From Bacteroidales bacterium (GTDB taxonomy: Bacteria > Bacteroidota > Bacteroidia > Bacteroidales > JAAYJT01): DNA of 63,217 nt. Below the pieces are notes generated by a model. It searched no databases and was not told the DNA's origin. It worked only from the letters and a program-made list of their open reading frames with translations. A program made the position numbers and the translations under genes. Positions within the stretch are counted from its first letter, which is position 1, and each line of letters opens with the position of its first letter. Of the stretch, positions 1-63,217 are shown piece after piece. Where the stretch lies: positions 83,443 to 146,659 of the forward strand of contig JAAYJT010000002.1 of assembly GCA_012522795.1 (NCBI GenBank). The letters run 5' to 3'.

Positions 1-228
1 CTGGCTCACGCCGAAACTTATTCAGAAGTGCTAAGCAAAGAGGGCGAATACACATACATATGTACCCCTCATCCGTATATGGAAGGGAAAATTATAGTTG
101 CTAAAGATAAGTACGATATCAGATATGCTTCAGCAGGACCTGCAGCAAACACTTCACTGGTCTGGTTTATTCTTGTTTTATCAGCTTTAGCACTTATGAT
201 AGGTTTAATAGCACTGATTAATAAATAA
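1..228 (+). CDS. Amicyanin-like membrane-anchored cupredoxin (3' end only)
   Basis: The reading frame is open from the first base, so the N-terminus lies outside the window; 75 residues are visible. The frame contains YICTPHPYM followed by EGKIIV, a type-1 copper loop of the form C-x2-H-x2-M, the spacing seen in amicyanin and related small blue copper proteins. The second copper histidine would be upstream of the window. A linker leads to a hydrophobic helix of about 22 residues ending in INK, so the copper domain is probably anchored by its C-terminus and faces the periplasm. It runs towards the oxidase-like operon (convergent, about 60 bp apart). A role as electron carrier for the neighbouring complex III is inference from position only. 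Confidence 0.75.
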   Translation: MAHAETYSEVLSKEGEYTYICTPHPYMEGKIIVAKDKYDIRYASAGPAANTSLVWFILVLSALALMIGLIALINK

Positions 229-289
229 TCAGCTATAGCTCAGAGGTTTGAGATATAAAAAAATGAAGCCTGTGTATAAAATAAGGGTT

Positions 290-1219
290 TTATTCGCTCA
301 ATGATTTGATGAACTCTATAATAAGCTGAACATCTTCTTCGCTTATTACATTCTCATAGGATATCATCTGTCCTTTGTTGAAACCTTCAACAATGTCGTC
401 ATCCGGGAAATATATTGAGTGGCGGATATACTCGTCATCAATTATAATTTCTCGCTTTACATTATTAGTGAATACGGTTACATTCTGACCATAAATACCC
501 TTGAATGTAGGTCCAATTACCATTGAGCCATCGAAAGAATGACAAGCCTGGCAACCATTTCTTTCCGCAATTCTACGCCCACGAGTTGCCGGATCAACCT
601 CTGTAGTCTTAACCGGACCATACCATGAAGAATAATCTTCTTCTGACATTACAACTACTTCACTTAACATCATTGCTTCCTGAACTCCTCCATATAACTC
701 AGCTCCATAAAGATCAAATTCTCCTTCGGTTGTAGCTTCGAACCATGCATGACCATATTCAAGTCCCGGGTTCATATCTTCTTTCATACGGAAAGCAGGA
801 ATAAAAAGTGAATGGATTACATCTTCGGCATCAAGATATAGTTTAACAGGCTTCCCAACAGGCACATACAGCTTTTCTGACACTTTATCATTATCATATT
901 TGAATGAAAAACCATCCTCGAGGCTGGCATTCACTGTAACCTCAATATAATCATCGGGTGTTTCCCGCATTGAAACCCATCCCGTCCAGCCATAATAATA
1001 GATTATAACTACGAGTCCAAGAAGAATAATAGTCCATACAAGTTCAAGTGTAGGATACCCTTTGATCTGAACAGCTTTGGGGTGTCTTCTTTTATTGTAT
1101 CGGTACATGAACAGGATAATTGTAAGGGAAATACCAATTAAAAGAAATAAAGTAATACCCATTATGACACCGAACGTTGTGTCAACACCTTCAACAAATG
1201 TGGATGCTCCTGAAAACAT
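290..1219 (-). CDS. coxB: Cytochrome oxidase subunit II homologue lacking CuA, with cytochrome c domain
   Basis: 309 residues. Two N-terminal membrane helices (about 16-38 and 60-80) precede a cupredoxin-fold domain and a C-terminal cytochrome c domain with CQACH (223-227) and a likely axial Met in FNKGQM. The fold signature VIHSLFIPAFRMKEDMNPG is typical of subunit II, and the first CuA histidine is kept (His136). The rest of the CuA motif, normally C-x-E-x-C-G-x2-H-x2-M, reads GAELYGGVQEAM: Gly172, Tyr176 and Gln180 replace Cys, Cys and His, while Glu174 and Met183 remain. The aromatic electron-entry segment before it is also not conserved. A binuclear copper centre therefore cannot form, yet the heme c domain looks functional. 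It is last in the actA-F/cox operon, 162 bp after the subunit IV gene, instead of preceding coxA as is usual. Confidence 0.9.
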   Translation of the reverse strand: MFSGASTFVEGVDTTFGVIMGITLFLLIGISLTIILFMYRYNKRRHPKAVQIKGYPTLELVWTIILLGLVVIIYYYGWTGWVSMRETPDDYIEVTVNASLEDGFSFKYDNDKVSEKLYVPVGKPVKLYLDAEDVIHSLFIPAFRMKEDMNPGLEYGHAWFEATTEGEFDLYGAELYGGVQEAMMLSEVVVMSEEDYSSWYGPVKTTEVDPATRGRRIAERNGCQACHSFDGSMVIGPTFKGIYGQNVTVFTNNVKREIIIDDEYIRHSIYFPDDDIVEGFNKGQMISYENVISEEDVQLIIEFIKSLSE

Positions 1220-1381
1220 ATCTATATTATAGTTATTTTAGACAAATCAAAATTATTAATTTACAACCTGTAGTTTAAAAGCCATTAGTTAAAACCTAAA
1301 CATCTTCATTCAACATTAAAAAATCTGTATTTCTCAAATCTCCCCAAAAAACCCAATCTACTGTACAACAACCCTCCGGCT

Positions 1382-1678
1382 TTAATAAACCCGGTTCATA
1401 TAATCAAAGAATGTTATAAACAGCATAAACAGAAATATCACTATCACCAATGTAGTCATGATTTTATAGAACCTGCTTTCAAACTTCAGGTTCATAAAAT
1501 ATGCCAACACAATTAAAGCTTCGGCACCTGCTATTAACAATGAAGCAGCAGTATTGCACGGACCTAATTCAAATCGGGTAATAAACACTGATAAAGCTGT
1601 TAATACAAGCAAAGCAACAAGTGCCCATAAATATGTGCAATAACCTGAACTATGTGTTTTATTTTTGCTCATAACCAT
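1382..1678 (-). CDS. Cytochrome c oxidase subunit IV-like membrane protein
   Basis: 98 residues with three predicted membrane helices (about 14-34, 42-62 and 72-92) and the pattern EALIVLAYFMNLKFESR between helices 2 and 3, characteristic of the prokaryotic COX4/CyoD small-subunit family. It begins 5 bases after the subunit III gene ends and belongs to the same minus-strand operon. The family stabilises the oxidase and carries no cofactors. Its retention suggests that the unusual subunit I still assembles into a full four-subunit oxidase-like complex. An in-frame Met two codons after the first (MVMSKN) is an alternative start. Confidence 0.85.
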   Translation of the reverse strand: MVMSKNKTHSSGYCTYLWALVALLVLTALSVFITRFELGPCNTAASLLIAGAEALIVLAYFMNLKFESRFYKIMTTLVIVIFLFMLFITFFDYMNRVY

Positions 1679-1683
1679 TCAAT

Positions 1684-2301
1684 TTAACGAATTAGGTAAA
1701 ACAAAGGAAACAGGAAAATCCATATTAGTACCACAAGATGCCAGAACAATCCGAAATTCTCAAATAAATGATAATTTTCGCTGTTTATCCTGTTTTTTAT
1801 AATCCTGAAAAAAATATAAATAATAAATATTAATCCAATCAAAATATGCAATGCATGCAAACCTGTCATCACAAAATATAATCCAAAAAACAGGATGGTT
1901 CCAGGACCTAATTCATGTAAAGTATTCGTGTCAGGGAGAAAGCCCTCATTGATCCTGGTACCCCATTCAAAATATTTGTAAAGTAGAAATGCTATGGCAA
2001 ATAAAATTGTAATTCCAAGAGTCAATAACGACAGGTTTTTGTTGTTTTTCTGAATTGCCGTCACTGAAATAGCCATTGTTGTACTGCTTATCAGCAATAT
2101 GATAGTACTGATTATTCCAACAGTCAATTCAAGTTCATTACCGGCAAGTTTAAAAGCTGCCGGATTTCTAGAGCGATAGGCAGTATAAACAATAAAAAGT
2201 GCACCAAAAAGTAACAGCTCAGCAAAAATAAACAGCCACATGCCAAACTTGGAGACATCATGTTCATCCTGCCCGGGTACATTATAAATATTTGTTTTCA
2301 T
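1684..2301 (-). CDS. coxC: Cytochrome c oxidase subunit III homologue
   Basis: 205 residues, the five-helix length typical of bacterial subunit III. The N-terminus SKFGMWLFIFAELLLFGALF, the internal FGLYFVMTGLHALHILIG and the C-terminal FGLFWHLVVLIWIFLFPLFY match the conserved helices of the family, including the acidic residue of the first helix and the GLH motif. It lies 14 bases downstream of coxA and 5 bases before the subunit IV gene, so co-translation is likely. Subunit III has no redox cofactor; in normal oxidases it supports proton uptake and long-term stability. Nothing in its sequence looks degenerate, in contrast to the metal sites of subunits I and II. Confidence 0.92.
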   Translation of the reverse strand: MKTNIYNVPGQDEHDVSKFGMWLFIFAELLLFGALFIVYTAYRSRNPAAFKLAGNELELTVGIISTIILLISSTTMAISVTAIQKNNKNLSLLTLGITILFAIAFLLYKYFEWGTRINEGFLPDTNTLHELGPGTILFFGLYFVMTGLHALHILIGLIFIIYIFFRIIKNRINSENYHLFENFGLFWHLVVLIWIFLFPLFYLIR

Positions 2302-2315
2302 TGATTCTGATACTT

Positions 2316-3941
2316 TTAATTATAATCGTAAGGATCATTTGTAATAACAGGGAGTTTATCAAAATTCACTGATGGTGGTGGGGTCGAAATAGTCCATTCA
2401 AGCGTTTTACCGCCCCAGGGATTCATATCATCACATTTTCTACCAAATCTCGCGTTACGGATTAAATTGATTATAATAATCAATGCACCCAAAATCAAAA
2501 TAATAGCACCTGTTGAAGAAGCAAGATTACCTGGCTGGAATCCAGGGGGATAATCATAAAAATGTCCTGGTAATCCCTGATAACCTAACATAAACATAGG
2601 CAAAAACAGAAGATTGAATCCAACAAAAAATACTAGGAATCCAATATTAGCCCATTTTTTATTATACATACGCCCAAATATTTTTGGAAACCAATAATGT
2701 ATGGCTCCCATAAATGCAAAACTCACACTTCCAAATACTATATAATGAAAATGAGCAATCTCAAATTGGGTTCTATGAACATATACATTGGTAGCAAGCG
2801 AACCAAACATCAAACCGGTAAGTCCTGCTATCAGGAAAATAAAAATAAAAGATACAGCCCAATAAAATGGAGTTGTAATATTGAGCGAGCCTTTATGCAT
2901 GGTGCCAAGCCAGTTGAGCACCACAACAATCATGGGAACTGTAATAATAAGAGCAAAAAATGAGAACAATGACAAGGCTCTGTCGCCAATGCCACTGGTA
3001 ACCATGTGCTGTCCCCACACAAAAAATCCTAAAAATGCAATGGCAAGCAGTGCAACAACAGTTGTTCTGTAGCTAAAGATGGTTTTTTGTGAAAAGGTTG
3101 GTATGATTTCAGAAATGATTCCCATAGCTGGCAAAATCATTATATAAATTGCAGGACGAGCATAAATCCAGAACAGATGCTGATACAAAGTCGGATCTCC
3201 TCCAAGCATGGGATCAAGCATACCAATTGCCATGGTGCTTTCGGCAAATATCATAAACAATGCAATTACAAGAACCGGAGTAGCAAGCAACTGAATCCAG
3301 GCAGCAGCATAAAGAGACCAGGGGAATAATGGCATTTTGAACCAGGACATTCCCTGCGCCCTGTAACGATGAACAGTAACTATAAAATTAATTCCAAGGG
3401 CAATGGAAGATAATCCGATCAGAAAAATACCTATAACAACCGGTAAAATATTTGCATTTATTAAAATACCATAAGGAATATTGAATGTCCATCCGGAATC
3501 GAATCCGCTATAATATCCGAATTGAGAAAGCAAAATAAATATTATCCCAATTATGTAAACATACCATGACACAAGATTTAACTTTGGAAATGCCACGTTA
3601 TTAGTCCCTAACATAATAGGAAGAAAGAAATTTCCAAAAACTGCTGTAAGTCCTGGTATTGCAACTGCAAATACCATTATAATGCCATGCAGGGTAGATA
3701 ACACACTAAAAGATTCTGATCCCATTATATTAGCACCCGGTGCCATGAGTTCGAGCTTCATCAATAAGCCCTGGATAGCCCCAACAATAAAAAAGATTGT
3801 AATAACAAAAAGATAGAGTAATCCAATACGCTTGTGATCAGTGGTGCATATCCAGGAATAAAGGTTTTTAAGTCGCCCTTTAAATCTGCTCTCTTCTTTA
3901 AGATAACTCACATGCTGTTGTGATACAATGCTTTCGCTCAT
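2316..3941 (-). CDS. coxA: Heme-copper oxidase subunit I homologue lacking CuB and proton channels
   Basis: 541 residues, normal length, 12-helix fold with family landmarks throughout (DHKRIG, NFFLPIMLG, LEWTISTPPP). The low-spin heme ligands His85 (TLHG) and His399, and the high-spin heme ligand His397 (AHFHY), are present. The CuB region that normally reads GHPEVY is ARPAIY: Arg262 replaces a CuB histidine and Ala264 the D-channel glutamate, while Tyr266 (cross-linked in normal oxidases) remains. The usual HH pair is Q311-H312, so a second CuB ligand is lost. Asn115 replaces the D-channel entry Asp, Met337 and Val340 replace the K-channel Thr and Lys, and Arg390 replaces the Asp near the Mg site. 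The frame is undamaged, so this looks like a maintained but repurposed protein. Neither an ordinary quinol oxidase nor NO reductase fits, because both keep three active-site histidines. What it reduces or transfers to is unknown. Confidence 0.92.
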   Translation of the reverse strand: MSESIVSQQHVSYLKEESRFKGRLKNLYSWICTTDHKRIGLLYLFVITIFFIVGAIQGLLMKLELMAPGANIMGSESFSVLSTLHGIIMVFAVAIPGLTAVFGNFFLPIMLGTNNVAFPKLNLVSWYVYIIGIIFILLSQFGYYSGFDSGWTFNIPYGILINANILPVVIGIFLIGLSSIALGINFIVTVHRYRAQGMSWFKMPLFPWSLYAAAWIQLLATPVLVIALFMIFAESTMAIGMLDPMLGGDPTLYQHLFWIYARPAIYIMILPAMGIISEIIPTFSQKTIFSYRTTVVALLAIAFLGFFVWGQHMVTSGIGDRALSLFSFFALIITVPMIVVVLNWLGTMHKGSLNITTPFYWAVSFIFIFLIAGLTGLMFGSLATNVYVHRTQFEIAHFHYIVFGSVSFAFMGAIHYWFPKIFGRMYNKKWANIGFLVFFVGFNLLFLPMFMLGYQGLPGHFYDYPPGFQPGNLASSTGAIILILGALIIIINLIRNARFGRKCDDMNPWGGKTLEWTISTPPPSVNFDKLPVITNDPYDYN

Positions 3942-3944
3942 AGT

Positions 3945-4256
3945 TTATTGTTCTTTTGGAATGTATTTACTGGTTTTATTACCTATCAAAAAGAAAAAAA
4001 TCCTACTTACAAAATGCGCCTTTCCTCTTAAGGCATTTGTAAGATTACATATATGGTTCTGAAATCCAGATACGTATAAACTATTAGAATTATTTTTGGC
4101 AAACAATTCTGATTTAACCGAAACTGGTTTTGAAATCAACCGATTAACAAAAACGCTTTCATTCTTTTGAGTAAAATCCCGAAAAGTATCCCCGTTCTGA
4201 ACTTTTATTTCAAGTTCAGGCGGGGTACCATATATGATGACAGGATTTTTAAACAT
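3945..4256 (-). CDS. Small unknown protein between actF and coxA
   Basis: 103 residues with no family I recognise. It fits tightly into the operon (21 bases after actF, 3 bases before coxA), which argues for a real translated gene. The N-terminus reads IIYGTPPELEIKVQNGD and is polar; the only hydrophobic stretch is short (IFFFLIG near residue 85) and followed by a basic tail, so at most one marginal membrane segment exists. There is no CxxCH, cysteine cluster or signal peptide. It could be a small accessory subunit of the oxidase-like complex or the remnant of an older gene. I would not assign a function. Confidence 0.5.
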   Translation of the reverse strand: MFKNPVIIYGTPPELEIKVQNGDTFRDFTQKNESVFVNRLISKPVSVKSELFAKNNSNSLYVSGFQNHICNLTNALRGKAHFVSRIFFFLIGNKTSKYIPKEQ

Positions 4257-4277
4257 AAAATCAGAATGTTATATTGA

Positions 4278-5435
4278 TTATAAATGACGGTGTTTACTTT
4301 CTTCAAGAAATGGGTGATTAACCGGTATTAATGGGGTTTTACTCAAAAGAATGAATACTAAATAGAGATATAAGCCAAGAAAACCAATAAAAGTGAATAT
4401 CTCAATCAGTCCAATATTACATTTTCCAATACTGCCCGGCATAATCTGTAAATATACACTAATCCACATGCCAAGTAGCAGTAACATGCTTAATACAACC
4501 ATAACAGTTTTTGTTCTTGCTACTTTATCATTCATCAATGCCAGAAAAGGAATTGCAAAATTCAAGGCAAAATCCAGATAAAACATTAGGCTCCATTCCC
4601 CGCTCATTCTTGGTTTGTAATAAACAGTTGTTTCAGGAATATTAGCATACCATATAATCAGAAACTGAACGAACCATAAATATCCCCACACTATGCTAAA
4701 TCTGAAAAGATAACGTACAAAATCATGACGATGAGCCTCGTTCATAATGGTGAAATAGCCTTGCTTCTGTAGCCATAATAAAAGAAGTATCATAAATGCT
4801 ACAGCATAATACATGGTTGCAAGTAGATTTTTCAAACCAAATAAAGTGCTGAACCAATGCGCATCAATAGTCATTATCCAGTCAATAGTAGCCATAGTAA
4901 AGGTAAATACTATTGCAAAAATAAATGCTCCGGAAGCTGTGATATGTTTTTCAATATGCAGAGTTCCCTGAATATCTTCTTTCAATGATAATTTACGCAT
5001 CCACCAGGCAAATCCAATCCACAGAGCAAAGTAAAAGACAGCTCTGATATAGAAAAATGTAACATTAAGATAAGATGATTTATAAATCAGCAGTTCGTCA
5101 GAAGCAACAGCTTCTTTATCAGTCCATTCGTACAAAGCAGGCATGCCAAAATACAAAACCAGTACAATAATAAACCCGATTGGAAGCCAAATACCTGCAG
5201 CAAGCGGAATGCGCTGGAACAAAGCTGACCATCCTGAATTGGTTACATATTGTATTGCATAAAAGAAAAGTGCTCCTATTGAAAGCATAAGAAAAACATA
5301 ATTATTCAACAGGATGTTTGCCCATGTACGGTCAGGATTTGTAACGAATCCTAAAATAATGCCAATAAGGCCAACTACTACCAATGCTGCGAATAAAATA
5401 CGCCAACTACGTTTGTATTGAAATTTCATTTCCAT
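4278..5435 (-). CDS. actF: Alternative complex III integral membrane subunit ActF
   Basis: 385 residues with about ten predicted membrane helices. The N-terminus (YKRSWRILFAALVVVGLIGI) and the segments WSALFQRIPLAAGIWLPIG and FTFTMATIDWIMTIDAHWFS are characteristic of ActF, the shorter of the two quinol-dehydrogenase membrane subunits related to NrfD/PsrC-type proteins. In the complex it sits beside ActC and is thought to support proton movement; it carries no heme or Fe-S motif. It follows actE by 11 bases and precedes the small unknown gene, in the standard actA-F order. Confidence 0.9.
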   Translation of the reverse strand: MEMKFQYKRSWRILFAALVVVGLIGIILGFVTNPDRTWANILLNNYVFLMLSIGALFFYAIQYVTNSGWSALFQRIPLAAGIWLPIGFIIVLVLYFGMPALYEWTDKEAVASDELLIYKSSYLNVTFFYIRAVFYFALWIGFAWWMRKLSLKEDIQGTLHIEKHITASGAFIFAIVFTFTMATIDWIMTIDAHWFSTLFGLKNLLATMYYAVAFMILLLLWLQKQGYFTIMNEAHRHDFVRYLFRFSIVWGYLWFVQFLIIWYANIPETTVYYKPRMSGEWSLMFYLDFALNFAIPFLALMNDKVARTKTVMVVLSMLLLLGMWISVYLQIMPGSIGKCNIGLIEIFTFIGFLGLYLYLVFILLSKTPLIPVNHPFLEESKHRHL

Positions 5436-5446
5436 GGCTAATGCTA

Positions 5447-6061
5447 TTATTTTTGTTTCCGAAGTACTTCCTCAATATACATTACAATCTTCCATCTGTC
5501 TTCAGGTTTAACCAACACTTCATGTGCAGCCATTGTACCCCAACCTTTCGTAATCACATGAAAAATCTCACCTGAGGGTTTTTCCAGAATATCACCTTCA
5601 ACCAATGTTGCTGGTTTCACAAGGAATTTTCCTGATGTATATAATATTCCATCTCCTTTTCCATCCACACCATGACAATGCATGCAAAATATCTCATATT
5701 TTGCTTTGCCTTCGGCTATAAGTTCATTATTAACTTCAAAAGGATTTGTAAGCTCTTTGCCAGCCAATTCTCTTGATTCAAAAGAGTTATCGTAAGGATA
5801 TGGCACAAAACCTATTGGAATTGTACCTTCAGGGGCTTCCTGCATTATTTGTCCATCGGGTAAAACCGGATGTTCACTATAAGTTTTATAAGCTGCTGAA
5901 TTGAACATATCAGGAAAATAATCGTAACCTCTGTCCATCCGGCTGCGATCACAACTACTGACAATTAAAACTGTAAGCATTAATAGCAGAGTTATACGTC
6001 CTTTTAAAGTAATATGACTGGATTTCATATTCATATATTTCTTAAGTTCAAAATTCTTCAT
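5447..6061 (-). CDS. actE: Alternative complex III monoheme cytochrome c subunit ActE
   Basis: 204 residues; a lipoprotein signal ends at VLIVSSC (Cys37), so it is probably lipid-anchored on the periplasmic face. A single heme c site CMHCH lies at 126-130, with a plausible axial Met in GWGTMAAH. The conserved YDYFPDMFNSAAYKTYSEHP and GFVPYPY segments are typical of ActE. It passes electrons from the ActA hemes to a downstream acceptor. The first ATG overlaps the end of actD by 14 bases; starts at Met10 (6034) or Met12 (6028) would remove the overlap and give a more usual lipoprotein signal length. Confidence 0.92.
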   Translation of the reverse strand: MKNFELKKYMNMKSSHITLKGRITLLLMLTVLIVSSCDRSRMDRGYDYFPDMFNSAAYKTYSEHPVLPDGQIMQEAPEGTIPIGFVPYPYDNSFESRELAGKELTNPFEVNNELIAEGKAKYEIFCMHCHGVDGKGDGILYTSGKFLVKPATLVEGDILEKPSGEIFHVITKGWGTMAAHEVLVKPEDRWKIVMYIEEVLRKQK

Positions 6062-6554
6062 GTCTTATTTCAATTGCACCGCTGTTTCTCATTAAAGATT
6101 CAACATCAGCTACTGTATTCTTCTGGTCAATAACTACAAAAAACTTGTCATCCATAGCACCTATACCTGGCATTTTTGCTTTCTTACCCGGATACATAGC
6201 TGTGCGTCCGATAAAGGCAAATACTGTCAGAGTAGCAGTTCCCAGAATAGTTATAAGATAAATGATCACAACCATAGGAGGAAATGAAAATGTAGGTTTT
6301 CCACCATAACTTAGCGGATAATTTATAACAGAAGTGTAATAAACAAACAGAAATGTTAAAATTGCAGCTACTGCACCAAAAATAAAAGCCAGATGAGGTA
6401 AACGGGTAGGCTTGGTCACTAACGAAAGAATATCGTGACTTGCAAAGGGTCCGTACACATCATTAATTTTTACTTTATTTTCCTTAAGTTTTTTAATGGC
6501 GCTAACCACACGGTTCTCATCATCAAAAACTCCTATAACTGATTTTTTACTCAT
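6048..6554 (-). CDS. actD: Alternative complex III subunit ActD (DUF3341)
   Basis: 168 residues. The N-terminal part (SVIGVFDDENRVVSAIKKLK) forms the small alpha/beta domain typical of DUF3341 and is followed by two membrane helices (about 55-75 and 92-115) and a short soluble tail ending GAIEIRHEEF. This is the ActD architecture. The subunit has no cofactors and helps bind the periplasmic and membrane parts together. It overlaps the start of actE and lies 9 bases after actC. Confidence 0.93.
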   Translation of the reverse strand: MSKKSVIGVFDDENRVVSAIKKLKENKVKINDVYGPFASHDILSLVTKPTRLPHLAFIFGAVAAILTFLFVYYTSVINYPLSYGGKPTFSFPPMVVIIYLITILGTATLTVFAFIGRTAMYPGKKAKMPGIGAMDDKFFVVIDQKNTVADVESLMRNSGAIEIRHEEF

Positions 6555-6563
6555 ACTGACCTC

Positions 6564-7934
6564 CTATTCTTTTTCTTTATTTTCTTCGTAGCCAAGTTTA
6601 CTAATCCCTTTTACTTCATTAATGGCAATGATAGGAATGAACCGGATAAACATCAGCATACCAGCCATAAACAAACCGAATGTTCCTACATATAATCCTA
6701 TATCAACAAGTGTAGGTTTGTAAGTTGCCCAGTTTGCAGGCAAAAAATCCTGAGAAAGTGATGATACAATGATCACGAAACGTTCGAACCACATTCCTAT
6801 ATTAATCATAATAGAAATAATAAACAGCCAGAATAAGCTCTTTCTGAATTTCTTAAACCAGAAAAACTGCGGCATTATAGCGTTACATAAAACCATAATC
6901 CAGAAATCAGAAGAAAAATTACCTGAAGCCCTGACATGCAGGAAAGTAAAAGCTTCGTATTCTACCCCAGAATACCAGGCAATAAAGATTTCCATTAAAT
7001 AAGATGAACCGATGATCAAGCTGCCAAATTGTAGAACCCTGGCTATGAACTCCAAATGCTTATCGGTCACAAAGTCTTTGATCTTCAATACCTTCCGTAG
7101 CATGATCATGATCGTAAGCACCATTGCAAAACCTGAGAATATAGCTCCAACAAAGAAGTAAGGCGGAAAAATTGTAGTATGCCATCCCGGAATAACCGAA
7201 ACTGCAAAGTCAAGTGCAACAATAGAGTGAACTGAGATCACCAGAGGTGCTGCAAGTCCGCCCAAAATCTTATTCAGTGATTCATAACGATTATATTGGA
7301 TTGCCGAGCCACTCCATCCCATTGCAAAAATCCCGTAAATAGTCTTTTTGAATTTACTTTTTGATCTGTCGCGAATAGTAGCCAAATCGGGGATCATACC
7401 AAAATACCAAAGTGTGATTGACATCAACAGATAAGTGCTGATGGCGAGTACGTCCCAAAACAATGGTGAATTATAGTTAAGCCAAAGTGGTCCACGGGTA
7501 TTAGGGTAAGGAAGAATATAAAATGCCAGCCATGGCCTTCCCATGTGTAACAATGGAAATAAAGCTGCGCATAAAACTGCAAATACCGTCATTGCTTCGG
7601 CAGTTCTGTTAATTGACGATGCCCATTTCTGCCTAAAAATAAGAAGGAAAATCGTAAATGCAGTACCGGCATGCCCTATACCAATCCACCATACAAAGTT
7701 TATAATGTCCCAACCCCAGGCTACAGTATTATTAATACCCCAGGTTCCAAGTCCATAGGCAAAAGTTTCGTACAAAGCCCATGCACCTGCAAGTAATGCC
7801 AAAGTAGCTAATGTCATGGCTGCATACCACCATCGGGAAGGTTTCGTTTCGGTAGGTAATGCTATATCGCGGGTAACTTCCGCATATGTTTTATTTCCTT
7901 CAACAAGGACACCTTTGAAATGACTACGTATCAT
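6564..7934 (-). CDS. actC: Alternative complex III quinol-binding membrane subunit ActC (NrfD-like)
   Basis: 456 residues with about ten membrane helices. Diagnostic segments include NNTVAWGWDIINFVWWIGIG, HMGRPWLAFYILPYPNTRG and HSIVALDFAVSVIPGWH, all typical of the NrfD/PsrC-related ActC subunit that holds the quinol site near the periplasmic side. Residues such as the HMGRPW histidine and arginine are intact, so quinol chemistry looks preserved even though the associated oxidase is abnormal. It lies between actB (70 bases upstream) and actD. Confidence 0.94.
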   Translation of the reverse strand: MIRSHFKGVLVEGNKTYAEVTRDIALPTETKPSRWWYAAMTLATLALLAGAWALYETFAYGLGTWGINNTVAWGWDIINFVWWIGIGHAGTAFTIFLLIFRQKWASSINRTAEAMTVFAVLCAALFPLLHMGRPWLAFYILPYPNTRGPLWLNYNSPLFWDVLAISTYLLMSITLWYFGMIPDLATIRDRSKSKFKKTIYGIFAMGWSGSAIQYNRYESLNKILGGLAAPLVISVHSIVALDFAVSVIPGWHTTIFPPYFFVGAIFSGFAMVLTIMIMLRKVLKIKDFVTDKHLEFIARVLQFGSLIIGSSYLMEIFIAWYSGVEYEAFTFLHVRASGNFSSDFWIMVLCNAIMPQFFWFKKFRKSLFWLFIISIMINIGMWFERFVIIVSSLSQDFLPANWATYKPTLVDIGLYVGTFGLFMAGMLMFIRFIPIIAINEVKGISKLGYEENKEKE

Positions 7935-8004
7935 ACTGTATTAATTTCAAATTTTAGTTTTAGGATTTCCTTCAATTTCATATCGCTATTCCTTTTTCAG
8001 AAAC

Positions 8005-10920
8005 TCAAACATTTCTGATCTTTGTTAAATATCCAACTGACGGCAGTAAATGCATTTCCTCAAGAACATGATAATTACGTTCATCTTTAAAGAGTTTTGA
8101 CACTTCACTGTCAGGATCATTCAAATCGCCAAACACAAGTGCTTTACCCGGACAGGCTTGTACGCAAGCAGGCTGAATCTCTCCATCCATTACTTTTCTG
8201 TTTTCAAGTTTGGCTTTAAGCTTAACTTCCTGGATCCGCTGTACACAGAATGAGCATTTTTCAACAACTCCCCTCTCACGAACTGTTACATCCGGATTAA
8301 GAACCATTCTTCCAATATCATCATTCATATTATAATCAAACGCCTTATTCTTTGAATACTGGAACCAGTTAAAACGTCTGACCTTGTATGGGCAGTTATT
8401 TATACAATACTTGGTTCCCACACAACGGTTGTATGTGATTTGATTAATACCCTCATCACTATGTGTAGTTGCTGCAACAGGACAAACATTTTCGCATGGT
8501 GCATTATCGCAATGCTGGCACATCAGGGGTTGGAAAACAACACCCGGATTATCGGTTTCACCTGTATAATACCTGTCAATCCGCATCCAGTGCATAATAC
8601 GTCTGCGCATAACTTCTCTTTTGCCGATAACAGGAACATTATTTTCGGCCTGACAGGCAATAACGCAGGCACTACAGCCTATACAACGATTAAGATCAAC
8701 GGCTAAAGCCCAGTGATGCCCTTCAAATTTCGCCTCAGGGTAAAGGGTAGCTTTATGTGCTTCATTAAACTCATGAAGTTCATTACCTGAAGCAGGGTCA
8801 TTCTGCCAGGCAGTAAGTACTGATTCACGAACAATGGCTCGCCCTTCCATATTATGATGGGTTTGAGTAAGAGCCAGATCTGTTTTTGCTTTTGTTTTTA
8901 CAGGCTGGTCAATCGAAACATTATACTTCTTATAACCATCCTTGAATTCAACAAAATTAAATACGTTAACTCCAATGCCTTCAGCTACCTTACCTGAGCG
9001 CTGACGACCATATCCAAGAGCAACTGAAACAGTTTTTTCTTTCTGTCCGGGTTGAACTATTACCGGAAGCTCAACACCTTCGAACAAACGTATCAAATCG
9101 CCATTGTTCACACCAAGAACTTCTGCATCAACAGGTGAAATAGCAGCAAAATTATCCCAGCAAACCTTAGAAACCGGATCAGGAAGTTCCTGTAACCACG
9201 GATTATTTGCATGACGACCGTCGCCTAATGCCGTTGATTCATAAAAGACAAGATCCCAGCCTTCATTAACGGTAGCTTTTTGTAAAGATCCTGCTGTGGC
9301 TAATGCTTCATTACTGATATTTACATTTACCGATTCAATTTCCGGTGTAAAAACTCCTAGCTGGAGGCTTTCCTGCCAAAATGCTGTAAAAAGACCTGTT
9401 TTATTTTGTTTTGTAAAAATTTGCTTTTCCCACAGTTCTTTAATCAGATCCTTATAACTCAAATCATTATCTGACCATTTTAGCAAACTATCCTGCATCT
9501 GACGTGTGTCAAACAATGGGCGAATAGTCGGTTGAGCTACACCATAAAAGCCGTTTGCAGGTGCAACATCATCCCATGATTCAAGATAATGAGGCGAAGG
9601 TAGGATATAATCGGCAAGTTCTGATGTTTCGTTCAGAACGGAAGAAAATGATACTTTCAGATCAACCTTATCCAAAGCATTTTTAAATCCGTTGCCGGGG
9701 TAATCGTAAACCGGATTAGCATCACCAACAATAAGTGCTGATATTTTTCCGGCTTCCATATCATTAACAAGTTGCTGTAAATCCTTATCATTACCTTGGC
9801 AAAGATTCAGTGAATTTGTAAAATCAATGGTATTGCCATAACTTCCTGCCATATAATTAATGGCATTTACCAGCGTTTGAACCTTTATATCGTTAGTTCC
9901 TGAAACAATAAGGGTTTTGTTTTCATTTTTTCTGATCTCAGCAGCAAGATTCTTTGCTTGCTCAGGTTCGCTCCCATTACCATTGCCGGCTAAAATATTA
10001 TAAGTACCCTGCAAGATCTGCAATTCCTCATGTGGCTTGATCTTAAAACGCTTATCAGCATTTGCGCCTGTAACTGACATTCCACTTTCGAATTGCAGGT
10101 GACGCGACATTTCTTTTTTGTCTTTTCTCAATGCTCTTGAATCAGCATATTGCCGGGTATATGTTACAGGAAGTAGCCAGTTTGCAAGAAAATCGGCATT
10201 GAATCCAACAATTAATCCGGCACTGTCGAATCGATAAAAAGGAATTTCCCGGCGGTTAAAGCTAAGCAGGTTAGCTTCACGGATTGCACTATAGGAAATA
10301 GCATCATAAACCACATGCCTGAAGTTATTATACCGGTTTTTAAACCTGTTTATCACTTCCTGTGTTGAAGGGCTAATAATAGTGGAAGTAAGAAGTACAA
10401 TGTCTTTTCTGGCAGAATCCAATTTGCCGGCAATATCTCTATCGGCTTGTTCCCATGTTGTTTTTTCACCATTGTAAAACGGATGATGATAACGTCCGGC
10501 AGTATCATAAAGACTTAATACCGAAGCCTGCACACGACCCGTTGTTCCTCCGTGAGTAAGCATCACCGATTTATTACCCTCAATCTTTATAGGTCTTCCA
10601 TCGCGCACTTTTACCAGAATAGGACAAAAATCTTTGCCATCATAAAAAGAGGAGGCATACCAGGAAGCCATTCCTGGGGTTATATCTTCAGGTTGGTTCA
10701 AATAAGGAATAGCTTTTTTTATTGGACTTTCACAGCTTGCCAATACTGTAGCACTCATAAAGCTAAATCCACACCATTTCAAAAAATCACGGCGCGAAGT
10801 TTTACTTTCATTATTTTCACTGCTCAATAATTCAAAAGTTGATATACCACTTTGATCTTCTTCACCAGGATCAAAGTGTGTACCATTATATTCTTCAAGA
10901 CTTTTCCAGTATTTTTTCAT
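8005..10920 (-). CDS. actB: Alternative complex III iron-sulfur subunit ActB
   Basis: 971 residues. Residues 42-48 (SRRDFLK) and the following hydrophobic stretch form a Tat signal that ends in a lipobox with Cys63. Residues of about 100-700 form the molybdopterin-oxidoreductase-like domain of ActB, which in known complexes holds no molybdenum. Residues of about 730-960 carry the ferredoxin-type cysteine sets: CIGCSACVIAC, CQHCDNAPCENVCP, CVGTKYCINNCP and CSFCVQRI with CVQACP, enough for four Fe-S clusters. The subunit connects the quinol site with the ActA hemes. It is 41 bases downstream of actA. No cluster cysteine appears to be missing. Confidence 0.95.
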   Translation of the reverse strand: MKKYWKSLEEYNGTHFDPGEEDQSGISTFELLSSENNESKTSRRDFLKWCGFSFMSATVLASCESPIKKAIPYLNQPEDITPGMASWYASSFYDGKDFCPILVKVRDGRPIKIEGNKSVMLTHGGTTGRVQASVLSLYDTAGRYHHPFYNGEKTTWEQADRDIAGKLDSARKDIVLLTSTIISPSTQEVINRFKNRYNNFRHVVYDAISYSAIREANLLSFNRREIPFYRFDSAGLIVGFNADFLANWLLPVTYTRQYADSRALRKDKKEMSRHLQFESGMSVTGANADKRFKIKPHEELQILQGTYNILAGNGNGSEPEQAKNLAAEIRKNENKTLIVSGTNDIKVQTLVNAINYMAGSYGNTIDFTNSLNLCQGNDKDLQQLVNDMEAGKISALIVGDANPVYDYPGNGFKNALDKVDLKVSFSSVLNETSELADYILPSPHYLESWDDVAPANGFYGVAQPTIRPLFDTRQMQDSLLKWSDNDLSYKDLIKELWEKQIFTKQNKTGLFTAFWQESLQLGVFTPEIESVNVNISNEALATAGSLQKATVNEGWDLVFYESTALGDGRHANNPWLQELPDPVSKVCWDNFAAISPVDAEVLGVNNGDLIRLFEGVELPVIVQPGQKEKTVSVALGYGRQRSGKVAEGIGVNVFNFVEFKDGYKKYNVSIDQPVKTKAKTDLALTQTHHNMEGRAIVRESVLTAWQNDPASGNELHEFNEAHKATLYPEAKFEGHHWALAVDLNRCIGCSACVIACQAENNVPVIGKREVMRRRIMHWMRIDRYYTGETDNPGVVFQPLMCQHCDNAPCENVCPVAATTHSDEGINQITYNRCVGTKYCINNCPYKVRRFNWFQYSKNKAFDYNMNDDIGRMVLNPDVTVRERGVVEKCSFCVQRIQEVKLKAKLENRKVMDGEIQPACVQACPGKALVFGDLNDPDSEVSKLFKDERNYHVLEEMHLLPSVGYLTKIRNV

Positions 10921-10961
10921 AAAATATTTTTTCTAAAAATTGGTTATAAATAAATCAAATA

Positions 10962-12116
10962 TTAATAATGACATTTCATACAATTAATGCCCCCTATTTC
11001 CGATGCAGTAATTGAATCAATAGCACCGGATTTTAATTTATCATAAAGTTCATTAAAAGTTGTATAATATTCATTTTCAAAGAATTGAATCTTAGTATCA
11101 CGGTGACAATTTATGCACCAACCCATGCTCAAATCTTCAACTTGTTTTACAATATGCATCTCTTCAACTGGTCCATGACATGTCTGACATTCAATACCGG
11201 CAACGTTAGTATGCTGCGCATGACTGAAAAATGTGTGATCAGGCAGTTTATGAATACGCACCCAACGAACAGGTTCGCCTGTTTTAGCAGCCCTGTGTAT
11301 CTTGTTTATCTCAAAAGCTCCGCTATTTGTTCCATTTTTTATCACATTATGACAATTCAAACAAATGCTGTTTGAAGGTATCCCTCCCGAAAGGCTGTAA
11401 TCAGCTATAAAATGGCAATAGCGACAATCTATCTGATTTTCACCGGCATGGATCTTATGTGAGAATTTTATAGGCTGATCCGGAGCATATCCCTGGCTTC
11501 TGCCAACTTTAACAGATTCAATACGTGCAAAAGCAGTGTGAACACCTATTCCAATAATCAAAACCGCAACATGAATAAACCGATAGCGTACTCTTTTCGT
11601 AAAAAGCAGGTCAATTATAGCAAGCGCCATGAGTATACCCATGATCCAAAACGCAAACGTATTTATTGGATATGGTTTTAGAACCCCGGGACCCTCTTCG
11701 GCTACATGCTTTAAGAAAACCTGCAGTAAACGTTCTTCTTCGCTGGTGATAGTCATTCCATAGTGCTCTTCTTCTAAGCGTTCAGAAACAGGATTATTCA
11801 TCACCTGATAAATATCAGTTCCGTCTTCTTCAAGCCATGCTATTGCCAGATCATAGGCTGAAGGATTCCAGTTAATTTCTTCAGTTGCTCCAAGATAGTG
11901 GCATGAGGAGCAATCAAATCTTCCACTTTTAAAATCAACCAATCCCATAAATAATCGCTGGCCCATCCTGAGATCTCTTTTATCAGACTGTTCCTGCGAC
12001 TCTTCAGCCAATACAGGTCTACTGATAAATATCAGTACTGTTATTAAGCAAAATAATAATCTGGAAATGGTGCTGATAACGGAATTTTTCGGAGTAGTAA
12101 AGTATAGTTTTATCAT
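10962..12116 (-). CDS. actA: Alternative complex III multiheme cytochrome ActA with six heme sites
   Basis: 384 residues. After a signal peptide (cleavage near VLAEES) there is a separate N-terminal heme domain with CSSCH at 69-73 and a possible Met ligand at 121. A membrane helix pair follows at about 154-172 and 178-197. The C-terminal multiheme domain has CRYCH (231), CLNCH (252), CQTCH (310), CINCH (334) and CMKCH (379), the last at the extreme C-terminus. The classical ActA is pentaheme; this version adds a sixth CxxCH before the membrane helices. It is the first gene of the act/cox operon. A possible promoter element sits 28 bases upstream of the start codon. Confidence 0.93.
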   Translation of the reverse strand: MIKLYFTTPKNSVISTISRLLFCLITVLIFISRPVLAEESQEQSDKRDLRMGQRLFMGLVDFKSGRFDCSSCHYLGATEEINWNPSAYDLAIAWLEEDGTDIYQVMNNPVSERLEEEHYGMTITSEEERLLQVFLKHVAEEGPGVLKPYPINTFAFWIMGILMALAIIDLLFTKRVRYRFIHVAVLIIGIGVHTAFARIESVKVGRSQGYAPDQPIKFSHKIHAGENQIDCRYCHFIADYSLSGGIPSNSICLNCHNVIKNGTNSGAFEINKIHRAAKTGEPVRWVRIHKLPDHTFFSHAQHTNVAGIECQTCHGPVEEMHIVKQVEDLSMGWCINCHRDTKIQFFENEYYTTFNELYDKLKSGAIDSITASEIGGINCMKCHY

Positions 12117-12143
12117 AAGCTACCCTTTTCATGAAATTTTAGG

Positions 12144-12151
12144 CGAAAGTA
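12144..12151 (-). promoter_or_regulatory. Possible -7 element for the act/cox operon
   Basis: Read on the minus strand the site is TACTTTCG, one mismatch from the Bacteroidota -7 consensus TAnnTTTG, 28 bases upstream of the actA start codon. A TTTG lies upstream with a spacing of 23, slightly longer than the usual 19-21. Similarity to consensus is the only support. Confidence 0.35.
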
Positions 12152-12320
12152 TACAATAAATTACATATATTACACAAATAAATGTAATTTATAATTAGTC
12201 AAAATAAGCCAATTTATTGATTGCCTTAACAGCACAAGGAAAATGCGTACATCACTGTGATTTAGTCCAATATTAATATTTTATTTTTGAGGCAAAAAAA
12301 ATTAAAAAAGTAATATCTGG

Positions 12321-12533
12321 TTAATCGTGGTAAACGCAGAATTTCTTTTCAGCTAATAACTCATCAAATAAAAACACACGTACGGAATAACTGCCTGTTT
12401 CTCGTTTTTCAAGGGTTATTGAGATAGAACTGGCTGTTACTGAAGATTTTGAATTAGGAATAAATGAAACCCTCTTTTTAAAAAATGAACTGCCATCACC
12501 TTCAAAACATTCAACCCCGAATTTAAACTCCAT
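12321..12533 (-). CDS. Small unknown protein, 70 residues
   Basis: 70 residues with no recognised family. Its composition resembles a real soluble beta-rich protein (VSFIPNSKSS, SISITLEKRE and VRVFLFDELLAEKKFCV) rather than a chance frame, and nothing overlaps it on either strand. It lacks a signal peptide or membrane helix. It lies on the same strand between the M3 peptidase and the act operon, about 78 bases downstream of the latter's neighbour gap. No function can be proposed. Confidence 0.5.
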   Translation of the reverse strand: MEFKFGVECFEGDGSSFFKKRVSFIPNSKSSVTASSISITLEKRETGSYSVRVFLFDELLAEKKFCVYHD

Positions 12534-12610
12534 ATCGTCATCTGTTGGTAAATTATTAATTTAAGGGCTTTGCATGTATATGGGAATTCCAATGATTAAT
12601 AAAACATTAA

Positions 12611-14737
12611 TTATTGAATCAGTCCTCGTTGTCTTAAAAGTGGTTGAATATCAGGCTCTTTACCTCTAAAATTAATATACATAGTCATGGCATCGTCGCT
12701 GCCACCTTTTTCAAGAATGTTTTTTCTGAATGATTGAGCAGTTGCCTGATCAAAAACATTACCGGTTTCACGAAAAGCCTCGTAGGCATCAGCATCAAGT
12801 AATCCTGACCAGATATAACTATAATACCCGGCTGAATACCCACCTGAAAATATATGCTGGAAATGAGTACTGCCATGCCGGAAATATATCTCCGGTATTA
12901 ATCCTATTCTTGAAATTGTTCTTTGATCAATTATACCGGCAGTTTCTTTCATCTTATTATCAGCAAATGGTTCATTGATTATGTGATATTCAAGGTCAAG
13001 AAAAGCTGATGCAAGAAATTCAACGGTTTCAAAACCCTGATTAAACTTTGATCCGGCTTTAATTTTATCTATAAGCTCCTGAGGCATGGGTTCACCAGTT
13101 TGATAATGCTTTGCAAAAGTGATTAAAACTGATGATTCATTAGCCCAGTTTTCCATTATCTGAGAAGGTAATTCTACGAAATCACGAGGCACCTCAGTTC
13201 CTGAAAGGCTTGGATATGTAACATTCGAAAGCAATCCATGCAATGCATGGCCAAATTCATGGAAAAAAGTAGTCATTTCATCGTAGGTAAGCAACGACGG
13301 CATTGAGCTGGTAGGAGGCGAAAAATTACAAACAATGGTAATTACCGGCGAAATATAATTCCCATTCCTGTCAATATACTGATCGCGATAGCTGCTCATC
13401 CATGCGCCGCTGTTTTTACTTTCGCGGGGATGAAAATCCATATAAAGAATTCCAACATGAGAATTATCAGCTTCAAGTACCTCAAAAACCTGAGCATCCG
13501 GATGATATTTAGGAATATCGGTACGTTCTTTAAATTGCAGACCATATAGTTTATTCACAACCATAAAAACTCCGCTACGAACAGTATTTAGTTCAAAATA
13601 CTGCCTTACCTGCTCTTCATCAAGGTCATACCTCTCTTTGCGAATTTTTTCGGCATAATATCTCCAGTCCCATTGAGCCAATTTAAAATCATTCCCTTCT
13701 GATTGTATCATTGTCTGCATTTCATCAGCCTCTTTTTTTGCTATTGGAGTAGCTGCATCCCAAACTTTCCTAATAAAATTATTAGCTGTTTCAGTATTTT
13801 TCACCATGGTCTCTTCAAGAGTGTAATGTGCATGATTTTCATATCCAAGTAATTTGGCACGTTCCAATCGCAGGTTTACTATCTTTCCAATAGTTTCTTT
13901 ATTATCATACTCATTATTATTATTACCTCTGTTTATATAAGCCTGCTGCATAACTTTACGAAGTTCGCGGTTATCGGCACTTCCCAAAAAAGGCATTACG
14001 CTTGAATTATGTAAGGTAAATATCCACTTCCCCTGTAGTCCTTCTTCAGCAGCCCTCTCAGCAGCCACATCAATAAGAGACTGAGGCAAACCTGCTAGAT
14101 CGGCTTCATTATCAACAATCATTTTAAACTTATTGGTTTCACCCAATACATTCTGACCAAATTTCAGAGTAAGAACTGACAATTCCTGATTGATCTCTCT
14201 GAGTCTGTTCTGCTTCTCTTCCGGCAAACCGGCGCCACTACGCACAAATCCTTTATAAGTTTCTTCCAGGAGTTTTCTTTGCTCAGCATTCAAATCCAGA
14301 TCCTCCTTTTGTGCATATACAGCATTCACTCTTTCAAAAAGTCCGGCATTGAGTTTAATATTATCAGCATGAAGTGATGATTTAGGTGCAATATCAGTAG
14401 CAATATTCTGGATCTCATCATTGGTATTTGATGAATATGCATTATAAAACACAAATTGCACGTCTGCCAGCAGTCGTCCGCTATATTCAAGAGCTTCAAT
14501 TGTGTTCTTAAAGGTTGGCTCTTCAACGTTGTTTACAATATCCTGAATTTCAAGATTGTGCCTTTTCATTCCTTCTTCAAATGCAGACAAATAATGTTTT
14601 TCACTAATACGATCGAAAGGCGGTACATTGAAAGGCGTATTATAGTCCACCATAAAAGGATTAACTTCTTCGGTTTTTCTGGTACAGGCTGTTATCATTA
14701 ATAGCACAGTTAATAGAGTAATTGTAAGGTTTTTCAT
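12611..14737 (-). CDS. M3-family zinc metallopeptidase (peptidyl-dipeptidase/oligopeptidase), lipoprotein
   Basis: 708 residues from the preferred start MKNLTITLLTVLLMITACTR, a lipoprotein signal with Cys18. An upstream in-frame Met at 14767 is rejected, because a TAAATTTG promoter element overlaps it and it would spoil the signal peptide. The catalytic zinc motif HEFGH is present in TTFFHEFGHALHGLL, and the downstream ENWANESSVL region and the C-terminal FSGGYSAGYYSYIWS are standard for the Dcp/OpdA group of family M3. It probably removes dipeptides or cleaves short peptides in the periplasm. The gene seems monocistronic. Dcp versus oligopeptidase A specificity cannot be decided from sequence alone. 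Confidence 0.93.
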   Translation of the reverse strand: MKNLTITLLTVLLMITACTRKTEEVNPFMVDYNTPFNVPPFDRISEKHYLSAFEEGMKRHNLEIQDIVNNVEEPTFKNTIEALEYSGRLLADVQFVFYNAYSSNTNDEIQNIATDIAPKSSLHADNIKLNAGLFERVNAVYAQKEDLDLNAEQRKLLEETYKGFVRSGAGLPEEKQNRLREINQELSVLTLKFGQNVLGETNKFKMIVDNEADLAGLPQSLIDVAAERAAEEGLQGKWIFTLHNSSVMPFLGSADNRELRKVMQQAYINRGNNNNEYDNKETIGKIVNLRLERAKLLGYENHAHYTLEETMVKNTETANNFIRKVWDAATPIAKKEADEMQTMIQSEGNDFKLAQWDWRYYAEKIRKERYDLDEEQVRQYFELNTVRSGVFMVVNKLYGLQFKERTDIPKYHPDAQVFEVLEADNSHVGILYMDFHPRESKNSGAWMSSYRDQYIDRNGNYISPVITIVCNFSPPTSSMPSLLTYDEMTTFFHEFGHALHGLLSNVTYPSLSGTEVPRDFVELPSQIMENWANESSVLITFAKHYQTGEPMPQELIDKIKAGSKFNQGFETVEFLASAFLDLEYHIINEPFADNKMKETAGIIDQRTISRIGLIPEIYFRHGSTHFQHIFSGGYSAGYYSYIWSGLLDADAYEAFRETGNVFDQATAQSFRKNILEKGGSDDAMTMYINFRGKEPDIQPLLRQRGLIQ

Positions 14738-14764
14738 TATTTTGAGAATTAATGGTTTAAATCG

Positions 14765-14772
14765 CAAATTTA
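14765..14772 (-). promoter_or_regulatory. -7 promoter element of the M3 peptidase gene
   Basis: On the minus strand this reads TAAATTTG, a perfect match to TAnnTTTG, 28 bases upstream of the ATG at 14737. It supports the shorter lipoprotein start over the longer frame beginning at 14767. Confidence 0.5.
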
Positions 14773-14861
14773 AAACTTTTTAACATTTTATTAAGTCAAA
14801 TAGCAACAAAATCTTTCAATTTTTAAAAATTCAAATATCCAGCCTGTTTTTTTAAAATATG

Positions 14862-14869
14862 TATCTTCG
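14862..14869 (+). promoter_or_regulatory. Possible -7 element of the acyl-CoA ligase gene
   Basis: TATCTTCG is one mismatch from TAnnTTTG and lies 53 bases upstream of the start codon. An AAAGGAG ribosome-binding sequence follows just before the ATG, unusual in this AT-rich phylum, where Shine-Dalgarno sites are often absent. Confidence 0.35.
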
Positions 14870-14922
14870 CCATTCGTTAATAATTTCACCCCAATCATTA
14901 TTTATTTTAAAGGAGAACAACT

Positions 14923-16587
14923 ATGATGAAAGAAAACCTCACCGAGTTTATCCAGAACAGCATCCGTAATAACTGGAATCACATTGCAATGACTGATTAT
15001 CGTGGAGAAGATCTAAAATACTCCCAAATAGCCGAAAAGATCCTTAAGATGCATGCTATCTTTGATGCCTGTGATATTAAGAAAGGCGACAAAATTGCAC
15101 TTATAGGAAAAAATTCATCAAACTGGGGTATCAGCTATATTGCCACTATTCTTTTTGGAGCTGTAATAGTTCCTGTTCTTCCAGATTTTAAACCCAATGA
15201 CATTCATCATATAGTAAATCATTCTGATTCTGTTCTTTTATTATGCTCTGATAGTATTTTTGAAAGCCTTAATGAAAACTCAATGAAGAAAATAAGATGT
15301 AGTTTTTCATTATCGGATTTCTCAGTTATTACCAAAAAAGAATTGCCGGATGGCTTAAAACAGGTAATGGATTCCATGGATGAGCAATTCAAAATGAGAT
15401 ATCCCGAAGGCCTGAAACCTTATGACATTCAATTTGAGCTTGTTGACAATTCAGAAATTGCAGTTATCAGCTATACTTCAGGAACTACAGGATTTACAAA
15501 AGGAGTATTAATACCTCATAACAGCCTTACAGCCAATGTTGTGTATGCCAATCACAATATGCCCCTTGAACCGGGAGACAATATTGTATCATTCCTACCA
15601 TTAGCGCATACCTACGGGTGCGCTTTTGAATTTTTGTGGCCTTTTACTTTAGGATGCCATATTACATTTTTAACAAAAAGTCCTTCACCACAGGTTGTAA
15701 TACAAGCTTTCAAGGAAGTACGTCCGCGTTTAATTTTGTCAGTACCGCTTGTTATTGAAAAAATTTATAAAAATCAGATCTTGCCTGTTGTAAACAAAGC
15801 GCCTGCAAAAATATTACTTCGGATACCATTTTTAAAAAATATTATTCTTGACAAGATCAGAGAAAAACTTATTGATGTTTTTGGCGGCAACTTTCATGAA
15901 GTGGTTATTGGAGGTGCCGCATTAAACCATGAAGTTGAGGTGTTTTTCAATAAAATCAGATTCCCTTTTTCAATCGGATATGGAATGACTGAATGCGGAC
16001 CTTTGATTAGCTATGCAAACTGGGATAAAACAAGGCTTGAATCAGCAGGAAAGATTGTTGACACCATGGAAGTTACCATTGATTCAAATGATCCTTATAA
16101 TGAAGTAGGCGAAATCTTTGTAAGAGGTGAAAATGTTATGCAGGGCTATTACAAAAATCCTGAAGCAACAAAGGCAGCAATTGATGATAATGGTTGGCTA
16201 CATACAGGTGATCTGGGAATTATTGATAAAGACAACTTCATTTATATAAAGGGACGCAGCAAAAGTATGATACTTGGACCTTCAGGGCAAAACATTTATC
16301 CGGAAGAAATAGAAGCCAGGCTTAATAACTTAAGCTATATTCAGGAGTCGCTCGTAGTGGAAAAAAACAACAAACTCATCGCACTGATCTATCCTGATCA
16401 GGAACTAATAAACAAAAACAAAACTAGCGACATGGAACTCAAAGATATACTAGAACATCATCGCAAAGCATTAAATCATGAACTTCCTGTTTATATGAAC
16501 CTGATTGAGATCAGGATTCATAACGAAGAATTTGAGAAAACGCCAAAAAAAAGCATTAAACGGTTTCTATATTCAGCAGATCACTAA
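14923..16587 (+). CDS. AMP-forming long-chain acyl-CoA ligase
   Basis: 554 residues of the adenylate-forming superfamily. The phosphate-binding loop reads YTSGTTGFTKGV (about 185-196), the A5 motif is YGMTECGP, the hinge region is GWLHTGDLG followed by KGRSKSMILGPSGQNIYPEE, and a C-terminal catalytic Lys lies in KTPKKSIKRF. The enzyme activates a carboxylic acid, probably a fatty acid, to its CoA thioester via an acyl-adenylate. No membrane segment is evident. A good AAAGGAG site supports the start at MMKENL; the second Met is equally possible. It is transcribed alone, and a perfect hairpin follows at 16615-16642. Chain-length preference cannot be read from the sequence. Confidence 0.92.
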   Translation: MMKENLTEFIQNSIRNNWNHIAMTDYRGEDLKYSQIAEKILKMHAIFDACDIKKGDKIALIGKNSSNWGISYIATILFGAVIVPVLPDFKPNDIHHIVNHSDSVLLLCSDSIFESLNENSMKKIRCSFSLSDFSVITKKELPDGLKQVMDSMDEQFKMRYPEGLKPYDIQFELVDNSEIAVISYTSGTTGFTKGVLIPHNSLTANVVYANHNMPLEPGDNIVSFLPLAHTYGCAFEFLWPFTLGCHITFLTKSPSPQVVIQAFKEVRPRLILSVPLVIEKIYKNQILPVVNKAPAKILLRIPFLKNIILDKIREKLIDVFGGNFHEVVIGGAALNHEVEVFFNKIRFPFSIGYGMTECGPLISYANWDKTRLESAGKIVDTMEVTIDSNDPYNEVGEIFVRGENVMQGYYKNPEATKAAIDDNGWLHTGDLGIIDKDNFIYIKGRSKSMILGPSGQNIYPEEIEARLNNLSYIQESLVVEKNNKLIALIYPDQELINKNKTSDMELKDILEHHRKALNHELPVYMNLIEIRIHNEEFEKTPKKSIKRFLYSADH

Positions 16588-17047
16588 GAAATAAATTTGT
16601 TCAGAAGAAACTCGTTTAAAGCATGTGTCTTCATGCTTTAAAACAATATAGAAAAAAATAATCCGTTAAAGAACTGTGAAAAAAACCAATGAAATTTATT
16701 CATATAGAAATATATATATACTTTTACAGTTTGGAAACTGAATTAAAAAAAGATAACAGACTAATTAACAAGCGCTTGTGAATTTAAAGGGGATTTACAA
16801 AAACCATTATGAATGACTTTATCGGTATTATTTCTGTATTTATAAGGCAATTGCACCATTCTATTTTTTTCTTATAAGACTCAATAAACAACTGAATAAC
16901 ATGTCACTAGACTCTTAATACTCATATTAAATAAACACATAGCAAAACAATATTACTCAATCAATATTATTATAGAACGAAGAAGCAATCATTTTTGACC
17001 GTTTTCATACTATCTAATTAAAGTGTTAAAAATTAATACTAAAAGCC
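16588..17047. other. Intergenic region, 460 bases
   Basis: AT-rich spacer between two plus-strand genes. It holds the hairpin at 16615-16642. I see no small open frame with credible coding character, no RNA gene and no clear promoter match for the downstream FISUMP gene. Confidence 0.6.
16615..16642 (+). terminator. Perfect 11-bp hairpin, probable terminator
   Basis: Arms TTTAAAGCATG (16615-16625) and CATGCTTTAAA (16632-16642) pair perfectly around a six-base loop, 28 bases after the acyl-CoA ligase stop codon. There is no T-run afterwards, so intrinsic termination is uncertain. Confidence 0.5.
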
Positions 17048-20000
17048 ATGGAACATTTAATTACCTCCTTCAAACAACAAATTCGGGGCTTAATAGTAAT
17101 ATGTTTGACCCTATTATCGTTTGGGCTACAAGCTCAGGCGCCACAGGCATTTAAATATCAGGCTGTATTACGCGATGCTAATGGTGTTCCCTATAATTCA
17201 GTCAATGCTAAAATCAAATTTAGTATTTTACAGGGTTCAACTTCAGGAAATGTTGTTTACCAGGAAACTCATACTACCACAACAAGTGATGGCGGTTTAA
17301 TTTCATTAAATATCGGTTTAGGGACTGTTCTAAACGGTGTTTTTAATTCAATATCATGGGGTGAGTATGATTATTTCATTAAAGTTGAAGTTGACACCAC
17401 TGGAAATGGCTCCTCTTATATTGAGATGGGAACTTCACAATTATTAAGTGTCCCTTATTCCCTGTATTCAATAAAAGCTTCCAGTGCTGAAACTGCAACC
17501 AACGCAACAAATGCTAATTATGCTACTAATGCCGGAACTGCTAATACTGCTACAAATTCCAATTATGCCACTAACGCCGGAACTGCAACAAATGCAACTA
17601 ACGCTAATTATGCTACTAGTGCAGGCATAGCTAACACTGCTACTAACGCCGTAAATGCAGACAAAGCCGACACAGCGGATTTTTCAAATAAAAGTGCTGG
17701 TGTTCCTGAATATACATGGGAGGAACTTAACAATTCAGGCCAGGGCAAAAAAAGCTTCGCTCCGGGCAGTTTGGCATTTGTTAGTGATAAAGGAAGACTT
17801 GCATTTTATACTATTTTGAATGGGGGACCTTCATGGATAATGTTACCGGGATGTTCTGAACTGATAGTTGCCGATGCAGGGGATGACGCATTAAATATAC
17901 AAGAAACACTCCAGCATGAATTATACGGTAATGAGCCAGGACCAGGAAATACAGGACTTTGGAGCAGTGTTCCGGAAGGCTCGTTTTTGAATATAAATAG
18001 TCCAAATGCCACATTTATGGGGCAACCAAATACTACTTATAAATTATTATGGACTATTACCAACAACTGTTTTGAAACAAGCAGTGATTCGATAACTGTA
18101 AGCTTTTGCCCAACTCCGGTTAATGCAAATGCCGGTGCTAATCAAATTATAAATGGAACTTCTACAACATTACAGGCAAATCCAGCAACAGGATATACCG
18201 GACACTGGACAAAAGTTTCAGGATCAGGTGGTTCAATAGCGAATCCATCGTCACCAAATTCAACATTCACCGGTAGTCGTGGCCAAACATATGTATTAAG
18301 ATGGACATTAGATGCTGGTGAATGCGGTTCATCTTATGATGATGTCAGTATTCATTTTTGTCCGGCTCTTCCTCAGAACTTCACAGCCGGACCTGATCAG
18401 GTTATTTCTAATGGTACAACTACGACTACTTTGGCCGGTACACCGCCGGGTACGGGGAACACCGGACTCTGGACTATCATTTCCGGAACTGGTGGCTCAA
18501 TAGCAAATCCATCTAAATACAATTCCACATTCACAGGATCTCTGAACAAAGTATATAAACTTCAATGGAAAGTATCAAATCAATGCGGGTCTGTTTCAGA
18601 TAATGTAACAATCACCTTCAGTGAGTCTTTACAAATTGCAAATGCGGGAGAAGATGAACTTCGTGCCTGCAATCCTTATACTTTGCAAGGTAATATACCA
18701 ATAGGTTCCAATACAGGGCTGTGGCAAATAATATCAGGTAACGGTGGATCAATTTCCAATCCCTCACTTTATAATTCTGCATTCACTGGCACAAAAGGCA
18801 ATACTTACAAGCTTAAATGGACTATAACTAATTTTGGTGGTCAGAGTAATTCAGATACAGTAACCATTAAATTTGAACCTTCACTTTCAAATGTAACTGC
18901 AGGAAATTATCCTAATGTGGAAGGAACTACTGTTCAGTTAAATGGCAGCCAGCCTCTGGCTAATGAAACAGGGAAATGGACAATAATTTCCGGAGAAGGT
19001 GGTTCATTTGAGAACAACACACTTTACAACACTATTTTTACCGGCTTACGTAACAATAATTATGTCTTACAATGGCAAGTAAGCAATAATTGCACTTCTG
19101 ATTCAGCTACAGCCACAGTATATTTCTGTCCTGTTCAAACTGTTGCTAATGCCGGCCCCAATAAAAACAATGTCTGTTTCCCCTATACTCTACAGGGTAA
19201 TAATCCCGGAGCAGGTAACACTGGCACCTGGTCAGTTATATCCGGAAGTGGTGGCTCATTCAGTAACCCCAACCAATACAATGCTGTATTTTCAGGTAAT
19301 AAAGGAAGCTCTTATGTATTGCAATGGAAAATCACAAATTCTTGCGGATGGGTAAGCACTTCACAAGTTACATTGCAGTTTACACCTGAGGTAACAAATG
19401 CCGTTGCAGGCAATGACCAGATAAATGTTCAAGGCACATCTGTTAACTTAAATGCTAACTCTCCTGGCACAGGCGAAACCGGTTTATGGAGCATTACATC
19501 AGGATCCGGAGGTCACTTTGGCAGTGGAAACCAAACTAGCACAAATCCTAATGCCGTATTTTATGGCCTTGATGAGCATGCATATACACTGGAATGGGAA
19601 ATAAGCAACAATTGTTATAACAGCACTGATTATGTAACAATAAGTTTTGGCAATGCCTGGGTATGCGGAACGGATTTCACTGACAGCCGTGATAATCAGG
19701 TTTACCCAACTGTACAGGTAGGTTCTCAATGCTGGATGGCAAAAAACCTTAATATAGGTACACAGATTTATTCCGGACAAGCTCCATCAAATAATGGAAC
19801 TATTGAAAAATATTGTTATCAGAATGATGCTGATAACTGCGATGTATATGGTGGTTTATATTCATGGAATGAAGCAATGAATTACACCACTATATCCGGT
19901 AGCCAGGGGATTTGTCCGGATGGATGGGTAATTCCAACTACGGTAGACTGGCAGGCTTTAAAAGATTTTACCAGCCCTAACCCCGCCTGTAAACTAAAAA

Positions 20001-20251
20001 GTGATGCATCTTATGCCTGGACTAATTTAAACTGTATAACAAATGAATATGGGTTTTCAGTTCTTGGTTCCGGAAAACTGGATGGTGTTAATTATATGCA
20101 ACTCATGGGTGCAGCTAATTTTTGGACCCCTGACGAAGAAAGCTCAAGCAATTCTAAATACATAACCTTCATTGGAGGTTCTACAACTTTTCATCAACTA
20201 AATATGAGTAAAAATAATGGATTGAGTATTAGGTGTATAAAACAAAACTGA
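17048..20251 (+). CDS. Secreted repeat protein with C-terminal FISUMP domain
   Basis: 1067 residues. A signal peptide ends near GLQAQA. Residues of about 32-145 form an N-terminal domain common in Bacteroidota surface proteins (FKYQAVLRDANGVPY). A low-complexity Ala/Thr/Asn segment (about 147-215) repeats ANYATNAG. Seven tandem Ig/PKD-like repeats of about 85 residues follow (about 274-868), with the recurring core GNTGLW, SGSGGS, Y-N-FTG and LQWKISN. The last about 190 residues are a FISUMP domain (DSRDNQVYPTVQVGSQCWM, then ICPDGW and a C-terminal GLSIRCIK). There is no T9SS sorting domain at the end, so the export route past the periplasm is unclear. Function is unknown; architecture suggests a surface or extracellular structural protein. 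Confidence 0.85.
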   Translation: MEHLITSFKQQIRGLIVICLTLLSFGLQAQAPQAFKYQAVLRDANGVPYNSVNAKIKFSILQGSTSGNVVYQETHTTTTSDGGLISLNIGLGTVLNGVFNSISWGEYDYFIKVEVDTTGNGSSYIEMGTSQLLSVPYSLYSIKASSAETATNATNANYATNAGTANTATNSNYATNAGTATNATNANYATSAGIANTATNAVNADKADTADFSNKSAGVPEYTWEELNNSGQGKKSFAPGSLAFVSDKGRLAFYTILNGGPSWIMLPGCSELIVADAGDDALNIQETLQHELYGNEPGPGNTGLWSSVPEGSFLNINSPNATFMGQPNTTYKLLWTITNNCFETSSDSITVSFCPTPVNANAGANQIINGTSTTLQANPATGYTGHWTKVSGSGGSIANPSSPNSTFTGSRGQTYVLRWTLDAGECGSSYDDVSIHFCPALPQNFTAGPDQVISNGTTTTTLAGTPPGTGNTGLWTIISGTGGSIANPSKYNSTFTGSLNKVYKLQWKVSNQCGSVSDNVTITFSESLQIANAGEDELRACNPYTLQGNIPIGSNTGLWQIISGNGGSISNPSLYNSAFTGTKGNTYKLKWTITNFGGQSNSDTVTIKFEPSLSNVTAGNYPNVEGTTVQLNGSQPLANETGKWTIISGEGGSFENNTLYNTIFTGLRNNNYVLQWQVSNNCTSDSATATVYFCPVQTVANAGPNKNNVCFPYTLQGNNPGAGNTGTWSVISGSGGSFSNPNQYNAVFSGNKGSSYVLQWKITNSCGWVSTSQVTLQFTPEVTNAVAGNDQINVQGTSVNLNANSPGTGETGLWSITSGSGGHFGSGNQTSTNPNAVFYGLDEHAYTLEWEISNNCYNSTDYVTISFGNAWVCGTDFTDSRDNQVYPTVQVGSQCWMAKNLNIGTQIYSGQAPSNNGTIEKYCYQNDADNCDVYGGLYSWNEAMNYTTISGSQGICPDGWVIPTTVDWQALKDFTSPNPACKLKSDASYAWTNLNCITNEYGFSVLGSGKLDGVNYMQLMGAANFWTPDEESSSNSKYITFIGGSTTFHQLNMSKNNGLSIRCIKQN
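17484..17690 (+). repeat. Low-complexity Ala-Thr-Asn tandem repeat within the FISUMP gene
   Basis: Degenerate short repeats encode variations of ATNANYATNAG, merging into KADTADFSN. Similar stretches occur in trimeric tail-fibre-like and adhesin stalks, which makes a fibrous spacer plausible but unproven. Confidence 0.7.
17867..19650 (+). repeat. Seven tandem Ig/PKD-like repeats
   Basis: Seven units of about 250-260 bases encode domains starting with A-x-AG-x-(D/N) and ending in V-T-I-x-F. They have diverged at the DNA level much more than the repeats of the 21.9-kb gene, which suggests an older expansion. Confidence 0.8.
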
Positions 20252-20310
20252 TTTGAATATTTAGCTTTGACCTAAATAGCTAGTATCAATTATCCTTAAT
20301 CTTTTTCTTA

Positions 20311-21069
20311 ATGAATAAGTATGTTTATATTATTATATTCTGTCTTTTAAGTTCTTTTGGGATTTCGCAACAAGTTTCAATTGACGTAAAAGCTTCAGCA
20401 GGAAATATAGTCTATAATAGGAGTTTAAAAGCTGAATGGACTCTTGGAGAAATTATCGTAGAATCATTTGCTTATGATGAAATAATGCTTGATCAGGGAT
20501 TTCACCAGGGTGAGTATAATATTCTGCCACCAGACCATCTGATACTTGAGAACTTAGCTATCAATTCAAATGATGTTGATTGTTTTGCAGCATTATCTTC
20601 CATTGAAGTTTCTAATCTTACAGTAGAACTAGGTGGAGATATTACTTTTATAGCAGGGAAAAATATTGTTTTCCAAGAACACTCAATTATCAATTTAGGC
20701 GGAGTATTACATGCCTATATTTCAGAAAACGGTGAGTATTGCGAAAATTATAAAGGTCTGCTGAACTCAACTGATAATGCTGAATATGAGAGTTTTGTAC
20801 AGCCTTTAGCAAAGCCTTCTGATTCTAATGATCAATTTAATATTTTCCCCAATCCCACAAAACATTACCTGAATATCAGGACAAATATTACTAATAGTGG
20901 GTCTCCAGTATTAATAGAAGTATACAGTTTAACTGGAGAGAAAGTCGAATCAATGATTATGATAGCATCTTCTGCTACCGTTGACCTCTCAGCGTTAAAA
21001 GCAGGAATGTATATTGTAAGAATATATCACGATAATAATATCTGGATAAGGAAAATAGGAAAGCTTTAG
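20311..21069 (+). CDS. Type IX secretion cargo protein, unknown function
   Basis: 252 residues. A signal peptide (MNKYVYIIIFCLLSSFGISQ) is followed by a segment with the common Bacteroidota pattern AEWTLGEIIVES and DQGFHQGEYN. Residues of about 90-145 form a short beta-module (AALSSIEVSNLTVELGGD, then FIAGKNIVFQEHS) that recurs in the protein at 59231-61063. The C-terminal 75 residues are a type A T9SS sorting domain, from FNIFPNPTKHYLNI to GMYIVRIYHDNNIWIRKIGK. It lies 60 bases after the FISUMP gene on the same strand and may be co-transcribed. The pairing suggests a surface role, but no enzyme motif is visible. Confidence 0.82.
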   Translation: MNKYVYIIIFCLLSSFGISQQVSIDVKASAGNIVYNRSLKAEWTLGEIIVESFAYDEIMLDQGFHQGEYNILPPDHLILENLAINSNDVDCFAALSSIEVSNLTVELGGDITFIAGKNIVFQEHSIINLGGVLHAYISENGEYCENYKGLLNSTDNAEYESFVQPLAKPSDSNDQFNIFPNPTKHYLNIRTNITNSGSPVLIEVYSLTGEKVESMIMIASSATVDLSALKAGMYIVRIYHDNNIWIRKIGKL

Positions 21070-21920
21070 AGGTGATAATTTGATAGTTTTATGAAATTGT
21101 TAAATTATCGATTGTAGCCTGGCATTTATCGGTGTGCATTTTTATAAAACAAAATTTAGCACAAGCCAACTATTAAAGGATATTTATTAAAATTATCAAT
21201 TGTCGCCGGCTTAAGCAAGTGGAAAAGAAAAACAACATCAAAATTTTGGCTTTAGCCAAAATAAGTTTGATAATCTGTAATTGAAGTGGATTAATAAACT
21301 GAACAAAATTATGCACTACTCTTTCATAATTTAACTTTTATTCTGCAAAACTCAATTTCAAGCTCACAATCTAAGAATTTACTTCATTTATTTAACAAAT
21401 ATTTTATATCATGCTACATATCAAATAATTACACAACAACAAATATCATTAATTTAACAATCTTAAAGTTGTATTTTATAGTTTACGAGTACAAATTCAG
21501 GAATATGAACAAACTTTTTCACTATTTTAGTAATTGACCTATACAAATCCTTGAAAAAAGGCTTATATTTGCAAATAATTAGTACAAACAAAAATGTTTC
21601 TGGATGGTTCATTATAAAGCTGGGCAATGAAAGCAAATAATAAAGTCCTTAATTTATTATGAAGTATATCATCACTATGTGAGATTTCTTGCTATCGAAA
21701 AAGAATTTTTACCTATTTAACATTTTTTTAACCTGTGCTAACAAAGAATTTTTATTATTTTGTGGTTTGAAATGAAGATTAATTTAATAAATATGAAACA
21801 AAAGTTGCATTATGTTTGTTTTCTTATTAATTTTGCCGCCCTTTTTTCTGAAGGTTCCTTAATATCTATTATATAATTTTGAATTTTAATTTTTTATTTG
21901 TTTAACTAAATCAAATTGTT
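21070..21920. other. Long AT-rich intergenic region, 851 bases
   Basis: There is no gene of normal length. It contains an imperfect direct repeat (21102-21123 and 21190-21210, sharing AAATTATC-ATTGT-GCC), a TATATTTG promoter-like element at 21564-21571, and a 27-codon frame (21793-21876, starting MKQKLHYVCF) just before the giant repeat gene. A long 5' leader for that gene is possible; I recognise no riboswitch or known RNA. Confidence 0.55.
21564..21571 (+). promoter_or_regulatory. Possible -7 element of the giant repeat gene
   Basis: TATATTTG is a perfect TAnnTTTG match. If used, the transcript would carry a leader of about 340 bases before the ATG at 21921. A nearer imperfect match around 21754-21762 could serve instead. 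Confidence 0.35.
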
Positions 21921-24900
21921 ATGGAAAAAATGAAACGATTGCTCTTCATGTTTGCTGCAATTCTTTTTGGATTGATATCAGTAAATACAACTGCACAGGT
22001 TTACGACCAAGTTGGCGATGACACATGGGGTCAAACCATTAAGGTTGCGAACGATGCAGAATTGATTGAAGGTTTGGATAATCCTAATGTCCAGACTATT
22101 TTGCTTAGTCAGGGTTATTATAAATATCTTGACTTTGACGTTCTTTCTACTGGCTTTACGAAGGTTATTAAAGCTCAGAACAATACTCGTAATGAATGTC
22201 AATATTTTATTACTGTTACTCAGGAATGTTGGCCAAATCCTGTTGTCATTACAGCGGGCACACATACTGGAGGCACAAATTGTCCACCAGATGACTCTGG
22301 TATTTGGTCTGTAATTGGTCCTGGTGTTGTAACCTGGGATCCTGATGGTCCAGATTACAACCAAGTTGTTGTAGCAGATCAACCTGGCGAATATGTATTC
22401 AGATATGACTGGCCATCGACAAACTTTTGGGTTCAAGGTACTGTTTTTTGGTGGGATTATGAAGTTGAAGCTGGTGATGATGATGAAATTTGCGGATTAT
22501 CATATGCTCTGACTCCTTTTATTAGCCCTGTTATACCTGATCCTGAAAATCCACCAAGTGGAAACTGGAGCTTGGTAAGTGGTCCTGGTGATGCTAATTT
22601 TGATGGAAATGATGTGGAAGTGACAGAATGTGGAGAATATGTATTCCAATATACAGTTAAAGTTGGTGCTTGTGAAAAAACAAGTCAGGTTACAATTAAT
22701 TTCTATGATGATCCTGTTATAGATATGCAGGATGACGCAGAAGTTTGCCTTGAAGATCTACCATATGTTATAGATGTAACATTTGCTGTAGATTGTGATT
22801 ATCCGGCAGTTGCTACATGGCAAGTTCCAGATGGCGTTGTTATGGATGGCAATCAGGTAGTAAGTGTAGAAGAATGTGGTGAATACACATTTATCTATGA
22901 CGTAGTTAATGGGCCATGTTCATCCACTGCCTCAGTTACTCTCAGCTTCTTTGATAAGCCTCAGGTTTTTGTTCAGGAAGATGATGAAATCTGTGGATTA
23001 GAATATGTACTCGAGGGTGGTTTTGAAGTTTCATGTGAACATCCTGATTTTACTGCAGAATGGTCAATGGTAAGCGGACCTGGTACTGCTACTTTGACAT
23101 TAAATGAAGTAGAGGTTTCAGAATGTGGTGAATACGTATTTGCTTACACTGCATATAATGGATTCGAAACTTGCGAAACATCAGAAACTGTAACTATTAA
23201 CTTTTATGATGTTCCTGTCATTGATATGCAGGATAATGATGAAGTATGTCTTGAAGATTTACCATATGATTTAACAGCTTCATTTACAGTTGGCTGCGAT
23301 TATCCGGCAATTGCAACCTGGACACTCTTTGACGGTCCCGGAAGTGTTGAATTGGATGGCAACTCGATAACTTCTGTTGAGTATTGTGGTATTTATACAT
23401 TTGAATATTTTGTTCAGAATGGACCATGTGAAGCTTCAACTACTGTTCAGATAGCCTTCTATGATAAGCCTCAGGTTTTTGTTCAGGAAGATGATGAAAT
23501 TTGTGGTTTAGAATATGAACTCGGCGGAAGCTTTGAAGTTTCATGTGCACACGAAGATCTTACTGCAGAATGGTCATTAGTAAGCGGACCTGGAGATGCT
23601 GAATTTGACAAGGATAAAGTTACAGTTACAGAATGTGGTGAATATGAATTTGCTTACACTGTAAATAATGGATTTGCCGCTTGCGAAGCTGTTTCTACTG
23701 TAACCATTAATTTCTACGATATTCCTGTTATAGATATGCAGGATGATGCTGAAGTATGTCTTGAGGATCTACCGTATGACATAAACGTTACTTTTGATGT
23801 AGCCTGTGATTATCCGGCAGTTGCTACATGGCAAGTTCCAGATGGCATTGTTATGGATGGCAATCAGGTAGTAAGTGTTGAAGAATGTGGTGAATACACA
23901 TTTATCTATGACGTAGATAATGGACCATGTTCAGCTACTGCATCAGTTACTCTCAGCTTCTTTGATAAGCCTGAGATTTCTGTTCAGGAAGATGATGAAA
24001 TTTGTGGTTTAGAATATGATCTTGTTGGAACTTATACAGTTACATGTGAACATCCGGATCTTACTGCAGAATGGTCATTAGTAAGTGGACCTGGTACTGC
24101 TACTATTACATTAAATCATGTAGAGGTTTCAGAATGTGGTGAATACGTATTTGCCTACACTGTAAATAATGGATTTGCTGCTTGCGAAGCTTCAGAAAAT
24201 GTAACTATTAATTTCTATGATACACCTGAAGTAGACGCTGGACCTGATCAGGAAGTTTGCGGACTGGAAACAAATCTTGAAGGTTCATTTACAGTAGATT
24301 GTGAACACCCAGATCTGAAAGCTTACTGGGGTTATAAGACACCTGCTCCAGGAGATGTAGTGTTTGAAGATCCTTATGATTCTAATACAAAAGTTACAGT
24401 TACTGCATGCGGTGAGTATACCTTTGTTTATACTGTAGAAAACGGACCTTGTGGTCCTGTTACTGATTTCATGATTGTTAATTTCTACGATGAAGCTGAA
24501 ATTATTGTTGAAGCTCCTGAAGATGTATGCGGTTATGAAACAACAGTCTACGTTGCTTACGAAGTTGAATGTCCATATGAAGTTACAATTAAAGACTTCG
24601 ATTATACCGGACCTGGTACAGCTATTATTAGCGAAGGTGTAGTTTCTGACACTTATGACATTAGTGTAGATACTTGCGGTGAATACGAATTCACATACAC
24701 TGTAACAAACGGACCTTGCGTTACAGCAACAACATTCGTAATTAACTTCTTTGAATTACCAGCTGTGGAAATCACAGAACCTGAAGCAATGCTATGTCGT
24801 GTAACAGAATATGAACTCGTTGACCTCAGAGTTTGCTCAACTGAACCATATACCATTCATTGGAGTGTTGTAGGTGGTGATATTGTAGGTACAGATACCG

Positions 24901-26618
24901 GTACAACAGTACAGGTAAGCTGGTATGATCAGAGTGCTCAATTATCTGTAGTTGTTTGCTACGAAGATCTGCCTGATTGCTGTACTTCAACATTCATTGA
25001 TGTTGAACCAATAATGCCTACTATTGAAGGACAGATTAAATACTGGAATGAGTTTGAAACTTATATGCCAACTCCATATCCTACATTTGATTATGCAACC
25101 TATCCACATGATTACTTCTATGTTGAATTATGGAATGAAGGAGACTTCCTTGAAGTTGTTGCAGCTCAACCACGTCTGAAAGAAGACCTCATTGAACTGA
25201 TTTCTCATTTCGAATTCGATTTGACTGATTACTTTGCAGACTTTGGTTGTGAAGGTTACTGGCTGAAAGTTTGGGACGGTGGATTAGTGTATCACTATGC
25301 ATTCCCAGGCGGATCAGGTATTAATCCTCCACAGGCAGCAGAACATCTGGGTGCTAACTATACCTACAAGAACTGGGGTGGTGGCAACGCTACCGATGCT
25401 CTAATTGTAGATCAAATGGCTGTAGGTGCAGTAGTTAATCCTCCTATTCTTGGTGTTGGTTCAACAGCATCAACCCCATTGTATGGTTACTATTCACACT
25501 CAGTTGCTGATGTGAACAGCTCCAACCGTTATGTTAACGGTGGTATTACCGCATTGGATGCGCTTACAATCAACTACCGCGCTCTTGGTCTTATCGGTAT
25601 GTTCCCGAATAATAGTGGAGATCCAGTTCAGTATTCACCGAACTTTATGGTAACCGGTAGAATGGTTCCTGAATTGCCTTATGAAACATGGCCACTGCCA
25701 TTTGATTATGAATTTGATGCTGCCGGCAATCCAATGGCTGTATTACCATCAAATCCCGATGATCTGCCATTCTTCCACAGTGGAGTATCATATCTCTATT
25801 TCACAAATGCTACTGATCACAAATATTCATCAGTACAATTTAATCTCTACGACAAGAATTATATCAATATCTACTACCAGGCTCTTGGTGATATAAACTC
25901 AAGCTTTGTACCTCCAAGCTATCCGTTCCCATTCTATCCAAAAGCTGATGAAACCATCACTCTTGCATATGTTGGCGAACAGGTTGTAAGTAAGGGAGAG
26001 GTTGTTACCGTTCCAATCCGCATTGATCGTAATGCAGAACTGGGCGCAATAACCCTCGATCTGACATACAACACTAGCCAGATTGAAGTTATTGGTGTAA
26101 ACCATGCCGAAGACTTTGTAAATATTGATGCAGAAAAAGGAATCCTGCGTATTAACTGGTGGAATACCGAAGGCGCTGATTTTGCCAGCGGTGATGCACT
26201 TGCATTGGTTCAGGTAAGAGTTCTTTCCGATATCAGTGCTGACGCACGTTTCTTTGAACTTGCCAATAATACTGAGCTTGCTGATCTTAATGCTCATACC
26301 GTTAAGAACATCACCCTCGAAACTACTGCTTTAAGCACAGTTGGAAGTGAATTGTTCATCACCAACTATCCGAATCCGTTTACAAGTACTACCAATATCA
26401 GTTACAACCTGCCAGAAGATGGCAATGTAACTCTGGTGGTTTATAACAAACTCGGACAGATTGTTGAAACATTGGTAAGTGCACATCAGGAAGCTGGTAC
26501 ACATAAGGTTGAATTCGGTCGCTCAGACTTAACTCCGGGCGTTTACTTCTACAAGATTGTTGTTGAAGGCGAATCCAACAGTCATACAAGTACCAACAGT
26601 ATGATATTCATGAAATAA
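21921..26618 (+). CDS. Giant T9SS surface protein with Ig-like repeats, dockerin-like and cohesin-like modules
   Basis: 1565 residues. The signal peptide ends near NTTAQV. From residue 183 to about 950 run nine to ten Ig-like repeats of about 82-88 residues, alternating between two types: one starting VQEDDEICGLEY, the other MQDDAEVCLEDLPY. Each has paired cysteines and a CGEY-F-Y core. After a region starting IEGQIKYWNEFE comes a dockerin-like segment (about 1197-1225: ADVNSSNRYVNGGITALDAL) and a GDINSS motif. A cohesin-like domain follows (about 1349-1462: VVTVPIRIDRNAELGAITLD). It ends with a type A T9SS sorting domain (NYPNPFTSTTNISYNLPEDG). It is probably exported by T9SS and attached to the surface, acting as an adhesin or scaffold. 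A strong terminator follows at 26633. Confidence 0.9.
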   Translation: MEKMKRLLFMFAAILFGLISVNTTAQVYDQVGDDTWGQTIKVANDAELIEGLDNPNVQTILLSQGYYKYLDFDVLSTGFTKVIKAQNNTRNECQYFITVTQECWPNPVVITAGTHTGGTNCPPDDSGIWSVIGPGVVTWDPDGPDYNQVVVADQPGEYVFRYDWPSTNFWVQGTVFWWDYEVEAGDDDEICGLSYALTPFISPVIPDPENPPSGNWSLVSGPGDANFDGNDVEVTECGEYVFQYTVKVGACEKTSQVTINFYDDPVIDMQDDAEVCLEDLPYVIDVTFAVDCDYPAVATWQVPDGVVMDGNQVVSVEECGEYTFIYDVVNGPCSSTASVTLSFFDKPQVFVQEDDEICGLEYVLEGGFEVSCEHPDFTAEWSMVSGPGTATLTLNEVEVSECGEYVFAYTAYNGFETCETSETVTINFYDVPVIDMQDNDEVCLEDLPYDLTASFTVGCDYPAIATWTLFDGPGSVELDGNSITSVEYCGIYTFEYFVQNGPCEASTTVQIAFYDKPQVFVQEDDEICGLEYELGGSFEVSCAHEDLTAEWSLVSGPGDAEFDKDKVTVTECGEYEFAYTVNNGFAACEAVSTVTINFYDIPVIDMQDDAEVCLEDLPYDINVTFDVACDYPAVATWQVPDGIVMDGNQVVSVEECGEYTFIYDVDNGPCSATASVTLSFFDKPEISVQEDDEICGLEYDLVGTYTVTCEHPDLTAEWSLVSGPGTATITLNHVEVSECGEYVFAYTVNNGFAACEASENVTINFYDTPEVDAGPDQEVCGLETNLEGSFTVDCEHPDLKAYWGYKTPAPGDVVFEDPYDSNTKVTVTACGEYTFVYTVENGPCGPVTDFMIVNFYDEAEIIVEAPEDVCGYETTVYVAYEVECPYEVTIKDFDYTGPGTAIISEGVVSDTYDISVDTCGEYEFTYTVTNGPCVTATTFVINFFELPAVEITEPEAMLCRVTEYELVDLRVCSTEPYTIHWSVVGGDIVGTDTGTTVQVSWYDQSAQLSVVVCYEDLPDCCTSTFIDVEPIMPTIEGQIKYWNEFETYMPTPYPTFDYATYPHDYFYVELWNEGDFLEVVAAQPRLKEDLIELISHFEFDLTDYFADFGCEGYWLKVWDGGLVYHYAFPGGSGINPPQAAEHLGANYTYKNWGGGNATDALIVDQMAVGAVVNPPILGVGSTASTPLYGYYSHSVADVNSSNRYVNGGITALDALTINYRALGLIGMFPNNSGDPVQYSPNFMVTGRMVPELPYETWPLPFDYEFDAAGNPMAVLPSNPDDLPFFHSGVSYLYFTNATDHKYSSVQFNLYDKNYINIYYQALGDINSSFVPPSYPFPFYPKADETITLAYVGEQVVSKGEVVTVPIRIDRNAELGAITLDLTYNTSQIEVIGVNHAEDFVNIDAEKGILRINWWNTEGADFASGDALALVQVRVLSDISADARFFELANNTELADLNAHTVKNITLETTALSTVGSELFITNYPNPFTSTTNISYNLPEDGNVTLVVYNKLGQIVETLVSAHQEAGTHKVEFGRSDLTPGVYFYKIVVEGESNSHTSTNSMIFMK
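22467..24769 (+). repeat. Alternating A/B Ig-like repeat array in the giant surface gene
   Basis: About nine units of roughly 250 bases. Alternate units are more alike than adjacent ones, so the array behaves as a duplicated A-B dimer of about 505 bases. The B units at about 22720 and 23735 (two dimers apart) are nearly identical over most of their length. Confidence 0.85.
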
Positions 26619-26632
26619 ACCTCATGATAAAA

Positions 26633-26668
26633 AACTTCTGGGGACTTTTCCCCAGAAGTTTTTTTTTA
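26633..26668 (+). terminator. Strong intrinsic terminator after the giant surface gene
   Basis: Arms AACTTCTGGGGA (26633-26644) and TCCCCAGAAGTT (26649-26660) pair perfectly around a CTTT loop, followed by a run of T. It lies 14 bases after the stop codon and separates this gene from the next operon. Confidence 0.92.
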
Positions 26669-26674
26669 TCTTTG
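26667..26674 (+). promoter_or_regulatory. -7 element of the cohesin operon
   Basis: TATCTTTG matches TAnnTTTG perfectly and begins inside the T-run of the preceding terminator, 43 bases upstream of the first operon ATG. The four genes from 26717 to 31500 have gaps of only 29-52 bases and could all start here. Confidence 0.55.
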
Positions 26675-26716
26675 CACTTTATTTTTAAATTAAAAGTAAA
26701 AATGCAATTGGTGTAA

Positions 26717-27742
26717 ATGCAAAACAATTACAATAAGCATATTATAAGTTTGAAAGCAGCTATTTTATCAGCCGCTTTTTTCGTTTTTCAAACTATGGCT
26801 TTCGGACAAATGACCTTAAGCCTTGGTAATATTGTAAGTTGTAATAATAATGAAGTTAATATTTCGCTTCAGGTATCAGAATTCAATGAAGTAAATGCAA
26901 TTACACTAAAAATTCAAATTGACACTCTATTTTGCAATTATAAGGGATTGACCAATCCTAATAGTAAGTTAGCAGGAGGAAATCTGATAGCGAATACCAG
27001 TTATACGGATTCTTTTGCTTTGATTAATATTTCCTGGCAAAGTATGTCGCCAATAACTATATCAAACGATAAGCTTTTTGATATAGTACTTAATTATAAA
27101 GAAGGTAGCAGCAGTTTGAGTTTTACTGGAGGATGTGAAATTGCCAGCGGATTAACTCCTGTTGAAAATATTAACTACCTAAACGGTTCAATTAACAAAC
27201 AGCCACAATCATTATTTATTGCTGAAGGTGAAACTGCAATATTTTCAGTAAATTACGATAATGAGAGCACTTATTTATGGCAATTTAATTCAGGCGAAAG
27301 ATGGATAGATCTAAGTAACTCACCAACATATTCCGGTGTTTTCTCGCATGAATTGGTTATCAGTAATACTACTTTGGATTTAAGTAATAATACATATCGC
27401 TGTATCGTTAATCATATTGAATGTGAAATTATTAGTTCTCCGGCAACTTTAAAGGTTTCGCCAATGAGTATTAATGAGCATAACAATCAACCTGGTATTT
27501 TAAACGTGTTTCCAAACCCAAACCATGGGATTTTACATTGTGAGGTTAATTCGCCATTAGAACATATAGATATTTCAATTGTTGATATGCTTGGTAATAA
27601 ACTTTGGGTAAGAAATTACAAAGACCTGCCTGCCAATTATTCTGAAACCATTAATACAGGATTTTTGAAGCAAGGAGTCTATATTTTACAGCTCATTAGC
27701 GATGAGATTGTTCAAAGTACTGTAAAAGTGATTATAAAATGA
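26717..27742 (+). CDS. Cohesin-like T9SS cargo protein
   Basis: 341 residues. A signal peptide ends near MAFGQ. Residues of about 32-160 form a cohesin-like domain (VNISLQVSEFNEVNAITLKI, then SNDKLFDIVLNYKEG). Residues of about 162-250 resemble an Ig-like domain with paired cysteines (TYLWQFNSGERWIDLSNSPT, then YRCIVNH). The C-terminus from about 262 is a type A T9SS sorting domain (VFPNPNHGILHCEVNS and GVYILQLIS). It is first in a four-gene operon. By the family the cohesin fold binds dockerins, but it also serves as a general surface domain, so the partner is unknown. Candidate partners are the dockerin-like modules next door. Confidence 0.82.
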   Translation: MQNNYNKHIISLKAAILSAAFFVFQTMAFGQMTLSLGNIVSCNNNEVNISLQVSEFNEVNAITLKIQIDTLFCNYKGLTNPNSKLAGGNLIANTSYTDSFALINISWQSMSPITISNDKLFDIVLNYKEGSSSLSFTGGCEIASGLTPVENINYLNGSINKQPQSLFIAEGETAIFSVNYDNESTYLWQFNSGERWIDLSNSPTYSGVFSHELVISNTTLDLSNNTYRCIVNHIECEIISSPATLKVSPMSINEHNNQPGILNVFPNPNHGILHCEVNSPLEHIDISIVDMLGNKLWVRNYKDLPANYSETINTGFLKQGVYILQLISDEIVQSTVKVIIK

Positions 27743-27771
27743 ACCTAAAATAACAAATGAGAAATTAAATT

Positions 27772-29115
27772 ATGAAGACAAAATTTTTACGACTGTTAAC
27801 AAAGGTATTAGCCTTTTTATTCATCACGCTTGCTACTTCATCGGCAATTATGGCTCAGTCTGAACTAAGTGTCGGAGCAGTAAGCAGTACTCCGGGAGAG
27901 CTTGTAGCTGTTCCGGTAAATGCAAGTGGTTTTACTGGTGATCTGAATGCTGTAACATTAAAACTTGATTATGATAACAGTATTCTAACATTCACAGGTA
28001 TTTCTTTATTGCAACCTCAAACGGGATTGGTTGCTAATGCTTCCGGAAGTACTTTAACTATTGTTAATTCAATTATCGACGATCCCTTTCAAATTAATGA
28101 CGGATTGTTGTTAGAACTTAATTTTATTTATGACGGTGGAGGGATTGCAAACATTTCTTTCAAACCTGGGACAGAAATATTCAATCCTAACCTGGAACCA
28201 TTAGATCTGGTTCTAATAAATGGAAGCGTTTCTTCTGCCACTCCTCCTCCTATGTTAATTATTGGACAGGTTTATGCTCCTGAAGGAAGTTCGGTAACGG
28301 TACCAGTAACTGCTTCAGGTTTTGATCCTGATGTGCTAATTGGAGCTATTACATTAAAAATTGGATTCCCAGCAGGTGTTTTAGTATCAACTGCAATCAC
28401 ATCATATCAGGATTTTGATTTAAATTATTCTGCTACTCCAAATCAAATCACGCTTACATGGAAAAATCCGGCTGGTCAAATTTTAGCCAATGGGGCGCTG
28501 GTTGATTTGAAATTTAATTATTTAACCAGTGACTTAGCTGTAGTTAAATTCAATCCAGGAGTTATTATATCAGAGATTAATTATGAAACTATTCCGGTTC
28601 AATATATTGATGGTTCAGTTAGTGAAATGCCAGAGGCATATAAAGTTAGCGGATTACTTAAATATGCTAATGAAATACCATTAACATACAGCACTGTAGA
28701 ACTTTGGGATAAAACTGAAACTATTTTAATTGAAAGCACCACAACCGATGATTCTGGTATGTATGAGTTTACTGGAGTTATACCTGAAAATTATATATTG
28801 AAAGCTTCAACTACCAAGCCTGTTGGAGGTATTGATATTGATGACTTGTGGGATGTGTATGGATATCTTTATAATGGCAATCCTCCATTTTCAGGTATTT
28901 TTTTCCTGGCTACTGATTTCAATAATGATGGCATTATTGATATCGATGATTTTTGGGATCTTTACTATTATTTTGACCTTGGCGATACACCAGCCGGCTA
29001 TGTTCCATGGAGATTCGAGAGTAAGTCAATAACTGTTAGTGGAGCTGACCTGATAATAGATATTTTAGGTCTATGTTCGGGTGATGTTAATGCTTCATAT
29101 GATCCAATTCCTTAG
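27772..29115 (+). CDS. Double-cohesin protein with dockerin-like module
   Basis: 447 residues. After a signal peptide (cleavage near IMAQ) come two cohesin-like domains (about 28-153 and 157-288), with recurring VPVNASGFTGDLNAVTLKLD and VPVTASGFDPDVLIGAITLK. A carboxypeptidase-regulatory-like beta domain follows (about 294-340: SGLLKYANEIPLTYSTVELW). Next is a dockerin-like pair: GGIDIDDLWDVYGYL and FNNDGIIDIDDFWDLYYYF, the second with a D-x-N-x-D-G calcium-loop pattern. The end is GDVNASYDPIP, parallel to GDINSSF in the giant protein. There is no T9SS sorting domain, so it may be retained through cohesin-dockerin contacts with the neighbours; that is inference. Confidence 0.82.
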   Translation: MKTKFLRLLTKVLAFLFITLATSSAIMAQSELSVGAVSSTPGELVAVPVNASGFTGDLNAVTLKLDYDNSILTFTGISLLQPQTGLVANASGSTLTIVNSIIDDPFQINDGLLLELNFIYDGGGIANISFKPGTEIFNPNLEPLDLVLINGSVSSATPPPMLIIGQVYAPEGSSVTVPVTASGFDPDVLIGAITLKIGFPAGVLVSTAITSYQDFDLNYSATPNQITLTWKNPAGQILANGALVDLKFNYLTSDLAVVKFNPGVIISEINYETIPVQYIDGSVSEMPEAYKVSGLLKYANEIPLTYSTVELWDKTETILIESTTTDDSGMYEFTGVIPENYILKASTTKPVGGIDIDDLWDVYGYLYNGNPPFSGIFFLATDFNNDGIIDIDDFWDLYYYFDLGDTPAGYVPWRFESKSITVSGADLIIDILGLCSGDVNASYDPIP

Positions 29116-29144
29116 ATTATTAAGTAACCCCAAATTTTTTAAAT

Positions 29145-31202
29145 ATGAAAAGACTGATTTTACTTTTAAGTTTTATTCTGATAAGTGGTTCTGTTGTTAT
29201 GTCACAAACTTTAGCAACAGATATTTTTTCAGAAGGTAACATGAATTTACCTGCTGTTGGAAGCGAGTTTAACGTTCCGATAAATGCAATTGATTTTCCG
29301 GATGAACTTCGATATGTTGAATTTTTCTTTCAATACGATCCTGAAGTTTTAACGTTTATTGGTTTTGAAAATCCACAACATCCACCAACAGAGGTTACTG
29401 TTTGGGTTAATAATCCAAGTCAACCAGCACCTAATGTTATTAAGGTAACCTATACAGCTTTACCAATACCACCTGCTTCATTCAATATTGTGGAGCCAAA
29501 ATTGCTTGATTTTAAATTCGAATATTTAGGTGGTGATTGTGATTTAATGTTTTTAGAAGAATTTAATGGTGTAAAAACCAGATATAGAGTTGTAAATGAA
29601 ATTACACCCATCACAAGCTTTGTACATGGCGCTATTAATGGAGACTTTTCTAATGTCGTAACCGTTAAAGACGGTGCTTGGGAAGATCCATCAACATGGC
29701 AGTACGGAGTGGTTCCGGAAGACACACATAATGTAGGCATCCTTCATGGAGTTACTATTGATTCTGATGCAGTCTGTAACGATCTGACTATTGGAACTGC
29801 TGGAAGATTAACTTTAAACGATGGAGGTAATATTACCCCTGGTGGTGATGTTTTGATTGAGTCTGACAATTCCGGAACCGGATCATTTGTGAATAATGGA
29901 GATCCTGTTGTCATTAATGGAACTGTAAAACAATATATGACCGGTCAAACTGACGATGGAGAACTGGTTTGGCATCTTGTTTCTGTTCCAGTTGAATCTA
30001 TTTGGTCAGCTGATGTATTTTTTGGTTGTCATCTCCAAACCTGGGAAGAAACAGTTAGCCTTTGGAAAGATGTTCAGGAACATCCTGATGTATCACATAC
30101 AGTATTAATGGATACACCTATGAAAGGTTATGCTACTGCATATGCACTTTCAGAACCCGGTGAGGATAAAGTCCTGGAATTTGTAGGGCAATTTAATGAT
30201 GGACCTTATAGTATTGATGTTATTAACACCGGAACAAGCGGAGATGATAATCTGGATGGCTGGAATCTTGTAGGAAACCCATATCCTTCATCACTTGATG
30301 TGGATGCAGCTGGCTGGACAAAAGATCCTAGTTATGTTAGCATGGGAGTTGCTTATTGGGATGCCACTTTCGGACCTGAAGGTGGGTATGTTTATTATGG
30401 TGATGGTGTTGGACTTAACGGAGGAACACAATTTATCCCGCCAATGCAGGGATTCTTTGTTAAAGCGATTGGTGAAGGTGGAACTTATGGTGTTACCAAT
30501 GAAGCAAGGGTACACTCTGATCAACCTTTTTACAAAAGTACTCTGGATAATCTGCTTAAACTTACTGTTCAATCCAATGGTTATAGCGATGAAACAGCAA
30601 TCCGTTTTATTGAGGATGCTGAGTTAAATTATGATGGCAAATACGATTTCTTTAAATTGTTTGCTGATAATATGCCTCAGATTTATACACTTACCTCTAA
30701 TAACGAAAAACTGGCTATCAATGCTTTACCACAAATTGATGAAGACACCCATATTACTGTAGGTCTTAAGCCCGGCTTCAACGAAATAATGTCAATAGAA
30801 GCTACAAATATTGAGACCTTTAATAAGAATCTTCCTATATTACTTATTGATAATAAGGAAAATGTACAATGGAATTTGCGTGAAAATCCCATCTATAGCT
30901 TCGTTGCCAATGTAAATGATGATCCGAACCGTTTTACATTGAATTTCAAGGGTCTAACCGGAATACCAGGTATTGATCAGTCTAATATCAATATCTATTC
31001 TTACAATCAGAGAATATATGTTGATGCTGGTCAGGCAAACAGAGGAGAGATTATTGTATTAAATATTTTAGGACAAGAATTAGTTCGTGAAAAGCTTGTA
31101 AAACAATTAAATATTGTATCTTTGCCTGTTTCCCATTCATACGTTATTGTTAAAGTTGTAAGCGATCAGGGAATCAGTTCACGAAAAGTATTTGTTGATT
31201 AA
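29145..31202 (+). CDS. Large T9SS cargo protein with N-terminal cohesin-like domain
   Basis: 685 residues. A signal peptide ends near VVMSQT. Residues of about 22-165 resemble a cohesin-like domain (FNVPINAIDFPDELRYVEFF). A segment with GAWEDPSTWQYGVVPEDTHN and GTAGRLTLNDGGNIT is a beta-helical motif common in large Bacteroidota secreted proteins. A long central domain follows (GWNLVGNPYPSSLDVDAAGW). The C-terminus (NINIYSYNQRIYVDAG to VKVVSDQGISSRKVFVD) is a T9SS-type sorting domain. It is third in the operon, 29 bases after the double-cohesin gene. No catalytic residues are apparent; a structural or adhesive role is likely. Confidence 0.8.
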   Translation: MKRLILLLSFILISGSVVMSQTLATDIFSEGNMNLPAVGSEFNVPINAIDFPDELRYVEFFFQYDPEVLTFIGFENPQHPPTEVTVWVNNPSQPAPNVIKVTYTALPIPPASFNIVEPKLLDFKFEYLGGDCDLMFLEEFNGVKTRYRVVNEITPITSFVHGAINGDFSNVVTVKDGAWEDPSTWQYGVVPEDTHNVGILHGVTIDSDAVCNDLTIGTAGRLTLNDGGNITPGGDVLIESDNSGTGSFVNNGDPVVINGTVKQYMTGQTDDGELVWHLVSVPVESIWSADVFFGCHLQTWEETVSLWKDVQEHPDVSHTVLMDTPMKGYATAYALSEPGEDKVLEFVGQFNDGPYSIDVINTGTSGDDNLDGWNLVGNPYPSSLDVDAAGWTKDPSYVSMGVAYWDATFGPEGGYVYYGDGVGLNGGTQFIPPMQGFFVKAIGEGGTYGVTNEARVHSDQPFYKSTLDNLLKLTVQSNGYSDETAIRFIEDAELNYDGKYDFFKLFADNMPQIYTLTSNNEKLAINALPQIDEDTHITVGLKPGFNEIMSIEATNIETFNKNLPILLIDNKENVQWNLRENPIYSFVANVNDDPNRFTLNFKGLTGIPGIDQSNINIYSYNQRIYVDAGQANRGEIIVLNILGQELVREKLVKQLNIVSLPVSHSYVIVKVVSDQGISSRKVFVD

Positions 31203-31254
31203 TTCTACCAATTGAAGAAAATAATATAATCATCAAAATATAAAACCTAATACA

Positions 31255-31500
31255 ATGAAAAAGACGATAAGACAATTAATCCTGGTCATTTCAATAATAA
31301 GTGCCGCAGCTTTTGTAAACACCCTTTATGCACAGCCAAAACCAGGTGATCCTGGCGTTGGTGGTGGACCAGGTGGTGGTAGTTATCCAATTGGTGGAAG
31401 CGCTCCCATTGGAAGCGGTCTTGTTATTCTCCTTACTATGGGGCTTGGTTATGGAGCGAAGAAAGTTTATGATGCCCGTAAAGATCTGTCAAAAGATTAA
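31255..31500 (+). CDS. Small exported protein with glycine-rich segment and CTERM-like tail
   Basis: 81 residues. A signal peptide (to about LYAQP) is followed by a Gly/Pro-rich stretch (GDPGVGGGPGGGSYPIGG), then APIGSGLVILLTMGLGYGAKK and a basic/acidic end (VYDARKDLSKD). The short motif, single hydrophobic helix and basic cluster resemble the tripartite CTERM sorting signals of Bacteroidota (PID-CTERM and similar). The motif here is PIG rather than PID, so assignment to a named family is tentative. It is the last gene of the cohesin operon, followed by a clear terminator. It may be anchored by its tail and processed. Confidence 0.75.
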   Translation: MKKTIRQLILVISIISAAAFVNTLYAQPKPGDPGVGGGPGGGSYPIGGSAPIGSGLVILLTMGLGYGAKKVYDARKDLSKD

Positions 31501-31608
31501 TCTTGTACTTGTTTAGAAAAAATAAGGTAAACACAAGGTTAATCAGAGTTATTAATATAGCTGCTTAAGTGCAGTTTTTAATGTAAATATTTCTCACTAC
31601 CTTGCAAA

Positions 31609-31644
31609 AAGCCCCGTTTGTCATTCGATAAACGGGGCTTTTTT
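31609..31644. terminator. Bidirectional terminator between convergent genes
   Basis: Arms AAGCCCCGTTT (31609-31619) and AAACGGGGCTT (31630-31640) pair perfectly. A T-run follows on the plus side, and an A-run precedes, giving T on the minus side. It ends the cohesin operon and also lies just beyond the stop of the minus-strand Smr gene. Confidence 0.93.
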
Positions 31645-31660
31645 AAAAAAACTCAAATCT

Positions 31661-32752
31661 TCATTTTATCAAAGTGTTTATCACCTCTATAGCTCCATAA
31701 CCATATTTTTTAAATGAAGCATTCTGTACCTGAAACTCTTCGTATTGTTTAAGAACATCAATAATGGTATTGCGAAGAGTTCCGTTTCCTATTCCATGTA
31801 TAAATATTATTCTGCGATACTGGCTTTCAAGCGCACTCTCAATGCATTGCAGAAAATAATCCTTCTGAAATTTAAGAATATCAAATTGTGAAAGCTTCGA
31901 ATAATCATCTTTTAATGCAGATATATGCAGATCTACTTCAGCCTCAAAAGGAGCAATACGATGCTTATCAATCAATGACCTTGGCTTTTCCAAGATAATT
32001 TTTGAATCCAATACCGGTTCATAACCTTCATTTTCCTCAGATTCAGATACCGACTCAACTACAGCTGACAAATTCACCATCAAAGCTTTTTCAGTTATAA
32101 AGGTATTTGTAATATAATTATCCTCTTTCAAAAAACGAGAAGCTTTTAATTGAAATACAGCATTTACAGGAATAATGATACGAGGAAGTAATTCTTTGTA
32201 GAATAACATCTGAACACTTCCATTAATCCAGGCAGGAAGTGCTTCGCGTGTAACTGTTGCTATTACAATGCCTGAAACAGCAGGAATAACATCATAATCT
32301 GCCCCTATGTATTGATTATCAGCCTGCCGTTGAAGAAAAGAGTAGATTATATCGAAATCAGTAGGATTAAATATACAAATATCAACCAAACCAGTTATTA
32401 GCCACTTTTGATCGTGAGGCCGAAAAGCAAGCCATATGTTGCTGATCTTATCATTTTTGCCTTTTCGAAGGGGGAATAATCTTTCGCCCTCATTCTCTTC
32501 ACTTTGTATGATATCGTCATTCTTCTGATCATCAATACTAAGTTTTTCTTTTTCAAATGTCTCTTCAGTTTTATTAAAAAATCCTGAAGCAGACTCTTTA
32601 CTTTCAACCCTGATTAATTCATTGATTAGAGTTGGTATTTCAAAACCATCTTCAATAGCAACACTAACCAACGAGGGGCTAATTATTTTTGTAACCACCC
32701 CGCCACCACTGGTATTCAGAAATCTAACTTTATCTCCTGGCTGAAATTTCAT
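31661..32752 (-). CDS. Smr-domain protein with DUF2027 region
   Basis: 363 residues. The N-terminus KFQPGDKVRFLNTSGGGVV is a small KOW/SH3-like segment. A middle region (about 95-245) corresponds to DUF2027. The C-terminal Smr domain (about 280-363) has the DLHISAL and IFIHGIGNGTLR motifs typical of the nuclease-like Smr fold of MutS2 relatives. There is no MutS ATPase, so it is a stand-alone Smr protein. Family members can cut or bind nucleic acids; the role in Bacteroidota is not established. It is transcribed towards the shared terminator. Confidence 0.87.
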   Translation of the reverse strand: MKFQPGDKVRFLNTSGGGVVTKIISPSLVSVAIEDGFEIPTLINELIRVESKESASGFFNKTEETFEKEKLSIDDQKNDDIIQSEENEGERLFPLRKGKNDKISNIWLAFRPHDQKWLITGLVDICIFNPTDFDIIYSFLQRQADNQYIGADYDVIPAVSGIVIATVTREALPAWINGSVQMLFYKELLPRIIIPVNAVFQLKASRFLKEDNYITNTFITEKALMVNLSAVVESVSESEENEGYEPVLDSKIILEKPRSLIDKHRIAPFEAEVDLHISALKDDYSKLSQFDILKFQKDYFLQCIESALESQYRRIIFIHGIGNGTLRNTIIDVLKQYEEFQVQNASFKKYGYGAIEVINTLIK

Positions 32753-32922
32753 AATGCTGGATGTATTAATAAAATACTAATGATATCAAATCTGGTTTTA
32801 GGTCATTCATGCTTAAACCGGAACAATCACTGAATTTTCCGATAATATCAGATAATCCTGACTTATATAATATCAGATGCCATTATTTATAATATATGTA
32901 ATTCAAATCTATCAGAACAAGA

Positions 32923-35070
32923 TTATCTTTTTTTCCTTGAGGCAAGCATAATCTCAAGCATCTTTAATGCGGCATCAGATATTGAGGTGCCGGGTCCAAA
33001 AATTGCAACAGCACCTGCCTTATAAAGAAAATCATAGTCTTGCGGTGGGATTACTCCTCCTACAATAACCATTATATCCTCACGTCCATGCTTTTTAAGT
33101 TCTTCTATTACCTGAGGAACAAGAGTTTTATGGCCTGCAGCCAGACTTGAAACACCAAGGATGTGCACATCATTTTCAACGGCTTGTTTAGCTGCTTCAG
33201 CAGGGGTTTGAAATAATGGTCCTACATCAACATCAAAGCCAATATCAGCATAACCTGTTGCAACTACCTTTGCACCGCGATCGTGTCCATCCTGTCCCAT
33301 TTTAGCAATCATTATCCGGGGACGGCGACCTTCAATGCCGGCAAATTCATCAGCAAGAGCACAAGCCTTTTGGAACAGATCATCATCTTTTGATTCTGAG
33401 GAGTAAACTCCGGAAATACTTCTTATCACAGCTTTATATCTCCCATAAATTTTTTCAAGAGCAGTTGAAATTTCACCTAATGAAGCATGCTTACGAGCTG
33501 CATCAATGGAAAGCGCCAATAAGTTACCTTCATTTGTTTCAGCAGCTTTAGTAAGAGCATTCAATGCAACTTCCACTTCATTATTGTTGCGGTTATTGCG
33601 TAATTCTGCCAATCTTTTTATTTGTGAATTTCTTACAGCAGTATTGTCCACTTCCAGGATTTCGATAGGGTCTTCTTTTTCAAGCCTGTATTTATTAACA
33701 CCAAGAATAGTATCCTTTCCTGAATCAATATGAGCCTGACGACGTGCAGAAGCTTCTTCTATCCTCATTTTTGGGATTCCGGTTTCTATAGCTTTTGCCA
33801 TACCACCAAGTGATTCGATCTCCTGGATAAGATCCCATGCTTTATGTGCGATCTCATGAGTAAGAGATTCAATATAATATGAACCTGCCCAGGGATCTAC
33901 TGCCTTACAAATATTGGTTTCTTCCTGTAGATATATCTGGGTATTACGTGCTATTCGGGCAGAAAAATCAGTGGGAAGTGCTATGGCTTCATCCAAAGCA
34001 TTGGTATGTAATGACTGAGTATGTCCCAATGCTGCTGCAAGCGCTTCAATACAGGTTCTTGTAACATTATTGAAAGGATCCTGTTCAGTAAGGCTCCAAC
34101 CAGAAGTTTGACTATGGGTTCGTAAAGCCATTGATTTAGGATTTTTAGGGTTGAACTGTTTAACAATTTTTGCCCACAACATACGTGCAGCACGCATTTT
34201 GGCAATTTCCATAAAATGGTTCATGCCTACAGCCCAGAAAAATGAAAGACGAGGAGCAAAACTATCAATAGGAATTCCGGCTGCTATGCCTGTGCGTATA
34301 TATTCCAATCCGTCAGCCAGGGTGTATGCCAGTTCAAGATCAGCAGTAGCACCTGCTTCCTGCATATGGTAACCACTGATACTTATTGAGTTGAACTTTT
34401 TCATATTCTTTGAAGTAAACTCAAATATATCAGCAATGATTTTCATGGAAGGCAAAGGAGGATAGATATAAGTATTGCGAACCATGAATTCTTTAAGAAT
34501 ATCGTTTTGGATTGTACCTATAAGCTTATCGAGTGATACACCCTGTTCTTCAGCGGCTACAATATAAAATGCCATGATTGGAAGCACAGCTCCGTTCATG
34601 GTCATTGACACCGACATTTTATCAAGTGGAATCTGATCGAACAGGATTTTCATATCAAGAATTGAATCAATAGCCACACCAGCTTTCCCAACATCGCCAA
34701 CAACGCGCTCGTGGTCAGAATCATAACCGCGATGTGTAGCAAGATCGAATGCTACTGATAATCCCATTTGACCTGCTGCCAGATTTCGCCGATAAAATGC
34801 ATTGGATTCTTCGGCTGTGGAAAAACCGGCATACTGACGTATAGTCCACGGACGCATTACATACATTGTACTATAAGGCCCGTGCAAATAAGGAGGAATT
34901 CCGGCAGCATACTGCAAATGTTCGATACCGGCTAAATCGTCGGCAGTATAAATAGGTTTTACTTTGATCTGTTCATTTGTAAACCATTCGTACCCAGAAG
35001 TTCCTTTTAGGGTTTCGGCTTTTGGAACTGAGAACTCACTGAATTTTACTTTGCTGAAATCTGGTCGCAT
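32923..35070 (-). CDS. mutB: Methylmalonyl-CoA mutase large (catalytic) subunit
   Basis: 715 residues. The N-terminal TIM-barrel domain contains the substrate region [17 protein letters not shown] and [16 protein letters not shown]. The C-terminal cobalamin-binding domain carries [20 protein letters not shown], with the DxHxxG motif that supplies the lower histidine ligand, and [12 protein letters not shown]. It interconverts (R)-methylmalonyl-CoA and succinyl-CoA using adenosylcobalamin, which in this phylum serves propionate formation or breakdown. It lies 84 bases downstream of mutA, the partner subunit, in one minus-strand operon. No G-protein chaperone (meaB/argK) or epimerase is in the window. 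Confidence 0.97.
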
Positions 35071-35154
35071 ATCTTATTATTGATTTTCGATTTTTAATTA
35101 TATTTTAAGTTATAAGGCACTGTAAACGAGTATACTAAATATTTGTTTCTGATC

Positions 35155-37053
35155 TTAGTCTATTATACCAAGTTTCTTATGAAATCCGATTAAAGTAGTA
35201 AAAACATTACTTCTGATATGAATGAATTCCTCAATTCCTACTTGTTTAAAGCTTTTAATATGTTCTTTTGGATATCCTGCAAGCACTGGAATCGCCTTAC
35301 TTTCCATTTCTTTTAATTGTTTGCATATCTGAGGGACCAAATCTACATATTCTTCATCGGAACTGCAGATAACAACAATTGAAGGCTGTTGTTTCCTTAC
35401 TTCCTCAATACCTTCTTCTACTGTAGTAAAGCCTGCATTATCAACGATCCTGTATCCGGCACATCCAAAAAATCCGGTACTAAAAGCAGCGCGAGCTTTA
35501 CGCATTGCAAGATTACCAATTGTGAACAAAAAGACTACGGGCTGATCATTACCGGTTTCTATGAAAATTTCTGTTGCAAGTCTGAGATCTTCAAATTCAT
35601 CGGATAATCTGCCTGGTTGTAATGTTTTGTATTTGCTTTCCTTCTTTTGAAGCTCTTCTTCATCAGGTTGTATTTCCTGAATTTTTTCAAGCATGCGTTC
35701 TTTAAGGTCAGGATGCTGATTAGTTCCCAACAATACCATTCGTCTGTATGCAAGATCTTCAATACGTTGTTTGGCATTTTTCTCAACTTCATCCTGAACA
35801 AAGCCTGTTTTAACTGCCTGGGTCATTCCACCCAATGTTTCAACTTTTGTAAATAAATCCCATGCGTGGCTTGCTATGCTGTAAGTAAGCTGTTCAATAT
35901 AATATGAACCTGCTGAAGGGTCAATTACCTTATCAAGGTATGCTTCTTCCTGAAGTAAAATCTGCTGGTTACGTGCAATTCGCATTGAAAAATCATCTGC
36001 TTCCTTGTAAGGAACATCAAAAGGTATTACAGTAATGGAATCTACACCTCCAATTGCAGCAGCCATAGCTTCGGTTGTTGAACGAAGCAGATTTACATAA
36101 GGATCATAAACTGTTTTATTCCAGTTTGAAGTAATAACTTGTACATGAGCCATCAAAGTTTTTGTATCTGATGGTCTATACTGCTCAATCATACGAGTCC
36201 ATAACAAACGAATAGCACGGAATTTCGCAATTTCCATAAAATAATTACTTCCGGCTGATAAAATCAGGGTAATGCGTTGGGCAATATCATCAACAGGTAA
36301 ACCCCTGGCGCTCAATAATGCGGTATATTCTGATGCCGAAGCCAAAGTAAATGCAAGTTCCTGAATAATGTTTGCTCCGCTATCATGAATATAATGTCCG
36401 TTGATACTTAACAACCTGAGTTGTGGTGTCTTGCTTCGACCGACTGAAATAAGCTCATATGCCTGATCAAAGTCAGCGGATTCACTCAGGAAAAAGTTGC
36501 CATGAAGCAGGAGATAGCTAATAAGATCAAAATCAAAAGACCCCTGTAATGATTTTGGATCGAAATTTAATTCTTTACAGGCTTCAATCAAATGGTTTAA
36601 TAAAACCGGATAATTATTGCTGTTATAATAATGAATCTCGGTTTTTGCCAATGGAATACCTCTTAACAAAGTTACCAGATCTGCAACCGATTTCACTTCA
36701 CTTACATCAAGGGCAAGAGCATTGGCTCCTTTTGCAATGGCATCAAGAGCGATTCGATTTGCTTCCTGCAAATCTGAAACATCAATATCCTGACAAATCC
36801 TCCATTTATTATCCACAGTTTTATTACTCCTTACAAAAGGATAGCTTCCAGGCTGAGAGCCAATGTGTGGCAAATCTGTTAACTGCCCTGCGCGATAGTA
36901 TGGCTTAATATTTATGCCCTCAGGTGTCTTCCAAATAAGTTTTTTATCATAGTCGGCACCTTTAAGATCTTCAATTATTCTGGATTCCCATTCTTCAGTA
37001 GAAACCGGCGGGAAATCAGTAAAAAGTTTCTGATAAGTTTTATTATTATCCAT
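35155..37053 (-). CDS. mutA: Methylmalonyl-CoA mutase small subunit
   Basis: 632 residues from the preferred start MDNNKTYQKLFTDFPPVSTE. The longer frame from 37086 is rejected because a perfect TACCTTTG promoter element overlaps its first codon. The barrel domain is recognisable (ADYDKKLIWKTPEGINIKPY and DPSAGSYYIEQLTYSIA), but the C-terminal cobalamin-like domain lacks the DxHxxG motif, as usual for the non-catalytic beta subunit. It pairs with MutB in a heterodimer. The C-terminal part keeps the flavodoxin-like fold (ARAAFSTGFFGCAGYRIVD). Confidence 0.95.
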   Translation of the reverse strand: MDNNKTYQKLFTDFPPVSTEEWESRIIEDLKGADYDKKLIWKTPEGINIKPYYRAGQLTDLPHIGSQPGSYPFVRSNKTVDNKWRICQDIDVSDLQEANRIALDAIAKGANALALDVSEVKSVADLVTLLRGIPLAKTEIHYYNSNNYPVLLNHLIEACKELNFDPKSLQGSFDFDLISYLLLHGNFFLSESADFDQAYELISVGRSKTPQLRLLSINGHYIHDSGANIIQELAFTLASASEYTALLSARGLPVDDIAQRITLILSAGSNYFMEIAKFRAIRLLWTRMIEQYRPSDTKTLMAHVQVITSNWNKTVYDPYVNLLRSTTEAMAAAIGGVDSITVIPFDVPYKEADDFSMRIARNQQILLQEEAYLDKVIDPSAGSYYIEQLTYSIASHAWDLFTKVETLGGMTQAVKTGFVQDEVEKNAKQRIEDLAYRRMVLLGTNQHPDLKERMLEKIQEIQPDEEELQKKESKYKTLQPGRLSDEFEDLRLATEIFIETGNDQPVVFLFTIGNLAMRKARAAFSTGFFGCAGYRIVDNAGFTTVEEGIEEVRKQQPSIVVICSSDEEYVDLVPQICKQLKEMESKAIPVLAGYPKEHIKSFKQVGIEEFIHIRSNVFTTLIGFHKKLGIID

Positions 37054-37083
37054 TGCCTTAAACAAATATTTTGAATAGTGATG

Positions 37084-37091
37084 CAAAGGTA
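37084..37091 (-). promoter_or_regulatory. -7 promoter element of the mutA-mutB operon
   Basis: The minus strand reads TACCTTTG, a perfect TAnnTTTG match, 31 bases upstream of the mutA ATG at 37053. An ATTG lies 18 bases further upstream as a weak -33 candidate. Confidence 0.5.
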
Positions 37092-37329
37092 AGGTTTTAT
37101 CGAGACAGTCAATTGAAAACTATTTCCAAAAATTATAATTTCATCGTTGAATTAGTTGTAATTTAGCGCCTTGGAATTATAATATTGCTGTTTTGAACTG
37201 TAAAACAGCAATATTTATCAAAAACAATTTAAAATCAACAAATCAGAACAAAGTATATTTTTAAGATATCTGTTCTGTAAATTAAAAATGTGTCGGTAAT
37301 TGTAAGCAAAAAGGACGAAATTAAAAAAA

Positions 37330-38316
37330 ATGAAGAAGTTATTGAGATTTTTATTATATTTCTTTTTTGTTTTTGTACTGACTGAGGTATCTGATGCCCA
37401 GGATCCTGCTTTTTCACAGTTTTATGGCAATCCTTTATACCTGAACCCTGCTTTAGCCGGAAACAAACTGTGTCCGCGTATTACACTGAACTACAGAAAT
37501 CAATGGCCATCAATACCATCAAGTTTTGTAACTTACAGTGCCTCTTTCGATCAGTTTGTGAATAAAATGAATAGCGGACTTGGATTTCTGGTAGTTTCTG
37601 ACAATGCCGGTGATGGAATTCTGACAAATAATTCATTCAGTGGCATTTATTCCTACCGGATCACACTTACAGATGAAATTGAGATGAATGCTGCCCTTCA
37701 GGCTACATTTCAACAATTGGGACTTAATGGGGATAAACTGATATTTGCTGATCCATCTGATTCGATACCTGGAAGCCATTCAATAAGGTTTCCTGATTTC
37801 TCGACAGGTTTTTTAATCGGTTTTCGTGAAAGCATATATGCCGGACTGACAGTTCATCATCTTAAACAACCTGAATATAGTTTTTATATTGATTCTATTG
37901 AACAAGATAACAGCAAACAATTAAGAAAAATAACTGCTCATGCCGGAGCAATTTTTAATCTTGGAGCTGATGACTGGTCTGCTGATATCAAAGGTACACC
38001 ATCTGTTTCCTTTAATTTGCTGTATCAGCAACAAGGCAAATTCAGACAGATGAATATTGGAGGTAGTTTCAATATTTATCCAATTATTGCCGGTATATGG
38101 TTTCGCCACAATTTTAATAACCCCGATGCCGTTATTGCTTTGCTTGGGTTTGAGTATAAACAGTATAAAATTGGTTATGCCTATGATTATACAATATCAA
38201 AACTCACCAATGCAACAGGTGGTTCTCATGAGATATCAGTAGCATATATTTTTGATTGTTATCAGGAAACCAGAAAAAGTAGTAAGATCAAAGCAATAAA
38301 ATGCCCGTCTTTTTAG
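37330..38316 (+). CDS. PorP/SprF-family outer-membrane protein
   Basis: 328 residues. The signal peptide (MKKLLRFLLYFFFVFVLTEV) ends near DAQDP; the mature N-terminus AFSQFYGNPLYLNPALAG is the hallmark of the PorP/SprF family, followed by ITLNYRNQWPSI. The rest consists of amphipathic beta strands of an outer-membrane barrel (about 14 strands expected). Family members assist T9SS export and cell-surface retention of specific cargo. It is upstream of gldJ by 34 bases and probably co-transcribed, matching a common arrangement in the phylum. Confidence 0.92.
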   Translation: MKKLLRFLLYFFFVFVLTEVSDAQDPAFSQFYGNPLYLNPALAGNKLCPRITLNYRNQWPSIPSSFVTYSASFDQFVNKMNSGLGFLVVSDNAGDGILTNNSFSGIYSYRITLTDEIEMNAALQATFQQLGLNGDKLIFADPSDSIPGSHSIRFPDFSTGFLIGFRESIYAGLTVHHLKQPEYSFYIDSIEQDNSKQLRKITAHAGAIFNLGADDWSADIKGTPSVSFNLLYQQQGKFRQMNIGGSFNIYPIIAGIWFRHNFNNPDAVIALLGFEYKQYKIGYAYDYTISKLTNATGGSHEISVAYIFDCYQETRKSSKIKAIKCPSF

Positions 38317-38349
38317 TTATTTGTAAGTAATCAAAAAAAACATTCTATA

Positions 38350-39834
38350 ATGATCCTGAAGAAAAGAAGCTTTACTTTAGTGATTTCGGTTGCAATGGTT
38401 GTGCTGATTTCATCTTGTCACAACAAACAAGTGTCCCAAACAACCGGTTGGGAATACAATAATTCAAAACTTGGTGGCTTTGAATTGCCAAGATATCGTG
38501 AACAAGCAACCGGACCAGGTCTGGTGTTCATTGAAGGTGGTACTTTTGTAATGGGACGCAACATTGATCATCCTATGCAGGAATGGGACAATGTAGAGAG
38601 AAGAGTTACAGTTCCCAGTTTTTATATGGATGAAACTGAGGTATCAAACCTTGATTACCTTGAATATTTATACTGGCTTGACAGGGTTTATGGAGAAACC
38701 AATCCTGAAGTTTATCAAAGAGCTTTACCTGACACTTTGGTATGGCGTTCCCGATTAGCTTATAACGATCCACTTGTTGAAACATATTTCAGGCACCCTG
38801 CCTATATGAATTATCCAGTTGTTGGAGTAACATGGATCCAGGCCAATGAATACTGTACCTGGCGCACTGACCGCGTTAATGAAATGATTTTGATTAAACA
38901 TGGGATATTAGAATATGACCCTGATCAAACACCAAGAGACAATTTTAATACAGAAGCTTATCTTGCCGGTCAATACGAAGGACTGGTAAATAAAAACCTG
39001 AAGAATCTTGATCCCAAAAGTACGGGAGAACGTATAGTAAGGCTTGAAGATGGAATTTTATTGCCCAGATATCGTCTGCCTACCGAAGCTGAATGGGAAT
39101 TTGCCGCACTTGGACTTATTGGTAATACAAAATATGAGCGTATCGCTGAAAGGAATATGTATCCATGGAAAGGTAATAATTTAAGAGCTGAAAACAAAAA
39201 GGATTATGGTAGTTTAATGGCTAATTTCCGCAGAGGTAGAGGGGATTATATGGGTGTTGCCGGTTCATTGAATGATGGTGCTGATATCCCGGCTGATGTA
39301 AGATCGTACTGGCCAAACGATTATGGATTATATAATATGGCAGGCAATGTAGCAGAATGGGTACAGGATGTTTTCAGACCATTAACCTTTGCCGACATGG
39401 ATGATTACCGTCCGTTCAGAGGTAATGTATTTAAAACAAGAGAAACTCTTGATGATGGTCAGCTGGTTGAAAAAGACAGCATGGGTAGGATTAGATACAG
39501 AGATATTACCGACGAAGAAGCGGTGAACAGATTTAATTATCGCACTGCTGATAATAGGAACTATCTTGACGGTGACCAGCGCTCGCTTATTGATAGAAAT
39601 ATGAATGAAGAAGTAAAAGTAGAAAATACAACCGTTAGAATGTATGAATACGGAAAAACTTCTTTGATCAGCGATAAATCACGTGTTTACAAGGGTGGTT
39701 CATGGCGTGATCCGGCTCACTATCTTTCTCCAGGGGCACGTCGGTATCTTGACGAAGACAAATCAACCAATTACATAGGATTTCGTTGTGCAATGACAAG
39801 AACAGGAAGCACAACAGCAGCCAAAAAGAGATAA
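38350..39834 (+). CDS. gldJ: GldJ-like lipoprotein with formylglycine-generating-enzyme fold
   Basis: 494 residues. The lipoprotein signal has Cys23 in VLISSCHNK. The mature part is a SUMF1/FGE-sulfatase domain: GPGLVFIEGGTFVMGR, MDETEVSNLDYLEYLYWLDR, YPVVGVTWIQANEYC, LPTEAEWEFAAL, MAGNVAEWVQDV and the C-terminal GGSWRDPAH and IGFRCAMT. The dense match to the NLDYLEYLYWLDRV and RTDRVNEMIL segments supports GldJ over its paralogue GldK. GldJ supports gliding and T9SS assembly in the outer membrane; the catalytic role of the fold is considered lost in this branch. Its location before murF is typical. Confidence 0.9.
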   Translation: MILKKRSFTLVISVAMVVLISSCHNKQVSQTTGWEYNNSKLGGFELPRYREQATGPGLVFIEGGTFVMGRNIDHPMQEWDNVERRVTVPSFYMDETEVSNLDYLEYLYWLDRVYGETNPEVYQRALPDTLVWRSRLAYNDPLVETYFRHPAYMNYPVVGVTWIQANEYCTWRTDRVNEMILIKHGILEYDPDQTPRDNFNTEAYLAGQYEGLVNKNLKNLDPKSTGERIVRLEDGILLPRYRLPTEAEWEFAALGLIGNTKYERIAERNMYPWKGNNLRAENKKDYGSLMANFRRGRGDYMGVAGSLNDGADIPADVRSYWPNDYGLYNMAGNVAEWVQDVFRPLTFADMDDYRPFRGNVFKTRETLDDGQLVEKDSMGRIRYRDITDEEAVNRFNYRTADNRNYLDGDQRSLIDRNMNEEVKVENTTVRMYEYGKTSLISDKSRVYKGGSWRDPAHYLSPGARRYLDEDKSTNYIGFRCAMTRTGSTTAAKKR

Positions 39835-39934
39835 AGAATTGCAGAGTTTATGAATAAGTGATCCGGTGTTCAAAACTGGTTGCCATTATTCTGATCTTAT
39901 ATAAAGCAATTATGCTATAACAGAATTTCCTTTT

Positions 39935-41230
39935 ATGGATATATCACGGATTTATGATGTTTTTTGCCAACATCCCCTTATCTGTACCGATTCAAGGAAA
40001 ATTCAGAAAAACTGTATTTTTATAGCTCTTAAAGGAGAATCGTTTGATGGCAATCAATATGCAGAAGATGCCATTGAATTAGGAGCATCCTACGCTATTG
40101 TTGATAATCCCTCATTTGTTGATTCTGAAAAATATATTCTGGTCAGCAATACTCTTGAAACTCTTCAACAACTTGCATTGTTTCACCGCAAGCGTTTTAA
40201 TATACCTGTAATAGCCATTACCGGTACTAATGGTAAGACTACTACCAAAGAACTGATTGCTACGGTTCTGGCTCAAAAATACAAGGTTCTGGCTACAAAG
40301 GGAAATTTGAACAATCATATAGGTGTTCCATTTACACTGCTTGAATTAAATAAAACGCATGAAATTGCGGTAATTGAATTAGGAGCCAATCATCAGGGTG
40401 AGATCACCGAACTATGCAATCTGGCTTTGCCCGAATATGGCATTATTACCAATATTGGAAAAGCTCATCTTGAGGGATTTGGCAATTTTGAAGGAATAAT
40501 AAAAGCAAAAACTGAACTTTTTGATTTTCTGAGATCACATTCAGGAAAGATATTCATTAACTACGATGACGATTTGCTGATGAAACACGCAGAAAATCTT
40601 TCTGTGTTAACCTATGGTTCCGATAAAAATGCAGACTACAGAACTGAAATTATCAGCAATGAGCCTTTTCTGACATTAAAATATTTTGAGAATAACAACA
40701 TTTTAAAAATCCATAGCCAGCTTATCGGGACCTATAATGCAGGTAATATTTCAGCGGCAATTGCTGTCGGTCGTTATTTTGGTATTGGTTCAAAGCTGAT
40801 AAAGGATGCCATTTCGGCGTACATACCACAAAACAATCGTTCTCAGCTTATTGATACCGGCAGGAATCAACTGATACTTGATGCCTATAATGCTAATCCA
40901 TCAAGTATGGAAGCAGCTCTGAATAATTTTATTCAAAATCCGGATCATCCCAAAATGTTCATACTTGGTGAAATGCTGGAACTGGGGAACTACTCTACTG
41001 AAGAGCACAAGCGGATCATAGAGATTTCCCTGCAATATCAACCGGGATTAAAAATCTTTATTGGTGAGGGTTTTTATCGTTTCAAAAATGAACATCCTTC
41101 AGCGCTTTTCTTTCTCAATACGCAGGAAGCAAAAAACTGGCTGAAACACAATGATAAAATCATTGGTTATCATATTCTAATTAAAGGTTCAAGAAAAAAT
41201 CAACTTGAGAGTCTGGCAGAAAATCTTTAG
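39935..41230 (+). CDS. murF: UDP-N-acetylmuramoyl-tripeptide-D-alanyl-D-alanine ligase
   Basis: 431 residues. The Mur-ligase P-loop ITGTNGKTTTKELIA is present, followed by TKGNLNNHIGVPFTLL, IELGANHQGEI and the C-terminal LDAYNANPSSMEAAL, all typical of MurF. It adds D-Ala-D-Ala to the UDP-MurNAc tripeptide in cytoplasmic peptidoglycan synthesis. It starts 100 bases after gldJ and ends 8 bases before anmK, so murF and anmK probably form a cell-wall operon. Length is slightly short of the about 450-residue norm, within the range for the phylum. Confidence 0.96.
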   Translation: MDISRIYDVFCQHPLICTDSRKIQKNCIFIALKGESFDGNQYAEDAIELGASYAIVDNPSFVDSEKYILVSNTLETLQQLALFHRKRFNIPVIAITGTNGKTTTKELIATVLAQKYKVLATKGNLNNHIGVPFTLLELNKTHEIAVIELGANHQGEITELCNLALPEYGIITNIGKAHLEGFGNFEGIIKAKTELFDFLRSHSGKIFINYDDDLLMKHAENLSVLTYGSDKNADYRTEIISNEPFLTLKYFENNNILKIHSQLIGTYNAGNISAAIAVGRYFGIGSKLIKDAISAYIPQNNRSQLIDTGRNQLILDAYNANPSSMEAALNNFIQNPDHPKMFILGEMLELGNYSTEEHKRIIEISLQYQPGLKIFIGEGFYRFKNEHPSALFFLNTQEAKNWLKHNDKIIGYHILIKGSRKNQLESLAENL

Positions 41231-41238
41231 GTTTTATT

Positions 41239-42315
41239 ATGGAAAATAAAGAAGGCGGTTTTTTCAAAGTAACAGGCGTAATGTCAGGCACTTCGCTCGA
41301 TGGAATTGATTTTGCTGCTTGTGTTTTTTCTGAAGATCATGGTGAGTGGAATTTTCGTATTGAACACGCTACCACTTACGCCTATTCAGCGATGTGGAAA
41401 AATAAGCTAAAAAGCTTGTTTAACGCTGCTGCAAATGATCTTGCAAAAACCCATTTTGACTATGGAAAATTAATCGGGATGTTAAGCAAACAATTTCATC
41501 AGGAAACCGGTTTCGATCCATATTTCATTTCATCACACGGGCATACCATATTTCATGACCCTGCAAATGGCTATACAACCCAGATAGGGAGTGGTGCAGC
41601 AATAGCGACAGCAGCAAGCAAACCCGTAGTTTGTGATTTCAGAGCCAACGATATTTGTCTTGGTGGGCAAGGTGCACCTTTGGTACCTATAGGCGACAAG
41701 TTGCTTTTTGGTAAATATGATGCCTGTCTGAACCTTGGGGGCTTTTCAAATATATCTCTCGATAGCGGCAATAAACGTATTGCTTTTGATATATGCCCTG
41801 TAAACACAGTGCTGAATCTTCTTTCGAACAAAATAAATCTTGATTATGATAAAGACGGCAAAACAGCACGTCAGGGCAGAATTATAGATGACATCCTGAA
41901 GCAAATGAATTCACTTCCTTATTATACGGGTCCTATACCAAAATCGTTGGGTACAGAATGGCTAAATCAAAACTTTTTGCAATTTTTAAATAACTATAAT
42001 ACTGTTCCTGACTTATTGCGAACTATTACAGAACATATTGCTATTCAGATTTCAGATGTTTTAACAAATTTTGAAATAAGAAAAACGCTAATCACCGGAG
42101 GTGGTGCTTACAATAAATTTCTTATCGAAAGGCTTAAGTCACTGTCGCATAGTGAATTCATTATTCCTGACAATCAGATAATTGACATTAAAGAAGCACT
42201 TATCTTTGCTTTTCTTGGCTTACTTCGCTGGAAAGGGGAAGTGAATTGTCTTGCTTCTGCTACCGGTGCAAGAGAAGATAACATTGGTGGTGCTATATAC
42301 CTGCCATTAAAATAA
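41239..42315 (+). CDS. anmK: Anhydro-N-acetylmuramic acid kinase
   Basis: 358 residues. The N-terminal phosphate motif VMSGTSLDGIDFAACVF and the later LNLGGFSNIS and ITGGGAYNKFLIERL match AnmK, a kinase of the ASKHA fold. It phosphorylates and opens 1,6-anhydro-MurNAc so that cell-wall fragments can be recycled. It directly follows murF (8 bases), coupling recycling with synthesis. No anomalies in motif residues were seen. Confidence 0.95.
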   Translation: MENKEGGFFKVTGVMSGTSLDGIDFAACVFSEDHGEWNFRIEHATTYAYSAMWKNKLKSLFNAAANDLAKTHFDYGKLIGMLSKQFHQETGFDPYFISSHGHTIFHDPANGYTTQIGSGAAIATAASKPVVCDFRANDICLGGQGAPLVPIGDKLLFGKYDACLNLGGFSNISLDSGNKRIAFDICPVNTVLNLLSNKINLDYDKDGKTARQGRIIDDILKQMNSLPYYTGPIPKSLGTEWLNQNFLQFLNNYNTVPDLLRTITEHIAIQISDVLTNFEIRKTLITGGGAYNKFLIERLKSLSHSEFIIPDNQIIDIKEALIFAFLGLLRWKGEVNCLASATGAREDNIGGAIYLPLK

Positions 42316-42364
42316 GCTTAAATTTCCTGCGTTTTCTGCTCATGACACTGCAAGTTTAAAAACT

Positions 42365-45300
42365 ATGATAAAAAAATCTTTATTATTCATTATTCTGTTA
42401 ATATGGCAGTTTAATTTTCATGTTACTGCTCAGCAAACCAAGGCATTACCAACGGCAGCAGAGCAATTCAGGGTAGCTGAAACATTATTTGAACTTGAAA
42501 AATATGCTGCTGCCCGAACTATATTTGAATCTATTGCTAATCAGGAAAAAAAAGCTGACATGTTGTTAAAGACACAGGCTTCATACTATGTGGCATTGTG
42601 TGCAGCTGAACTCGATAATAAAGATACAGAATATTTATTTGAAAATTTCATTTCCAATTATAATAAAAGCTCATTGTTAAACCAGGCATGGTTTAATCTT
42701 GGTTCATTGCAGTTCAAGAAAAAGAACTACCGTACTGCTTTAAAATCATTCAGTGAAGTGACTGAGAAAACTTTAAGTAATAAAGAACTTGCCGAACTTT
42801 ATTTTAAAAAGGGTTATTGCTATATGCGTCAGGATGATTTCGCAAAAGCAAGGCAGAATTTCAATCAGTTACGAAATACACAAACGTATTATACAATTCC
42901 AGCCACATTTTATTATGCACACCTGGCGTATATCGAAAATGATCTTGAAAAGGCACTGGATGATCTTAATAAAATCAGAAACGAAAATGAATACAGGCAA
43001 GTCATTCCGTATTATCTTGTTCATATTTATCATAAGCAGGAGAAGTATGATAAAGTAACGGAGCTTGGAGAAAACCTGTACACTGCCAACAAAAGTCGTC
43101 AAAACCTTGAAATCTGCAAAATCATAGGTGATTCATATTACAAGCTTGAGAATTATGACAAAGCCTTGTCATACCTCGAAAATTATTACACCAATAGCCG
43201 TAATCGTATAACCCGCGGGGAGTCGTATCAAATGGGATATCTTTATCTTGTTTCCGAACGCTATCAGGATGCGATCCGTTATTTTCAATCAGCAATTGGT
43301 GCTGATGATTCCATCAGCCAATACTCATATTTTAATCTTGCCAATGCATATTTGAAAACTGATCAAAAGCAATATGCCGGAAATGCTTTCCACTCTGCCT
43401 ATCGTCTGGCTTTTAATCCGGAGGTCCGCGAGGAAGCTTTGTTTAATTATGCTAAATTATCATTGGAGAATAGTTCAAACCCATATAATGAACCACTTAA
43501 AGCACTAAATCAGTATATTGAAGATTATCCCGATGGTAAGCGCCGTAAAGAAGCGTTAACCTATCTGGTACATCTTTACCTTTCGTCAAACAATTACCGT
43601 GAAGCTCTTGCCTCAATTGACAACATCAAAGAAAAAGATAAAGAACTTAATGAGGCATATCAGAGAATTACATATAACCGTGGGATTGAGCTTTTTAACG
43701 ACAGAGATTATTTCAATGCCATGAAAATGTTCAAAAAGTCACAGGAAACCAATATAGACCAGAATATTTTTGCCAATTCGCTTTTCTGGACAGGAGAATC
43801 ATATTTCAGGCTTTCGCAATATGATCTGGCTATTTCATATTATAATCGCTTTTTGTCAGCTCAGGGCGCCCGTAATTTGCCATTATACCACACAGCACAT
43901 TATAATATCGGATATAGCTGGTTTCAGCAAAAAAAATATAATGATGCTGTTCAAGAATTTAAGCTTTTTTTAAAAAACGAAAGTAAGGAAAACAGCAAAA
44001 TGGTCAGCGACGCCTATATGCGAACGGGCGATTCATATTTTGTAAGTAAACGCTATCAGGATGCAATTTCACAATATGACAAAGCAGCGCACCTTAATTC
44101 GGCAGAAGCAGATTATGCCACTTTTCAGAAAGCACGAGCGTTAGGAGCATTAGGAAAACAAGAGGAGAAAATCGCTACTCTTAGGGCATTCCAGAGACAA
44201 TATAGCAGTTCGCCATATGCAGCCGAAGCATTTAGCGAAATGGGCAATACTGCTATGATCATAAATCAAAACAATGAAGCCTTACAATTTTTTAACACCC
44301 TCATTGTAAATTATCCTGCCAGTAATCTTATAAAAACAGCCCTGATGAAAACAGGGTTGATCTATTATAATTTAAGTGACTATAACAAGGCTCTGGACAC
44401 CTTTAAAAAAGTAGTTACTGAATATCCGGGTTCGCAGGAAGCTCATGAAGCTATTGCAAATATTAGAAATATATATGTGGACTTAAACCGTGTAGATGAG
44501 TTTATTGCATATTCGAAAAATATATCCTTTGCTCAAATAACTGACAGAGAACAGGATTCGCTGCTTTATTTCGCTGCACTGAATAAATATATGGAAAACG
44601 ACTGTGCAAGTGCCAAACAGGGTTTTTCAAATTATCTAAATCGTTTTCCTCAGGGATTATATTCACTGAATTCAAATTACTATAAAGCTGATTGTGAATT
44701 CAGAGCCAATAATATGTCAGAAGCATTATTGGGTTATGAAAATGTACTTTCACGGCCTCGTTCGGAGTTTACAGAACATTCCTTACAACGTGCTGCAAAG
44801 ATCAACCAGAATCTAAGTAATTATGCCAAAGCACGGGAACAATATATCCAGCTTGAAGAAATAGCAGGAAATTCTGCAATCCGTTTTGAAGCTATTAATG
44901 GTCAGCTATTTACAGGTAATAAACTTGAAGACCATCAGGCAGTATTAATTGCTGCTGAAAAACTGTTGAAAGATTCAAGAGTGCCCGAAACTTCTATGGC
45001 TGAGATACATTTAATTGCAGGAAAATCGGCAATGGCTCTTTCTCAAACCACAAAAGCAACCGAATCTTACAAGCTGGCTATTCGTCTGTCGCCTCAGGGT
45101 AGTTTTGGAGCTGAAGCCAGCTATCATCTTGCTTCTATTCTGTACGAACAAAACAAGCTTGACGAAGCTGAGAATATTATATTTGATCTTGCAGCTAATT
45201 ATGCTTCATACGACTATTGGGTAGCTTCAGGGTTTATTTTGCTGTCAGATATTTACAAAAAGAACGGTAATATCTTTCAGGCACGTCAAACCCTGCTCAG

Positions 45301-45385
45301 TGTTGTGGAAAATCATCAGGGTGAGGAATTACGTGCATTAGCAAGAAAAAAACTCAATGAACTACCTAAAGAAGGCGATAATTAA
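42365..45385 (+). CDS. Large periplasmic/outer-membrane TPR-repeat protein
   Basis: 1006 residues. A signal peptide ends near HVTAQQT. The rest is almost entirely tetratricopeptide-type helix pairs, for instance AWFNLGSLQFKKKNYRTALK and AYMRTGDSYFVSKRYQDAIS, spread over at least 20 repeats. No catalytic domain is visible, so it most likely serves as a protein-binding scaffold, similar in outline to YbgF/BamD-like coordinators. The next gene is an outer-membrane barrel protein only 20 bases away, so the two may act together. The exact cellular role is unknown. Confidence 0.87.
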   Translation: MIKKSLLFIILLIWQFNFHVTAQQTKALPTAAEQFRVAETLFELEKYAAARTIFESIANQEKKADMLLKTQASYYVALCAAELDNKDTEYLFENFISNYNKSSLLNQAWFNLGSLQFKKKNYRTALKSFSEVTEKTLSNKELAELYFKKGYCYMRQDDFAKARQNFNQLRNTQTYYTIPATFYYAHLAYIENDLEKALDDLNKIRNENEYRQVIPYYLVHIYHKQEKYDKVTELGENLYTANKSRQNLEICKIIGDSYYKLENYDKALSYLENYYTNSRNRITRGESYQMGYLYLVSERYQDAIRYFQSAIGADDSISQYSYFNLANAYLKTDQKQYAGNAFHSAYRLAFNPEVREEALFNYAKLSLENSSNPYNEPLKALNQYIEDYPDGKRRKEALTYLVHLYLSSNNYREALASIDNIKEKDKELNEAYQRITYNRGIELFNDRDYFNAMKMFKKSQETNIDQNIFANSLFWTGESYFRLSQYDLAISYYNRFLSAQGARNLPLYHTAHYNIGYSWFQQKKYNDAVQEFKLFLKNESKENSKMVSDAYMRTGDSYFVSKRYQDAISQYDKAAHLNSAEADYATFQKARALGALGKQEEKIATLRAFQRQYSSSPYAAEAFSEMGNTAMIINQNNEALQFFNTLIVNYPASNLIKTALMKTGLIYYNLSDYNKALDTFKKVVTEYPGSQEAHEAIANIRNIYVDLNRVDEFIAYSKNISFAQITDREQDSLLYFAALNKYMENDCASAKQGFSNYLNRFPQGLYSLNSNYYKADCEFRANNMSEALLGYENVLSRPRSEFTEHSLQRAAKINQNLSNYAKAREQYIQLEEIAGNSAIRFEAINGQLFTGNKLEDHQAVLIAAEKLLKDSRVPETSMAEIHLIAGKSAMALSQTTKATESYKLAIRLSPQGSFGAEASYHLASILYEQNKLDEAENIIFDLAANYASYDYWVASGFILLSDIYKKNGNIFQARQTLLSVVENHQGEELRALARKKLNELPKEGDN

Positions 45386-45405
45386 AATTCTGAAAACTTA
45401 TTCAT

Positions 45406-47097
45406 ATGAGATACCTTCAAATAAAAATAGCAATAACAATATTTTTTGCCGCCGCATTCATTGTGGGTTCATATAATGTAAAAGCACAGTTGCCACAAAA
45501 AGAAGAAATAACGGTAATTGCTCCTTATGAACCAAGTGTTCCTGAAGTACTAAAGATCAATATTCAGCCGAAAATTGAAATTGGCGAGTCAAAACTACCG
45601 GCTCTTGAGATCAATCCGGAACCTGTAAAAATGAATATATTGCACAAAATTGATCCTATACAGGAAGCTGCCCCTCCTCCTGATTCTATAAAAACAATCT
45701 ACAGAAATCATATTCGTGCCGGTTTTGGAAATTATATAACACCATATCTTGAACTTAATTCAGGTACTCTTCGTAATCAGAACTACCTTTTAAACCTGCA
45801 TTTCAGGCATATTTCCTCATTAGGGAAGATTAAAAACTACGGGCATAGTGCTTTTAGCGACAATATGTTACAAATAAACGGCAAGAAATTTTTTGAACGT
45901 TTTACACTTGGTTCCAAAATAAAATATGATCGTAAAGTAGTACATCACTATGGTTTTCTTAAAGCTGAGTTTCCTGATTCAGTTTATAATACTTCAAAAG
46001 ATCAGTTAAGGCAGCGTTTTAACCAGACAGGTTTTGCCATTACAGCACAAAGTAATAATAAAAATTTACAGGGATTCCAATATGATGGTTCGCTTAGTAT
46101 TGATTTCATAAATGATTTATATGAAACCAAAGGCAATCAGATTGAGTTTAAATCCCAACTGAATTCTTTTTTCAGACTATTTCGCACTAATGACCGTCAA
46201 AACCTTGGAATGAACATAGGAATTGGTAATTACAACACTACTGATAGTGTGAAAACCAGCAAAAACACACTAATTCAGCTACAGCCCTACATGAAATTCA
46301 AATATCAGGAATATGAAGTCAAAGTTGGATTAGGTCTGGCATTTGATAATGACAGCTCGATACATTTTAGTGTTTATCCTTTAGCTGAAGGCAGACTCCA
46401 GCTTGTTAAAGACAGGGTAGATGTTTTTGTGGGTATTGTTGGAGAAAAGCAGGCTAACACGTTTCAGGACCTTGTTCAGCAAAATCCTTTTCTTCAATCA
46501 GTGCTTGATTATCGTAACAGTTCTACAAAGCTCAGATTTTATGGCGGATTGCAATCAAGTATTGGAAAACATCTCGATTTTGAAATTGCAGGCTATAATA
46601 CCATTATTGACAACATGCCATTGTTCATTAATGATACAATAGCACCGTATAATCGTTTTATTGTTGTTTACGATGATCTGAACATAGTACAAGGTAAAGC
46701 TTCGGTAAGCGTTTCGTTATCACAACAATTAAGAATATCAACAGGCTTTGTCATATCCTCCTATACCACTGATAATCAAATAAAAGCATGGCATTTGCCA
46801 GCGTTTAAAACATATTTTGAAGGCTGGTATAATTATTCCGAGAAATTTGCTTTTCGCGGCTCAGTATATTCTCATGGCAAATCATGGACAAATGTGTGGA
46901 ACAGTAATCTGAACAGACAAGAAGAAACAGAAATAAAGCCATGGGTTAATTTAAGTATTGGCGCTACTTACAGGCTCAACAGACAATTGCATTTTTTCAT
47001 AGATGCTCGAAATATTACAACAGGAAGGCATTTTTACTGGTATAATTATCCGAGCCAGCGTCTGAATGTAATGGCAGGAGCCGGTTTTTCATTTTAA
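45406..47097 (+). CDS. Outer-membrane beta-barrel protein with proline-rich N-terminal extension
   Basis: 563 residues. A signal peptide ends near VKAQLPQKEE. The N-terminal part reads EITVIAPYEPSVPEVLKIN, a motif met in TonB-dependent-receptor-like proteins of Bacteroidota, and continues as a proline-rich linker (EAAPPPDSIKT). From about residue 100 onward amphipathic strands with aromatic ends continue to the C-terminal GAGFSF, typical of barrel proteins with a terminal phenylalanine. No plug domain is evident, so it is not a classic TonB receptor. It is translationally close to the TPR gene. Confidence 0.8.
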   Translation: MRYLQIKIAITIFFAAAFIVGSYNVKAQLPQKEEITVIAPYEPSVPEVLKINIQPKIEIGESKLPALEINPEPVKMNILHKIDPIQEAAPPPDSIKTIYRNHIRAGFGNYITPYLELNSGTLRNQNYLLNLHFRHISSLGKIKNYGHSAFSDNMLQINGKKFFERFTLGSKIKYDRKVVHHYGFLKAEFPDSVYNTSKDQLRQRFNQTGFAITAQSNNKNLQGFQYDGSLSIDFINDLYETKGNQIEFKSQLNSFFRLFRTNDRQNLGMNIGIGNYNTTDSVKTSKNTLIQLQPYMKFKYQEYEVKVGLGLAFDNDSSIHFSVYPLAEGRLQLVKDRVDVFVGIVGEKQANTFQDLVQQNPFLQSVLDYRNSSTKLRFYGGLQSSIGKHLDFEIAGYNTIIDNMPLFINDTIAPYNRFIVVYDDLNIVQGKASVSVSLSQQLRISTGFVISSYTTDNQIKAWHLPAFKTYFEGWYNYSEKFAFRGSVYSHGKSWTNVWNSNLNRQEETEIKPWVNLSIGATYRLNRQLHFFIDARNITTGRHFYWYNYPSQRLNVMAGAGFSF

Positions 47098-49382
<2,285 letters not shown>

Positions 49383-49580
49383 AACCTGAAAATTCACTTT
49401 TAGACCAAGTTTTGAAAATAGGATTTAATATGCATTATCTAACCTCAGCTTAATTAGTCCAAAAGCAGAGGTCTTTATTTTTTCTCTACCCTCAAGTAAA
49501 ATTTTATACCTCAAGCAATGCTTATAATCTGAAATCATTTGATTTTAGTAAATTTGCCAGGTAAAATGATTTTAAAATAA

Positions 49581-50054
49581 ATGGCAAAGCATAATTCTAT
49601 ATTTATCGTAATACTAAGTACATTTCTGTTGATATCATGCGGAAACAACCAACCGCTGATCATTTCAAAAGACTTCCCTGAAACAGGATGGCACAGATTC
49701 GATAAATTATCATTTGATATGCAGATAGCCAGCGTTAAAAACAACTATTCAATATCGGCTATCATTAAACACAGCCCGGATCTGGAATATGACCGGATTC
49801 CATTGCATATAATCATGACCTACCCATCAGGTGAAGAAAGGATATGGGAACAGATAATCAAGATTAGGAATAAAGATGGCAACTTGAACGGAGTTCTTAA
49901 AGATGGTGTGGTTGACCTTGAAGTTGTTGTTCGGTCAAAATTAACTTTCAATGAAACTGGTAAGATCAACCTTCTTGTCGAACAGATCATTCCTAAATAT
50001 GATACTCCCGGGATTTTTTCGTTTGCACTAAAACTGACAAGTGAAAAAGGCTGA
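49581..50054 (+). CDS. gldH: GldH-like gliding motility lipoprotein
   Basis: 157 residues. A lipoprotein signal ends at LLISCGNN (Cys20). The mature part contains GWHRFDKLSFDMQIAS, followed by a beta-sandwich-like region (YDRIPLHIIMTYPSGEERIW) and a tail with LLVEQIIPKYDTPGI, the pattern of GldH lipoproteins that accompany gliding and T9SS machinery. It lies about 200 bases downstream of gyrB and converges with ribF. Small size and weak conservation of the family leave some uncertainty. Confidence 0.82.
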   Translation: MAKHNSIFIVILSTFLLISCGNNQPLIISKDFPETGWHRFDKLSFDMQIASVKNNYSISAIIKHSPDLEYDRIPLHIIMTYPSGEERIWEQIIKIRNKDGNLNGVLKDGVVDLEVVVRSKLTFNETGKINLLVEQIIPKYDTPGIFSFALKLTSEKG

Positions 50055-50128
50055 AATAAATTGGATGTATTCTTGTGCTTGCTTTTGGGTTTCGAATCAA
50101 AAATAAAAAATTAAGCCCCGCTGATTCT

Positions 50129-51058
50129 TTAAAAGCTTTTTAGCACTTTCAGAACCACCTCTTTGTCTTTTATCAGTTGTGCTTGTAGTTGCTCCAATCC
50201 ATCAAATTTTTGTTCATCGCGAATTCGCTGAACAAAACTGATTGTTATGGGGTCATCATAAATATCACGATCAAAATCGAAAATATGAGCTTCGATGTTA
50301 AGATGGTTAGAATTAACAGTAGGTCGGAATCCAACATTACTCATAGCATTGTAGATCTGACCGTTCCATTCAATTCTACAGGCATATACACCAATAGCAG
50401 GTATTAATTTTCGTCGATTTATATATTTTAAATTAGCTGTCGGGAAACCTATTTTATGACCAATCTGATTTCCAATTTTAACCCTTCCGCTTAACATATA
50501 ATTATAACCCAGAAGCATATTGGCTGTTTCAATATTGCCATTTATCAGTGCTTCCCGTATTACGGAACTACTCGCTGTTTTGTCTTCAATAATGACTTTT
50601 TCAATTTTCCTCACAGCAAATCCAAAATTATCAGCAAGGTTTTTCAAATCATCAAAACTTGTTGTTCCGCCTTTACCAAGGCTGTGATCATAACCAACCA
50701 AAAGATGATCCACCCCTGCTTTATCAACCAAAAAATCTTTTATGAACTTCTCAGCAGATAATCTGGCAAAACTTTTTGTAAAAGGCAGTATCCAAAGATT
50801 CTCAATTCCGGCATTTTCAATCAATTTTATTTTTTCTTCTATAGTATTAAGAAAAAAAACATCATTGTCAGCGTTTAGAATCAGACGCGGATGCTGGTTA
50901 AAGGTAATTACAAGAGTTTCACCACCAGTTACTCCGGCTAATTCTTTCATTTTTGCCAGTAAAGCCTGATGCCCTTTATGTACTCCATCGAAAGTGCCTA
51001 CCGTGACCACAGGATGCTTAAGTCTGTGCGAAAAATCTGTTCCTCTGAAAATATTCAC
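50129..51058 (-). CDS. ribF: Bifunctional riboflavin kinase/FAD synthetase
   Basis: 309 residues. The N-terminal FAD synthetase (nucleotidyltransferase) domain has the motif TVGTFDGVHKGHQALL and the later VGYDHSLGKGG. The C-terminal riboflavin kinase domain begins around residue 190 with KIGNQIGHKIGFPTANL and ends FVQRIRDEQKFDG. The enzyme makes FMN from riboflavin and FAD from FMN. It lies 11 bases after asd and is probably co-transcribed with it. Confidence 0.96.
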   Translation of the reverse strand: MNIFRGTDFSHRLKHPVVTVGTFDGVHKGHQALLAKMKELAGVTGGETLVITFNQHPRLILNADNDVFFLNTIEEKIKLIENAGIENLWILPFTKSFARLSAEKFIKDFLVDKAGVDHLLVGYDHSLGKGGTTSFDDLKNLADNFGFAVRKIEKVIIEDKTASSSVIREALINGNIETANMLLGYNYMLSGRVKIGNQIGHKIGFPTANLKYINRRKLIPAIGVYACRIEWNGQIYNAMSNVGFRPTVNSNHLNIEAHIFDFDRDIYDDPITISFVQRIRDEQKFDGLEQLQAQLIKDKEVVLKVLKSF

Positions 51059-51069
51059 CTGTGAGTATT

Positions 51070-52071
51070 TTAGAATATTCTTTGTTTATTTAATAACGCA
51101 GCTATCTGAACTGCATTTGTAGCAGCTCCTTTACGAAGATTATCAGCTACAATCCACAGATTCAAAGCATTGGGAGCCGACCAGTCGCGACGGATACGAC
51201 CGACAAAAACCTCATCTTTGCCCTCAGCATACAAAGGCATAGGATATAAAAACTCAGACGGCTCATCCTGAACAACAACGCCCTGAGTGCCAGAAATGAT
51301 CCTGTAAATCTGTTCCAGGTCGTAACTGTTGTTAAATTCAACATTTACTGCCATTGAATGACCTCCATACACCGGAACCCTAACTACCGTTGAAGTGATC
51401 TGAATGTCAGGTGCCTCAAGGATTTTATGAGTTTCATCCACTAATTTCATTTCTTCGGTGGTGTATCCGTTACCAAGAAAACCACCTCCCTGAGGAATAA
51501 GATTCAAATCAACAGGATGCGGATATACCTTTGTAGTTTCTTTTCCAAAACGCTCATTCTCAAGCTGATCCATTCCTCTTTTTCCTGAACCGGTTACTGA
51601 CTGATAAGTTGATATTACAATTCGTTTGATACCAAAATGTTTATGCAATGGTGCCATTACAAGAGCAAGTTGTATGGTCGAGCAGTTCGGGTTGGCAATG
51701 ATACTGGTTTCTTTTGTGATTCTGTGAGAATTGATTTCGGGCAATATCAGTGGTACATCATCATGCATACGCCATGCTGAAGAATTATCAATAACAGTAA
51801 TGCCAGCCTCTGCAAATACCGGAGCCCATTCGGAAGAAATAACAGAACCGGCTGAAAACAAAGCAATATCAGGTCTTAGACTTATTGCCTGGCTGATTTC
51901 TTTCACTGAATAATCTGTTCCGAGAAATCTCAGCTTTTTCCCTGCCGATTTAACTGAAGCCACCGGAATGAACTCTGTAATATCAGAAACAAGCAGATAG
52001 CGCGCTTCTTCCAGCACTTTTATGATCATGGTTCCTACCAAACCTGTGGCACCTACAATTGCAATTCTCAT
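51070..52071 (-). CDS. asd: Aspartate-semialdehyde dehydrogenase
   Basis: 333 residues from the preferred start MRIAIVGATGLVG at 52071. A longer frame up to 52122 is unlikely because a perfect TAATTTTG promoter element lies inside it. The NADP-binding motif GATGLVG and the catalytic NPNCSTIQLALV are present, as are the substrate-binding SGKRGMDQLENE and the GGHSMAVNVEF region. It reduces aspartyl phosphate to aspartate semialdehyde, feeding lysine/diaminopimelate, threonine and methionine synthesis. It is first in an operon with ribF. Confidence 0.96.
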   Translation of the reverse strand: MRIAIVGATGLVGTMIIKVLEEARYLLVSDITEFIPVASVKSAGKKLRFLGTDYSVKEISQAISLRPDIALFSAGSVISSEWAPVFAEAGITVIDNSSAWRMHDDVPLILPEINSHRITKETSIIANPNCSTIQLALVMAPLHKHFGIKRIVISTYQSVTGSGKRGMDQLENERFGKETTKVYPHPVDLNLIPQGGGFLGNGYTTEEMKLVDETHKILEAPDIQITSTVVRVPVYGGHSMAVNVEFNNSYDLEQIYRIISGTQGVVVQDEPSEFLYPMPLYAEGKDEVFVGRIRRDWSAPNALNLWIVADNLRKGAATNAVQIAALLNKQRIF

Positions 52072-52094
52072 TTCAAACTTTGATTTCGAGGCTG

Positions 52095-52102
52095 CAAAAT
52101 TA
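52095..52102 (-). promoter_or_regulatory. -7 promoter element of the asd-ribF operon
   Basis: The minus strand reads TAATTTTG, a perfect TAnnTTTG match, 24 bases upstream of the asd ATG at 52071. Confidence 0.5.
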
Positions 52103-52276
52103 GCATTTTTAAGGGTTAACAAAGAAAACCAGACAATTTAACATTTTGCTCTAAATCCAATAGCTTTGGATAAACCGTAGCATGTTGCCCCCTAACCGCA
52201 GGTTAAAAAATTCACAGCTGCACAGTAGCAATATAATACTCGTTTACAATAATAACATTTTAATAGTAATTCATTT

Positions 52277-52351
52277 AACCACAGAGGGCACGGAGGTTCA
52301 CAGAGTATCTTTCAACAGATTTTTCTGTGAACCTCTGTGTTCTCGGTGGTT
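52277..52351. repeat. REP-like inverted repeat with ACCACAGAGG motif
   Basis: Two 28-base arms (52277-52304 and 52324-52351) are inverted copies differing at about four positions and flank a 19-base loop. The arm core AACCACAGAGG-CAC-GAGG resembles short dispersed palindromes found in many intergenic regions of environmental bacteria. A fragment of the same motif (CATCACAGAGG) follows at about 52358. The motif is known to me as a dispersed repeat, but its mobility mechanism is unclear. Confidence 0.75.
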
Positions 52352-52829
52352 ATCAACCATCACAGAGGATATTAAGAAGCACAGATGGTACATTCAGTTT
52401 ATACAATTTTATCTATTTCAGGCCTTATTTGTTATTACTATATATTTATATAGAATGTATTGAAGATACTAGTAGCAGATAATTTCAATTACTTTCAAAA
52501 CCGTCAATTTGGGAGAGATAATTTTATCAATTTACTCATACCATATTAATTTCCGTTCCAGTTGTTCAATATATTTCAACACTACACGAATATAGAAAAA
52601 CTTCTCACAACTGTGCAAACCATTAGCAGCACGATAATCAATGGCAGTTCCCATTTATTATATACGTCTTGGAACAACCTTTCTACCCACTACCCATTGC
52701 CTTGTATCAACACCAACCGAAATTATTAAAAACTAAAAATTGAAGCCGGGGATTACACAGGTCAAAAATCATTTATTTAGTACATGCGTATTTTTTTATA
52801 TATTTACACCAAAATCAAACAATAATAAA

Positions 52830-55454
52830 ATGAAAGAGATTGTAACCAAAACTCTTTTATCAATAGCTCTGATCTTTGTTTCGAACTATATGATTGCCCA
52901 GTTCAGTGATGATTTCAGCGATGGGGATTTTTTGCATAATCCGGCATGGAGCGGAGATACTCATTTATTTATTGTTGATAATTTCAGGTTAAGACTTTAT
53001 TCCGTTGCCGGCAATGACTCTACAATTCTAGTTACCCCAAGTTCTGTAATAAATAATACAGAATGGAACTTCTGGATCAGACTTGCATTTACCCCAACAA
53101 ATAATAATCATCCAAAAATTTATCTTGTTTCTACCGAACCTGATCTCAGGGGCCCCTTAAATGGTTATTATCTGCAAATTGGTAAAGATGGTTCTAACAA
53201 TAAACGTATTTACCTATTCCGACAGGATGGCATGACACGAACTGAAATACTTTCCGGATTGGACAATGTTGCAAATGCCACTAATAATATTTTGAGAATT
53301 AAGGTATTACGTGATTTTAACGGCAACTGGGAAATTTATACTGATTCTCAGGGAGGTGAAACATATGAACTTCAGGGAAATGTTACCGATGCTACCCACA
53401 CAAATACAGCCTGGTTTGGTATTTTCTGTAAGTATACAAGCGGAAATATCAGAAATTTTTATTTTGATGATTTTTATGTCGGGGATATACGTATTGATAC
53501 CATTCCACCTGAAATTGAGCAAGTAAGAGCATTAACGGCTACAGAACTTGAGATCATTTTCAGTGAAAAGCCCGACCAGGCATCAGCAAGCGATGCTACT
53601 AATTATTATGTTAATAAAGGAGTTGGAAACCCTTATCAGGTAATTGCTGATGCTGAAAATCCTGACAGAGTTTTGCTGCATTTCAATACTCCTTTTGTAA
53701 ACGGAGAATATTATATCCTTTCGGTTCAGGGAATAAGTGATCCAGCTGGAAATACCATGCTGCCTGTTGAAAAGGAATTTTCATATTTCAAAGCAGGGAT
53801 TTATGATATTGTAATAAACGAGATCATGGCAGATCCAACACCCGAAGTAGATCTCCCTCCGCATGAGTTCATTGAATTGTTTAATACTACCGAACATACT
53901 ATATTCCTTGATGGCTGGAAGCTCCGGATTGGGACAACACAACGGAACTTCCCCAATGTAGCGATAGAGCCTCACGGCTATCTGATCATTGGCTCTGAAT
54001 CTGCAATGAGTACTTTTTCAGAATATGGCGCAACAGCTACAATTCAGGGATTGTCTCCTACAGCTCTTCCGAATGCAGGAGGCACAATTAGCCTTTATGA
54101 TAATGATGAGATTGTAATTCATTGCGTTACATACTCCGATTCCTGGTATCAGAGCAATGCTAAAAAAGAAGGTGGCTGGACACTCGAAATGATTGACCCA
54201 TTTAATCCATGTGGAGAAGCTGAAAACTGGATTGCATCAAAAGATCTAAGAGGAGGCACACCGGGAGCAGTTAATTCAGTTCGGGCTGACAATCCCGATA
54301 TCACTGCGCCATGGCTTATTAAAGCTATAATAGTTGACAATCATACACTTGCACTTACTTTTTCTGAAAAAATGCAGATTGATGATATTGAAAACACCTT
54401 GGCTTATTCTGTTAATCATGGCATTGGGAATCCGTTGATTGCAGTGGCAAATGAGCCTGTTTACAATGAAGTAATTCTTCAGTTTGAGGCATCTTTCAGC
54501 GAACAAATAATTTATGAAATATCCATTACCGGTATTCTAAACGATTGTGCCGGTAATCCTGTCGCCCCGGATAGTTACATTCGTTTTGCACACTCTTCCA
54601 ATCCTGAATATAACGATCTTGTTATCAATGAGATATTATTTAATCCTCCGGCTGGTGGAGTTGAATATGTGGAGATTTACAATCGTTCAAATAAAATAAT
54701 TGACCTGAAGAAACTAAGATTAGCTTCTCAGGATACTATTATGAATCAGTTAACCTCAGTAAGAGAGATTGCACCATCAGGGTTTTTGATCTTTCCGGAA
54801 GAATATATAGTTCTGACTACCAAAACCGATCTGGTGACTAAATTTTTTTATACTCCCAATCCCCGTGGATTCATCAATATGCCTTCGATTCCTCAATTCT
54901 CAAATACCAGTGGAATAGCAGTATTATGTGACCCTAACGAAAACATTATTGATCGTTTGGTTTATCACGAAAACATGCATTTCCCGCTATTAAGTACTTT
55001 CAAAGGTGTTGCACTTGAAAGAATTGATTATAGTCGTCCTTCAGATGATCGTACTAACTGGCATTCAGCAGCATCCACAGCGGGTTATGGCACTCCTGCT
55101 TATAAAAACTCGCAATTTATGGCAATCATTGAAGAAGATGAGCCTTTCAGCTTAAGTCCGGAAATTTTTTCACCTGATGGTGACGGTTATAATGATGTAT
55201 TAAATATATCCTATTCACTTGAAGAACCTGGTTATGTGGCAACTATAAATATTTATGATATGTCGGGCAGGCTAATAAGACGATTGATTCAAAATCAGTT
55301 GCTTGGTACCTATGGCGCATATACCTGGGACGGTATCACTGACAATAACGAGAAAGCCTCAATAGGTTATTATTTGATTTACATTGAACTGTTTGATTTG
55401 AACGGCAAAATCAAACATTATAAAAAAACAACAGTATTGGGAGGACGACTCTAA
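52830..55454 (+). CDS. Lamin-tail-domain surface protein with FlgD-like C-terminus
   Basis: 874 residues from ATG 52830 (MKEIVTKTLLSIALIFVSNY), a clean signal peptide; the longer TTG-initiated frame is rejected. Residues of about 28-225 form a concanavalin-like N-terminal region (FSDDFSDGDFLHNPAWSGDT). Two pairs follow, each with an SbsA-type Ig-like domain (IFSEKPDQASASDATNYYVN; FSEKMQIDDIENTLAYSVN) and a lamin-tail domain (IVINEIMADPTPEVD; LVINEILFNPPAGGVEYVEI). The C-terminus from about 775 is FlgD/T9SS-like (FSPDGDGYNDVLNISYSLEE). Such proteins are usually secreted and may carry associated enzymes; here no catalytic domain is visible. Confidence 0.87.
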   Translation: MKEIVTKTLLSIALIFVSNYMIAQFSDDFSDGDFLHNPAWSGDTHLFIVDNFRLRLYSVAGNDSTILVTPSSVINNTEWNFWIRLAFTPTNNNHPKIYLVSTEPDLRGPLNGYYLQIGKDGSNNKRIYLFRQDGMTRTEILSGLDNVANATNNILRIKVLRDFNGNWEIYTDSQGGETYELQGNVTDATHTNTAWFGIFCKYTSGNIRNFYFDDFYVGDIRIDTIPPEIEQVRALTATELEIIFSEKPDQASASDATNYYVNKGVGNPYQVIADAENPDRVLLHFNTPFVNGEYYILSVQGISDPAGNTMLPVEKEFSYFKAGIYDIVINEIMADPTPEVDLPPHEFIELFNTTEHTIFLDGWKLRIGTTQRNFPNVAIEPHGYLIIGSESAMSTFSEYGATATIQGLSPTALPNAGGTISLYDNDEIVIHCVTYSDSWYQSNAKKEGGWTLEMIDPFNPCGEAENWIASKDLRGGTPGAVNSVRADNPDITAPWLIKAIIVDNHTLALTFSEKMQIDDIENTLAYSVNHGIGNPLIAVANEPVYNEVILQFEASFSEQIIYEISITGILNDCAGNPVAPDSYIRFAHSSNPEYNDLVINEILFNPPAGGVEYVEIYNRSNKIIDLKKLRLASQDTIMNQLTSVREIAPSGFLIFPEEYIVLTTKTDLVTKFFYTPNPRGFINMPSIPQFSNTSGIAVLCDPNENIIDRLVYHENMHFPLLSTFKGVALERIDYSRPSDDRTNWHSAASTAGYGTPAYKNSQFMAIIEEDEPFSLSPEIFSPDGDGYNDVLNISYSLEEPGYVATINIYDMSGRLIRRLIQNQLLGTYGAYTWDGITDNNEKASIGYYLIYIELFDLNGKIKHYKKTTVLGGRL

Positions 55455-55513
55455 ATACGTCAGGATCTGGCTAAATATTCAGTTTTTTTAACAGCAAAAC
55501 AAATGACTATAAG

Positions 55514-56206
55514 CTAATGTAGCGTACAAGCCAGTGAAGCAACGCTAAGGCGAACACCTTCAGTTTCAAGAAGATGTTGCGCACTTGCCTCTATTGTAGC
55601 ACCTGTAGTAATCACATCATCCACTAAAAGAATATGTTTTCCGGTAATCTTTTGGGGTTCTGTGACTTTGAAAATCTCTTTTACGTTCTCCCAGCGATTA
55701 AACCTTGTTTTTCTGGTTTGAGTTTCTGACGCAAAAGTTCTTATCAACACACTGGTTTCCAGCTCTATATTCATTGATGCAGCTAAACCTTCAGCAAATT
55801 TCTCACTTTGATTATAACCCCGCTTCCTTAGCTTTTTAATATGCAGAGGCACTGGTATTACCATTTCAATACTACTGAAAGTCTCTACTTGCCTGAGTTC
55901 TGCACCATATAATCTTCCAAGATAAACACCAATTTCATCCTTGCCTTTATATTTAAACTGATGCATCAGATGCTGTACTTTACCCCCTTTTCGAAAAAAA
56001 TAAAAAGCACTAACATTTTCAAGATTTACCCTGCCCCAGAAAACCTGTGCCAAGGGATTATCCCTTAATTTATGGTAATGTGTTCGTGGAAGATGATAGC
56101 GGCAATATGTGCAAATAATCTCTTCGTTTCGGAAAAGAGTATTACCACAAGCCTGACAAACCTGCGGATAGATCAGGGAAACAAAATCATCGATCAGAGA
56201 AAGCAT
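55514..56206 (-). CDS. ComF-family phosphoribosyltransferase-like protein
   Basis: 230 residues. The N-terminal double-zinc region has CQACG and CTYCRYH. The C-terminal PRTase domain has the PRPP loop LLVDDVITTGATIEAS and KLRKRGYNQSEKFAEGLA. In other bacteria ComF helps DNA uptake during transformation; many homologues are annotated only as amidophosphoribosyltransferase-like. A perfect TAATTTTG element lies 35 bases upstream of its start. It converges with the lamin-tail gene. Confidence 0.92.
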   Translation of the reverse strand: MLSLIDDFVSLIYPQVCQACGNTLFRNEEIICTYCRYHLPRTHYHKLRDNPLAQVFWGRVNLENVSAFYFFRKGGKVQHLMHQFKYKGKDEIGVYLGRLYGAELRQVETFSSIEMVIPVPLHIKKLRKRGYNQSEKFAEGLAASMNIELETSVLIRTFASETQTRKTRFNRWENVKEIFKVTEPQKITGKHILLVDDVITTGATIEASAQHLLETEGVRLSVASLACTLH

Positions 56207-56240
56207 AGTAATGCTGAAATATTTTTCATTTACGAAAATA

Positions 56241-56248
56241 CAAAATTA
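56241..56248 (-). promoter_or_regulatory. -7 promoter element of the comF-family gene
   Basis: The minus strand reads TAATTTTG, a perfect TAnnTTTG match, 35 bases upstream of the ATG at 56206. Confidence 0.5.
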
Positions 56249-56390
56249 TTAGTTTGGTTTTTCTGAAAATCAATTTAATATTACAGGATTTGAAGTTCAA
56301 TCTCAAAATTTTTTTCAATTTTTATAGACAAAATCCTGTTCCATTAGCTTACATTAGTAACCACTATGACTAAAATTCATTTCAAAGCTC

Positions 56391-56398
56391 TATTTTTG
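56391..56398 (+). promoter_or_regulatory. -7 promoter element of the ABC transporter gene
   Basis: TATTTTTG is a perfect TAnnTTTG match, 28 bases upstream of the GTG start at 56426, and supports that unusual start codon. Confidence 0.5.
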
Positions 56399-56425
56399 CA
56401 TTTTGTGCCATAAGCTGTCTTAATT

Positions 56426-58141
56426 GTGAAATCGCTAATACAAATAAAGGATCTCAGTATCGGATTTATATCCGATAATAAATATCATCAGGCAACTGAG
56501 AGCGTGAGCCTATGTATTGAGCATGGCAAGACCCTTGGTATAGTTGGAGAATCGGGTTCAGGTAAATCTGTAACCGCACTTTCAATACTCAGATTATTAC
56601 CTACTGCTGCAAAAATTGATTCCGGTGAAATTCTCTTTTCAGACAAAGATGATAACACAATTAACCTTCTTAAAATCAGTAATAAAAATATCCAAAAGAT
56701 ACGGGGTAATAAAATAGGGATGATATTTCAGGAACCAATGACTTCATTGAATCCGGTTATGAAATGTGGGAAACAGGTGACTGAAAGTATGATTTTGCAT
56801 TTAGGATATACTTATAAAGAAGCAAAACGACGAACGCTTGAGCTTTTTAATGAGGTTATGCTACCTCGCCCTGAGAGCATTTTCAATAGTTATCCTCATC
56901 AAATTTCAGGTGGACAAAAACAGCGGGTTATGATAGCTATGGCTGTAGCATGTAACCCTGTGCTGCTCATTGCTGACGAACCCACTACAGCTTTGGATGT
57001 TACAGTTCAGAAAAGCATCTTAACGCTGATGAAAGATCTACAACAAAAATATAATATGGGTGTACTGTATATCAGTCACGACCTGGGAGTTGTCGCAAAC
57101 ATTGCAGATGAGGTAGCAGTAATGTACAGGGGTAAAATTGTTGAAACAGGTACAGCAGATCAGGTTTTTAACCATCCGGAACATCCATATACAAAGGGTT
57201 TGATCGCATGCAGGCCTGGTATGAGTGGCAGACCTGAAAAATTGCCTGTTGTTGCAGATTTTATCAATGCTACCAATACTAATGACGTGCTTAAAATCCC
57301 AGAGGTCACCCCTGAAAAAAGAGCGCAGGAACATAAAAGGATCTACAATTCAGAGCCTTTTATAAATATCGAGAACCTGAAAGTATATTTTGAGGAAAAC
57401 ACTTCATTGTTTAATTTCAAAAAGAAATACATTAAAGCAGTTGATAATATCTGTTTTGATGTATTCAAAGGTGAAACCCTTGGTCTTGTTGGTGAATCAG
57501 GATCAGGGAAAACAACCCTGGGGCGTGCCTTATTAGGACTCATAAAAGCCAATGATGGCAAAATCACTTTCAATGGTTTGGATTTAAAAAAATTGCCTAA
57601 TAATAAATTACGGAAGTTGCGCCAGAATATGCAGATCATTTTTCAGGATCCATATTCATCGCTCAATCCACGTATCACCATTGGCGAAGCTATAGAAGAA
57701 CCAATGAAAGTACATGGTTTGTATAAAAGCCATAAAGAAAAGCAGGAAAAGGTTACTGAACTACTTGAGCGCGTAGGACTTAAGCCTGAGCATTATCATC
57801 GTTTTCCACATGAATTTTCAGGCGGGCAAAGACAAAGAATTTGTATTGCGCGTGCTCTTGCACTGAATCCGGGTTTCATTATATGTGATGAATCAGTGTC
57901 AGCTCTGGACGTTTCAATACAGGCTCAGGTTTTGAACCTCCTTAACAAACTGAAAAAGGATTTTGGTTTCACCTATATTTTCATCTCTCACGATCTATCA
58001 GTAGTCCGGTATATGTCAGATCGTATGATAGTTATGAAAAACGGCAAAATTGCTGAAAGTGGTGAAGCTGATACATTGATTTCAAATCCTGAAAGTGAAT
58101 ATACACGAAGTTTGATAGAAGCTTTGCCAGTATTTTTATAA
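56426..58141 (+). CDS. Fused dipeptide/oligopeptide ABC transporter ATPase
   Basis: 571 residues with two complete ABC domains in tandem, of the DppD-DppF (YejF/GsiA) type. First domain: Walker A GESGSGKSVT, signature SGGQKQRVMIAMA and Walker B LLIADEPTTALD. Second domain: Walker A GESGSGKTTL, signature SGGQRQRICIARA and Walker B IICDESVSALD. The linker holds the oligopeptide-binding HPEHPYTKGLIAC segment. It energises uptake of short peptides or glutathione-like compounds; the permease and binding protein are not adjacent. The first codon is GTG. Confidence 0.94.
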   Translation: MKSLIQIKDLSIGFISDNKYHQATESVSLCIEHGKTLGIVGESGSGKSVTALSILRLLPTAAKIDSGEILFSDKDDNTINLLKISNKNIQKIRGNKIGMIFQEPMTSLNPVMKCGKQVTESMILHLGYTYKEAKRRTLELFNEVMLPRPESIFNSYPHQISGGQKQRVMIAMAVACNPVLLIADEPTTALDVTVQKSILTLMKDLQQKYNMGVLYISHDLGVVANIADEVAVMYRGKIVETGTADQVFNHPEHPYTKGLIACRPGMSGRPEKLPVVADFINATNTNDVLKIPEVTPEKRAQEHKRIYNSEPFINIENLKVYFEENTSLFNFKKKYIKAVDNICFDVFKGETLGLVGESGSGKTTLGRALLGLIKANDGKITFNGLDLKKLPNNKLRKLRQNMQIIFQDPYSSLNPRITIGEAIEEPMKVHGLYKSHKEKQEKVTELLERVGLKPEHYHRFPHEFSGGQRQRICIARALALNPGFIICDESVSALDVSIQAQVLNLLNKLKKDFGFTYIFISHDLSVVRYMSDRMIVMKNGKIAESGEADTLISNPESEYTRSLIEALPVFL

Positions 58142-58205
58142 GTCAGGCTAATTCCGGTTAACAATCAAGCATTAAATTTTATAAACTGTCATAAAAGCTA
58201 AGGGA

Positions 58206-59182
58206 ATGAATATATTAAGATTACAGGACCAGCATCCGGCAGACATTGCTGAACAACTCTCAACTCTTGACAAAAAAAGTAGAGATATATCATTTCTGAT
58301 GATTTAAAAAAACAAACTATAAATCTTCTGGCTTGATGAGGAAAAAGAAACAGCCTTAAATCTGATAGGCTATCCAAAAGACTGCATTGCACGTCTGATG
58401 ACTCCCCATTATATTCAGGTAAGACCTGGGTGGACTGTTCAACATGTATTTGATCATATTAAAAACTACGGTAAAAAAGCTGAAACGCTCACATACATTT
58501 ATGTAGTGGATAAAGCCAATAAGCTCATTAATGAACTTAAGATCGGGCAACTTTTAATAGCTGACTATTCCACCCCTATTTCAAAATTGATGGACTATAA
58601 TTTTATCAGCATTCCTACTACCACTCCGATGGAGGAAGGATTTCACATCTTTCAGAAATATGATCGCTTTTCAATTCCTATAATTACTGAAAATGGCATA
58701 TTGGTAGGTATTGTTACTTTCAACGATATTATTAATAAAATTAAAGAACGCGACACTGAAGATATTCAAAAATTTGGGGGAGTTAAAAGGCTTGATTTAT
58801 CATATACAAAAACTCCATGGTTTGAGCTTGTGAGAAAAAGGGCCGGATGGCTGGTAATACTATTTTTAGGTGAGATGCTAACAGCATCTGCAATGGGGTA
58901 TTTTGACAGTGGAATAGAAAGAGCAGTAGTACTTGCCTTATTCGTTCCACTTATAATTTAGAGTAGTAGTAATTCAGGTTCACAGGCTGCCTCACTGATT
59001 ATCAAAGCAATGGCGCTTCAGGAATTTAAACTCAAAGATTGGTGGTATGTAATGCGTAAAGAAAAGTAAAACTCGACCCTGCAACGGCATCAGCGCCATT
59101 TATAGCAACACTGGTTGACGTGACCGGACTTGTAATTTATTTTAGCATTGCAGCTATTATCCTTGAAGACAAACTTCTATGA
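58206..59182 (+). pseudogene. mgtE: Degraded mgtE-type magnesium transporter
   Basis: Pieces of MgtE can be followed in order: LQDQHPADIAEQLSTLDKK from the N domain, DEEKETALNLIGYPKDCIAR, the CBS region (IYVVDKANKLIN and IPIITENGILVGIVTFND), the first membrane part (LVILFLGEMLTASAMGYFDS), [19 protein letters not shown] and finally [19 protein letters not shown]. The coding sequence is broken by an early stop and frameshift around 58300, a TAG at 58959 just before the NSGSQA loop, and a stop at 59067. A deletion removes several membrane helices before DPATAS. With at least three lesions, sequencing error is an unlikely cause. The longest intact part is 187 codons (58398-58961). Confidence 0.9.
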
Positions 59183-59230
59183 GTCTGAGAAACATAGCAG
59201 GAATATGAAAAGTCTTTAAGAACAGAAAGA

Positions 59231-61063
59231 TCAGTATTTAATGATTTTCTCCATCCAGTATTTGCCTTCATAATATATTCTCAGCAAAAATATACCAGAA
59301 GGCTGAGCTGATAAGTCTATATTAAATGCTGAACTATTTATGAACTCCTTACTTAAAATCCTTTCTCCGTATAATGAATAAACCTCAGCATGAATTACTG
59401 ACCTATCAATATTATTATTCAATTCAATAATGATTTTCCCGCTGGTAGGATTTGGATAAACTTTATAAGGATTTGAGGAGTGTGTAGTTTTAATTATTTC
59501 ATCATTATTTTGATCTGCTATGAACACATCTGATTGATTTTTATCGCACAGCGAACGTTCCTGACTTATTACAGCATGAAAATACCCACCACTTAAAACC
59601 CGGGTGCCTGTTTTTAGTAAAATATTCTCACCAGCAAATAGCAAAATATTTCCACCACTTTCAACCGTTAAGTCTGATACCTCAATAGTCTCATTCGCCT
59701 GATAGCATACCTGATCTCCATCTCCTACAATTCTATTGTTTATTATTAAACTATCTGTTATCAAAGAAGATGGTTCATTATGAAATGAACCATTCAATAA
59801 TGTCGCTTCCGGATTTCCATCATTAAATCGGAAAGATTGGAAATCAAGTAATGAAAAACCTTCATCAGCAACTACACGGAACATTAAATTCAGCATAGTC
59901 CCGCTGCCTTCAAGGTCAGTAGTGCCAATTGCCCCGATATTTAATTCATTATTACCGGTTTCATTGCCAAAAACAAACCAGTCAGTTAAATCGCTTAGTG
60001 TTTCTTCAACTGAAAAATAAGGATATTCGGGTTTTATGATGTTATTGTCAAATGAAATAGTGAATTCATAGGATATTACATTCAAACCACTTAAATCACT
60101 CACTTCAACCGGGATATTCACAATTGCTCCGGAAGGTTCACTAACCTTTATATCAGGTAAACTAACTACAAGGGGCAAATAATTAAAATTATTTTCAAAT
60201 GATCCCTGCACTAAAGATACTTCCGGCGATCCATCATTAAACAAAAAATTATCGAAATATAAAGGGCTGTATCCATTAGATACAACAATGCTGAAAATTA
60301 ATTTAATTAGTATCCCATTTCCATTCAAAGCCTCCTCACTTGACGCTTCCAGAATTATTTTCCCAGATGAATCATTGTTTGCCATTACTGTCCAGCCTTC
60401 TATGCCGCTAAGAGTTTCTTTAGTTTTATAATAAGGAGGACATGCCACAATCACCTGAGGATCATAATGCAATTCAAATCCATAACTGTTTACCGCAACA
60501 CTATCAGGACCATCAATAAATACGGGAACCTCAATCAGTGTTTCCGGTGCATGCGAAACGGAAATATCTGGCAAACTCACAACCACCTGAGGAACACCAT
60601 AGTTATTATTAAACCATCCATTAATAACTGAAGCTTCAGGATTGCCGGCATTGAAAATAAATGAACTGAATGTTAAGGAGCTGGAGCCTTCATCAACTAA
60701 AACACGAAATTTTAATTTCAACAAAGTGCCATTACCGTATAGGGCAGCATAACCAAATGCTCCTATTATTAATTTATTCTGAGAGTTAGCATTGGGTAAA
60801 ACTGACCATCCTGGTGATCCACTCAGAGTGCCGGAAGCAATAACATAAGGAGGTTCGGGAGTAATAACATTATTATCAAAATTGAGAACAAATTGATAAG
60901 CTTCAACATTCAATCCACTCAAATCACTGACTGCGATGGGGATTTCAATAATTGTTCCGGAAGAAAGACTAACAGACGTATCAGGCAAATTCACAATTAC
61001 TTCTGTTGCAAACAAGTGTGAAATTAATATTGTTAGAATAATTGTAAGATATAATTTCCTCAT
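59231..61063 (-). CDS. Triple-cohesin T9SS cargo protein
   Basis: 610 residues. A signal peptide (MRKLYLTIILTILISHLFAT) precedes three tandem cohesin-like domains of about 137 residues (about 23-160, 161-299 and 300-434). Each begins V-SLPD and contains variations of IPVEVSDLSGLNVISYEF and GNGTLLKLKFRV. Residues of about 450-510 repeat the module seen at 20311-21069 (YQANETIEVSDLTVESGGN). The C-terminal 78 residues are a type A T9SS sorting domain (YKVYPNPTSGKIIIELNNN). It lies 61 bases downstream of the dockerin-bearing gene on the same strand, so the two are probably co-transcribed. That pairing suggests a scaffold plus ligand. Confidence 0.85.
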   Translation of the reverse strand: MRKLYLTIILTILISHLFATEVIVNLPDTSVSLSSGTIIEIPIAVSDLSGLNVEAYQFVLNFDNNVITPEPPYVIASGTLSGSPGWSVLPNANSQNKLIIGAFGYAALYGNGTLLKLKFRVLVDEGSSSLTFSSFIFNAGNPEASVINGWFNNNYGVPQVVVSLPDISVSHAPETLIEVPVFIDGPDSVAVNSYGFELHYDPQVIVACPPYYKTKETLSGIEGWTVMANNDSSGKIILEASSEEALNGNGILIKLIFSIVVSNGYSPLYFDNFLFNDGSPEVSLVQGSFENNFNYLPLVVSLPDIKVSEPSGAIVNIPVEVSDLSGLNVISYEFTISFDNNIIKPEYPYFSVEETLSDLTDWFVFGNETGNNELNIGAIGTTDLEGSGTMLNLMFRVVADEGFSLLDFQSFRFNDGNPEATLLNGSFHNEPSSLITDSLIINNRIVGDGDQVCYQANETIEVSDLTVESGGNILLFAGENILLKTGTRVLSGGYFHAVISQERSLCDKNQSDVFIADQNNDEIIKTTHSSNPYKVYPNPTSGKIIIELNNNIDRSVIHAEVYSLYGERILSKEFINSSAFNIDLSAQPSGIFLLRIYYEGKYWMEKIIKY

Positions 61064-61124
61064 AAAACAGTATTGTTAAGTAAATACAGATGCAAGCAGC
61101 CTTATCACAACAAATAACTCATAA

Positions 61125-63217
61125 TCAACGGATAAGACTTATTCTTACCTGTTGTATATAGTTTTCGGTTTTCATACGTACAATATACCAACCCTGAGGC
61201 AACCTCCCATTTTCCTTACTTTTCCCATCCCAGGTTAAGTTATAAAAACCTTCATCCTGCATTCCTCTGTACAACACATCCACACTTCTTCCAAATAAAT
61301 CAATAATTTCTATTTCGATATTTCCATTTTCTATGACTTCATAGGCAATAGTAGTGGACGCTCTAAACGGATTGGGATATGCTGTAAGCAAAGCTCCTCC
61401 CTTACTCAACGATGATGAAAACGGATCTGAAATTAAAATATCAGGAAATTCATGATCGTTTATAACAACATCTTTCAAAGCCAAAGATACTGTTCCACAA
61501 TGTCCTATTAAAACCCTTAAATTCAAATCCTGAGATAATATTCCCATTGGGTGGATAATTGCAATCCTGATAATTCTTTCGCTTATTTTATTGGTAAATA
61601 CACTATACCCCGGAGGAAGATCAATGAATTCAACACTGTTCAGGTGCGAAACCGGATTTGTAACATCAAATGAAATAGAGAATATTCTTTCAGGACGAGT
61701 AATTCCTGTGAACAGTATTTCAGCATTTATAAAATCGTATTGCTTTTCATAATTCCTTAATACTGCATTAAACTTAAAATCATATTCCAATGTTCCAACA
61801 GTAATATTATCATAATTAAAACATGTAGAAACTCCCGGTGGCATTGGCAAATTAATAGCAGCTCTTAGAATTAAAGCAGCATCAAAAGCTCTGACAAGAT
61901 TATCTTCATTTACATCGGCATTGTAAGCACCAATAGGCGATAGAGTTATCAATCCTATACTGTGTTTCAAAGCCAATGAGGCATCATAAGCCTGAACAAA
62001 ACCATTTTCGTCAACATCGCCACAATTTCTTATGGGAACATTCAACAGTCCATTAGTGATTTCAACTAATGGATTATTACCATTAAAAACAAACTCATCA
62101 AAACTCAAATCCGATGAAGATCCTTGTTCACCAATAACCTTAAATTTTAATTTAGTAAGAACTCCGGAGCCTGATAATGGTTCAGACCCAAGAGCAACAA
62201 CTGAAAGATTACCAGCCTCCTGTTGATCAATTATCAGTGTCCAGCCTGCATCTCCTAACATTGTTCCGATTGTGATCACATAAGGTGGCGACGGTATCAA
62301 AACAGAAGGATCATAGGAAAAAACAAACTCGTTTGTGATTATCCCGTAACCGGTCAAATCGCTTACCATTACAGGTATTTCTATAATAGCATTAGTACCT
62401 GCAATAAGTTCAGGTAAAATAACGCGTTCAGTACCCTGGCCAGGTAGTTGAAGCAAATAGGATTTTCTAACCGGTAATCCGGCACTAAAAACAGAGATTT
62501 CAGCAATTCTGACTGAATCAGTAATATTAGCATTAAATGTTAATGTAATAGTATCATTATCAGAACCATTAACAGGCGACACCTGCAACCATGGAACATT
62601 ACTTTCTGCAGTCCAGTTTGTATTGGATATTACTGATAAATAAGCTATGCCACTGGATGGACCAACAGTTAAACTATCAGGTTCGAGAATCAGAATAAAT
62701 GGTGTTGCCTGATTGATTGTCACTACTTCAGAAGGTAGACCTGATACATCTATATAGATCAATCCCTGACGGGGAAGTTCATAATTAACGTCAAAATATA
62801 GAGTGATCGTGGCATTACCAATTCCACTCTCAGGAATTGCATGAAGCCAGGTTTCTGAATTAGAAATTTCCCACAAAGCATTTGAAATAATAGTAAAATA
62901 AGTAATACCTGCCTCGAAATCAACAAAAAGCTCTAATGGCATAACGCTTAAAAATGCCGGTGCTGCAACCTGTTCAATAATTACGGATGCTTCTGCCATA
63001 CCATCAGAAGTCGTAAAGGTAATTACTCCCTGCCGGCTAAGTGCTAATGGGTTTTCAGCAAAAGACACTGTTATTATCCCGTCAAGCTCGCCTGAATTGG
63101 GAGTTAAAGTCAGCCAGGGAACATTGGTGCTGGCTGTCCAGTGATCATTTGAGCTTACTGTCAGAGTGCAGGTTCCAGCTTCAAAACCAACTTCCTGAAA
63201 TGAAGGACTTACACTTA
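61125..63217 (-). CDS. BACON-cohesin-dockerin-T9SS protein (N-terminus beyond window)
   Basis: About 696 visible residues; the frame is open to the right edge, so the true start lies outside. The visible part starts with three BACON-type beta domains (TVSSNDHWTASTNVPWLTLT; ISNALWEISNSETWLHAIPE; VISNTNWTAESNVPWLQVSP). A cohesin-like domain follows (IIEIPVMVSDLTGYGIITNE), then a two-repeat dockerin (CGDVDENGFVQAYDASLALK and ADVNEDNLVRAFDAALILRA). The C-terminal T9SS/FlgD-like domain reads AYPNPFRASTTIAYEVIENG. BACON domains are often linked to carbohydrate or mucin binding. A GTG at 63068 is not the real start, because the upstream sequence continues the BACON domain without interruption. Confidence 0.87.
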   Translation of the reverse strand, partial: SVSPSFQEVGFEAGTCTLTVSSNDHWTASTNVPWLTLTPNSGELDGIITVSFAENPLALSRQGVITFTTSDGMAEASVIIEQVAAPAFLSVMPLELFVDFEAGITYFTIISNALWEISNSETWLHAIPESGIGNATITLYFDVNYELPRQGLIYIDVSGLPSEVVTINQATPFILILEPDSLTVGPSSGIAYLSVISNTNWTAESNVPWLQVSPVNGSDNDTITLTFNANITDSVRIAEISVFSAGLPVRKSYLLQLPGQGTERVILPELIAGTNAIIEIPVMVSDLTGYGIITNEFVFSYDPSVLIPSPPYVITIGTMLGDAGWTLIIDQQEAGNLSVVALGSEPLSGSGVLTKLKFKVIGEQGSSSDLSFDEFVFNGNNPLVEITNGLLNVPIRNCGDVDENGFVQAYDASLALKHSIGLITLSPIGAYNADVNEDNLVRAFDAALILRAAINLPMPPGVSTCFNYDNITVGTLEYDFKFNAVLRNYEKQYDFINAEILFTGITRPERIFSISFDVTNPVSHLNSVEFIDLPPGYSVFTNKISERIIRIAIIHPMGILSQDLNLRVLIGHCGTVSLALKDVVINDHEFPDILISDPFSSSLSKGGALLTAYPNPFRASTTIAYEVIENGNIEIEIIDLFGRSVDVLYRGMQDEGFYNLTWDGKSKENGRLPQGWYIVRMKTENYIQQVRISLIR

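Follow-up and report, generated by a model that had tools for sequence, protein, structure and literature searches.

The window, a stretch of 63,217 nucleotides, belongs to a 2.88 Mb genome that is 97% complete. Near its start lies a respiratory operon in which ActA to ActF (4278–12116) are followed, on the same strand, by subunits I, III, IV and II of a terminal oxidase. A nirK gene converges on subunit II, with its stop codon 61 bp from that of the oxidase gene. In order of position, the features are:

1–228, plus strand: C-terminal cupredoxin domain and transmembrane end of NirK (whole gene L002:6432-8228), convergent with subunit II
290–1219, minus strand: subunit II of a caa3-type (A2) oxidase, assigned from the open reading frame, domain matches and an alignment with 92 relatives
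365–553, minus strand: heme c site of subunit II, with the CQACH codons at 539–553 and the axial Met285 codon at 365–367 (alignment)
677–706, minus strand: former CuA loop, with G172 at 704–706, G177 at 689–691, E181 at 677–679 and an extra residue, L175
1382–1678, minus strand: subunit IV (COX4_pro / caa3_sub_IV, domain match)
1684–2301, minus strand: subunit III (COX3, domain match)
2316–3941, minus strand: subunit I (COX1 family, alignment)
3944–4013, minus strand: probable 3' remnant of an SCO gene, at the end of the open reading frame 3945–4256 (co-linear DNA alignment)
4278–5435, minus strand: ActF (synteny and 76% identity to the gene of a congener)
5447–6061, minus strand: ActE, monoheme cytochrome c of alternative complex III (ACIII; domain match)
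6048–6554, minus strand: ActD (PF11821, E 3.8e-39)
6564–7934, minus strand: ActC (NrfD family, quinol site; domain match)
8005–10920, minus strand: ActB (iron-sulfur, molybdopterin-like; domain match)
10962–12116, minus strand: ActA, multiheme cytochrome c (domain match)

Subunit II has 309 amino acids, two transmembrane helices and matches to the COX2 transmembrane, COX2 periplasmic and cytochrome c domains; the GAELYGGVQEAM motif is found in its open reading frame. Three CuA ligands are replaced (C172G, C177G and H181E), all of which are kept in 92/92 aligned relatives, and the first CuA histidine, His136, and Met184 are retained. The only cysteines of the entire subunit are C223 and C226 of the CQACH motif, which makes a CuA centre impossible. 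The heme c ligands C223, C226, H227 and M285 are all intact, and the cytochrome c domain is the least changed part of the protein, with one of 16 conserved columns broken versus 8 of 31 in the CuA domain. An invariant tryptophan has become a glutamate (W101E); from the alignment, we take this to be the position of the tryptophan through which electrons enter cytochrome oxidases. Six of 31 otherwise invariant subunit II columns are broken here, versus a maximum of two in any of the 92 relatives, so the pattern is not a chance one.

The first-pass annotation of this stretch had reported a subunit II without CuA and with a complete cytochrome c domain, and the alignment bears out both statements. 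It had placed the three lost ligands at codons 704–706, 692–694 and 680–682, with Gly, Tyr and Gln as the new residues. The first codon and its glycine are correct; the other two codons are one residue off because of the extra loop residue L175, and the aligned residues, at 689–691 and 677–679, are Gly and Glu. The correction leaves the conclusion that CuA is lost unchanged, and stronger.

Subunit I is the product of the only COX1-family gene of the genome, is 48–63% identical to canonical relatives and is scored by Pfam at E 3e-124 despite its lost catalytic residues. Two of the three CuB histidines are gone, H262 being replaced by arginine (codon 3156–3158) and H311 by glutamine (codon 3009–3011); all three are kept in 96/96 relatives. 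The earlier description of subunit I as CuB-less is borne out, although the third histidine, H312, is still in place. Residues of the D and K proton channels are altered (D115N, K340V, S337M and S261A), the last being the serine of the A2-type YSHP motif, so that the helix VI motif here reads YARPAIY. Both heme-propionate arginines are replaced (R459G and R460H), and D390R is also seen. Y266 and the histidines that ligate the low-spin and high-spin hemes (H85, H397 and H399) are all retained. The retention of these three histidines alone carries no statistical weight: with 21% of the invariant columns lost, three would all be kept with a chance of about 0.5. In Rhodobacter sphaeroides numbering, which was derived from the range of the match to 1m56 and from family knowledge, the changed residues presumably correspond to 284 (H262), 333 (H311), 362 (K340), 132 (D115), 481 and 482 (R459 and R460) and 412 (D390), and the kept ones, on the same assumption, to 334 (H312), 288 (Y266) and 102, 419 and 421 (H85, H397 and H399). 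Structures predicted from single sequences were of poor quality (pLDDT 46 for subunit II and 49 for subunit I) and were set aside.

The complete set of COX1, COX2, COX3 and COX4 subunits, of which the COX2 protein bears a cytochrome c domain, places the operon in the caa3-type A family. It is not a quinol oxidase (cyo/qox) operon, given the cytochrome c domain, the lost CuB ligands and NCBIfam QoxA/CyoA scores far under the cut-off. Nor does it hold the second-metal (FeB or CuB) ligand set of a heme-copper NO reductase, two of the three histidines being replaced.

For comparison, every strong subunit I match and its neighbours were collected from 393 genomes of the order, which yielded 96 sequences of A2-type subunit I and 92 of subunit II. 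Every one of the former has its three CuB histidines and the lysine, every one of the latter has CuA, and ligand losses like those described here are absent from both sets. In subunit I, 32 of 149 invariant columns are broken, versus a maximum of three in any other sequence. Residues of catalysis, proton transfer and CuA are hit disproportionately: with catalytic sets hand-picked from the R. sphaeroides numbering, 7 of 9 catalytic invariant columns of subunit I are broken versus 25 of 140 others (Fisher p 3e-4), and in subunit II 4 of 6 functional-site columns versus 2 of 25 others (p 0.006). The congener, G002, has a fully canonical oxidase with 63% subunit I identity. The copper-less state is seen in this one genome assembly and represents a single evolutionary case. 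A search of genome contigs with subunit I gave one match, a distant Acidobacteria locus, and searches of open-access papers found no natural oxidase lacking CuB.

Among the 92 relatives, an intact CuA subunit II is always paired with an intact CuB subunit I. The first-pass annotation had proposed that copper was lost from both subunits together, and this agrees with the comparison: the matched loss, a co-variation seen in one genome, occurs in this operon only and extends to SCO and CtaB, and in none of the relatives compared does a normal subunit I have a copper-less subunit II that carries a cytochrome c domain as its neighbour. The only CuA-less subunits II beside a normal subunit I, at loci L152 and L153, are of the quinol-oxidase type without cytochrome c domain that it had set apart.

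The genes that serve the copper and heme centres are also affected. SCO, the CuA copper chaperone, directly precedes subunit I in 94 of 100 loci of relatives, the six others being contig edges or other oxidase types. Its site is occupied here by a 336-base stretch. The final 70 bases of this stretch can be aligned with the congener SCO gene at its 3' end, an alignment that none of 2000 dinucleotide shuffles equalled. At the protein level the resemblance is weak (12 of 500 shuffles were as good), and an HMM of 94 SCO sequences does not recognise the open reading frame 3945–4256. This frame as a whole was therefore rejected as an SCO gene, having no family match and aligning only over its 3' 70 bases; positions 3944–4013 of the window are probably a remnant of the 3' end of a deleted one. 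SCO was not found anywhere in the genome. CtaB, the heme O synthase, overlaps the end of subunit II in the congener and is present in 13 of 14 canonical relatives searched, the exception (G042) having its operon at a contig end. Here it is absent from the operon site, and a genome-wide search did not find it; the known route to heme O and heme A would therefore be closed. Heme A synthase, CtaA (PF02628), is absent here too; because a clear CtaA is also missing from relatives with canonical oxidases (one sub-threshold match, in G004), CtaB is the informative gene. The canonical relatives, G002, G004, G007 and others of the order, carry CtaB and no clear CtaA, and their A2 oxidases may for this reason use heme O rather than heme A.

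On amino-acid trees, the branch leading to this genome is longer than that of the congener by a factor of 6.2 for subunit I, 4.0 for subunit II, 4.8 for subunit III and 2.8 for subunit IV, while the ActB branch is not accelerated (0.236 versus 0.235 in the congener). The excess in the oxidase amounts to about 429 amino-acid replacements, for which a neutral expectation of 0.056–0.069 stops per replacement predicts 24–29 stop codons. The four oxidase genes contain no stop or frameshift in 1153 codons. When only the 85 changes at otherwise invariant columns are counted, 4.7–5.8 stops are expected (p 0.003–0.009). In a codon model, the branch omega is about 0.10 for the four oxidase genes and omega = 1 is rejected (2dlnL 16.1, with dS saturated); single-gene dN/dS fits were unstable. 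Because synonymous sites are saturated, the stop-codon expectation is the main argument for retention. Together, the open frames, the omega value, the spared cytochrome c domain and the normal rate of ACIII make it more likely that the oxidase is retained in a new role than that it is simply decaying, a slow loss being the less likely course.

The ACIII part of the operon has the complete set of ActA to ActF, with no Pfam match for ActF. In Rhodothermus marinus, ActE donates electrons directly to the cytochrome c domain of subunit II, and in the supercomplex the membrane part of the oxidase adjoins ActC (PMC5928083). ACIII also has a described role in supplying electrons to N2O reduction (PMC9270275). 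A third member genome of the genus (G001, 91% complete) lacks ACIII, oxidase and NirK alike, so that one genus displays three states of a single respiratory module.

The convergent NirK is closest to TsNirK, with a full-length match to PDB entry 6hbe (E 8e-119). Its motifs HGASIH, FGQYG and CTPHPYM supply the T1 and T2 copper ligands, the HGxSIH sensing loop and the glutamine T1 ligand, and with the C-terminal cupredoxin domain they identify a three-domain NirK of the TsNirK type. TsNirK is an active nitrite reductase with SerCAT and a Gln-ligated T1 copper, and its putative donor is a cytochrome c (PMC6400189). The three-domain type with an added C-terminal transmembrane helix was seen in 2 of 60 relatives, if weak partial matches are set aside. 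The congener carries a 76% identical NirK near its oxidase operon, with a few unrelated genes between NirK and subunit II; the adjacency of the two genes here could therefore be a by-product of deletion. Elsewhere in the genome is the following cluster:

L196:11253-16945 (G000 contig C37), minus strand: clade II (Sec-dependent) nosZ cluster with a cytochrome c, a NosL-domain protein and NosD

The NosZ protein has a CuA motif. With NirK and nosZ present and a heme-copper NO reductase absent, the genome looks like that of a partial denitrifier. General copper economy is ruled out by the retention of these two copper enzymes, and the loss of copper is specific to the oxidase. Cytochrome bd is encoded as well. 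Further c-type cytochromes, of which one lies next to NosZ and another on contig C71, could serve NirK and NosZ without subunit II. On contig C71, the stretch L197:10190-12937 encodes CxxCH proteins with seven and five hemes, together with a small cytochrome c and a membrane protein resembling cytochrome b, possibly a further electron outlet. Within the window, two adjoining genes (32923–37086, minus strand) resemble, by eye only, both subunits of methylmalonyl-CoA mutase.

With W101, the propionate arginines, the proton channels and CuB lost and no heme O synthase found in the genome, no O2-reducing centre of a known kind is expected to form. We hold with moderate confidence that the operon encodes a former caa3-type (A2) oxidase that no longer reduces O2 and is kept as a partner of ACIII, with heme c as the electron outlet. 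The front half of the R. marinus route from ACIII to subunit II is intact here, and the remainder is not. Menaquinol would be oxidised by ACIII, and electrons would leave the complex through ActE to the heme c of subunit II. With W101E, no CuA and a subunit I lacking an O2-reducing site, we infer that heme c is the exit, from which electrons would pass to periplasmic acceptors, bypassing CuA and subunit I. The likeliest acceptor would be the membrane-anchored three-domain NirK encoded convergently with subunit II, and NosZ would come second. A membrane scaffold and the contact with ACIII would be provided by subunits I, III and IV, which would carry hemes b or no heme; the former oxidase is predicted from its genes to continue assembling with ACIII. 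More tentatively, and with this extension being doubtful, ACIII and the copper-free caa3 remnant may form a menaquinol:periplasmic reductase complex, a non-catalytic electron exit whose tethered heme c feeds NirK and perhaps N2O reduction.

The most serious competing explanation is decay, in which the oxidase has become useless because cytochrome bd handles O2, and the operon is being lost while its proteins are inert or merely tolerated in the membrane. The reduction of SCO to a possible 3' remnant, the disappearance of CtaB, the strong acceleration of all four oxidase subunits, the availability of cytochrome bd and the completed loss in the same-genus genome G001 are all as decay would have them. 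We nevertheless consider it rather unlikely, as the complete lack of stops and frameshifts where two dozen or more are expected, a lack that stays significant at the invariant columns, the low branch omega and the unrelaxed cytochrome c domain and ACIII all speak against it. An artefact of assembly or sequencing is hardly credible: there is a single assembly, in 100 contigs, but its frames are open, 32 invariant columns of subunit I and 6 of subunit II have changed together, and the two gene losses lie inside a 146 kb contig that is syntenic with the congener.

Two further possibilities keep subunit I at work. The first-pass annotation had favoured a copper-free electron path leading from heme c in subunit II into the subunit I hemes; in a working enzyme of this kind, a substrate would be reduced there. 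In its favour, the heme c site and all three histidine ligands of the hemes are still present, but W101, CuB, the two propionate arginines and both proton channels are lost, no heme O synthase was found, and CuA normally spans a gap that is too long for direct transfer from heme c to heme a; we regard this path as improbable and do not retain it. Still less probable is a new NO-handling enzyme, in which the former oxidase would take over the absent NO reductase step, using heme alone. It would suit a genome with just one COX1-family gene, an adjoining NirK and a NosZ cluster. The second metal of NO reductases, however, is held by three histidines, usually with a glutamate, and here two of the three are replaced (by Arg and Gln) and the YARPAIY motif of helix VI has gained no glutamate; moreover, it is not rare for a genome to have nirK and nosZ and to lack nor.

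The retained ACIII partner that we prefer can be set against known systems. The A2-type caa3 oxidases of Rhodothermus marinus and Thermus thermophilus (PDB entry 2YEV) likewise have subunits I to IV, the second fused to a cytochrome c, an operon behind ACIII and all three heme histidines, and helix VI is of the YS type in relatives; unlike the present system, they have CuA, the full set of CuB histidines, the D and K channels, the YS serine, the propionate arginines, SCO and CtaB. The ACIII-caa3 supercomplex (PMC5928083) shares the order of actABCDEF followed by the oxidase operon, and both ActE and the cytochrome c of subunit II, whereas the terminal oxidase here is predicted from its genes to be incapable of reducing O2 by the known mechanism. 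In the cbb3-type oxidase of Nitrospina gracilis (PMC3578206), an otherwise invariant CuB centre has also changed naturally, but there a neighbouring tryptophan and an extra histidine are affected and the CuB histidines are not lost, while here two CuB ligands and CuA are gone. Heme-copper NO reductases also have altered active-site metal ligands in subunit I, with a full second-metal site that is lacking here. Quinol oxidases (cyoA/qoxA, for example L152 and L153) share a CuA-less subunit II; they have no cytochrome c domain and keep CuB and the channels, in contrast to the cytochrome c domain kept, and the subunit I degenerate, in the present operon.

The CuA and CuB ligands are regarded as fixed features of cytochrome c oxidases. 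A natural case of their joint loss, together with both proton channels, SCO and CtaB, from genes that have stayed open next to an unchanged ACIII would reveal which components of an ACIII-oxidase supercomplex remain of use when O2 is not reduced. Since Pfam still scores so degenerate a subunit I as a strong match, COX1 and COX2 matches in genomes need not imply aerobic respiration.
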